This document shows, in pieces, positions 1 to 42,557 of a DNA stretch of 42,557 nt (positions are counted from its first letter, which is position 1; each line of letters starts with the position of its first letter). Origin of the DNA: an uncultured Rhodobiaceae bacterium (GTDB taxonomy: Bacteria; Pseudomonadota; Alphaproteobacteria; RS24). A program made the position numbers and the translations under genes. A model generated the notes under the pieces. The model ran no database searches. It was not told the DNA's origin and saw nothing but the letters and a program-made list of their open reading frames with translations. The stretch covers positions 1 through 42,557 of the forward strand of contig CALEFA010000080.1 of NCBI GenBank assembly GCA_937876775.1, in the 5' to 3' direction.

Positions 1-120
1 CCAGCCGAAGAAGCTGCCGCCGAGGAAGCGCCAGCCGAAGAAGCTGCCGCCGAGGAAGCACCAGCCGAAGAAGCTGCCGCTGAAGAAGCACCTGCTGAAG
101 AAGCAGCTGAGGAAGAAAAG
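1..120 (+). repeat. 30-bp tandem repeat, about four units, inside the rpsP tail
   Basis: Units at 1-30, 31-60 and 61-90 are nearly identical. Units 1 and 2 differ only at the last base, and unit 3 has three substitutions, all silent. Unit 4 (91-120) is diverged. The unit length is a multiple of three, so copy-number change keeps the frame and adds or removes ten residues. The array may continue left of the window. Confidence 0.9.
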
Positions 121-129
121 GCAGACTAG
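1..129 (+). CDS. rpsP: 30S ribosomal protein S16, C-terminal tail only (partial)
   Basis: An open frame runs in from the left edge and stops with TAG at 127-129. Only 42 codons are visible, and all encode a low-complexity Ala/Glu/Pro tail: PAEEAAAEEA three times, then PAEEAAEEEKAD. The conserved S16 core is outside the window. The assignment rests on position: the gene is one base upstream of rimM and trmD, the usual rpsP-rimM-trmD-rplS order, and alphaproteobacterial S16 proteins often carry Ala/Glu-rich C-terminal extensions (family knowledge). S16 is a 30S assembly protein that binds 16S rRNA in the body of the subunit. The repetitive tail is highly acidic and probably disordered. Another acidic-tailed protein cannot be excluded from the visible part alone. 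Confidence 0.75.
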   Translation, partial: PAEEAAAEEAPAEEAAAEEAPAEEAAAEEAPAEEAAEEEKAD

Positions 130-130
130 T

Positions 131-730
131 TTGAGTGCCGCCGCGGCCAATCAAAACGCGCTCATTCGCCTTGGTGTGATCATCGGGGCGCATGGCGTTC
201 GCGGCGCGGTCAAAGTCAAAACCTTTACCGAAGACCCCAAAGACCTGGCCGCTTATGGCTCGCTATTTAGCGAGGATGGCGGGCAGGTTTTTGACATTTC
301 AAGCCTAGCGCCGGATAAAGCCGGCGCGCGGGTTAATTTTAAAAACATTCATCATCGTGATCAAGCCGAAGCGCTCAAAGGCATTGTCTTATGCGTGCCG
401 CGCAGTGCTTTGCCCGTCCTAGACGAAGGCGATGGGTTTTATCATGCTGATTTGATTGGTCTTGCGGCCTATGATGAATCGGGGGCTTTGCTCGGCACTG
501 TTGACGGCGTGCATAATTTTGGCGCCGGTGACGTGCTGGAGATTGCTGGCGAAATGCTGGCCTTCACCAAGCACACAGTGCCCGAAATTAATATGGATGC
601 TGGGCGGGTGACGGTGGTCATGCCGAGTGAAATTGAGGCGCGGCCGCCAGAGCAAGAAAATACCAAACCGGAAAATGGCGGGCCGTCAAAAGCCCGACGG
701 CGGCGACGTAAAAACAGGGGCGGCCAATGA
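131..730 (+). CDS. rimM: ribosome maturation factor RimM
   Basis: RimM assists late assembly of the 30S head. The protein has 199 residues: an N-terminal RimM beta-barrel beginning around LGVIIGAHGVRGAVKV (residues 14-29), then a PRC-barrel domain to about residue 170. A roughly 30-residue tail follows, ending in a basic ARRRRRKNR run that is not part of the usual core. The start is TTG at 131, one base after the rpsP stop; AAAAGG at 117-121 is a suitable ribosome binding site and no ATG or GTG lies before the conserved N-terminus. The stop overlaps the trmD start (ATGA, 727-730), so the two are probably translationally coupled. The identification is secure; the function of the basic tail is unknown. 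Confidence 0.95.
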   Translation: MSAAAANQNALIRLGVIIGAHGVRGAVKVKTFTEDPKDLAAYGSLFSEDGGQVFDISSLAPDKAGARVNFKNIHHRDQAEALKGIVLCVPRSALPVLDEGDGFYHADLIGLAAYDESGALLGTVDGVHNFGAGDVLEIAGEMLAFTKHTVPEINMDAGRVTVVMPSEIEARPPEQENTKPENGGPSKARRRRRKNRGGQ

Positions 731-1428
731 GTTGGCAGGCACATTATATCACTCTGTTTCCAGATATGTTCCCGGGGCCGCTCGGCGCCAGCTTGGCGGG
801 GCGGGCGCAAGAAGCGGGCATATGGCAGTGTCAAACACATGCCTTGCGCGACCATGGACTTGGTAAGCATAAGAACGTCGATGACACGCCATCTGGCGGT
901 GGCGCTGGCATGGTGTTGCGCGCCGATGTGGCGGCGGCGGCGATTGAGAAGGTGCAGGCACAAACCCACAATCTCCCCTTGATACTGCCAAGTCCGCGTG
1001 GGCAAGTATTTGACCAAGCGATGGCGCAACAATTGGCCCAAGGCCCGGGGGCGATATTTTTCTGCAATCGCTTTGAAGGGGTTGATGAGCGGGTGATTGA
1101 AGCGTTTGATGTGCGCGAAGTGTCGATTGGTGACTATATTTTGTCTGGCGGTGAGCCGGCGGCACTGGCCATCAGCGATGCGATCATTCGACTTTTGCCG
1201 GGGGTGATGGGCAGTGCGCAGTCGTCGGAGGAAGAAAGTTTTGCTAATGGATTGCTGGAATATCCGCAATATACCCGACCCAATTCTTGGCAAGGTGCTG
1301 AAATACCGGATGTTTTAGTGTCTGGTGACCATCAAAAAATCGCCCAATGGCGGGCTGAAAAATCGGCAGAAATCACCCGAAAACGGCGTCCTGACTTGTG
1401 GGCCAAATATCTACCAACGAAAAAGTAG
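727..1428 (+). CDS. trmD: tRNA (guanine-N1-)-methyltransferase TrmD
   Basis: TrmD methylates G37 of tRNAs that have G at position 36, using S-adenosylmethionine, and prevents +1 frameshifting. The 233-residue length is typical. Visible SPOUT-family motifs are DDTPSGGGAGMVLR near residue 50, the knot segment YILSGGEPAALAISD (about 138-152), and LLEYPQYTRP (about 176-185). The start ATG overlaps the rimM stop by four bases and is preceded by AGGGG inside rimM. It belongs to the rpsP-rimM-trmD-rplS operon. The protein works as a dimer in the cytoplasm. Confidence 0.97.
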   Translation: MSWQAHYITLFPDMFPGPLGASLAGRAQEAGIWQCQTHALRDHGLGKHKNVDDTPSGGGAGMVLRADVAAAAIEKVQAQTHNLPLILPSPRGQVFDQAMAQQLAQGPGAIFFCNRFEGVDERVIEAFDVREVSIGDYILSGGEPAALAISDAIIRLLPGVMGSAQSSEEESFANGLLEYPQYTRPNSWQGAEIPDVLVSGDHQKIAQWRAEKSAEITRKRRPDLWAKYLPTKK

Positions 1429-1435
1429 AAAAAAA

Positions 1436-1448
1436 CCCTTCGAAAGGG
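1436..1448 (+). other. small hairpin in the trmD-rplS spacer
   Basis: CCCTT (1436-1440) and AAGGG (1444-1448) form a five-pair stem around a CGA loop just after the trmD stop. No T run follows, so it does not look like an intrinsic terminator. It lies in the 96-base leader of rplS and could be an attenuator, a processing site or chance. Confidence 0.3.
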
Positions 1449-1524
1449 GTGACAGGTCATATTTTACGTGGTAATTCCCCCCTTCCGGTGCGGCGAGGCC
1501 CACCCCATTTTTATAGGTGCGATG

Positions 1525-1965
1525 ATGAACCTGATCGAAGAAATTGAACGCGAGCAACTCGAAGCCCTGGCCGCCAATAAGGTCGTGCCTGACTTTCAGC
1601 CCGGCGATACGGTTAAGGTAAATGTGAAAGTAATCGAAGGCACACGTGAGCGCGTGCAGGCTTTTGAAGGCGTTTGCATTGCTCGCGCAGGCGGCGGTTT
1701 GAACGAGAATTTCACCGTCCGCAAAATTTCATATGGTGAAGGCGTCGAACGCGTTTTTCCAATTTACAGCACGCTGGTTGATAGTATTGAAGTTGTCCGC
1801 CACGGTCGTGTGCGCCGCGCTAAGCTTTACTATCTGCGTGGTCTGACCGGTAAAGCTGCGCGTATTACCGAACGCCGTGTGAAATCAACCAAAGCCGATA
1901 AAGCCAAAACAATTAAGAATGTTGCGGCGGCTCAGGAGGATCCTAGCGTCAACGTAGACGCCTAA
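1525..1965 (+). CDS. rplS: 50S ribosomal protein L19
   Basis: L19 sits at the 30S/50S interface. The L19 core is clear: [14 protein letters not shown], then [17 protein letters not shown], then a region matching KAKLYYLRG with [17 protein letters not shown]. The 146-residue protein exceeds E. coli L19 (about 115) because of a Lys/Ala-rich C-terminal extension, a common alphaproteobacterial trait. The frame stays open upstream to 1468. The start is placed at the second of two adjacent ATGs (1522, 1525) because AGG at 1515-1517 lies seven bases before 1525 and because the conserved protein starts with xNLIEEIE. It is the last gene of the translation operon; leuC follows after 65 bases. Confidence 0.93.
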
Positions 1966-1994
1966 AGATTTCTCCCAAGCGGCCCCACCCCAAA

Positions 1995-2013
1995 CCCGGG
2001 GCAGCCCCTCGGG
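1995..2013 (+). other. GC-rich hairpin between rplS and leuC
   Basis: CCCGGGG (1995-2001) pairs with CCTCGGG (2007-2013), including one G-T pair, around a five-base loop. No T tract follows (the next bases are ATGAAAAGG), so it is not a canonical terminator. It lies 17 bases before leuC and may protect the rplS mRNA 3' end or modulate leuC translation. Confidence 0.35.
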
Positions 2014-2030
2014 ATGAAAAGGCGAAGACG

Positions 2031-3452
2031 ATGACCGGGACTACACTTTACGATAAAATTTGGAACGCACATCTTGTCGATGAGCAAGCGGATGGCAATT
2101 GCCTTTTGTATGTTGATCGCCATCTTGTGCATGAGGTAACCAGCCCGCAGGCTTTCGAAGGATTGCGCATGGCCAATCGCCGGCCGCGCGCGCCGCACAA
2201 AACGCTGGCCGTTGCCGACCATAATATTCCCACCTCTGACCGCGCTGGTGGCGTGGCCGCCATTGCTGATCCAGAGAGCAAATTGCAAATCCAAACTTTG
2301 GAAGCCAATTGCGCAGAATTTGGTATTGAATACTTGCAAATGGATGACATCCGCCAAGGGATTGTTCATGTGGCAGGCCCCGAACAAGGGTTCACCTTGC
2401 CAGGCTTGACGATTGTTTGCGGCGATAGTCACACCTCAACGCATGGTGCCTTTGGCGCTTTGGCGCATGGTATTGGCACCTCAGAAGTTGAACATGTGCT
2501 GGCCACTCAGACTTTGATTCAAAGCAAAGCGAAAAATTTCCGCATTAATGTCATCGGCGATGCGCCTGATTATGTGACAGCCAAAGATATTGCGCTGGCG
2601 ATTATTGGCGAGATCGGCACTGCCGGCGGCACCGGCTGTGTGTTGGAATATGCCGGCCCAGCGATTGAAGCCCTATCTGTCGAAGGCCGCATGACTTTGT
2701 GCAACATGTCGATTGAGGCGGGTGCGCGCGCCGGCCTTGTGGCGCCAGATGAGAAAACTTTCGCCTATCTCAAAGGCCGCGCCAAAGCGCCAAGCGGCGA
2801 TGATTGGGAAAAATCTGTCGCCTATTGGCAGACATTGAAATCTGATGATGACGCAGTGTTTGACAAAGAAATCACCATTGATGCGGCCAATCTGCCGCCA
2901 CTGGTTACTTGGGGCACGAGCCCACAAGACGTGATATCAATCACCGGCAAAGTACCCGACCCATCAGCGCTGAGCGATGAAGGCCGCCGCCGCGCCACGG
3001 AGCGGGCGTTGGATTATATGGGGCTAACCGCTGGCACGCCAATGCAGGAAGTGAGCATTGACCGTGTGTTCATCGGCTCCTGCACCAATAGCCGTATTGA
3101 AGATTTGCGCGCCGCTGCGCAGGTCGCGCAGGGCCATAAAGTTGCCGCCTCTGTGTCAGCCATGGTGGTGCCGGGTTCTGGTTTGGTTAAACAACAAGCC
3201 GAAGAAGAAGGGCTTGATAAAATCTTTATTGAGGCTGGCTTCGACTGGCGCGAACCGGGTTGTTCTATGTGTTTGGCAATGAATGCCGATAAGCTGGCGC
3301 CGGGCGAACGTTGCGCGTCGACGTCGAACCGCAATTTTGAAGGCCGACAAGGTCGCGGCGGGCGCACCCATTTGGTGTCTCCTGCCATGGCAGCAGCGGC
3401 GGCCATTGCCGGTCATTTTATCGACATTCGTGACTTCGGGAAGGACGCTTAA
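2031..3452 (+). CDS. leuC: 3-isopropylmalate dehydratase large subunit LeuC
   Basis: With LeuD it isomerises 2-isopropylmalate to 3-isopropylmalate in leucine synthesis. The 473-residue length is typical. It belongs to the aconitase family: [18 protein letters not shown] is near residue 130, and the [4Fe-4S] ligands are Cys351 (GSCTNS) and Cys411/Cys414 (EPGCSMC). The start ATG follows AAGGCGAAG at a workable distance. leuD starts two bases after the stop, so the two subunits are made from one message. leuA is not in the window. Confidence 0.97.
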
Positions 3453-3454
3453 TC

Positions 3455-4057
3455 ATGGAAAAATTTAACAAACTTTCCGGCATTGCAGCGCCATTGAATA
3501 TGATCAATGTCGACACGGATATGATTATTCCAAAGCAGTTTTTGAAAACCATTCAGCGTTCTGGCTTGGGCAAAAACCTGTTTGATGAAATGCGGTTTAC
3601 GCCAGATGGCGTAGAAATTGAGAGTTTCGTCCTCAATCAACCGGCCTATCGCAATGCTGAGATACTGGTTGCTGGTGATAATTTTGGCTGTGGCTCAAGC
3701 CGCGAGCACGCGCCATGGGCGCTGCTTGATTTTGGTATTCGCTGCATTATCGCGCCGAGCTTTGCCGATATTTTTTACAATAACTGCTTCAAAAACGGCA
3801 TTTTGCCGATTGTACTGCCGCAGGCCGAGGTCGACCGTTTGATGGATGACGCTGAGCGTGGCGCGAATGCGGTTGTCAGCATTGATTTGGAAAGCCAGAA
3901 AATCACCGGCCCTGATGGCGGCGAGATTGCTTTTGAAGTCGATGCGTTCCGCAAACAATGTCTGATGGAAGGGCTTGACGATATTGGCCTGACCTTGAAG
4001 AAAGCGGCCTCCATCGACAGCTATGAAGCTGACTTAGAAACCCAACCTTGGCGCTAA
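3455..4057 (+). CDS. leuD: 3-isopropylmalate dehydratase small subunit LeuD
   Basis: This is the swivelling small subunit of isopropylmalate isomerase. It has 200 residues, the usual size for the bacterial LeuD1 type. Diagnostic segments are [16 protein letters not shown] near residue 20 and [16 protein letters not shown] near residue 75, a substrate-binding loop. The ATG is preceded by GGAAGGA in the end of leuC. A 58-base spacer follows before leuB. Confidence 0.96.
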
Positions 4058-4089
4058 CCCGCCGCATGACAAGTGGTCGTGGCTGACGC

Positions 4090-4102
4090 CTTGTTGAACA
4101 AG
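4090..4102 (+). other. short inverted repeat upstream of leuB
   Basis: CTTGTT-G-AACAAG is a perfect inverted repeat about 14 bases before the leuB ATG. It has no T run. It could be a protein-binding site or a small hairpin limiting leuB translation, where the ribosome binding site is weak. Chance occurrence is possible. Confidence 0.3.
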
Positions 4103-4115
4103 TTGAAAGTATAAA

Positions 4116-5222
4116 ATGGAAAATATTCTTATTCTGCCTGGCGATGGTATTGGCCCAGAAGTCATGGGCGAAGTGCGGCGCGTGATTGAATGGTTTGGCA
4201 CCCATCGCGGTTTTGAAACCAATATTGACGAAGATTTGGTTGGCGGTTGCGCCTATGACGCGCATGGGGCGGCCATCTCTGATGCTGCCATGGAAAAAGC
4301 CTTGGCTGCTGACGCGGTTTTACTGGGCGCGGTTGGCGGCCCGAAATGGGACAATGTGGCCTATGAAGCGCGCCCTGAAGCGGGGCTTTTACGCTTGCGC
4401 GCCGACCTTGAATTATTCGCCAATTTGCGTCCGGCGATTTGTTTCCCAGCCCTTGCCGATGCTTCTTCTTTGAAACGCGATATTATTCAAGGCCTCGATA
4501 TTATGATTGTCCGCGAGCTGACTGGCGGGGTGTATTTTGGTGAGCCACGCGGCATCGAAGACCTTGGCAATGGCCAGCGTCGCGGCGTCAACACGCAAGT
4601 TTATGAGACCTATGAAATTGAGCGCATTGCCCGCGTCGCGGGTGATTTGGCGATGAAACGCGGCAAACGCTTGGCCTCGTCTGAAAAACGCAATGTCATG
4701 GAGTCCGGCCTATTGTGGAATGAAGAGGTGACGCGGATTATTTCGACTGAGTTCCCAGAAATTGCCCTCGAACATGTGTTGGCTGATAATTGCGCCATGC
4801 AGTTGGTTCGCAATCCAAAACAATATGATGTTTTGGTGACCGATAATCTGTTCGGCGATATTTTGTCTGATATTGCTGCCATGTTGACCGGCTCTTTGGG
4901 CATGTTGCCATCGGCTTCTTTGGGCGCACCAGATGCGGCCAGCGGACGGGCGAAAGCGCTTTATGAGCCGGTACATGGCTCAGCGCCAGATATCGCCGGT
5001 CAAGGCCTAGCCAATCCGATTGCCTCTATTTTGTCGTTCGCCATGGCACTGCGTTACACATTTGATCGTGGCGCCGATGCTGACTTGTTGGAAGGTGCGG
5101 TCACGCGCGTGCTCGACCAGGGGCTGCGGACTGCCGATATTATGCAAGATGGCATGACCCAGACCGGTACGAGCGGCATGGGCGATGCCATTTTGGCCGC
5201 TCTCGATAGTGCGGAGGCGTAA
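4116..5222 (+). CDS. leuB: 3-isopropylmalate dehydrogenase LeuB
   Basis: LeuB oxidatively decarboxylates 3-isopropylmalate with NAD+ to 4-methyl-2-oxopentanoate. The 368 residues match the family. Visible signatures are [15 protein letters not shown] at the N-terminus, the substrate arginines in [16 protein letters not shown] (about 90-105), REL near 130, and the NAD-binding end with [14 protein letters not shown] near 288. The dehydrogenase signature [14 protein letters not shown] lies near 245. The ribosome binding site is weak. The stop TAA is directly followed by the asd ATG with no spacer, which suggests coupled expression of leucine and aspartate-family synthesis. Confidence 0.97.
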
Positions 5223-6251
5223 ATGTCTTATGTTGTAGCAGTGGTTGGTGCCACCGGAAATGTTGGGCGCGAAATGCTGAATATTCTCAGCGAGCGCAAA
5301 TTCCCAGTGTCGCGGGTTGATGTGCTTGCCTCGCGGCGTAGCCAAGGTCGCGAAGTGAGTTTTGGCGATAAAACGCTGAAAATTCAGGCGCTAGAATTTT
5401 ATGATTTTGCGAAAGCCGATATTGCGCTTTTTGCCTGCGGCTCGGGCCCGACCAAAACCTATGCTCCCAAAGCCGCCGAAGCTGGCTGCGTGGTGATTGA
5501 TAATTCCTCGCTTTATCGCATGGAAAAAGACGTGCCATTGATTGTGCCTGAGGTCAATCCTGATGACATCGCCGGTTATAGCAAGCGCAATATTATTGCC
5601 AATCCCAATTGCTCCACCGCGCAATTGGTTGTCGCTTTGAAACCTTTGCATGATATCAGCCCCATTCGACGTATCGTTGTGTCGACTTACCAGTCGGTAT
5701 CAGGGGCGGGCAATGAGGCGATGGATGAATTATTTACCCAAACCCGCGCGGTCTTTGTTAATGACGAGTTGAAACGCGAAAACTTCACGAAGCAAATCGC
5801 CTTTAATGTGATTCCGCATATTGGTGACTTCAATAAGGATGGCGGCACAACGGAAGAGCAGAAAATGGTAGATGAGACCCACAAAATGCTCGACCCAAAA
5901 ATTGCTGTGACGGTGACATGTGTGCGGGTGCCGGTTTTTGTTGGTCATTCGGAAGCGGTGAATATTGAATTTTCTGCCCCCCTATCGGTGACCAAAGCGC
6001 GTAAGGCTTTAGAGGCCGCACCGGGTCTTTTGATTGTCGACCGACGCGAGGATGGCGGCTATGTCACGCCGATTGAATGTGTCGGTGAATATGAAACATT
6101 CGTTTCGCGGCTGCGGGAAGATTCCAGTGTCGAAAACGGCCTGAACATGTGGATCGTATCAGATAATCTGCGCAAAGGCGCCGCTTTGAACGCCGTTCAA
6201 ATCGCTGAACTTCTGATAGAAAAACATCTGACCAAAAGCCGCATTAGCTAG
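5223..6251 (+). CDS. asd: aspartate-semialdehyde dehydrogenase
   Basis: It reduces aspartyl-4-phosphate to aspartate semialdehyde with NADPH, feeding lysine/diaminopimelate, threonine and methionine synthesis. It has 342 residues. The N-terminal nucleotide site is VVGATGNVGREML, the catalytic cysteine is Cys130 in NPNCSTAQ, and STYQSVSGAGNEAMDEL follows at about 158-174. The ATG abuts the leuB stop. The 3' end overlaps the convergent pyridoxal kinase gene by eight bases (6244-6251), so no terminator fits between them. The leuCDB-asd order is common in alphaproteobacteria. Confidence 0.97.
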   Translation: MSYVVAVVGATGNVGREMLNILSERKFPVSRVDVLASRRSQGREVSFGDKTLKIQALEFYDFAKADIALFACGSGPTKTYAPKAAEAGCVVIDNSSLYRMEKDVPLIVPEVNPDDIAGYSKRNIIANPNCSTAQLVVALKPLHDISPIRRIVVSTYQSVSGAGNEAMDELFTQTRAVFVNDELKRENFTKQIAFNVIPHIGDFNKDGGTTEEQKMVDETHKMLDPKIAVTVTCVRVPVFVGHSEAVNIEFSAPLSVTKARKALEAAPGLLIVDRREDGGYVTPIECVGEYETFVSRLREDSSVENGLNMWIVSDNLRKGAALNAVQIAELLIEKHLTKSRIS

Positions 6252-7089
6252 TCTTTTGCGCCACCACTAAGGTCTCTTGCAAAGTTGGCGCGGCGAGCGC
6301 TAACGGCCCGTGCGGTAAGGTTTGAGTTTCCATATTGGCATTGGCAATGGCTGATAACGTGCCCGTGGCAATGCCCAGCGCTTTGGCCTCACCAGACAGG
6401 CGTAAGGCCAAATAAAGGGCTGAAAATAAATCACCCATGCCATGGCGCGCGCGCGGCGCTTTGGCGGTTTCACAACGTGCTGTTTCTTTATTAACCAATA
6501 GCGTTGCAATACGACCCTCGGGGGCGGGTGCCGAAGTGACGGCGACTTGTGGCACATTCAAACTGCGCGCGGCGTGCACCACGTCTTCGGTTGATGCTAA
6601 GGGTGAGCCACCGGCCAAATATTGCAGTTCGAAAAGATTGGGAGTGGCGATATCGGCCAAAGGCAGAAGTTTGGTAGCAATGCCTTGCGCCACTGTGTCG
6701 GGAAGATAAAGATGTTCATTGTCGCCACAGATTGGATCACAGCAATAAATCACGTCCGGGTTTTTCGATTTTAGCGCATTGACGATTTCGGCAATGGCGG
6801 CCACATGTTCGGGTGATGGCAAATAACCGCTGACGATAGCTTCAACGCGATCTAGCGCGCCGGCGCGCAACAGCCAGTCAAAGATTTGTAAAATTTCATC
6901 GGCTGGCACAATGCGCCCGACGGGTTGCCCCATTTCGGGAAATGCTGCTGGGTGGGCCGCCAGCAATGTGGTTTGCAAGGTGACGGTTTCAAAACCTAAT
7001 AGCCGAAACCCTGGCATCATGGCCTTTAACCCGACTTGACCGCTAACAACTTGGCTGGAAATTACTAATACGCTGGCTTTGCGAACCAT
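6244..7089 (-). CDS. pdxY: pyridoxal kinase (PdxY/PdxK family)
   Basis: It probably phosphorylates pyridoxal (and possibly pyridoxine or pyridoxamine) with ATP in the B6 salvage pathway. It has 281 residues with a ribokinase-like fold: an N-terminal ISSQVVSGQVG segment typical of pyridoxal kinases, YCCDPICGD near residue 115, TPNLFELQYL at 149-158, and the catalytic HGMGDLFSA with Asp220. The start at 7089 is preceded by AGAGGG. The choice of PdxY over PdxK is by overall resemblance only. Its 3' end overlaps asd, and it is divergent from the malyl-CoA lyase-like gene, sharing a 57-base promoter region. Confidence 0.9.
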   Translation of the reverse strand: MVRKASVLVISSQVVSGQVGLKAMMPGFRLLGFETVTLQTTLLAAHPAAFPEMGQPVGRIVPADEILQIFDWLLRAGALDRVEAIVSGYLPSPEHVAAIAEIVNALKSKNPDVIYCCDPICGDNEHLYLPDTVAQGIATKLLPLADIATPNLFELQYLAGGSPLASTEDVVHAARSLNVPQVAVTSAPAPEGRIATLLVNKETARCETAKAPRARHGMGDLFSALYLALRLSGEAKALGIATGTLSAIANANMETQTLPHGPLALAAPTLQETLVVAQKTS

Positions 7090-7118
7090 CTTGCCCTCTA
7101 CATGAAAATCTTTAAGTT

Positions 7119-7147
7119 GAAATAGAGTTTACACTGGAGTTTGGCAA
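7119..7147 (-). promoter_or_regulatory. candidate sigma-70 promoter for pdxY
   Basis: On the minus strand, TTGCCA (7147-7142) and TATTTC (7124-7119) are separated by 17 bases. The -35 box is five of six to consensus and the -10 box is poor (three of six). It overlaps the start of the divergent gene. The call is based on pattern only. Confidence 0.3.
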
Positions 7148-8061
7148 TGAACGAGCAAAACAATCAGCAGCCTAGCGGTTTTGTTGTCATGCGACCTCGG
7201 CGCAGCGCCCTGTATATGCCCGGCGCCAATGCGCGGGCGTTAGAAAAAGCCCGAACTCTCGACGCTGATTGCTTATTGCTCGACCTCGAAGATGCAGTGG
7301 CGCCCGATGCCAAGGCAGAAGCCCGCGATCAGATTTGTGCAGCACTGATGCAAGGGGGTTACGGTCAACGCGAGCTGGTGGTGCGAATCAATGCCCTCGA
7401 CACGCCTTGGGGTAGAGATGATTTGACGGCTCTGCAACAGCTTGCGCCGACGGCACGGCCACAGGCCATATTGGCGCCGAAAATTTCCAGCTGTGATGAA
7501 GTTTACACGCTGAGCCAAGCGCTGCCTGATGGTGTTGATTTGTGGATTATGGTTGAAACACCGGCGGCGATTTTCAACATTCAAGACTTGGCGGCTTGCG
7601 CTCGCGATAGCAAATTACGCTGTTTTGTTATGGGCACCAATGACTTGGCCAAAGATATGCAGGCCAATCTGGTGACCGGTCGCGCACCATTGATGACGGC
7701 TTTGTCGATGGCGCTGATGGCGGCGCGCCAATATGGTTTGGTGGCGTTGGACGGCGTGTTCAACGACATTGCCGATGAGCTGGGCTTGCGCAATGAATGC
7801 CAGCAAGGGGCCGATATGGGCTTTGATGGCAAAACCTTGATTCATCCAAGCCAATTGGCCGCGTGCAATGATGTGTTTGCCCCTTCAACCGAAGAAATTG
7901 CTCAAGCCCGCGATGTTGTTGCGGCCTTTGCGGCGCCGGAAAATGCGGGTGTTGGGGTGTTGAAAGTAAATGGAAAAATGACCGAATTGCTGCATCGCGA
8001 TATTGCTGCGCGCACACTGGCTATTGCCGACGCGATTGCCGCGCGCCATGAGGGCGGGTGA
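7147..8061 (+). CDS. CitE-like HpcH/HpaI lyase, probable malyl-CoA lyase or thioesterase
   Basis: This 304-residue protein of the CitE / HpcH-HpaI aldolase family has the usual sites: RPRRSALYMPGAN (17-29), LLLDLEDAVAPD (43-54), Arg80 in VVRINALDTPWG, the metal ligand Glu137 in MVETPA, and GTNDLAKDM with Asp166. Candidate activities are L-malyl-CoA/beta-methylmalyl-CoA cleavage, (3S)-malyl-CoA thioester hydrolysis (Mcl2 type, which it resembles most) or citramalyl-CoA cleavage. The ATG at 7147 is chosen over the in-frame TTG at 7141 because GGAG at 7136-7139 fits only the ATG. Its stop overlaps the start of the mesaconyl-CoA hydratase gene by one base, which favours a role in methylmalyl-CoA metabolism, as in the ethylmalonyl-CoA pathway. 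The exact substrate is inferred. Confidence 0.82.
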   Translation: MNEQNNQQPSGFVVMRPRRSALYMPGANARALEKARTLDADCLLLDLEDAVAPDAKAEARDQICAALMQGGYGQRELVVRINALDTPWGRDDLTALQQLAPTARPQAILAPKISSCDEVYTLSQALPDGVDLWIMVETPAAIFNIQDLAACARDSKLRCFVMGTNDLAKDMQANLVTGRAPLMTALSMALMAARQYGLVALDGVFNDIADELGLRNECQQGADMGFDGKTLIHPSQLAACNDVFAPSTEEIAQARDVVAAFAAPENAGVGVLKVNGKMTELLHRDIAARTLAIADAIAARHEGG

Positions 8062-9107
8062 TGAGCGAAGGCCGGTTTTTTGAAGATTTTACGCTGGGCG
8101 AGGAAATTGTTCACGCCACCCCACGCAGTCTAACGGATGGCGATGCGGCGCTTTATCAGGCGCTTTACGGTGGTCGCCATCTATTGACCAGCAGTCGTCC
8201 GCATGCGGCCGCTTGCGGCTATCATGATCGGCCATTGGATGATTGGCTGGTGTTTCATATTATTTTCGGAAAAAGCGTGCCAGATATTTCGCGCCATGCG
8301 ATCGCCAATCTTGGCTATGCTGAGGGGCGTTTTCATCATCCGGCCTATGCGGGCGATACGCTGAGCGCGCGCTCGCAGGTTATTGGTCTGCGGGAAAACA
8401 GCAATGGCAAAAGCGGCATAGTGATGGTGCGTACCACTGGCTTGAACCAGCATGATGAGATTGTTCTGGACTATGTGCGCTGGGTGATGGTGCGCAAAAA
8501 CGACCTCGATCGCGCGGCGCCGACGCCGGTGATGCCGCAACTGGCCGATAATGTTGCGGAACATGATTTGCTTCTACCAGAGGCCGACTTTTCTGATTGG
8601 GATTGTCAGGCCAGCGGCGGCGATCGGCTGTTCGACGATTATGTCATTGGTGACAGCCTGCATCATGGCGGCGGCACCACATTGGAAGAGGCCGAGCATA
8701 TGATGGCGACGCGGCTGTATCAAAATACGGCGCAAGTGCATTTCGACGCCCATGCGCAAAGCCAGACAAATTTCGGCAAGCGCCTGATTTATGGCGGGCA
8801 TATTATTTCCCATGCGCGCGCCATGAGTTTCAATGGCCTGCCCAATGTTATCGGCGTGGCGGCGCTCAATGGTGGCACCCATGCGGCCCCAGCCTTTGCT
8901 GGCGATACGATTTATGGCTGGAGTGAAATCATTGATAAGGCCAGTTTTGATACGCGACCGGATATTGGCGCGCTACGGCTGCGCCATTGGGTCAGCAAAA
9001 ACACCGATTCAAGCGTTCAGCCGAGCTATTTAGCTGACGGCAAGCGCGATCCGTCGGTGATTTTGGAGCTTGATTGCTGGGTTTGGATGCCGCGCTGGGC
9101 GGGCTAA
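8061..9107 (+). CDS. mch: mesaconyl-CoA hydratase (two MaoC domains)
   Basis: It probably interconverts mesaconyl-C1-CoA and beta-methylmalyl-CoA. The 348-residue protein has two MaoC/hotdog halves (about 5-155 and 190-345). From memory it follows the Rhodobacter mesaconyl-CoA hydratase closely, sharing FFEDFTLGEEIVHATPR, VFHIIFGKSVPDIS, AIANLGYAEGRF, EEAEHMMATRLYQNTAQVHF, YGGHIISHARAMSFNGL and FAGDTIYGWSEI. The ATG overlaps the upstream lyase stop (TGATG), with AGGG at 8051-8054. The alternative is a mesaconyl/itaconyl-CoA hydratase of an itaconate or mesaconate degradation route. No other ethylmalonyl-CoA pathway gene (ccr, ecm, mcd) is in the window, so the complete pathway is inferred, not shown. 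Confidence 0.85.
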   Translation: MSEGRFFEDFTLGEEIVHATPRSLTDGDAALYQALYGGRHLLTSSRPHAAACGYHDRPLDDWLVFHIIFGKSVPDISRHAIANLGYAEGRFHHPAYAGDTLSARSQVIGLRENSNGKSGIVMVRTTGLNQHDEIVLDYVRWVMVRKNDLDRAAPTPVMPQLADNVAEHDLLLPEADFSDWDCQASGGDRLFDDYVIGDSLHHGGGTTLEEAEHMMATRLYQNTAQVHFDAHAQSQTNFGKRLIYGGHIISHARAMSFNGLPNVIGVAALNGGTHAAPAFAGDTIYGWSEIIDKASFDTRPDIGALRLRHWVSKNTDSSVQPSYLADGKRDPSVILELDCWVWMPRWAG

Positions 9108-9158
9108 ACAGCAAGTTGAGTGTGCGGCAGCCTGTCGCGACGAAATTCTCTAATTACA

Positions 9159-9188
9159 TTGGCTAATTTGGCCGCTTGCGGCTATGTT
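9159..9188 (+). promoter_or_regulatory. candidate sigma-70 promoter for sdhCDAB
   Basis: TTGGCT (9159-9164) and TATGTT (9183-9188) are separated by 18 bases, in the 113-base gap between the mesaconyl-CoA hydratase gene and sdhC. This would give a leader of about 25 bases holding AGGAG just before the sdhC ATG. The call is by pattern; no operator was recognised. Confidence 0.42.
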
Positions 9189-9220
9189 AAGCGACGTCGT
9201 CCGGCTTATCAGGAGAGCTC

Positions 9221-9634
9221 ATGTCCGATCAGGTAGAAACGAACAAACATCCGCGACCACTGTCGCCGCACATTCAAATTTATCGATGGACTCTGACCAT
9301 GGTTTTATCGATTTTGCACCGCGCCACGGGCGTGGCGCTATACGCTGGCACCGCCTTGCTGGCTGGCTGGCTTTTGGCGGCAGCGTCAGGCGAAGAAGCC
9401 TATGCCGTGGTGCAGTCCATCTCGACGGCTTGGTATGGCCGTTTGGTTTTATTCGGATATAGCTGGGCACTATTTCACCATATGTTTGGTGGCTTGCGGC
9501 ATTTCATTTGGGACACTGGCCGCGGCTTTGACCTGCGCCATGTCGAGATTATCGCCCGTGTGACGGCCTTTGTGCCGCCGGTTTTGACAATCATTGTTTG
9601 GGTTCTGGCCTATTCTTATTTAGGAGCTTTCTAA
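9221..9634 (+). CDS. sdhC: succinate dehydrogenase cytochrome b556 subunit SdhC
   Basis: This membrane anchor of complex II binds ubiquinone and haem b. It has 137 residues and three predicted transmembrane helices (about 30-55, 72-95, 108-134). Family motifs are RPLSPHIQIYRW near the N-terminus, SILHRATG (30-37; quinone-site Ser and Arg), and HHMFGGLRHFIWD, where His87 aligns with the haem ligand of E. coli SdhC. AGGAG precedes the ATG. The stop overlaps the sdhD start by one base (TAATG). It is the first gene of sdhCDAB. Confidence 0.95.
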   Translation: MSDQVETNKHPRPLSPHIQIYRWTLTMVLSILHRATGVALYAGTALLAGWLLAAASGEEAYAVVQSISTAWYGRLVLFGYSWALFHHMFGGLRHFIWDTGRGFDLRHVEIIARVTAFVPPVLTIIVWVLAYSYLGAF

Positions 9635-10017
9635 TGAGTGATATGCGGACCCCCCTATCGCGCGCGCGCGGGCTTGGCTCAGCTAAAAAGGGCACACATC
9701 ATTTTTGGATGCAGCGCGTGACTGCATTGGCAAATATTCCGTTAACCTTGTTTTTGGTTGGTGCGCTTGTGGTCCATGCGGGCGCTGATTATGCAACCAT
9801 GACAGCGTTTCTTGGCAACCCACTTGTTGGCGTTGTGATGCTGTTGCTGATCGTTTCAGCGATTTATCACATGCGTTTGGGTTTACAAGTTGTCATCGAA
9901 GACTACATTCATGGGGAAGCCTCTAAACTTTTGGCTTTGATTGCCAATAATTTTTTTGCCCTGACCATTGGTGTGGCCTGTTGTGTGGCCGTGCTGAAAC
10001 TGGTTACAGCTCAGTAA
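9634..10017 (+). CDS. sdhD: succinate dehydrogenase membrane anchor SdhD
   Basis: This is the second membrane anchor of complex II. It has 127 residues and three hydrophobic helices. The conserved FWMQRVTALANIPLTLFLV segment and the IYHMRLGLQVVIEDYIHGE segment, carrying the quinone/haem-side His and Asp-Tyr, identify the alphaproteobacterial SdhD type. The open frame extends upstream to 9598, but the start is placed at ATG 9634, which overlaps the sdhC stop and has TAGGAG seven bases before it. Confidence 0.93.
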   Translation: MSDMRTPLSRARGLGSAKKGTHHFWMQRVTALANIPLTLFLVGALVVHAGADYATMTAFLGNPLVGVVMLLLIVSAIYHMRLGLQVVIEDYIHGEASKLLALIANNFFALTIGVACCVAVLKLVTAQ

Positions 10018-10031
10018 ATTAGGAGCCTGAT

Positions 10032-11816
10032 ATGAGTAGTTATGAATTTAATGATCACCAATTTGATGTTGTCGTCGTTGGTGCCGGTGGCTCTGGCCTG
10101 CGTGCCGCGCTTGGTTGTGCCGAACGCGGCTTGAAAACAGCCTGTATTTCAAAGGTTTTCCCAACCCGTTCGCACACAGTCGCCGCTCAGGGCGGTATTT
10201 CTGCAGCGCTTGGTAATATGGGTGACGATGACTGGCGCTGGCATATGTATGACACGGTTAAGGGGTCAGACTGGCTCGGTGACCAAGACGCTATTGAATA
10301 TTTGTGCCGAAATGCGGCCGAGGCGGTCTATGAGCTTGACCATTTTGGTGTTCCGTTTTCGCGCACTGAAGAAGGTAAAATCTACCAGCGGCCATTTGGC
10401 GGCATGACAACCAATTTTGGTGAAGGCATTGCGCAACGCACTTGCGCGGCGGCTGACCGCACAGGTCACGCGATTTTGCACACGCTTTATGGTCAATCAT
10501 TGCGCTATGAAACTGAATTTTTTATCGAATATTTCGCACTTGATTTAATTATGGACGAAGACCGTTGTGTTGGTGTGACAGCCATGGATATGTCGACCGG
10601 CACATTGCACCGCTTCCAAGCCAAGCAAGTTATTATGGCTACCGGTGGATATGGTCGTGCTTATTTCTCCGCCACATCAGCGCATACGTGCACAGGCGAT
10701 GGTTCAGCCATGGTGGCGCGGGCCGGCTTGCCGCTTCAGGATATGGAATTTGTTCAATTTCACCCGACAGGCATTTATGGTGCCGGTTGTTTGATTACCG
10801 AAGGCTCGCGTGGCGAGGGTGGTATTTTGATCAATTCTGAAGGCGAACGCTTTATGGAGCGTTATGCCCCATCGGCCAAGGATTTGGCTTCACGAGATGT
10901 GGTGTCGCGTTCGATGACCATTGAAATTCGTGAAGGTCGCGGCGTTGGTGCCAATAAAGATCACATTTATCTGCACCTTGATCACCTTGACCCCGATATT
11001 TTGGCTGAACGTCTGCCGGGTATTTCGGAAAGCGCCAAAATTTTTGCTGGCGTCGACGTGACCAAGGAGCCGATTCCGGTGCTACCGACCGTGCATTACA
11101 ATATGGGCGGTATTCCGACCAATTATCATGGTGAAGTGCTGAATCCGTCGGCCAGTGACGCAGAACGGACTGTGCCGGGTCTGATGGCGATTGGTGAAGC
11201 AGCTTGTGTGTCGGTTCACGGCGCCAATCGTCTGGGGTCAAACTCATTGATTGACCTTGTTGTGTTTGGTCGCGCCTCAGCAATGCGGGCGTCTGAAATT
11301 GTGAAACCAGGTGAACGCCATGCGCCGCTACCAGCCAATGCTGGTGAAAATGCGGTCAGCCGTCTTGACCACTTCCGCAATGCTAGCGGCAGTACGCCGA
11401 CGGCTGAGCTGCGTTTGGAAATGCAAAAAACCATGCAAGAAAACTGCGCTGTGTTCCGTACCGGCGAAGTGCTGCAGGAGGGTTGCGATCGGATGCAAAA
11501 AGTCATGACAGCGATGGATGATATTGGCATTGCCGACCGCTCGTTGATTTGGAATTCAGATCTCATTGAGACACTGGAATTTGACAATCTGGCGCTGCAA
11601 GCTGTGGCTACTGTGGAAGGCGCCAATGCGCGCAAAGAAAGCCGTGGTGGACATGCGCGTGAAGATTTCCCAGAGCGTGATGATGAAGAATGGATGAAAC
11701 ACACATTGGCTTATGTTGATGCCAAGGGTAAGTCCAAGATCGATTATCGCGGCGTGCATAATTACACGCTGACGAATGAAGTAACTTATATCGAGCCAAA
11801 AGCTCGGGTTTACTAA
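10032..11816 (+). CDS. sdhA: succinate dehydrogenase flavoprotein subunit SdhA
   Basis: This catalytic subunit oxidises succinate to fumarate and passes electrons to SdhB. It has 594 residues. The FAD-binding GAGGSG is at 17-22. The covalent-FAD histidine is His48 in [10 protein letters not shown]. The substrate region includes [18 protein letters not shown] and [21 protein letters not shown]. The C-terminal domain includes [24 protein letters not shown] precedes the ATG. It lies 14 bases after sdhD and 11 before sdhB, in one operon. The protein faces the cytoplasm on the inner membrane. Confidence 0.98.
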
Positions 11817-11827
11817 GAGGGCGTCCT

Positions 11828-12607
11828 ATGGTTGAAATTGCACTTCCTGCCAATTCGAAAATTAATAAAGGCATTTCTCACGCCCCGAAAGGCGAGATTG
11901 CGAAAGCGCGTACGCTGAAAATTTATCGCTGGAATCCTGATGATGCGGAGAACCCGCGCATTGATAGTTACACGATTGATGAAGATGACTGCGGGCCAAT
12001 GGTGCTTGATGCGCTGTTGAAAGTTAAAAATGAAATTGACTCAACATTGACTTTCCGGCGTTCTTGCCGCGAAGGAATTTGTGGCTCATGCGCGATGAAC
12101 ATTGACGGCCAAAACACATTGGCGTGCACCAAAGGCATTGATGAGGTGAAAGGCGACATTACCATTTACCCGTTGCCGCATATGCCGGTCATTAAAGATT
12201 TGGTACCAGATTTGACGTCTTTATATGCGCAATATGAATCGATTGAGCCATGGCTGAAAACCGATACACCAAAGCCGCAAGCTGAGTGGAAGCAGTCGCG
12301 CGAAGACCGCGAAAAATTAGATGGTCTGTATGAGTGCATCTTGTGCGCTTGCTGTTCGACGTCGTGCCCAAGCTATTGGTGGAATTCAGACAAATATCTT
12401 GGCCCAGCGGTTCTGCTGCAAGCCTATCGTTGGTTGGCAGACAGCCGCGATGAAGCGACTGGCGATCGGCTCGATGATTTGGAAGATCCGTTTCGTGTTT
12501 ATCGCTGCCACACAATTATGAACTGTGCCAAAGCATGCCCAAAAGGCTTGTCACCGGCCAAAGCAATTTCGGAAATCAAAAAACTTATGGTCGCCCGTGA
12601 GGTTTAA
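11828..12607 (+). CDS. sdhB: succinate dehydrogenase iron-sulfur subunit SdhB
   Basis: It relays electrons from SdhA to the quinone. The 259-residue length is normal. The [2Fe-2S] ligands are Cys80, Cys85, Cys88 and Cys100 in the N-terminal ferredoxin domain. The [4Fe-4S] cluster is bound by Cys170, Cys173, Cys176 and Cys237. The [3Fe-4S] cluster is bound by Cys180, Cys227 and Cys233, with [12 protein letters not shown] and [14 protein letters not shown] visible. All ligands are intact. It is the last sdh gene; a strong hairpin with a short T run follows 27 bases after the stop. Confidence 0.98.
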
Positions 12608-12634
12608 CCATCGACCGCGAGTTAAAACTATTAT
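12604..12634 (+). promoter_or_regulatory. possible promoter for arsC-aqpS
   Basis: TATTAT at 12629-12634 is five of six to the -10 consensus. The best -35 box is TTAACC at 12604-12609 with a long 19-base spacer. Transcription would begin near 12641, exactly at the palindromic hairpin before arsC. This would explain how arsC is expressed although only 11 bases separate it from the hairpin. The -35 fit is weak. Confidence 0.3.
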
Positions 12635-12675
12635 GCCCTGCATGACATGTCACAAAACTGTCATGTGGGGCTTTT
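12635..12675 (+). terminator. probable intrinsic terminator after sdhB, or palindromic operator
   Basis: GCCCTGCATGAC (12635-12646) pairs with GTCATGTGGGGC (12660-12671) in a 12-pair stem with two G-T pairs, a 13-base loop and TTTT at 12672-12675. This fits termination of sdhCDAB. The inner part also contains a perfect ten-base palindrome, TGACATGTCA (12643-12652), and a further TGTCATG (12659-12665), so it might also bind a regulator of arsC. Confidence 0.65.
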
Positions 12676-12686
12676 AATAGAGTCAG

Positions 12687-13127
12687 ATGAAAAAAAATAT
12701 TCTCTTTCTTTGTACAGGCAATAGCTGTCGATCGGTTCTGGCCGAGGCCTATCTCAATGCGGCGGCAACAAATTGGCGCGGCTTTAGCGGTGGCAGCACG
12801 CCAACCGGTGCCGTTCATGAGCAGGCGGTGGCGACATTGGCGGCGCATGATATTGACGCTTCTTATGTGCGTTCCAAATCATGGGACGAGTTTGCGGCCC
12901 CACAAGCCCCGACGATGGATGTTATTATAACCGTGTGCGATAATGCGGCCGGCGAGGCCTGCCCGATTTGGCCCGGTCATCCGACGACCTATCACTGGCC
13001 GTTTCCTGATCCAGCCAAATTCATTGGCAGCGACACAGAGAAACAGCAGCATTTTGAGGCCGTCTTCGCGATGATTAAAACCCGCCTTGATGAATTCTTG
13101 GCGTCACACGATACGCCGGAGGAGTAA
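12687..13127 (+). CDS. arsC: arsenate reductase, low-molecular-weight phosphatase type (thioredoxin-coupled class)
   Basis: It probably reduces arsenate to arsenite in the cytoplasm. It has 146 residues. The phosphatase-like P-loop CX5R is Cys9-Arg15 in LCTGNSCRS. The redox pair is Cys84 and Cys92 in VCDNAAGEACP, the usual form in this ArsC family, followed by IWPGHPTTYHWPFPDP, which carries the catalytic Asp of the DP motif. The ATG at 12687 comes 11 bases after the hairpin following sdhB. The aquaglyceroporin gene follows after four bases, which strongly supports arsenic rather than protein-tyrosine phosphate as substrate. No ArsR, ArsB or Acr3 gene is in the window. Confidence 0.9.
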   Translation: MKKNILFLCTGNSCRSVLAEAYLNAAATNWRGFSGGSTPTGAVHEQAVATLAAHDIDASYVRSKSWDEFAAPQAPTMDVIITVCDNAAGEACPIWPGHPTTYHWPFPDPAKFIGSDTEKQQHFEAVFAMIKTRLDEFLASHDTPEE

Positions 13128-13131
13128 GCAG

Positions 13132-13794
13132 ATGGCACGGGGTCTTTTCGCCGAGTTTCTCGGCACTCTTTTACTGGTCTGTGTGGTGATTGGCTCTGGC
13201 ATTATGGCGGTCAATATGGCCGATGGAAATAATGCCGTCGCTTTGTTGGGCAACACATTGGCGACCGGCGCGATACTCTATGTCTTAATCACTATATTGG
13301 GGCCGATATCGGGGGCGCATTTTAACCCAGCCGTGAGTCTGGTGTTTTTTCTGCGCAAAGAGATCACCTTGAAATATCTGATTGGGTTCATTCTTGTCCA
13401 AAGCGCTGGTGGCCTGTGCGGCACGATGCTGGCCCATGCCATGTTTGACCTACCGCTGATGACGGCTTCACTGAATATCCGTAGCGGCACAGGTCAATGG
13501 ATTGGTGAAGCGGTGGCGACCTTTGGCCTCGTGGCGACGATTTTGGCGGGTGTGAAGTTTCGTGCCGAGGCAGTCCCAATGTTGGTCGGCCTGTATATTT
13601 CGGCTGGCTATTGGTTCACCTCTTCGACCAGTTTTGCCAATCCTGCGGTGACTTTGGCGCGCGGCTATAGCGATAGTTTTGCCGGTATTCGACCGATCGA
13701 CATGCCAGGTTTTTGGGGCGCGCAAATTTTTGGCGCCTTACTGGCCTTATGGATCATGAGCTGGCTGCTCAAAACAGCCGACAAGGACGTTTGA
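13132..13794 (+). CDS. aquaporin/aquaglyceroporin family channel, probable arsenite exit channel
   Basis: This inner-membrane MIP-family channel has 220 residues and about six hydrophobic helices. The two pore half-helices carry NPA boxes: GAHFNPAVSL (Asn65-Ala67) and SFANPAVTLARG (Asn170-Ala172), with Arg177 close to the selectivity-filter Arg position. The upstream open frame reaches 13087 inside arsC, but the start is set at ATG 13132, after GGAGG and the arsC stop. Its coupling to arsC recalls AqpS of Sinorhizobium meliloti, which lets arsenite leave down its gradient after reduction by ArsC (established in that organism). Here that role is inferred from context; water or small-solute transport is the alternative. 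Confidence 0.85.
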   Translation: MARGLFAEFLGTLLLVCVVIGSGIMAVNMADGNNAVALLGNTLATGAILYVLITILGPISGAHFNPAVSLVFFLRKEITLKYLIGFILVQSAGGLCGTMLAHAMFDLPLMTASLNIRSGTGQWIGEAVATFGLVATILAGVKFRAEAVPMLVGLYISAGYWFTSSTSFANPAVTLARGYSDSFAGIRPIDMPGFWGAQIFGALLALWIMSWLLKTADKDV

Positions 13795-13837
13795 CCGCGT
13801 TAAAAGATGCCCGTAAAGTTTCAGCGGGAGATTCTAC

Positions 13838-15022
13838 ATGCAAATAAATTTAACCGCTGAAGACGAAACATTCCGCAGCGATGTGCGGCAGTTCCTTGAC
13901 GATCATTTAGATGCAGATTTGCGCCGTGCTGGTGAATTGGCCAGTGGCATATGCGGCGACCATGAACAGACCATGCGCTGGCATAAAATATTGCACGACA
14001 AGGGCTGGGTTGCCCCTAATTGGCCAGTGGATTTTGGCGGCACTGGCTGGAATGATATGCAGCGTTATATTTGGATTAATGAATGCGCGTGCGCCAATGC
14101 ACCACGGTTGTATCCGATGGGCTTGGGAATGATTGGCCCGACATTGACGGTCTGCGGCACAAAAGAACAGCAGGAAAAATATTTGCCGCGGCTTTTGTCG
14201 GGAGAGGATATTTGGTGTCAGGGTTATTCAGAGCCAGGCTCGGGCTCAGATTTAGCCAGCCTGCAATGCCAAGCAGTGCGCGAAGGCGATGATTATGTCA
14301 TCAATGGGTCAAAGATTTGGACCAGCTATGCGCAACATGCGACACATATTTTTTGTCTCGTGCGGACACAAAAATCCGGTAAACCGCAGCAGGGCATTAG
14401 CTTTTTGCTGATCGAAATGAATACACCCGGCATTAGCGTGGCGCCGATTATCACGCTGGCCGGCGACCATGAAGTCAATCAAGTGTTCTTTGACAATGTG
14501 CGGGTGCCAGTGGGGCAGATTGTCGGCGAAGAAAATGACGGCTGGACGGTCGCCAAAACGCTTCTGACCTTTGAACGCAGCGCCGCTTATGCCGCCCGTC
14601 TGGGAACCCGATTAACGCAATTAAAACAATTGATTGATGATATCGACCCTGACCAATCAGAGGCCATGCAGCGGCGATTTGGTGACATTAGCGTGCGCGT
14701 ACAGGCCATTGAAATGACTGAATTTCGGGTGCAAGCAGCATTGGCGGCCGGCCATTCTCCCGGCGCCGCCTCATCGCAATTGAAAGTCATGGGCACTGAA
14801 GTGCAACAGGCGATTGATGAATTGGCGATTGAAGCGCTGGGCATTTATGCGGCGCCGTGGCAACAGCATTTGCGCGAGATGGGCAATAATCAAAAACCAG
14901 CCGGGCCCGAAGCGACCATGAAGTTCATGCCGGATTATTTGAATAATCGAGCCGCAACGATTTATGGCGGCTCCAGCGAAGTGCAGCGCAATATTCTTGC
15001 CAAGCTTGCCTTAGGGTTATAA
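13838..15022 (+). CDS. acyl-CoA dehydrogenase family protein
   Basis: This FAD enzyme of 394 residues oxidises an acyl-CoA at the alpha-beta bond and passes electrons to ETF. The signature segments are QGYSEPGSGSDLASLQ near residue 128, a substrate/FAD loop GDHEVNQVFFDNVRVP near 208, LLTFERSAAYAARLGTR near 245, and the C-terminal IYGGSSEVQRNILAK, which contacts FAD. The chain length or substrate cannot be told from the sequence. It resembles the long N-terminal-domain group found in steroid, pimeloyl and aromatic side-chain degradation. GGGAG precedes the ATG. Its stop is directly followed by the proposed zapE start, an unusual partner. Confidence 0.88.
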   Translation: MQINLTAEDETFRSDVRQFLDDHLDADLRRAGELASGICGDHEQTMRWHKILHDKGWVAPNWPVDFGGTGWNDMQRYIWINECACANAPRLYPMGLGMIGPTLTVCGTKEQQEKYLPRLLSGEDIWCQGYSEPGSGSDLASLQCQAVREGDDYVINGSKIWTSYAQHATHIFCLVRTQKSGKPQQGISFLLIEMNTPGISVAPIITLAGDHEVNQVFFDNVRVPVGQIVGEENDGWTVAKTLLTFERSAAYAARLGTRLTQLKQLIDDIDPDQSEAMQRRFGDISVRVQAIEMTEFRVQAALAAGHSPGAASSQLKVMGTEVQQAIDELAIEALGIYAAPWQQHLREMGNNQKPAGPEATMKFMPDYLNNRAATIYGGSSEVQRNILAKLALGL

Positions 15023-16180
15023 TTGCATTCTATGGATGTTTCACCTTCCACTGCCGCGACTTCGGTCGTAGACCGCTATCAAACTTTGGTAAGCGACGGC
15101 CATATCAAGGCCGATGCAGCGCAAGCGCATGCGGCGATGCAATTGGACGGCCTGTGCCAAGCCTTGAAGCAGGCAAAATCTAAGCCGCTTTTGCGTCGGT
15201 TTTTGCGGCGCTCCAAACCAGCCACTGATCGGGCGTCGGGGATTTATATTTATGGCGCTGTTGGGCGCGGAAAATCTATGTTGATGGACTTGTTCTTTGA
15301 CATCGCGCCGATTGCCGCCAAACGTCGCGTCCATTTCCATGCTTTTATGCAAGAGACCCATCAGCGCATTCACGCATTTCGTCAGGCCAATGCCAAGATT
15401 GGTGATCCGATGCCGCATATTGCCAAACAAATTGCCAGCGAGGCGCAGCTGTTATGCTTTGACGAGTTTCAGGTCAAAGACATTGCCGATGCGTCGATTC
15501 TAGGGCGTTTATTTTCGCTTTTGCTGGATCGTGGAATTGTCATGGTGGCGACATCGAACCGTCCGCCGGACGATCTATATAAGGGCGGTTTGAACCGACA
15601 TCGGTTTGAGCCATTCATCGATCTATTGAAAGCCCGTCTCGACCTTTTGGAATTACAGGCGGCGACGGACTATCGTTTGGCGCGGTTGCAGGCCAAGCCA
15701 GTTTGGTTTTCGCCCTGTGGACCGTCGGCGCGTCGCGCTCTTGATGAGCGTTTTGACGCTTTGACCGAAGGCGTTCAGGCCGCCCCCATGCAGTTAGATT
15801 TGGCGGGCCGAACATTGGCAATTGCGCAAGCGGCTGGCGGTGTGGCGCGGTTGAGTTTTGACGAGTTGTGCGTGGCGGCGCGGGGTGCGGCTGACTATCT
15901 GGCTTTGGCTGAGCATTTTCATACGGTGTTGATTGATAATATTCCACGCCTGCAGAAAGATAAGCGCAATGAAGCCGTGCGCTTCGTAACGCTGATTGAT
16001 GCGCTGTATGAGGCAAAAGTGAAATTATTGGTGACTGCCGATGGGGCGCCGCAAGACTTATATCCATCCGGTGACGGGGCCTTTGAGTTTGAACGAACGG
16101 TTTCGCGTCTGATGGAAATGCAGAGCCAAGAATATTTGGCTTTGGCGCATGCCAATGCGGTCTCTGATAGCGCGCTCTGA
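15023..16180 (+). CDS. zapE: cell division protein ZapE / AFG1-family ATPase
   Basis: This AAA-type ATPase is related to yeast Afg1 and E. coli ZapE, which acts on the Z ring and membrane protein quality control. It has 385 residues from TTG. Walker A is YGAVGRGKS (Lys84), Walker B is LLCFDEFQVKD (about 145-155), and an Arg-finger region TSNRPPDDLYKGGLNR follows. The start is uncertain: TTG at 15023 has AGGG six bases upstream and directly follows the acyl-CoA dehydrogenase stop; ATG at 15032 is in frame but 15 bases from that site. zapE before mdh and suc genes is a conserved alphaproteobacterial arrangement. Confidence 0.93.
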   Translation: MHSMDVSPSTAATSVVDRYQTLVSDGHIKADAAQAHAAMQLDGLCQALKQAKSKPLLRRFLRRSKPATDRASGIYIYGAVGRGKSMLMDLFFDIAPIAAKRRVHFHAFMQETHQRIHAFRQANAKIGDPMPHIAKQIASEAQLLCFDEFQVKDIADASILGRLFSLLLDRGIVMVATSNRPPDDLYKGGLNRHRFEPFIDLLKARLDLLELQAATDYRLARLQAKPVWFSPCGPSARRALDERFDALTEGVQAAPMQLDLAGRTLAIAQAAGGVARLSFDELCVAARGAADYLALAEHFHTVLIDNIPRLQKDKRNEAVRFVTLIDALYEAKVKLLVTADGAPQDLYPSGDGAFEFERTVSRLMEMQSQEYLALAHANAVSDSAL

Positions 16181-16234
16181 CTTGCACTTTTTGTCTAAAC
16201 GCGCTACGTCACAGCCATCATATTTACTTCATAG

Positions 16235-17206
<972 letters not shown>

Positions 17207-17221
17207 TTTCATGCAACAAGG

Positions 17222-17246
17222 AAAAGGCCGGAAACGGCCTTTTTTT
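17222..17246 (+). terminator. intrinsic terminator after mdh
   Basis: AAGGCCG (17224-17230), loop GAAA, and CGGCCTT (17235-17241) form a seven-pair GC-rich stem with a stable tetraloop, followed by five further T residues to 17246. This is the clearest terminator in the window. Confidence 0.9.
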
Positions 17247-17305
17247 GCTATTTCTGATAGACGCTTAGGGTGTCGAAATATCAGCTAATAAAAATGGAGT
17301 TGTTC

Positions 17306-18400
17306 ATGTCGAAGATTGGGAACCGGTTAATTATTGCTGTCGTCGTGGTTGTTGCAATCATGGTCGCCGGACGAACGATTGTTATGAACAATCAGACAGC
17401 TCAAGATTGGTTGGCAGAGCAAGCCTTAGCGCGCGTGTTGGGGCAAAATAATGACACTTATGGCGGCGATAAAATCGACGTCGTATTTTGTGGCACGGCC
17501 TCTCCGATGGGACGCGGGCGGGCGCAAAGCTGCACCGCCGTTCTTGCCGGAGACAAGTTTTTCATTATCGACTCAGGTGCTCGCTCGACTGATGTACTCA
17601 CAGGGCTGGGCTTGCCGGTTGGACGTCTTGACGCTGTGTTTTTAACACATTTCCATTCTGACCATATCGCCTCGCTCGGCGAATTACATTTGGCCAGCTG
17701 GGCGCGCGGGCGCGACAGCAAAATGCATGTCTATGGCGGCCCCGGCGTTGACCAAGTGGTCGATGGGTTCAACATGGCCTATGGGCTTGATTATGGTTAT
17801 CGCACAGGCCACCACGGCGAAGCGATTATGCCCAGCAAGACCTCGGGCCTGAAGGCGCATCGGTTTACCGCGCCAGCAAAAGGCATGATCACAGTTTATC
17901 AAGATGGCGATGTCACCGTGTCGGCGTTTCGCGTCAATCACCCGCCGATTGAGCCTTCTTATGGCTATCGAATTGATTATCGTGGCCGTTCTGTAGTGAT
18001 TAGTGGCGATACAACCAAAGACGGCAATCTGATTGCTGCCGCGCATAAAACCGATGTTCTTGTGCATGAAGTCTTGCAGCCCTATTTGGTACGCCTGACG
18101 TCAGAGACATTGCAAAAGGCCGGTCAGGAAAAACTTGGCCAGTTGATTATGGATACGCTGGACTATCACACGGCGCCGGTTGAAGCGGCTGCGGCGGCCA
18201 ATGAAGCCGATGCGGGCCTGCTGGTGTTTTCGCATTATGCGCCTGTGCCGCAAAACCCGCTGGTGGAAAGAATTTTCATGCGCGGCGTTGACGAGGTACG
18301 CAAACAGGGTGTGTTCATGGCCACTGATGGAACGCACATTGAACTGCCTGCTTCGGACGATGGCGAAAACGACGAAAAACGCCAGATTATCATCAATTAG
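17306..18400 (+). CDS. membrane-anchored metallo-beta-lactamase-fold hydrolase (RNase Z-like)
   Basis: This 364-residue protein has an N-terminal hydrophobic helix (about 8-26), either an uncleaved anchor or a signal peptide, and then an MBL domain. Metal motifs are complete: FLTHFHSDH (His115, His117, Asp119, His120), NHPPIEP with a later His, SGDTTKD with the bridging Asp, and SHYAPVP with the last His. The arrangement resembles RNase Z and arylsulfatase-like MBLs, but an exported protein is unlikely to process tRNA. The substrate is unknown. The open frame reaches GTG 17270, but ATG 17306 is chosen because GGAG at 17296-17299 fits it. It stands alone between the mdh terminator and sucC, splitting a usually compact TCA cluster. 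Confidence 0.85.
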   Translation: MSKIGNRLIIAVVVVVAIMVAGRTIVMNNQTAQDWLAEQALARVLGQNNDTYGGDKIDVVFCGTASPMGRGRAQSCTAVLAGDKFFIIDSGARSTDVLTGLGLPVGRLDAVFLTHFHSDHIASLGELHLASWARGRDSKMHVYGGPGVDQVVDGFNMAYGLDYGYRTGHHGEAIMPSKTSGLKAHRFTAPAKGMITVYQDGDVTVSAFRVNHPPIEPSYGYRIDYRGRSVVISGDTTKDGNLIAAAHKTDVLVHEVLQPYLVRLTSETLQKAGQEKLGQLIMDTLDYHTAPVEAAAAANEADAGLLVFSHYAPVPQNPLVERIFMRGVDEVRKQGVFMATDGTHIELPASDDGENDEKRQIIIN

Positions 18401-18473
18401 CCGAATTTAATGTTGAGGTAGGCGCATCCATAAGGTAGCGTTCGCCCACTGTTTAACAAAGCGGATAGAAAAT

Positions 18474-19643
18474 ATGAATATTCACGAATATCAGGCCAAG
18501 CAGGTCCTAAAAGAGTATGGCGTGCCAGTACCTCAAGGTGGTGTGGCTTTTACAGCTGATGAGGCTGTTAAAGTGGCAGAAGAATTGGGCGGGCCGGTTT
18601 GGGTCGTGAAAGCGCAAATCCATGCAGGCGGTCGCGGTAAAGGCGGCGGCGTGACGGTTGTTAAATCTCTTGATGAGGTGCGCAGCGAAGCCGAACGCAT
18701 GCTTGGCATGACATTGATCACCCATCAGACCGGCCCGGAAGGTCGCGAAGTCGGGCGGATTTATGTCGAAGATGGCTCCGATATTGCCCGTGAACTTTAT
18801 CTCTCTGCACTGGTAGACCGCGCAACTTCGCGTGTCTCTTTCATCGCCTCAACCGAAGGCGGTATGGATATTGAAGAAGTAGCTGAAAACACGCCAGAAA
18901 AAATTCTGACTGTCAGTGTCGATCCGGCTGGCGGCATTTCAGGCCACCATGGCCGCCAAATCGCTTATGCTTTGGGCCTTGAAGGCGAGCAAGTCAAACA
19001 GGCGACCAAGCTGATTAGCGATCTTTATCATTGCTTTGTCGAGAAAGACATGTCGCTTCTGGAAATCAACCCGCTGGTGGTAACCGGCGCTGGCGATTTG
19101 ATTTGCCTCGATGCCAAAGTCAATTTCGACAGCAATGCGCTATACCGCCATAAAGAAATTATGGCGTTGCGCGATTTGGCAGAAGAAGACCCTGCCGAAG
19201 TGAAAGCCTCTGAATTTGACCTCAGCTATATCAAGCTTGACGGCCAAATTGGCTGCATGGTCAATGGCGCTGGCTTGGCCATGGCAACCATGGATATTAT
19301 TAAGTTATACGGCGCTGAGCCGGCCAACTTCCTTGATGTGGGCGGCGGCGCGACCAAAGAAAAAGTAACCGAAGCGTTCAAAATCATCATGTCAGATGAC
19401 GCCGTTGAAGGCATTCTGGTGAATATTTTTGGTGGTATTATGCGCTGTGACGTGATTGCCGAAGGTGTGGTGGCCGCCGCGCGTGAAACCCAATTGGCAG
19501 TGCCACTGGTGGTGCGCTTGGCCGGTACCAATGTTGAACTAGGTAAGAAAATTCTGGCGGAATCGGGTCTCACGATTATTCCAGCCGATGATTTGAATGA
19601 CGCAGCCGAAAAAATTGTCGCTGCCGTGAAGGAGGCCGCATAA
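18474..19643 (+). CDS. sucC: succinyl-CoA synthetase beta subunit (ADP-forming)
   Basis: With SucD it converts succinyl-CoA, ADP and phosphate to succinate, CoA and ATP. The 389 residues match the family. It begins with [20 protein letters not shown] and has an ATP-grasp domain with [15 protein letters not shown] at about residues 43-57. The metal/nucleotide region [14 protein letters not shown] lies near 197, and the CoA-ligase domain [14 protein letters not shown] near 321. Nucleotide preference is not firmly shown by the sequence. The stop overlaps the sucD start by one base, with AAGGAGG just upstream. Confidence 0.97.
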
Positions 19644-20518
19644 TGTCTGTGTTGGTGAATAAAGATACGAAAGTTATTTGTCAGGGCTTCACCGGCTCGC
19701 AAGGCACTTTTCACTCAGAACAAGCGATTGCCTACGGCACTAAAATGGTTGGCGGTGTAACACCGGGCCGTGGTGGCGATACGCATTTGGATCTGCCAGT
19801 GTTTGATACAGTTGAAGACGCGGTCGCGAAAACCGGCGCCACTGCGTCGGCAATTTATGTGCCGCCGCCATTTGCTGCTGATGCGATTTTGGAAGCTATT
19901 GCCGCCGGTATCGAATTGGCTGTGTGCATTACTGAGGGTATTCCGGTCACCGATATGATCCGTGTGAAACGCGCCTTGCAAGGCTCGAACACGCGTCTGG
20001 TTGGGCCGAATTGCCCAGGCGTGATTACGCCGGATGAATGTAAAATCGGTATTATGCCAGGTCACATTCACCGTCGCGGTTCGGTTGGCATTGTGTCGCG
20101 TTCAGGCACATTGACTTATGAAGCCGTGGCGCAAACAACTGCCGAGGGGCTGGGCCAGTCAACTTGTATTGGTATTGGTGGCGATCCGGTCAATGGCACA
20201 AATTTTATCGATTGTTTGGATATGTTCCTTGCCGATGATGAAACAGAGAGTATTATCATGATTGGTGAGATTGGGGGTTCGGCAGAAGAAGAAGCAGCTG
20301 AATTCTTGAAAGCCTCGAAAGTGAAAAAACCTATGGTCGGCTTTATTGCCGGGGTGACGGCCCCTCCTGGTCGTCGTATGGGGCACGCTGGTGCGATTAT
20401 TGCTGGTGGCAAAGGCGGCGCTGAAGATAAAATGGAAGCCATGCGTTCGGCTGGTATCCATGTGTCGCCTTCACCAGCATCACTTGGTAAAACTTTGGTC
20501 GATGTTTTGAGTAAATAG
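19643..20518 (+). CDS. sucD: succinyl-CoA synthetase alpha subunit
   Basis: This CoA-binding and phosphorylated subunit has 291 residues. The N-terminal CoA fold has [18 protein letters not shown], and the middle has [20 protein letters not shown]. The phosphorylated histidine is His248 in [12 protein letters not shown]. It starts inside the sucC stop codon (TAATG), so equal subunit synthesis is likely. It is followed by an 86-base gap before sucA that may hold regulatory signals. Confidence 0.97.
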
Positions 20519-20568
20519 GTCGCAAAATTGTCACTCGTCTATGGCAATGCGCGGGAATTCGGGTAAAC

Positions 20569-20582
20569 TGACCTTATGGTCA
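20569..20582 (+). promoter_or_regulatory. short inverted repeat upstream of sucA
   Basis: TGACC-TTAT-GGTCA is a perfect inverted repeat 22 bases before the sucA start, in the sucD-sucA gap. It could be an operator half-site pair or a small hairpin near the ribosome binding site. There is no T tract. Function is not shown. Confidence 0.3.
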
Positions 20583-20604
20583 CACTTTTCTATCGGAATT
20601 AAAA

Positions 20605-23589
20605 TTGGCAGAAGACAGTCCCCAAAAGGATTTAACGCCAGACCAGATTGATGGTCTGCTCGATGGCTCTAACGCTATTTATTTGGAACAAGTCTATGGC
20701 CGTTTTAAAGCCGGAGACCCAAGTCTTGACGCCAGTTGGGTAGACTATTTCCGTCAGATGGAAGCGGTCGACGGGGGCACTGGCGCGGCGCCGCAATTGC
20801 CAAGCTGGCAGCGGCACGACTGGCCGCCAACCGTCAATGGCGAAATGACCTCGGCGCTTGATGGCAATTGGTTCGATGACACCATCGACCAGGCCAAATT
20901 AGCGCAAAAAATCGAAACTCATATGGGTCTCAATGACACCGCCAGTATTCGCGCCGCAACGCTCGATTCTGTGCGTGCCATTATGATGATCCGCGCCTAT
21001 CGCTTTCGCGGTCATTTGGCGGCCGATCTTGATCCCTTGCGGCTTGAACCACCAGCCAGCCACCCTGAGTTGGATCCAACATCCTATGGCTTTGCGGCGG
21101 CTGATTTCGACCGGCCAATTTTTATTGATTATGTGCTCGGGCTGGAAACCGCGACGATAAATGAAATGCTGGAGATTCTGCGTCGTACCTATTGCGGCAC
21201 AGTGGCCCTTGAGTTTATGCACATTTCCGATCCGGAAGAAAAAGCATGGCTGCAAGAGCGCATTGAAGGGCCGGACAAAGAAATCGCCTTTACCGATGAG
21301 GGTAAGCGGGCGATTTTCCAGAAATTGGTGGAGTCCGAAGGCCTCGAGAAGTTTATCGATGTCAAATATACCGGCACCAAACGCTTTGGCCTTGATGGCG
21401 GTGAAGCGATGATTCCGGCGCTGGAACAAATCATCAAACGCGGCGGTAATTTGGGGGTTGAGGAAATTGTACTCGGCATGCCGCACCGTGGCCGTTTGAA
21501 CGTGTTGACCAATGTGATGGGTAAGCCATTTTCTGCCTTGTTCCATGAGTTCAAAGGCGGGTCATCCAACCCCGATGATATTGAGGGTTCGGGCGATGTG
21601 AAATATCACCTTGGCGCGTCGTCTGATCGCGAGTTTGATGGCAATAAAGTGCATCTATCGTTGACCGCCAATCCGTCGCATTTGGAAGCGGTCGATCCGG
21701 TGGTTTTGGGTAAGGCGCGTGCCAAACAAGATCAATTCAAACCTAATCCACGGGCGATGTCTGACCGTGGCAAAGTGATTCCCCTGCTATTGCACGGCGA
21801 CGCGGCCTTTGCCGGACAGGGCATTGTGGCTGAGTGTTTTGGTCTGTCGGGGCTGATCGGTCATAAGGCCGGTGGGTCGATTCACTTTATTGTGAACAAT
21901 CAAATTGGCTTCACCACCAATCCGCGCTTTTCGCGCTCGTCGCCATATCCATCTGATGTGGCCAAGATGGTTGAGGCTCCCATTTTTCACGTCAATGGCG
22001 ATGATCCAGAGGCTGTCGTTTTTGCCGCTAAAGTGGCGACTGAATTCCGCCAGAAGTTCTTAAAGCCGGTGGTCATTGACATGTTCTGCTACCGCCGCTA
22101 CGGCCATAATGAGGGTGATGAGCCAGCTTTCACCCAGCCAACCATGTATGCGAAAATCAAAACCCATGAGACTGTGGTCAAGAAATATGCACGCCGTTTG
22201 GTGGCTGAAGGGGTGATGACCGAAACCGAGACTGAGCGAGCGATTAGTGATTATCGGGCGGTGCTCGATGTGGCCTTTGAAGCAGCCAATAATTTCAAGC
22301 CCAACAAAGCTGATTGGCTCGATGGCAAATGGACCGGTCTTGAAAAGAAAAATGCAGCTGATGATTTTGTACGCGGCGAAACGGGCGTCGAGCGCGATAT
22401 GCTGTTGGAAATTGGCGAGGGTCTGGTGCGGGTGCCGGAGAATTTCAACCTGCATAAAGCTTTGGTGCGCCAGCTCAAAGCTAAGCAGGAGATGTTTGAA
22501 ACTGGCACAGGTTTTGACTGGGCCACGGGCGAAGCCTTGGCCTTTGGGTCATTGGTGTTGGAGGGCTATCCGGTGCGTTTGTCGGGGCAGGATAGCGAGC
22601 GCGGCACTTTCTCACAGCGCCACTCGGCATGGATTGATCAACAAAACGAGCGCCGTTACAAACCATTGAAATATATTCGTGAAGATCAAGCGCTGTTCGA
22701 AGTGGTAAACACCATGTTGTCAGAAGCTGCGGTTCTGGGCTTTGAATATGGTTATAGTCTAGCCGAGCCGAATGCTTTGGTTTTGTGGGAAGCGCAATTT
22801 GGGGATTTCGCCAATGGCGCGCAAGTGATTGTCGACCAATTTATCGCTTCGGGCGAAATCAAATGGCTACGCATGTCGGGTCTGGTGATGTTATTGCCGC
22901 ATGGGTATGAAGGCCAAGGGCCGGAGCACAGTTCAGCGCGTCTTGAGCGCTATTTGCAATTATGCGCCGAAGAAAATATGCAAGTGGCCAATTGCACAAC
23001 CCCGGCAAATTATTTCCACATTCTGCGTCGTCAGTTGAAACGCAATTTCCGCAAACCGCTTGTGCTGATGACACCAAAATCGTTGCTACGGCACAAGAAA
23101 TGCGTTTCTGATTTGACTGATTTTGAATCCGGTAGCAGCTTCCACCGTGTTCTATGGGACAATATGGATGCGCGTCTTGAGGGCGGTTTGCGTCCGGCCA
23201 AGGACATTCGGCGCGTGGTCATGTGTTCGGGTAAAGTCTACTTCGACCTGCTCGAAGCGCGTGAGAAAGCGGGCATTGATGATGTCTATATTATGCGCGT
23301 CGAACAACTCTACCCATTCCCCATCGGCCCGCTATTGGCCGAGCTGGAACCCTATGCTCACGCCGAAATGGTGTGGTGCCAAGAAGAACCGCGCAATATG
23401 GGGGCGTGGAGTTATATTGAACCTGAAATTGAAAATGTATTGGTGTCTTTGGACGCGAAACACAAACGACCGACCTATGCGGGTCGCCGTGCCGGTGCCT
23501 CAACAGCCAGCGGGCTGATGAGCCGCCATTTACAAGAACGCGATGCTTTTTTAGCGGCTGCTTTGAGTGATCCAATTGCTAAACCTTAA
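20605..23589 (+). CDS. sucA: 2-oxoglutarate dehydrogenase E1 component
   Basis: This thiamine diphosphate enzyme decarboxylates 2-oxoglutarate and transfers the succinyl group to SucB lipoate. It has 994 residues. An N-terminal E2-binding region contains [34 protein letters not shown] lies near residue 290. The ThDP motif runs from [10 protein letters not shown] (Gly398-Asp399) to VNNQIGF (Asn431-Asn432). A C-terminal transketolase-like domain has [16 protein letters not shown] and [13 protein letters not shown]. The start is TTG, since no ATG or GTG occurs before the conserved N-terminus; only a weak GGA lies upstream. sucB follows after 11 bases. Confidence 0.97.
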
Positions 23590-23600
23590 GGGAGACCACC

Positions 23601-24866
23601 ATGTCGAATGAAATTCGTGTGCCAGCGTTGGGAGAGTCAATCACCGAGGCGACCATTGCACAATGGTATAAAAAGCCCGGCGATGCGGTCAGCGTCGATG
23701 AGCCGCTTTGCGAATTGGAAACCGATAAGGTCACCATTGAAGTGCCGGCCCATGTTGCCGGTGTTCTGTCTGAAATTATTGCTAAGGAAGGCGAAACCGT
23801 CGAGGTTGGCGCGCTGCTGGCATCAATTGGTGAAGGCCAAGGGACAACGGCGCCTGCCGCTGTTGAACCTGCCGCTGTTGAAGCTGCGCCAGCACCAGCG
23901 CCTGAGCCAGTATCAGAAGCTGCGCCGGTTGCTGCGCCTGTGGCACCATCGACACCATCGACAGGGACGCAAGATTTGTCACCAGCGGCGCGCCGCGTGG
24001 TCGAAGAACATGGTCTGGCGCCCGAGATGATCGCCGGTACCGGCAAGGATGGCCGCATTACCAAAGAAGACGCTGTGCAGGCGGCGCAATCGGGTGCCGC
24101 GACGCCATCATCTGCGCCAGCGGCAAATGCTGCTGCGCCCCTCGCCAGTCAGGCGGTTGCTGTGGCCGGTCAAGAAGAACGGGTCAAAATGACTCGGTTG
24201 CGCAAGACAATTGCCTCGCGGTTGAAAGAATCACAGAATACAGCCGCCCAGCTCACCACATTTAATGAGGTGGATATGAGCGCGCTTATGGCTTTGCGTA
24301 GTGAATATAAAGACCTGTTCGAAAAGAAATATGGCGTACGCCTCGGCTTTATGGGCTTTTTCGTGCGTGCCTGCGTAACAGCACTGCGCGAAATTCCAGC
24401 GGTCAATGCGGAAATCTCTGGTGACGAAATCATTTATAAAAAATACGTCAACATGGGTGTGGCAGTGGGCACAGAAAAAGGCCTTGTGGTGCCGGTTGTG
24501 CGCAATGTGCAAGACATGGGGTTGGCCGAAATTGAACAAGCGATTGGCAATTACGGGCGTAAGGCTCGAGATGGGCAATTAGCCATCAATGATTTACAGG
24601 GTGGCACGTTCACCATTTCCAATGGCGGCGTTTATGGCTCGCTTATGAGCACACCGATTTTGAATATGCCGCAGTCAGGCATTTTGGGCATGCATAAAAT
24701 CCAGCAACGCCCGATGGCTGTTAATGGCGAAGTTGTGGTGCGGCCGATGATGTATTTGGCGCTGTCATATGACCACCGTATTGTTGACGGCAAAGAAGCC
24801 GTGACCTTTTTAGTGCGTGTAAAAGAGTGCCTTGAAACACCTGAGCGATTGCTCCTAGACATTTAA
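23601..24866 (+). CDS. sucB: dihydrolipoyllysine succinyltransferase (E2 of 2-oxoglutarate dehydrogenase)
   Basis: It transfers succinyl from lipoate to CoA. The 421-residue protein has three parts: a lipoyl domain (1-77, lipoyl Lys43 in [10 protein letters not shown]), an Ala/Pro-rich linker (about 80-122), and an E1/E3-binding domain (about 125-160, [12 protein letters not shown]). After a second linker comes the catalytic domain, with His392 and Asp396 in [12 protein letters not shown]. Only one lipoyl domain is present, as usual for SucB. GGGAG precedes the ATG. It is flanked by sucA and lpd, which makes the 2-oxoglutarate rather than pyruvate complex almost certain. Confidence 0.97.
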
Positions 24867-24877
24867 GTGAGGCTTTA

Positions 24878-26296
24878 ATGAACGAAGAAAACACCAACCA
24901 ATTTGACCTTGTGGTGATTGGTTCTGGCCCCGGCGGTTATGTATGCGCTATTCGGGCGGCCCAATTAGGGATGACAGTGGCGATTATTGATAAGCGTGGC
25001 GCGCCGGGCGGCACCTGTCTGAATGTCGGCTGTATTCCGTCTAAGGCCCTTCTGCACGCTTCCGAAGTGTTGCAAGAAACTCAGCACGCTGGCGATATGG
25101 GTATTTCGGTTGGCTCAGTGAAAGTTGATTTGGAAAAAATGATGTCGTTTAAGCAGGCCGGTATTGATGGCAATACGCAGGGCGTCACATTTTTATTGAA
25201 AAAGAACAAGGTTGAAGAAATTCACGGTGCAGCAAGGCTGACGGCTCCGGGGGCAGTGCATATTGATTTGCTCGATGGCGGTCAACGCAGCCTGACGGCG
25301 AAAAATATTGTCATCGCCACTGGCTCTGAAGTTACGCCGCTGCCAGGTATTGAGATTGACGAAGACCGTATTGTCTCGTCAACCGGTGCTTTGAGCCTGC
25401 CAGCGATTCCCAAACATTTAGTGATTGTCGGGGCTGGTATTATCGGTCTCGAACTGGGGTCTGTGTGGCGCCGCCTCGGGGCAGAGGTTACGGTGGTGGA
25501 ATTCCTCGATCGTATCACCCCGGGGGTGGACGCTGATTTGGCAAAAAACTTCCAGCGGGTGCTGAAAAAACAAGGCATTAAATTCATGTTGGGCAAGAAG
25601 GTTACCGCTGCCAAAGCGCTCAAAGCCTCGGCTAAAGTGACATTGGCGCCGGCTTCCGGCGAAGGCGCTGAGGAGACGCTGACGGCAGATCGCGTGTTGA
25701 TTGCTATTGGCCGACGCCCACATACCGACGGGCTTGGTTTGGAGGCTGTTGGCGTTACCCGCGACCCGCAAGGGCGGATTCAAACCGATGGCCATTTCAA
25801 AACCAATATTGATGGTGTTTTCGCCATTGGTGATGTCATCGCTGGGCCAATGCTGGCTCATAAGGCGGAAGAAGAGGGTGTTGCTGTGGCCGAACATTTG
25901 GCCGGCAAGCCGTCGCATGTGAACTATCATGTCATCCCCGGGGTGATTTATACCGCACCAGAAGTTGCATGGGTGGGGCGTTCGGAAGAGCAGCTGAAAG
26001 AAGATGGCGTCGATTATGTGGTTGGCAAATTTCCGTTCACCGCCAATGGCCGCGCTAAGGTCAATGGCACCACCGATGGGTTTGTTAAAATTCTTGCCGA
26101 TGCCAAAACCGACCGCGTGCTTGGGGTGCATATTTTGGGCGCTCAGGCCGGCAATTTGATTGCCGAAGCGGCCATGGCGATGGAGTTCTCTGCCAGTTCA
26201 GAAGATATCGCCCGCACCTGCCACGCCCATCCAACTTTGCCGGAAGCGGTGAAAGAGGCGGCCTTGGCGATTGAGGGGCGCGCCCTTCACATGTAG
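24878..26296 (+). CDS. lpd: dihydrolipoyl dehydrogenase (E3)
   Basis: This flavoprotein reoxidises dihydrolipoate with NAD+. It has 472 residues. The FAD motif is VIGSGPGGYVCAIRAAQLG (13-31). The redox disulfide is Cys47-Cys52 in GGTCLNVGCIPSK. The NAD motif is VGAGIIGLELGSVWRRLG, and the C-terminal His451-Glu456 dyad is in HAHPTLPE. It follows sucB by 11 bases and probably serves the 2-oxoglutarate complex, perhaps other lipoate complexes too. Its stop codon directly abuts the stop of convergent xerC (26296/26297). Confidence 0.97.
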   Translation: MNEENTNQFDLVVIGSGPGGYVCAIRAAQLGMTVAIIDKRGAPGGTCLNVGCIPSKALLHASEVLQETQHAGDMGISVGSVKVDLEKMMSFKQAGIDGNTQGVTFLLKKNKVEEIHGAARLTAPGAVHIDLLDGGQRSLTAKNIVIATGSEVTPLPGIEIDEDRIVSSTGALSLPAIPKHLVIVGAGIIGLELGSVWRRLGAEVTVVEFLDRITPGVDADLAKNFQRVLKKQGIKFMLGKKVTAAKALKASAKVTLAPASGEGAEETLTADRVLIAIGRRPHTDGLGLEAVGVTRDPQGRIQTDGHFKTNIDGVFAIGDVIAGPMLAHKAEEEGVAVAEHLAGKPSHVNYHVIPGVIYTAPEVAWVGRSEEQLKEDGVDYVVGKFPFTANGRAKVNGTTDGFVKILADAKTDRVLGVHILGAQAGNLIAEAAMAMEFSASSEDIARTCHAHPTLPEAVKEAALAIEGRALHM

Positions 26297-27229
26297 TTAT
26301 TTGCGCTGGTGGGCTTTTTGGTAAATCGCAATCAAGCTGGCGCTATCTACCTCTGTGTAAATTTGCGTTGAGCTTAATTGCGCGTGGCCAAGTAATTCTT
26401 GAATGGTGCGCAAGTCGCCGCCAGCCGATAATAAATGCGTCGCAAAGCTATGCCGCAAAGCGTGCGGGGTGACACTATCAGGCAGATTCAGCGTCCGGCG
26501 ATGTTGAGCCAGCATTTGTTGCGCCAGCCGCGCGCTAAAACGCCCACCGCGGGCGCCGCGAAATACCGGATCGTCAGCCGCCGCGGTAAACGGCGCCGCT
26601 TGTATCGCCTCATGCAGTGCTTTGTGAACCAGCGGTAGAAGCGGCACATCGCGCATTTTATTACCCTTACCAAGCACCCGCAGGCCGGTTTCGGCGGTAT
26701 TTGGTACATCACTCACGTTCAGCGCCAAAGCCTCGGAAATTCGCAGACCGCAGCCATAGAGCAAGGTTAGCAAAGCCGCGTCGCGCTGGCCAATCCAGCT
26801 CTCCTTAGGGGTTTCCAGAGCCAATTGAATAAGCTGCAGCACGCTTTGGCTATCGACGGCGCGTGGTAAGCTGCGTTTTTGCTTTGGCATATTGACCAGA
26901 TAGAACGCCTGACTGACGGCAATTTTCTGCTGCTCAAGAAATTGCACAAAATTGCGCAAGCCCGACATGGTGCGCAAAAGAGAACGGCTTTCCGCACCCT
27001 CAAGCCGGCGCGACGCAAGAAAGGCTCGCAAGGTCTTCAGTTCCAAATCAGCAAAATCGGATAATTGCGTGGGTCGCTCTATGTAGCCATTCAGAAAGCT
27101 CAAAAACTGCCGCATGTCGCGTTGATAGCCGGCCACACTATGCGGACTCAAACGGCTTTCATGGGTCATGCGCGCAACCCACGCATCATGCTGATGCCGC
27201 AAGTCACCAGCCATGTTGGGCGGCGGCAT
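26297..27229 (-). CDS. xerC: tyrosine recombinase XerC
   Basis: It is probably the chromosome-dimer recombinase acting with XerD at dif. The 310 residues comprise an N-terminal SAM-like core-binding domain (about 10-105) and a catalytic domain with the full set Arg163, Lys188, His256, Arg259, His282 and nucleophile Tyr291 (CGLRISE, HALRHSFATHLL, LLGHAQLSSTQIYT). The start overlaps the transaldolase stop by one base (TGATG on the minus strand). Its place beside tal, priA and lpd is ordinary in alphaproteobacteria, so it is read as the housekeeping XerC, not an element integrase. No att site is seen. Confidence 0.92.
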   Translation of the reverse strand: MPPPNMAGDLRHQHDAWVARMTHESRLSPHSVAGYQRDMRQFLSFLNGYIERPTQLSDFADLELKTLRAFLASRRLEGAESRSLLRTMSGLRNFVQFLEQQKIAVSQAFYLVNMPKQKRSLPRAVDSQSVLQLIQLALETPKESWIGQRDAALLTLLYGCGLRISEALALNVSDVPNTAETGLRVLGKGNKMRDVPLLPLVHKALHEAIQAAPFTAAADDPVFRGARGGRFSARLAQQMLAQHRRTLNLPDSVTPHALRHSFATHLLSAGGDLRTIQELLGHAQLSSTQIYTEVDSASLIAIYQKAHQRK

Positions 27230-27885
27230 CAGGTGATGGACTGGCCGGTTTTTTGCCAGTCGGCGAGAAACGCTTCAAGTCCTTTGTCTGTCAGCGGGTG
27301 CGCGATAAGACTGCGCAAAACTTCCGGTGGCAAAGTGGCGACATCGGCGCCGATTAAAGCCGATTGCCGGATATGCTCAGGCGAGCGCACGGAGGCAACG
27401 AGGATTTCCGTTTCAAGATCGGGGTAATTATCATAAATCTGCCGAATATCGGCAATCAGCCCCATGCCGTCGGCGGAAATGTCATCTAAGCGCCCGACAA
27501 ATGGCGAAATATAAGCGGCCCCCGCTTTGGCGGCCAGCAACGCTTGATTGGCCGAGAAACACAAAGTGACATTAACCTTATGGCCATTGTCGGCCAACGC
27601 GCGCGTGGCTTTTAATCCATCCCATGTCAGTGGCACTTTGATGCAAACATTATCGGCAATGGGCAAAAGCTGGTCGGCTTCTGACAGCATGGCCTTGGCG
27701 TCGAGCGCTGTTACTTCAGCCGATACAGGGCCTTTAGTCAGGGTGCAGATTTCGCTGATTAACTCTTTGAAGTCGCGGCCAGATTTGGCAACCAGAGACG
27801 GGTTGGTGGTGACCCCATCGACCATGCCAGTGGCGGCAAGATCGGCAATCGCGGCTGTGTCGGCGCTATCAATAAAAAATTTCAT
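27229..27885 (-). CDS. tal: transaldolase / fructose-6-phosphate aldolase (TalC/FSA type)
   Basis: This small transaldolase-family protein has 218 residues. The Schiff-base lysine is Lys83 in [10 protein letters not shown]. The family marks are [11 protein letters not shown] at the start, [13 protein letters not shown] (24-36) and [11 protein letters not shown]. Short proteins of this type are either transaldolase in the pentose phosphate pathway or fructose-6-phosphate aldolase; the sequence alone does not settle which. GAGGGAA precedes the ATG. It is divergent from priA across 96 bases and coupled to xerC by a one-base overlap. Confidence 0.92.
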
Positions 27886-27981
27886 GGCATTTCCCTCATT
27901 GTGGCAAGTAAATCACTAAAGACTTTTGTTAAACTTGCACCACTGCTTGCCTTTCTTCAAGCCATATAAGACAGTGGCGAC

Positions 27982-30144
27982 ATGCAAGTTGTCGCTGTGC
28001 TGATTCCCCTCGGTTTGCCGGGGCCATACGATTATGCGGTTCCGTCTGATATGAACCTTCAGCCGGGAGATTTCGTGCGCGTACCCCTAGGGCCACGCCG
28101 GGTCAATGGCGTGGTTTGGGGGCCAGCCCTTGGCGATACGCCACAGGCAAAATTAAAATCGGTGCAAAAGCGATTGGATGTGCCACCGCTGGCCGAGCAT
28201 TTGCGCAAATTCATCGACTGGGTGGCCAGTTATGTGATGTCACCGCCGGGGCTGGTGCTGCGGCAGGTGATGCGCGTGCCGGCGGCTCTGGAGCCAGCTA
28301 AGCCAATGACCGCCTATCGCGCAGGCCCGCCACCAGAGCGCATGACAGCGGCGCGTCAGCGGGTGTTTGATGTTCTTGCTGAATTGGGTGAACAGGGTTT
28401 AACCAGTGCCGATTTAGCCCGCCAGGCCGGGGTCAGTGGTTCGGTGGTCAAGACATTGGCGGAGGCCGGACATTTACTGGCCTATGATTTGCCGGGACAT
28501 ATGGCGTTTGAACAACCAATGGCCGATGCTGGCACAACCGAATTGTCGGCGCTTCAAAAGCCCGTAGCTGATGCCCTAACGGCGGCAGTGACGGGGCAAT
28601 CTTTCAGCGTGCATTTGCTTGACGGGGTGACCGGCGCAGGTAAGACAGAAGTCTATTTTGAGGCCATTGCCGCGGCGCTCAAAAGCGGTCGCCAAGCGCT
28701 CATCTTATTGCCAGAAATTTCATTGACGGCGCAGTTTCTCGACCGTTTTGAGGCCCGCTTTGGCTGTCAGCCTGCCATGTGGCATTCTGGGTTGGGGCCA
28801 GCTGAACGTCGTCGTACATGGCGCGAGGTTGCAGAAGACCGTATTTCGGTTTTGGTCGGCGCGCGCTCGGCCTTGTTTTTGCCATGGCGCGATCTTGGCG
28901 TGATTATTGTTGATGAAGAACATGATGGCGGTTTTAAGCAAGAAGATGGGGTGATTTATAACGCCCGCGATATGGCCGTCGTACGTGGTCAATTTGTTAA
29001 TTGCCCGGTGGTTCTCGCATCGGCGACGCCGTCGCTTGAAAGCTATGTGAATGCCCAGCAAAAGCGCTATGTGCACCACCGTCTACCGTCGCGTCATGGC
29101 GGTGCCGCCTTGCCCGATATGCAATTGGTTGATATGCGCGCTTCGCCGCCGCCACGCGGCCATTGGTTGGTGCCGGAAATGGTCACCGCTGTTGAGCAGG
29201 CGGTTGAGCGTGGCGAGCAGGCTTTGCTATTTCTCAATCGACGCGGCTATGCGCCATTGACCCTGTGTCGGGCATGCGGCCATCGTTATGCCTGCGAAGC
29301 ATGTGACGCGTGGATGGTTGAGCACCGCTTCCGTCAGCAATTGCAGTGCCACCATTGCGGCAACCAAAGGCCGGTGCCGCAAATTTGCGACGCCTGCGGA
29401 GAAGCCGATAAATTAGCCGCCTGCGGGCCCGGCGTAGAGCGCATTACCGAAGAAGTTATTCATCGTTTTCCACACGCCCGCACGGCCATTCTGTCGTCTG
29501 ATATGGCCGGTGGTACCGCCGCCATGCGTGAGACGATCCAGCAAATTGCTGAGGGCGCGGCGGATATTATTATCGGCACCCAAATTGTCGCCAAAGGGCA
29601 TCACTTTCCAAAGCTCAGCTTTGTCGGCGTGGTTGACGCCGATTTGGGGTTAGGCAATGGCGATTTGCGTGCCGCTGAACGAACTTATCAATTATTGTCG
29701 CAGGTCGCTGGACGGGCTGGGCGCGCCGCCGTTAGAGGTCATGCCATGCTGCAAACCCATATGCCCGATCATCCGGTTTTGCAGGCTTTGGCGGCTGGTG
29801 ATCGCGATGCTTTTTTCGAGCGTGAGACGATGGCCCGTCAAATTGCTGCGATGCCGCCTTTTGGTCGGTTGGCAGCACTGATTATTTCTGCCCGCGATCA
29901 GCAAGAAGCGCTTAATTTTGTGCGCGCTTTGGCGCGACAAATTCCCCCGCATCCGGAGATAGTGGTATTGGGTCCAGCGCCTGCGCCAATCGCCCGAATC
30001 CGCGACCGTTTCCGCTTCCGGTTCCTGTTAAAGGGCCCAAAAACGGCTTCAATGCAGGGTTTTATCGACCAATGGCTAGCCCCGGTGAAGCTGCGGGGGA
30101 GCCTGCGTTTGTCGGTCGATATCGACCCTTATAGTTTTCTGTAA
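27982..30144 (+). CDS. priA: primosomal protein N' (replication restart helicase PriA)
   Basis: PriA reloads the replisome at stalled forks. It has 720 residues: an N-terminal 3'-end-binding domain, then helicase lobes with Walker A GVTGAGKT (Lys221) and DEEH (311-314). A zinc-binding cysteine insert follows with CRACGHRYACEACD and CHHCGNQ/ICDACG pairs (four CxxC-like pairs), and then GTQIVAKGHHFPKL and QVAGRAGRA. All expected motifs are present. The ATG at 27982 has no good Shine-Dalgarno sequence. The protein is cytoplasmic. Confidence 0.96.
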   Translation: MQVVAVLIPLGLPGPYDYAVPSDMNLQPGDFVRVPLGPRRVNGVVWGPALGDTPQAKLKSVQKRLDVPPLAEHLRKFIDWVASYVMSPPGLVLRQVMRVPAALEPAKPMTAYRAGPPPERMTAARQRVFDVLAELGEQGLTSADLARQAGVSGSVVKTLAEAGHLLAYDLPGHMAFEQPMADAGTTELSALQKPVADALTAAVTGQSFSVHLLDGVTGAGKTEVYFEAIAAALKSGRQALILLPEISLTAQFLDRFEARFGCQPAMWHSGLGPAERRRTWREVAEDRISVLVGARSALFLPWRDLGVIIVDEEHDGGFKQEDGVIYNARDMAVVRGQFVNCPVVLASATPSLESYVNAQQKRYVHHRLPSRHGGAALPDMQLVDMRASPPPRGHWLVPEMVTAVEQAVERGEQALLFLNRRGYAPLTLCRACGHRYACEACDAWMVEHRFRQQLQCHHCGNQRPVPQICDACGEADKLAACGPGVERITEEVIHRFPHARTAILSSDMAGGTAAMRETIQQIAEGAADIIIGTQIVAKGHHFPKLSFVGVVDADLGLGNGDLRAAERTYQLLSQVAGRAGRAAVRGHAMLQTHMPDHPVLQALAAGDRDAFFERETMARQIAAMPPFGRLAALIISARDQQEALNFVRALARQIPPHPEIVVLGPAPAPIARIRDRFRFRFLLKGPKTASMQGFIDQWLAPVKLRGSLRLSVDIDPYSFL

Positions 30145-30324
30145 GCGGCAATAAAGAGGCTTTTCGTCATTGCTTGTGAATGAGTTGGAATTGGGGTGTT
30201 GCAAGCGTCCCTGTGACGTGATATTGCATCAGCCATATTGGTGGAATAGCCTTCTTTTCTGCCATATTGTGAGTTTTTCGTCGAGGTGGGTTTAGCCATC
30301 TCGCCTAGCAAACAGGATAGTCAT
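30145..30324 (+). other. priA-atpH intergenic region
   Basis: This 180-base gap is the longest in the window. It holds a candidate promoter (30199-30227) and a direct repeat GCCATATTG at 30232-30240 and 30261-30269. It also contains the in-frame open extension of atpH back to GTG 30286, which I do not take as the start. No tRNA, small open frame of note or intrinsic terminator for priA was seen. Confidence 0.5.
30199..30227 (+). promoter_or_regulatory. candidate sigma-70 promoter for the atp operon
   Basis: TTGCAA (30199-30204) and TATTGC (30222-30227) are separated by 17 bases. This would give a leader of about 90 bases before the chosen atpH start. The -35 box is four of six and the -10 box three of six to consensus. 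It is the best match in the gap, but experimental start mapping is absent. Confidence 0.38.
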
Positions 30325-30885
30325 TTGTCTTCAAAAGAGAGCATGATTGGTGGCCTAGCCGAACGTTACGCGGTAGCTTTGTTTGAGCTTATGCAGGAAC
30401 TGCCTGCAGACGGTCAGCAACAATTGCATGATGATGTCGCGACCCTGCTGGTCCTCTTGTCTGAAAATGCCGATCTACAAAAATTAATCCGTAGCCCGAT
30501 TATCTCAGCCGATGAGCAAACCGCAGCGCTTGACGCGGTGCTGAAAAAGGCTGGCGCTAGCGCACTATTGCGCAATTTCGTGTCTTTAGTGATTTCCAAA
30601 CGCCGCACATCGGCGCTACCGGACATGGCGCGCCAATATGCGACTTTGGTTGCCGGTTCGCGCGATGAAATGGTGGCCTATGTCACCTCAGCGCATGCGT
30701 TGGCCGATGGTCAAATTGAAGATTTGAAACGACAATTGAAAGATGTATTTGGCAAAACCATTGTGGTTGATGCCAAGCAAGACAGCGCGCTTCTGGGTGG
30801 GTTGATTGTTGAAATTGGCAGCCAAATGATTGATGGCTCGCTGCGAACTAAATTGAATACGTTGAAAACCGCCCTAAACGGGTAA
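30325..30885 (+). CDS. atpH: ATP synthase delta subunit
   Basis: This peripheral-stalk subunit links F1 alpha to subunit b. It has 186 residues from TTG 30325, a typical length. OSCP/delta marks are GLAERYAVALFELMQE near the N-terminus and a C-terminal segment with DSALLGGLIVEIGSQMIDGSLRTKL. Start choice: GTG 30286 gives 199 residues but lacks a usable ribosome binding site; TTG 30325 has AGGA at 30314-30317, seven bases away; ATG 30343 is a further option. atpA follows after 16 bases. The F0 genes atpB, E and F are not here, as is usual in alphaproteobacteria. Confidence 0.93.
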   Translation: MSSKESMIGGLAERYAVALFELMQELPADGQQQLHDDVATLLVLLSENADLQKLIRSPIISADEQTAALDAVLKKAGASALLRNFVSLVISKRRTSALPDMARQYATLVAGSRDEMVAYVTSAHALADGQIEDLKRQLKDVFGKTIVVDAKQDSALLGGLIVEIGSQMIDGSLRTKLNTLKTALNG

Positions 30886-30901
30886 TGAATGAGGCACGCT
30901 G

Positions 30902-32431
30902 ATGGACATTAAAGCTTCCGAAGTTTCTTCCATTTTGAAAGAACAAATTAAGGGATTTGATCAAAAATCTGAGGTATCAGAAATTGGTCAGGTTCTTTCT
31001 GTAGGCGATGGTATCGCGCGGATTTATGGTCTGGACAATGTTCAGGCTGGTGAAATGGTTGAATTCCCCGGTGGTGTGCGCGGTATGGCGTTGAACCTCG
31101 AAGAAGACAATGTTGGTGTCGTGGTTTTCGGTTCTGACCGTGACATTCGCGAAGGTGACACGGTCAAACGTACCGGCGATATTGTGTCGGTGCCGGTTGG
31201 TAAAGAATTGCTTGGTCGTGTGGTTGACGCGCTCGGCAATCCATTGGATGGCAAAGGCCCAATCAACACAGATGTGCGCATGAAAGTGGATGTGAAAGCG
31301 CCGGGTATTATCCCGCGGAAATCAGTTCACGAGCCAATGCAAACTGGTTTGAAAGCGGTTGACGCGCTGATCCCAATTGGTCGCGGTCAACGCGAATTGA
31401 TTATTGGTGACCGCCAAACAGGTAAAACCGCAATTGCTATTGATACGATTTTGAACCAGAAAGCCATCAATGATGGCGATGACGAAAGCGCTAAACTCTA
31501 TTGCGTTTATGTTGCCATTGGTCAAAAGCGCTCAACTGTTGCGCAAATCGTGAAAACGCTGGAAGAAAATGATGCGATGAAATACACCATCATTATCGCC
31601 GCGACCGCTTCTGAAGCGGCACCGCTACAATTCTTGGCGCCATTTACCGGTTGCACCATGGGCGAATATTTCCGCGACAATGGCATGCATGCCTTGATCA
31701 CTTACGATGATTTGTCAAAGCAAGCCGTGTCTTACCGTCAAATGTCATTGTTGCTGCGTCGTCCGCCAGGTCGCGAAGCTTATCCGGGTGATGTGTTCTT
31801 CTTGCACTCACGTTTGTTGGAACGCGCAGCTAAGCTGAATGATGATTTTGGTGCCGGTTCAATGACCGCGCTGCCAATCATTGAAACTCAGGCCAATGAC
31901 GTGTCGGCGTATATTCCGACCAATGTGATTTCGATTACCGATGGTCAGATTTTCTTGGAAACAGATTTGTTCTACCAAGGCATTCGTCCAGCGGTGAACG
32001 TGGGTCTGTCAGTGTCACGTGTGGGTTCAGCCGCTCAAATTAAAGCGATGAAACAGGTTGCCGGTAAAATTAAAGGCGAATTGGCGCAATATCGTGAAAT
32101 GGCTGCGTTTGCTCAGTTCGGTTCCGACCTTGACGCATCAACGCAGCAATTGCTGAAGCGCGGTGAGCGCCTTACGGAATTGCTGAAACAAGGTCAGTTC
32201 TCGCCGCTGAAAGTGGAAGAACAAGTGGTCGTGATTTACGCTGGTGTGAATGGCTATCTCGACAAAATCGAGACGTCAGCCGTTGGCCGTTTCGAGGCTG
32301 GTTTGTTGGAATTAATGCACAGCAAAGAAAGCGCCATTTTGGACGCCATTCGCGCTGAAAAAGCATTGTCAGACACAACTGAAGCCGCTTTGAAAAAAGC
32401 GATTGATGGTTACGCAGCGAGCTTTGAATAG
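30902..32431 (+). CDS. atpA: ATP synthase alpha subunit
   Basis: This regulatory nucleotide-binding subunit of F1 has 509 residues. The P-loop GDRQTGKT (169-176) places Lys175 as in E. coli. Other marks are the N-terminal [11 protein letters not shown], which contacts delta, [19 protein letters not shown] near 245, and the [22 protein letters not shown] segment, here noted in part. The ATG is preceded by GAGGC. It is the second gene of atpHAGDC. Confidence 0.98.
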
Positions 32432-32461
32432 GCTCTGGTGAGACACTGAAGGGGGCCATCA

Positions 32462-33340
32462 ATGGCGTCATTGAAAGAACTTCGCAATCGTATCGCCAGC
32501 GTGCAGGCAACGCAGAAGATTACGCGCGCCATGCAGATGGTGGCGGCATCGAAACTGCGGCGTGCCCAAGAAGCGGCTGAAGCGGCTCGTCCTTACGCTG
32601 ATCGTATGGGTGCGGTTTTGGGCAATCTGGCGGCTGGTATTACTGACCCGCAGGGCGCGCCAAAGCTATTGGCAGGCACGGGAAGCGAGCAGTCATATTT
32701 GCTGATCGTCGCAACCGCAGAACGCGGCCTGTGTGGTGGTTTCAATTCGTCAATTGCTCGTATGGCTCGCGCCGAAGCCTATCGCCTGATGGCAGAAGGC
32801 AAAGACGTCAAAATTCTTTGCGTTGGCCGTAAAGGTTACGACGTGTTGAAGCGTAATTTTACCAAAGAATTATTGCCTCTGATTTCTTATCAAGGCATGA
32901 AAAAAATCGGTTTTGATCAGGCGCAAGAAGTGGCCACGCAAATTCTTGGCGATTTCGAAAATGGCGGCTTTGACATTTGCAAACTCTATTATTCACGTTT
33001 CCAAAATGTGCTGACGCAAGTGCCAACGGCCTTGCAAATCATTCCAGCCCATATCGAAGCGGTTGAGGTCCCAGATTTGGGCGGCGCGGCCTATGATTAT
33101 GAGCCGGAAGAAACGGAAATTCTAGACGCGCTATTGCCGCGCAATATTGCCATTCAGATTTTGCGCGCTCTGCTGGAAAATGCGGCTAGCGAGCAAGGTG
33201 CAAGAATGAGCGCAATGGATAATGCAACCCGCAATGCGGGCGAAATGATTGATGCCCTGTCGATTACCTACAACCGGTCACGTCAGGCACAAATTACCAA
33301 AGAATTGATTGAAATTATTTCCGGTGCGGAAGCACTTTAA
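32462..33340 (+). CDS. atpG: ATP synthase gamma subunit
   Basis: This is the rotor shaft of F1. It has 292 residues. The N-terminal helix [20 protein letters not shown] and a C-terminal helix with [16 protein letters not shown] and [17 protein letters not shown] are diagnostic, since these form the coiled coil inside the alpha3-beta3 ring. [14 protein letters not shown] near residue 88 is also conserved. GGGGG precedes the ATG. No redox-switch insert of chloroplast type is seen. Confidence 0.97.
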
Positions 33341-33350
33341 GACGGATTGA

Positions 33351-34802
<1,452 letters not shown>

Positions 34803-34816
34803 GGAAGTTCTCATCA

Positions 34817-35113
34817 ATGGCCAATAAGCTACAATTTGATCTCGTTTCGCCGGAAAGTCTGGTGCTGTCAGCGCAAGTCGACAGCGTCAGCGTTCCGGGT
34901 CTTGAGGGTGATTTCGGGGTTATGCCAAATCACAGTCCGGTGATGTCTATCATCCGTCCAGGCGTATTGGTGGTCGAGAATGATGGCGTTGTGAGCCAAT
35001 ATCACCTTGATGGCGGTTTTGTAGACGTGACTCCTGAAGGGGTCACGGTTCTGGCTGAGACGATTTTGACCGAGGCGCAAGCGGCTGAACGTGGTGTCGC
35101 TGACGAAGCCTAG
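34817..35113 (+). CDS. atpC: ATP synthase epsilon subunit, short form without C-terminal helices
   Basis: This central-stalk foot subunit has only 98 residues, against roughly 130-140 in most bacteria. The N-terminal beta-sandwich is complete: LQFDLVSPESLVLSAQVDSV, then GLEGDFGVMPNHSP (28-41), IIRPGVLVV, and HLDGGFVDVTPEGVTVLAE. Only a short acidic stretch (EAQAAERGVADEA) follows, so the inhibitory two-helix domain is missing. Convergent purU ends one base downstream, so no lost exon or simple frameshift extension is evident. AAGGAAG precedes the ATG. In alphaproteobacteria the zeta protein can take over ATPase inhibition (established in Paracoccus). Confidence 0.95.
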   Translation: MANKLQFDLVSPESLVLSAQVDSVSVPGLEGDFGVMPNHSPVMSIIRPGVLVVENDGVVSQYHLDGGFVDVTPEGVTVLAETILTEAQAAERGVADEA

Positions 35114-35114
35114 T

Positions 35115-35963
35115 CTAATCAAAAACTACTGTTTTCAAGCCATTTAGCAGCACGCGCCGCTCCGTATAGAGGCGCACAGCGGTGGCTAAAGTGCGGCGTT
35201 CGACATCGCGACCGACATCAATCACTTCCTCGACATTCATATCATGGCGAATGGCTTCAATGCCTTGGCTGATAATCGGCCCTTCGTCGAGATCAGCGGT
35301 CACGAAATGGGCGGTCGCGCCAATCATTTTCACGCCGCGTGCATGGGCGCGGCTATAGGGCTCAGCGCCTTTGAAACTGGGCAGAAAACTATGGTGAATA
35401 TTAATGATTTGGCCGCTATAGGCGGCGGTAATATCGGGCGAGAGAATTTGCATATAGCGGGCCAGAATAATCAATTCGATATTCTCTGCTTCAACCAGTG
35501 ATTTTAATTTAGCCTCGTTCTCAGCTTTTGCCTCTTTTCCACCCGGCCAATAATGATAGGCAATGTCGGCGTTCTCACTCCAGTCGCGGCCAATCTCATG
35601 GTTGGAAGCCACGGCAGCAATGTCCATATGCAGGCTGCCGCGCTGGCAACGGTAAATCAAATCGACCATGCAGTGATCGAACTTGGAAACCAGTATCAGC
35701 GTGCGTGGTTTAATGCTGGCGTCATATAAATGCCATTGCATATGAAACTTGGTCGCGACGGCTTCAAAGGTTGAGCCAAAAATATTCTTACTATCACTGC
35801 CTTGCGCACGAATACCCACGCGCATAAAAAATTTTCCGCTATCGGGATCACCATATTGATGGCTTTCCTCAATATTCATTTTCGCATTGGCCAAGGTTTG
35901 GGAGACGGCGGCAACAATGCCTAAAGCATCAGGACACGATAGGGTTAAAACAAATTTACTCAT
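35115..35963 (-). CDS. purU: formyltetrahydrofolate deformylase
   Basis: It hydrolyses 10-formyltetrahydrofolate to formate and tetrahydrofolate, balancing one-carbon pools. It has 282 residues: an N-terminal ACT domain (about 3-80, LSCPDALGIVAAVSQTLA) and a formyltransferase-like domain with ILARYMQILS, NIHHSFLPSFKGAEPY (catalytic Asn-His), and ATAHFVTADLDEGPII (catalytic Asp). The start is ATG at 35963, not the TTG codon before it, since AGAGAG lies upstream and the ATG overlaps the oxygenase stop (TGATG). Its stop is one base from that of convergent atpC. Confidence 0.95.
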   Translation of the reverse strand: MSKFVLTLSCPDALGIVAAVSQTLANAKMNIEESHQYGDPDSGKFFMRVGIRAQGSDSKNIFGSTFEAVATKFHMQWHLYDASIKPRTLILVSKFDHCMVDLIYRCQRGSLHMDIAAVASNHEIGRDWSENADIAYHYWPGGKEAKAENEAKLKSLVEAENIELIILARYMQILSPDITAAYSGQIINIHHSFLPSFKGAEPYSRAHARGVKMIGATAHFVTADLDEGPIISQGIEAIRHDMNVEEVIDVGRDVERRTLATAVRLYTERRVLLNGLKTVVFD

Positions 35964-36925
35964 CAATCTCTCTTCTGCCGATAGGCAAAGCTCTCTTCAA
36001 TCTTGTGCAATAAATGCGACAAACATGTCGCTGGAGGATAATTGGCTTGATTGCCGGACGCAAGGCAGCCGGGCAGTGGAGATAAATCGGCATCTGGGTC
36101 GGGGTCGAAAAAAAACGCCAGCGAATAGCGCGCTTCGCGGCTTTTATTGATTACCCGATGCTGCGTTGAGGCATAGAGATCATTGCTCCAACGAGCCAGC
36201 ATGTCGCCAATATTAACAACCAATGCCCCATCGAGCACCGGAATGCCCTGCCAGACCCCCTGCTTATTGAGGATCTCCAGACCGGCAATATGGCGTTGCG
36301 CCAGCAGGGTGAGGCAGCCAAAATCTGTATGAGCGCCAGCGCTTAATCCATCATCTGTGCCACTGAGAGGCGGATAATAAAGCGGCCCAAGCGTCGCCAT
36401 GGGCAGGGTCAGCTGGGGCGAAAAATAATCCGCGTCTAAACCCAAAGATAAAGCAAAGCCTTCCATTAATTGCCGACTGACACACTCGCAGGCATCATAA
36501 TAGGCCTGCATGGTCGCCTGCCAACCGGCCAGTTTCGGCCACTGATTGGGCCCATGCAGCGGCACATTGGCTTTCACACGTGGATGCTCTGGGCTCAGGT
36601 CGCGGCCAATTTTCACGCCTTCTTTATAATCGCCCTGCGGTTGACGTTCGGCGTCGAGTACTTCACCACCGATACGAAACCAACCGCGATGACAGGCCGA
36701 GTTTTCGATTGCTATGCTGGCTTTGTCGGCCTGTGGCAGAGCAAAGAAGGCGGCGGATGCGGCAAAGGCTGCTTCGGTTAGGTCTGGGTCAATGGCGTGG
36801 CCAGTGAGATAAAAAAACCCAACGTCGCGGGCGGCGGCGCCAATTTCCTGACCAATAGCTAGGCGTTTGGCCGTTGAAGCGGTGGCGAAATTGCTGAAGT
36901 CGATAAGGGGAAGCGACGCGCTCAT
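35963..36925 (-). CDS. isopenicillin N synthase-like 2-oxoglutarate/Fe(II) oxygenase
   Basis: This non-haem iron oxygenase of the IPNS / plant-type dioxygenase family has 320 residues. The N-terminal DIOX_N part starts PLIDFSNF and has DVGFFYLTGHAID (34-46). The iron ligands are His199 and Asp201 (AHTDFG) and His256 (STQHRVIN). Arg266 with Ser268 (ARYSLAFFF) would bind the 2-oxoglutarate carboxylate, which argues against true isopenicillin N synthase. The substrate is unknown. It is preceded by rppH at a six-base gap and overlaps purU by one base. A demethylation or oxidation that releases a one-carbon unit is a possible link to purU, but this is speculation. Confidence 0.88.
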   Translation of the reverse strand: MSASLPLIDFSNFATASTAKRLAIGQEIGAAARDVGFFYLTGHAIDPDLTEAAFAASAAFFALPQADKASIAIENSACHRGWFRIGGEVLDAERQPQGDYKEGVKIGRDLSPEHPRVKANVPLHGPNQWPKLAGWQATMQAYYDACECVSRQLMEGFALSLGLDADYFSPQLTLPMATLGPLYYPPLSGTDDGLSAGAHTDFGCLTLLAQRHIAGLEILNKQGVWQGIPVLDGALVVNIGDMLARWSNDLYASTQHRVINKSREARYSLAFFFDPDPDADLSPLPGCLASGNQANYPPATCLSHLLHKIEESFAYRQKRD

Positions 36926-36931
36926 GAGCCT

Positions 36932-37477
36932 TTACCGCTGATGTGGAGCTGCGGCTTTGCGGCAGAGAAAGGCAAAGCGTTCGGCTAAATCGGCATATAG
37001 CGGCTTTTTGAAATCGACCACTAAATCGACACAGGCGTCGAGCGGGCGCCAAGCCCAATCATCAAATTCAACTTGCTTATGCGCATCAAGGCGAATGGCC
37101 TCGTCGCCGCCCATCATGCGCATGGCAAACCATTTTTGTTTTTGGCCGCGAAACTTTCCTTTTAAGGCGGTGCCAATCAAAGCCTCTGGCAAGTCATAGC
37201 TCAGCCATTCCGGCAATTCGTAAATAATCTCAGCCTGAGAGACACCGGTTTCCTCTTCGAGTTCTCGAAAAGCCGCTTGCTCGGGGGTCTCGCCATCGTC
37301 AATACCGCCTTGGGGCAATTGCCATAATGGTGCATCGATTGGTAATTTATCGACCACGCGCCGACCAGTGAAAACCAAGCCTTGTGGGTTGAGCAAAACA
37401 ATGCCGACACAGGCACGCCATGCGAGTTTTTGGGCCGGATGGTCTGGGCCATAATGGGGGGGCGCGAGGGCGTTCAT
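36932..37477 (-). CDS. rppH: RNA pyrophosphohydrolase RppH (Nudix)
   Basis: It probably removes pyrophosphate from 5'-triphosphate RNA and so starts mRNA decay. Related Nudix enzymes hydrolyse dinucleoside polyphosphates. It has 181 residues. The Nudix box runs from Gly57 through Glu63 to RELEEETGV (71-79), preceded by LWQLPQGGID, and KWFAMRM is also typical of RppH. The start ATG overlaps the ctpA stop by four bases (ATGA on the minus strand). The ctpA-rppH neighbourhood is usual for alphaproteobacteria. Confidence 0.92.
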   Translation of the reverse strand: MNALAPPHYGPDHPAQKLAWRACVGIVLLNPQGLVFTGRRVVDKLPIDAPLWQLPQGGIDDGETPEQAAFRELEEETGVSQAEIIYELPEWLSYDLPEALIGTALKGKFRGQKQKWFAMRMMGGDEAIRLDAHKQVEFDDWAWRPLDACVDLVVDFKKPLYADLAERFAFLCRKAAAPHQR

Positions 37478-38823
37478 GAGATTGGTTTAAACTCGGAATT
37501 AGCTGATTTCTGTAAGTCAATCAATAGCTTAATTGCATGTTGCAGTTGCGCGTCATCGGCTGGTTCTGGTGGAATAAAGGCGATGGAAGGCTTTCTCTTT
37601 TGCTCTTTGGTATCTTTCGTATTGCTTTCGCCGTCGATGTTCTCGCCGTCTAGACGGCCACGCAAAGACGCTTCGGAACGCGCTTCACGTTTTTTCAAAT
37701 CTTCGGGAATGACTTGTTCCGACACAATATCGGGTGAAATGCCAAGTGCCTGAATCGAGCGCCCCGATGGGGTGAAATAGCGCGCCGTGGTCATCCGCAA
37801 AGCGCCATTATTGGGCAATGGCATGATGGTTTGCACCGAGCCTTTACCGAAACTCTGCGTGCCCATAATGATCGCGCGATGATTATCTTGCAGGGCGCCC
37901 GCGACGATCTCTGAAGCTGAGGCCGAGCCGCCATTGATCATCACAACAATCGGATAGCCGCGCGCCATGTCCCCGCGTTTGGCATTGTAGCGTGAGCTGT
38001 CTTCGGGGCTGCGTCCACGGGTCGAAACAATCTCGCCCTGATCAAGCAGCATATCCGAAACGCTAATTGCTTGGTTCAAAAGCCCGCCGGGATTATTGCG
38101 CAAATCAATAATAAAGCCGGCCAATTTATTCTTGCCTATTTCAGCTGGCAGTTGATTGAGGGCCAGTTTCAGATTGGCCGAGGTCTGTTGGTTAAAAGTG
38201 GTGAGCCGAATATAGGCAACATTTTCATCAGCCCCTTCAACCCGCGAACGGACGGCGCGAATTTTGATAATATCCCGGGTGATGGTGATTTCCAGTGGTT
38301 CATCCTCGCCTTCGCGTAAGACGGTAATGGTGATGTCCGTGCCTTTTTCACCGCGCATTAAGTCAACAGCGTCAGATAGGGTCAGGCCCAGAATCGGCTC
38401 GCCATCAAGATGCGAGATTAAATCATTGGGCCGCATGCCTGCCCGCTGAGCTGGCGTGTCGTCAATCGGCGCGATGACTTTGACCAAGCCTTTATCCATG
38501 GTCACTTCAATGCCAAGGCCTCCAAAGGCGCCGCGGGTTTGCACCTGCATATCCTCAAAGCCTTTCGGCGGCAAATAGGCCGAATGTGGGTCCAGCGAAC
38601 TCAACATGCCGGCAAGTGCCGCTTCAATTAGCTCTTTGTCATCTGGCGCTTCGACGTAATTGCCGCGCACCTGTTCAAGCACGTCGCCAAAAAGCTGCAA
38701 TTGTTGATAAAGCTCATCATTATTTTTTTGCGCATGGCCTGCGCTTGGAGCCAGCAAAAGACATGAGAAAATCAGGCCGCTGAACAGCATAAAAAATGAT
38801 GGGCTTATATTTTGCAAACGCAT
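37474..38823 (-). CDS. ctpA: carboxyl-terminal processing protease, S41 family
   Basis: This periplasmic serine protease trims the C-termini of envelope proteins. It has 449 residues with a signal peptide (about 1-31, ending SAGHA). A PDZ domain (about 100-185) follows, with the peptide-binding AFGGLGIEV. The catalytic domain contains Ser302 in GGSASASEIV and Lys327 in SFGKGSVQ; their 25-residue spacing agrees with known Ser-Lys dyads. The C-terminal 70 residues are charged and probably flexible. The open frame begins upstream at TTG 38856, but ATG 38823 directly precedes the signal peptide and has GGAA upstream. It lies 14 bases after the EnvC-like gene. Confidence 0.95.
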   Translation of the reverse strand: MRLQNISPSFFMLFSGLIFSCLLLAPSAGHAQKNNDELYQQLQLFGDVLEQVRGNYVEAPDDKELIEAALAGMLSSLDPHSAYLPPKGFEDMQVQTRGAFGGLGIEVTMDKGLVKVIAPIDDTPAQRAGMRPNDLISHLDGEPILGLTLSDAVDLMRGEKGTDITITVLREGEDEPLEITITRDIIKIRAVRSRVEGADENVAYIRLTTFNQQTSANLKLALNQLPAEIGKNKLAGFIIDLRNNPGGLLNQAISVSDMLLDQGEIVSTRGRSPEDSSRYNAKRGDMARGYPIVVMINGGSASASEIVAGALQDNHRAIIMGTQSFGKGSVQTIMPLPNNGALRMTTARYFTPSGRSIQALGISPDIVSEQVIPEDLKKREARSEASLRGRLDGENIDGESNTKDTKEQKRKPSIAFIPPEPADDAQLQHAIKLLIDLQKSANSEFKPIS

Positions 38824-38837
38824 TCTAAGTTCCGCTT

Positions 38838-40013
38838 CTAACTTGTTTTCAACCAAGGGGTCGGGTCAATCGGTTGACCGTCTAATCTTAACTCCATATA
38901 TAGCTGACCGCGCCCCGAAGACACACCCCCCAGCGATATTTTTTCTTCAGGCAAAACACCAATTGGCTCGCCAGCCAGAAGTTCTTGCCCGACATAGGCG
39001 GTGGTTTCGTCCATGCCGGCCAAAATCATTTGATAGCGGTTCTCGACGGCCAGAATGACAATGCTGCCATATTGCCGGAACGGCCCACTATATAAAACCC
39101 TTGCATCATAAGGGGCGGTGATTTGTGCACCTGGGCGGCCATCAATAAAAATACCCTTTTGTTGCGCCCCGCCGGTGACTGTCTGGCTGCCGTATCCGGC
39201 AATAATTCGCCCAGATACGGGCATTGGCACCAAACCTCGGGCCTTGCCAAACTGACTGTCAGTCGGTGGTATGGCCGACGGTCGAGCGCGCCTTTTCTGC
39301 GCCCTTGTTTGCAGTTTATTGGCCAAATCTTTCAAATTGCGTGCCTGGCTCACCAGAACCGCGACGGCGCGGGCTTCTTTTTCAGCGTCGCGGCGGGCGA
39401 TTTTCTCGGCCTCAGATTTAGCGGCCAGTGCTGTGCTCAGCTCTTTGCGGGCTGTGGCGGCGTCATTTTCGGCGATAATCAGCGCTTGTGATTGGGCATC
39501 CATGCGCTTGCGAATAAGGCTCAATTCGGTCAATTGATCGCGCAATTTATTGGCCCGACTTTGCATGGAAGGCACAATACTGGCCAAAACAATGGCGCCT
39601 TGCACGGCCGTTAAAGCATCATCGGGGTGAACCGCGAAAGCGGGAGGGCTTTCAACGTGCATGGTTTGCAATCCAGCCAGCATTTCCGACAATTGCGCTC
39701 GGTCTTGCTGCAAATTAGCGTCCAATGAACTTTCACTGACCCCCAATTCGATGAGGCGGGTTTCCAAACGGTCGCGTTCGGCGTCGATATTTTGTATATC
39801 GCGGGCCAAATCAATAACCCGTTTTTGCAGCGTGCGTTTTTGCTGCTTAAGCGCCTCGGCTTCTTGCTTTAGCGTTTGCGCACGTTGTTGACGCTGACGA
39901 ATTTCGTCGTTCAGCGCCTCAAGCTTTTCCCTTTGATCTGCATCTTGAGCTGTCGCTGGCGGCATGGCAGCAACAAAAAAGACAGCGATCAGAATATATA
40001 GAAGCTTTTTCAT
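38838..40013 (-). CDS. envC: EnvC-like murein hydrolase activator, degenerate LytM/M23 domain
   Basis: This predicted periplasmic protein has 391 residues: a signal peptide (1-22, ending ATAQ), a long coiled coil (about 25-255) rich in Gln, Glu, Arg and Lys, and a C-terminal LytM-like domain (about 275-391). The zinc ligands of active M23 peptidases are replaced: the HxGxD region reads KGIFIDG and the HLHFE region reads GQLYMELR. This is the pattern of EnvC, which activates amidases rather than cutting peptidoglycan itself. The ATG at 40013 is chosen for the signal peptide, although the frame is open to 40229 inside rlmH. The co-operonic ctpA may process envelope targets. Confidence 0.87.
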   Translation of the reverse strand: MKKLLYILIAVFFVAAMPPATAQDADQREKLEALNDEIRQRQQRAQTLKQEAEALKQQKRTLQKRVIDLARDIQNIDAERDRLETRLIELGVSESSLDANLQQDRAQLSEMLAGLQTMHVESPPAFAVHPDDALTAVQGAIVLASIVPSMQSRANKLRDQLTELSLIRKRMDAQSQALIIAENDAATARKELSTALAAKSEAEKIARRDAEKEARAVAVLVSQARNLKDLANKLQTRAQKRRARPSAIPPTDSQFGKARGLVPMPVSGRIIAGYGSQTVTGGAQQKGIFIDGRPGAQITAPYDARVLYSGPFRQYGSIVILAVENRYQMILAGMDETTAYVGQELLAGEPIGVLPEEKISLGGVSSGRGQLYMELRLDGQPIDPTPWLKTS

Positions 40014-40027
40014 AGGTTTCAGTGCCC

Positions 40028-40513
40028 TCAATCGCGATGATAAGGGTGATTGGTCAAAATGGAAATGGCGCGCCAAATTTGTTCGCACAATAGGGTGCGG
40101 GCCAGCATATGCGGCCATGTCATTTGCCCCAGAGAAAGCATAATATCGGCGCGGGCGCGCAAGGCGTCGGTCAGTCCATCGGCGCCGCCAATGACAAAAT
40201 TGGCTTGCGCCATCCCTTTGTCTTGCCAATCACTGATTTGGGTCGCAAAGCCACGGCTGGTCATTTGCTTGCCGGTTTCATCGAGCATGATCACCAGCCC
40301 CGGACGCTGATCGAGGGCGGCCATCAGCAGGGCTGATTCCTCGCGCTGTTTGGCGCTGCCCGTCGCCCCTTTGCGTTCCTTGATTTCTTGCAAATGCGGC
40401 CCATCAAGGCCAATTTGTCGGCCAGATTTTTGCGCTCGGTCAATATGCGTGGACACCAAAAGCTCTTCCGGCGTGCCCCGCATGAGGCCGACAGCGAGCA
40501 GGTCAAGGCGCAT
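40028..40513 (-). CDS. rlmH: 23S rRNA pseudouridine-1915 N3-methyltransferase RlmH
   Basis: This SPOUT methyltransferase modifies pseudouridine 1915 in helix 69 of 23S rRNA. It has 161 residues, close to the usual 155. The S-adenosylmethionine knot is FVIGGADGL (106-114), and the C-terminal MTWPHMLARTLLCEQIWRA and NHPYHRD are diagnostic. It follows rsfS by three bases. The rsfS-rlmH pair is widely conserved. Confidence 0.96.
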   Translation of the reverse strand: MRLDLLAVGLMRGTPEELLVSTHIDRAQKSGRQIGLDGPHLQEIKERKGATGSAKQREESALLMAALDQRPGLVIMLDETGKQMTSRGFATQISDWQDKGMAQANFVIGGADGLTDALRARADIMLSLGQMTWPHMLARTLLCEQIWRAISILTNHPYHRD

Positions 40514-40516
40514 GGA

Positions 40517-40993
40517 TTAGGCGTTCGAGCCGAGCGCACCCGGTTTTTTTTGATTGGGCGCATAGGTCATGGCAATGGCTTCAGCGGCCCACATTTTCTC
40601 AAGGTCATAGAAACTGCGAACTTCTTCGCGGAATAAATGCACGACCACATCGCCGGCATCGACCAGCACCCAGTCGCAACTGGTCATGCCTTCCGTGCGA
40701 ATGGATTTGAGGCCAAACTCTTTCAATTTGCGTTGCAAATGATCGGCCAATGCACCGACATGACGTTTCGAGCGGCCAGTGGCTATAACCATATGGTCGG
40801 CGATAGCTGATTTACCAGCTAGAGAGATAGTGACAATTTCCTGCGCTAGATCGTCGTCTAGGCTAACCAGAATCATTTTATGAAGCTCGCCGTCAATCTG
40901 ATCGGGGCCTTCAATTGTTGCCATTGGCGTGTTTTCGCTCAGAGCGTATTCCTTCTTAAGTCTACTGACAAAAGCTGTCGGCATAACCGTCAT
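40517..40993 (-). CDS. rsfS: ribosome silencing factor RsfS
   Basis: RsfS binds L14 on free 50S subunits and blocks joining with 30S under starvation. It has 158 residues. The core has DDDLAQEIVTISLAGKSAIAD, MVIATGRSKRHVGALAD, and the segment CDWVLVDAGDVVVHLFREE with YDLEKMW. The extra N-terminal 35 residues vary among species. The start is taken at ATG 40993 because AGGG lies nine bases upstream; ATG 40984 and 40924 are alternatives. nadD ends 29 bases before it. Confidence 0.94.
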   Translation of the reverse strand: MTVMPTAFVSRLKKEYALSENTPMATIEGPDQIDGELHKMILVSLDDDLAQEIVTISLAGKSAIADHMVIATGRSKRHVGALADHLQRKLKEFGLKSIRTEGMTSCDWVLVDAGDVVVHLFREEVRSFYDLEKMWAAEAIAMTYAPNQKKPGALGSNA

Positions 40994-41022
40994 CTTTGTT
41001 TACCCTATTTTATGGGTGGGTT

Positions 41023-41640
41023 TCAATCTTGTTTGTTGGCGCCGCGCTGGCGTAGGGCCGATGAAGATAAATCAGAGCGCACGCCGTCGAGCATAATCCA
41101 AGCCGGGGCTTCGACATGTTTGAAATCAGTCGCCTGACTGGTTGCCACTCGCTGGCGGGCAAACACTTGTCCCGCCTGACTATTGGTCACTTTAAGCGTG
41201 CTGCCAGAGCGTGGATAAATGACGACAGGCACTTCTTGCATGAATTGTTGCCATTGTTTCCACTGTTGCAGGTTGACGAAATTATCGCTGCCCATGAGCC
41301 AAGTAAAATGCACCTCCGGATGACGGGCTTTGAGTTGGCGAACCGTGTCGATGGCATATTGGGTGCCAATGCGGGTTTCAACATCTGAGACCATAAGGCG
41401 CGGATGACTGGCCATGCGTTGGCAGGCGGCGAGGCGCTCGGTCATATCATTTGGCGTGTGGTTTTTCAGCGGATTTTGGGGACTCACCAGCCAGCATACA
41501 TAATCCAAACCCAGCGTCCGCATTACCGAGAGTGAAACCAAACGATGACCAGCATGCGGCGGGTCAAAACTGCCGCCGAATAAGCCTATATAAGTGCCAG
41601 GGGCAAAATAGGGCATGGCGGATGCGTGTGTTTGGGTCAT
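41023..41640 (-). CDS. nadD: nicotinate-nucleotide adenylyltransferase
   Basis: It adenylates nicotinate mononucleotide with ATP to deamido-NAD in NAD synthesis. It has 205 residues. The nucleotidyltransferase motif is GGSFDPPHAGH (22-32), with the T/HxGH histidines. The ISSTxIR-like ATP-binding motif is DLSSSALR near the C-terminus. The start ATG at 41640 is preferred over the longer frame reaching 41691, which would run into proA. proA ends 13 bases upstream, so all genes here are probably one operon (proA-nadD-rsfS-rlmH). Confidence 0.95.
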   Translation of the reverse strand: MTQTHASAMPYFAPGTYIGLFGGSFDPPHAGHRLVSLSVMRTLGLDYVCWLVSPQNPLKNHTPNDMTERLAACQRMASHPRLMVSDVETRIGTQYAIDTVRQLKARHPEVHFTWLMGSDNFVNLQQWKQWQQFMQEVPVVIYPRSGSTLKVTNSQAGQVFARQRVATSQATDFKHVEAPAWIMLDGVRSDLSSSALRQRGANKQD

Positions 41641-41653
41641 CTTAATCTGCACC

Positions 41654-42557
41654 CTATTTGGGGCGCGTTTGCCCTGAGCCGCGCACGGCATATTTGAAAC
41701 TCGTCAATTGTTCCAAACCGACCGGCCCACGGGCATGAAAACGCCCAGTGGCGATGCCAATTTCGGCGCCCATGCCAAATTCACCGCCATCAGCGAATTG
41801 GGTCGAGGCATTATGCATGACGATGGCACTGTCGACTTCATTTAAGAAACGTTCAGCCGCCGCGGCATTGGCGGTAACAATAGCGTCTGTATGATTGGAG
41901 CCATACTGGCCGATATGGGCGATGGCAGCATCAAGATCAGCGACCACCCGGACGGCGATAATGGCGTCGAGATATTCGCAATAATAGTCATCTTCCGAGG
42001 CGGGTGTGACACTTTGATGGGCAGCTTGGGCGGTGGCATCGCCGCGCACGTCGCAGCCGCCGTCAATCAAAGCGCCAATCAGCGATGGTAAATAATCATC
42101 GGCACAAGCGGCGTCGACCAACAGCGTTTCCGCTGCCCCACAAATACCCGTTCGGCGTAATTTGGCATTCAGCACGATATCGCGCGCCATCGCCAAATCG
42201 GCTTCCGAGTGCACATAAACATGACAGACGCCTTCCAAATGGGCAAATACCGGCACACGGGCTTGTTCTTGCACCAAGCCGACAAGACCCTTGCCACCGC
42301 GCGGCACTATGACATCAATTTGTTCATTCAAGCCGGCCAGCATCATGCTGACGGCAGCGCGATCCGGGGTCGGTACGATTTGCACCGTATGGGCATCTAA
42401 TCCGGCGGCGCTCAAAGCGCGGGCAAAACACTGATGAATCAGACGGGCGGAGTTTTGGATCTCCGAACTGCCACGCAGGATCACCGCATTACCAGCTTTC
42501 AAACACAGAGCAGCGGCATCAGCCGTGACATTCGGGCGGCTTTCATAAATCACCCCA
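41654..42557 (-). CDS. proA: gamma-glutamyl phosphate reductase, 5' end beyond the window
   Basis: It reduces glutamyl-5-phosphate to glutamate semialdehyde with NADPH in proline synthesis. About 300 C-terminal residues are visible; the frame is open past the right edge, and the first visible GTG is internal to the known [10 protein letters not shown] motif, not a start. Other marks are [21 protein letters not shown], the catalytic cysteine in [15 protein letters not shown], and [21 protein letters not shown] quoted here only in part as [11 protein letters not shown]. It precedes nadD. The proB-proA-nadD order is common, but proB is outside the window. Confidence 0.96.

Follow-up and report, generated by a model that had tools for sequence, protein, structure and literature searches.

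The window analysed here, a 42,557-nucleotide stretch of DNA from an uncultured Rhodobiaceae bacterium, carries an atpC gene whose product, the epsilon subunit of the F1FO ATP synthase, keeps only its structural part. Purifying selection maintains the beta-sandwich, the C-terminal two-helix domain is absent from every epsilon found in three genera of the family, and none of the 28 order genomes has a recognisable zeta inhibitor. From these observations we infer that epsilon probably has a structural role in this organism and that the most likely brake on ATP hydrolysis is intrinsic Mg-ADP inhibition, carried over from work on Paracoccus.

An epsilon subunit reduced to its beta-sandwich

The atpC reading frame in the ORF list of the window starts with ATG, ends with TAG and encodes 98 amino acids. 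The Pfam family PF02823 covers residues 5-82, aligned to positions 1-79 of its 80-position profile (86.5 bits against a cut-off of 27), and the Pfam search reported no second family on the 98-residue protein. The protein also scores above the cut-off of the epsilon model TIGR01216 (78.0 against 67.25), and its gene lies directly 3' of atpD as the last gene of the atpHAGDC operon, as is expected for epsilon. It is not a two-domain regulatory epsilon, as the C-terminal two-helix domain is absent and the protein ends at residue 98. The Pfam family for that domain, PF00401, matched nothing in the 28 order genomes, not even the full-length epsilons, and so cannot score its loss here.

Structure prediction using AlphaFold2 (27-sequence alignment) yielded a ten-strand sandwich with block pLDDT values of 84-92, and modelled the tail as a short helix at residues 86-91 with low confidence (mean pLDDT of the last block 60). 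The solved structures matching this model were epsilon chains and mitochondrial delta chains; among the 50 matches listed, the best target coverage was that of 8yh8_H (TM 0.92 on the target, rmsd 1.1 Å, 85 columns). The earlier note on this DNA had described a protein that stops at residue 98 just after the sandwich, lacks both C-terminal helices and sits among full-length F1 genes. The reading frame and PF02823 bear this out, with the refinement that the sandwich ends near residues 82-85 and is followed by a short tail of 13-16 residues; residues 86-91 are the only helical ones in the model after the sandwich, and delta, alpha, gamma and beta are all full length by Pfam. The retained sandwich is expected to go on holding gamma against the c-ring and coupling F1 with FO.

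Table 1 Features of the ATP synthase region and the adjoining gene, numbered along the window.
Feature	Position	Strand	Evidence
atpC, epsilon without C-terminal helical domain, 98 aa	34817..35113	+	ORF, Pfam, relatives' loci, AlphaFold2
Beta-sandwich domain PF02823, complete	34829..35062	+	Pfam; AlphaFold2 block pLDDT 84-92; dN/dS 0.013-0.065 within genus
Variable 16-residue tail replacing the two-helix domain	35063..35110	+	Tail versus sandwich divergence within genus
atpD, beta subunit, DELSEED motif present	33372..34802	+	ORF, Pfam
atpG, gamma subunit, full length	32462..33340	+	PF00231 1-285/285
atpA, alpha subunit, full length	30902..32431	+	Pfam
atpH, delta subunit, full OSCP domain (ORF begins at GTG; a later ATG may be the true start)	30286..30885	+	PF00213 1-172/172
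purU, formyltetrahydrofolate deformylase, convergent	35115..35966	-	Formyl transferase domain and sub-threshold ACT match

The FO genes atpI, a, c, b' and b lie together on a separate contig of the same genome (G000:C70), so the synthase is complete. Downstream, a single base separates the stop codons of atpC and purU, the purU ORF ending at 35115. Of 30 loci searched by tblastn with the window's purU, 18 carry the gene just 3' of epsilon: in genus g1, to which the window belongs, 3/3, in g4 2/2, in g5 7/11, in g3 5/5 and in g6 1/1, and in none of the eight loci from other families. Four g5 loci (L010, L011, L013 and L015) have no purU match 3' of atpC and carry different sequence there. The earlier note was right that a convergent purU occupies the sequence 3' of atpC. 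As a cause of the shortening purU was rejected, because purU also adjoins the full-length epsilons of g3 and g6 and therefore does not explain the loss.

Distribution and conservation of the short form

When 61 genomes were searched with the protein, 22 of the 28 belonging to the family yielded an epsilon, and the lengths were then taken from the DNA. No epsilon match was obtained in G003, G009, G011, G015, G018 and G024, five of which are less than 90% complete, with G011 at 90%. All 16 epsilons found in g1 (3/3, that of the window included), g4 (2/2) and g5 (11/11) are short (85-98 aa), and all six found in g3 (5/5) and g6 (1/1) are full length (126-128 aa; the reading of one g3 gene, at 127 aa, misses the first codon). 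The beta subunit was used for a maximum-likelihood tree of 29 rows, drawn with a midpoint root and omitting a g3 row whose locus was cut. In this tree, the 16 short-epsilon genomes form one branch requiring one change, with support of 93/95. The single change was recovered in 92% of 200 bootstrap trees, and none of 500 shuffles scored as low. Epsilon is full length in the sister genera and in the rows from beyond the family, which makes loss the natural polarity. This clade distribution points to a single loss of the two-helix domain, in an ancestor shared by g1, g4 and g5.

Within the genus of the window, the sandwich (codons 1-82) has a dN/dS of 0.013-0.065. Relative to its nearest relative, the window's epsilon shows four differences among the 16 tail residues and one among the 82 of the sandwich, and tail differences between pairs within the genus amounted to 4/16, 10/15 and 11/15 residues. 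The pooled pN of g1 was 0.287 for the tail and 0.044 for the sandwich. The sandwich is therefore constrained and retained, whereas hardly any constraint acts on the divergent tail. Where the C-terminal domain persists, in g3, it too is conserved (dN/dS 0.067), showing that it is not dead weight there, even without zeta; its loss may thus have had consequences.

An assembly error, a frameshift or a recent nonsense mutation is an extremely improbable source of the short atpC. The same short form occurs in 16 genomes from separate assemblies, there is no space for a C-terminal domain ahead of purU, and the sandwich is under strong purifying selection; nothing was found in favour of such an error. 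The comparison of relatives thus upholds the view of the earlier note that the shortening is fixed rather than a recent frameshift, with a short form that is clade-wide in g1, g4 and g5 and forms a single clade on the beta-subunit tree, next to full-length forms in g3 and g6.

To place this loss in the class, we used 241 alphaproteobacterial genomes of at least 90% completeness. Epsilon was found in 236, for all of which open-frame lengths were taken; the residues after the sandwich were measured in 41 of the frames of at most 126 aa outside the family, and 18 or fewer such residues were scored as tail-less. Tail-less epsilon is present in at least 35 of the 236 genomes, from 22 of 132 families, three of these genomes being members of the window's family. 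The count is a minimum, as frames lengthened by upstream codons were left out, and it includes several very diverged epsilons. In nine of the genomes measured, the sandwich is followed by an intermediate tail of 27-42 residues, which was not scored as tail-less (loci L115, L124, L125, L128-L131, L137 and L145); these are possibly half-lost C-terminal domains.

A scan of named genomes retained 80 loci, eight of which encode epsilons of 86-98 aa, seven from the window's family and one other. The latter (L090:3001-3258) is a tail-less 86-aa epsilon from an uncultured alphaproteobacterium apparently outside the family. Viral contigs were scanned as well and yielded no relative. Among the NCBIfam models, NF009983 (PRK13449) describes an epsilon of 88 positions with the same architecture; the window's epsilon matches its positions 1-85 with 96.7 bits, below the cut-off of 106. 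A short epsilon is hence an ordinary, recurrent state, and the modest novelty here is that both known protein brakes are naturally absent in an apparently free-living group. We recognised no literature treating the epsilon of this clade in a search that most subscription journals lie outside, which is not proof of its absence from print.

Zeta and the control of ATP hydrolysis

The earlier note had proposed a zeta-type inhibitor as the replacement for the epsilon tail. Using the zeta profile PF07345 (DUF1476), no match was found in the window's own genome (G000; 1.72 Mb, 100% complete, 80 contigs) even at E ≤ 10, and none at E ≤ 0.001 in the 28 order genomes, in short- and full-length-epsilon genera alike. 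At E ≤ 10, four matches of 11.8-14.6 bits, below the cut-off of 25 bits, were obtained in three of the 28 genomes, all within open frames of 260-1424 aa. Caulobacter vibrioides was positive as a control and zeta was found in 163 of the 241 class genomes, confirming that the model works. The PF07345 gene that marks a Paracoccus-type zeta-inhibited F1 was thus not found in this genome.

Class-wide, zeta was present in 15 of the 35 tail-less genomes and missing from 20, compared with 148 of the 201 others having it (Fisher p = 0.0006, uncorrected for relatedness). Among genomes below 2.5 Mb the counts were 7/27 tail-less against 29/76 others (p = 0.35), and at 2.5 Mb or above they were 8/8 against 119/125. 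Genome size accounts for much of the association between zeta and the tail, and these counts indicate that tail loss is recurrent and uncoupled from having zeta. Seven loci of 2.5-3.5 Mb genomes (L113, L114, L116 and L120-L123; families f13, f59 and f107) combine an 84-89 aa epsilon with a retained zeta, the pattern that the earlier note expected, but in other lineages.

That zeta took over from the regulatory domain of epsilon agrees with the 8/8 among larger genomes, as published for Paracoccus-type enzymes (PMC9317440, in the part available), but with 119 of 125 other genomes of that size also having zeta this figure is background. Zeta is rarer with tail-less epsilon across the class. Within the order none of the 28 genomes has it, not even those of the full-length-epsilon genera, so that the absence of zeta is not tied to the tail. 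The replacement reading is therefore largely refuted, and we consider it very unlikely. The note had further concluded that epsilon does not control hydrolysis here. Inhibition through a C-terminal domain is indeed impossible, but the premise has to be qualified: for Paracoccus, the available parts of two papers describe this domain as having no inhibitory role or just a secondary one (PMC9317440; PMC8039183).

In the mechanism that we propose, the sandwich, retained without the regulatory two-helix domain, would serve as a structural clamp and coupler. The lineage has neither recognisable protein brake of an alphaproteobacterial F1, the epsilon tail or zeta. Upon a fall in proton-motive force, intrinsic Mg-ADP inhibition at the catalytic sites would most likely hold down wasteful ATP hydrolysis. 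The enzyme has the same composition as a Paracoccus double mutant described below, which makes Mg-ADP the best-supported candidate brake.

The genome also encodes a microbial rhodopsin of 266 aa (G000:C23:338-1138, locus L151) with the Schiff-base lysine in its last helix. Its helix C reads RYIDWLITVPLLMVEF, with the pattern RYID..T..E, which we take to be that of proton-pump residues. This rhodopsin suggests a free-living planktonic life. The nearest named records are 'Rhodobiaceae bacterium' MAGs, and a full-length relative is a 'PS1 clade bacterium', from a clade placed by NCBI in Alphaproteobacteria incertae sedis.

Two other accounts of hydrolysis control were weighed against the Mg-ADP brake. 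A novel or strongly diverged protein inhibitor could have taken over F1 regulation in this family, given that the lineage looks free-living yet has neither of the two known alphaproteobacterial inhibitors in recognisable form, and that g3 conserves the C-terminal domain; we saw no candidate inhibitor, the F1 subunits are of ordinary length, and such a regulator is unlikely. The IF1 profile PF04568 was silent in all 28 order genomes and equally in the controls, and carries no weight either way. It is similarly improbable that no hydrolysis control is needed, owing to a steady proton-motive force maintained partly by a light-driven pump, or that reverse rotation is used. The small genome and its rhodopsin point in that direction, as do the rhodopsins in 23 of the 28 order genomes, and this account is compatible with the Mg-ADP explanation. 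However, g3 has rhodopsin in five of six genomes yet kept the tail, so rhodopsin was rejected as the cause of the loss.

Whether Mg-ADP inhibition alone is enough in nature, for the F1FO of a free-living, light-using lineage without any protein brake, we regard as evenly balanced. If true, such a lineage would contradict the published view that zeta is kept in free-living Alphaproteobacteria (PMC9317440 and PMC10469736, in the parts available). The groups that mostly lack zeta, according to the same papers, are the Rickettsiales, Holosporaceae and Acetobacteraceae. If its free-living life is right, the family would be an exception to the loss of zeta following host-bound life.

Comparison with known short epsilons

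What restrains a backward-running ATP synthase is disputed. In the parts of the papers available, zeta is argued to be the main brake and the alphaproteobacterial epsilon to be non-inhibitory (PMC9317440, PMC10469736), and Mg-ADP is put forward instead in PMC8039183. The family analysed here is a natural experiment on this question, comprising genera with full-length and with tail-less epsilon, all without recognisable zeta. Membranes from both types of genus would offer a direct test of the role of the epsilon tail in the absence of zeta.

The closest counterpart is a double mutant of Paracoccus denitrificans in which epsilon is cut after residue 88 and zeta is deleted. According to the available part of PMC8039183, its enzyme assembles without zeta and the epsilon C-terminal domain, ATP synthesis is uncompromised, and hydrolysis is low unless Mg-ADP inhibition is relieved; cutting the domain with zeta present had the same outcome. 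Like this mutant, the lineage of the window has an epsilon ending just past the sandwich and no zeta that could be found. The mutant is made in the laboratory, whereas the natural state is fixed and under selection. In Bacillus subtilis, by comparison, deletion of the C-terminal domain cut ATPase activity by 48% (PMC6692558, in the part available), so the effect of losing the domain differs between enzymes.

The tail-deleted epsilon of Bacillus PS3 F1 (PDB 8YH8) shares the epsilon fold over the 85 columns at 1.1 Å noted above, but is an engineered deletion in the enzyme of another phylum, with 26% identity to the window's epsilon. The naturally short alphaproteobacterial epsilons (NF009983; families f13, f59, f107 and others) likewise consist of the sandwich only, mostly at 77-100 aa. 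They belong to other families and apparently represent separate losses, and those in larger genomes keep zeta, whereas the window's family shows none.
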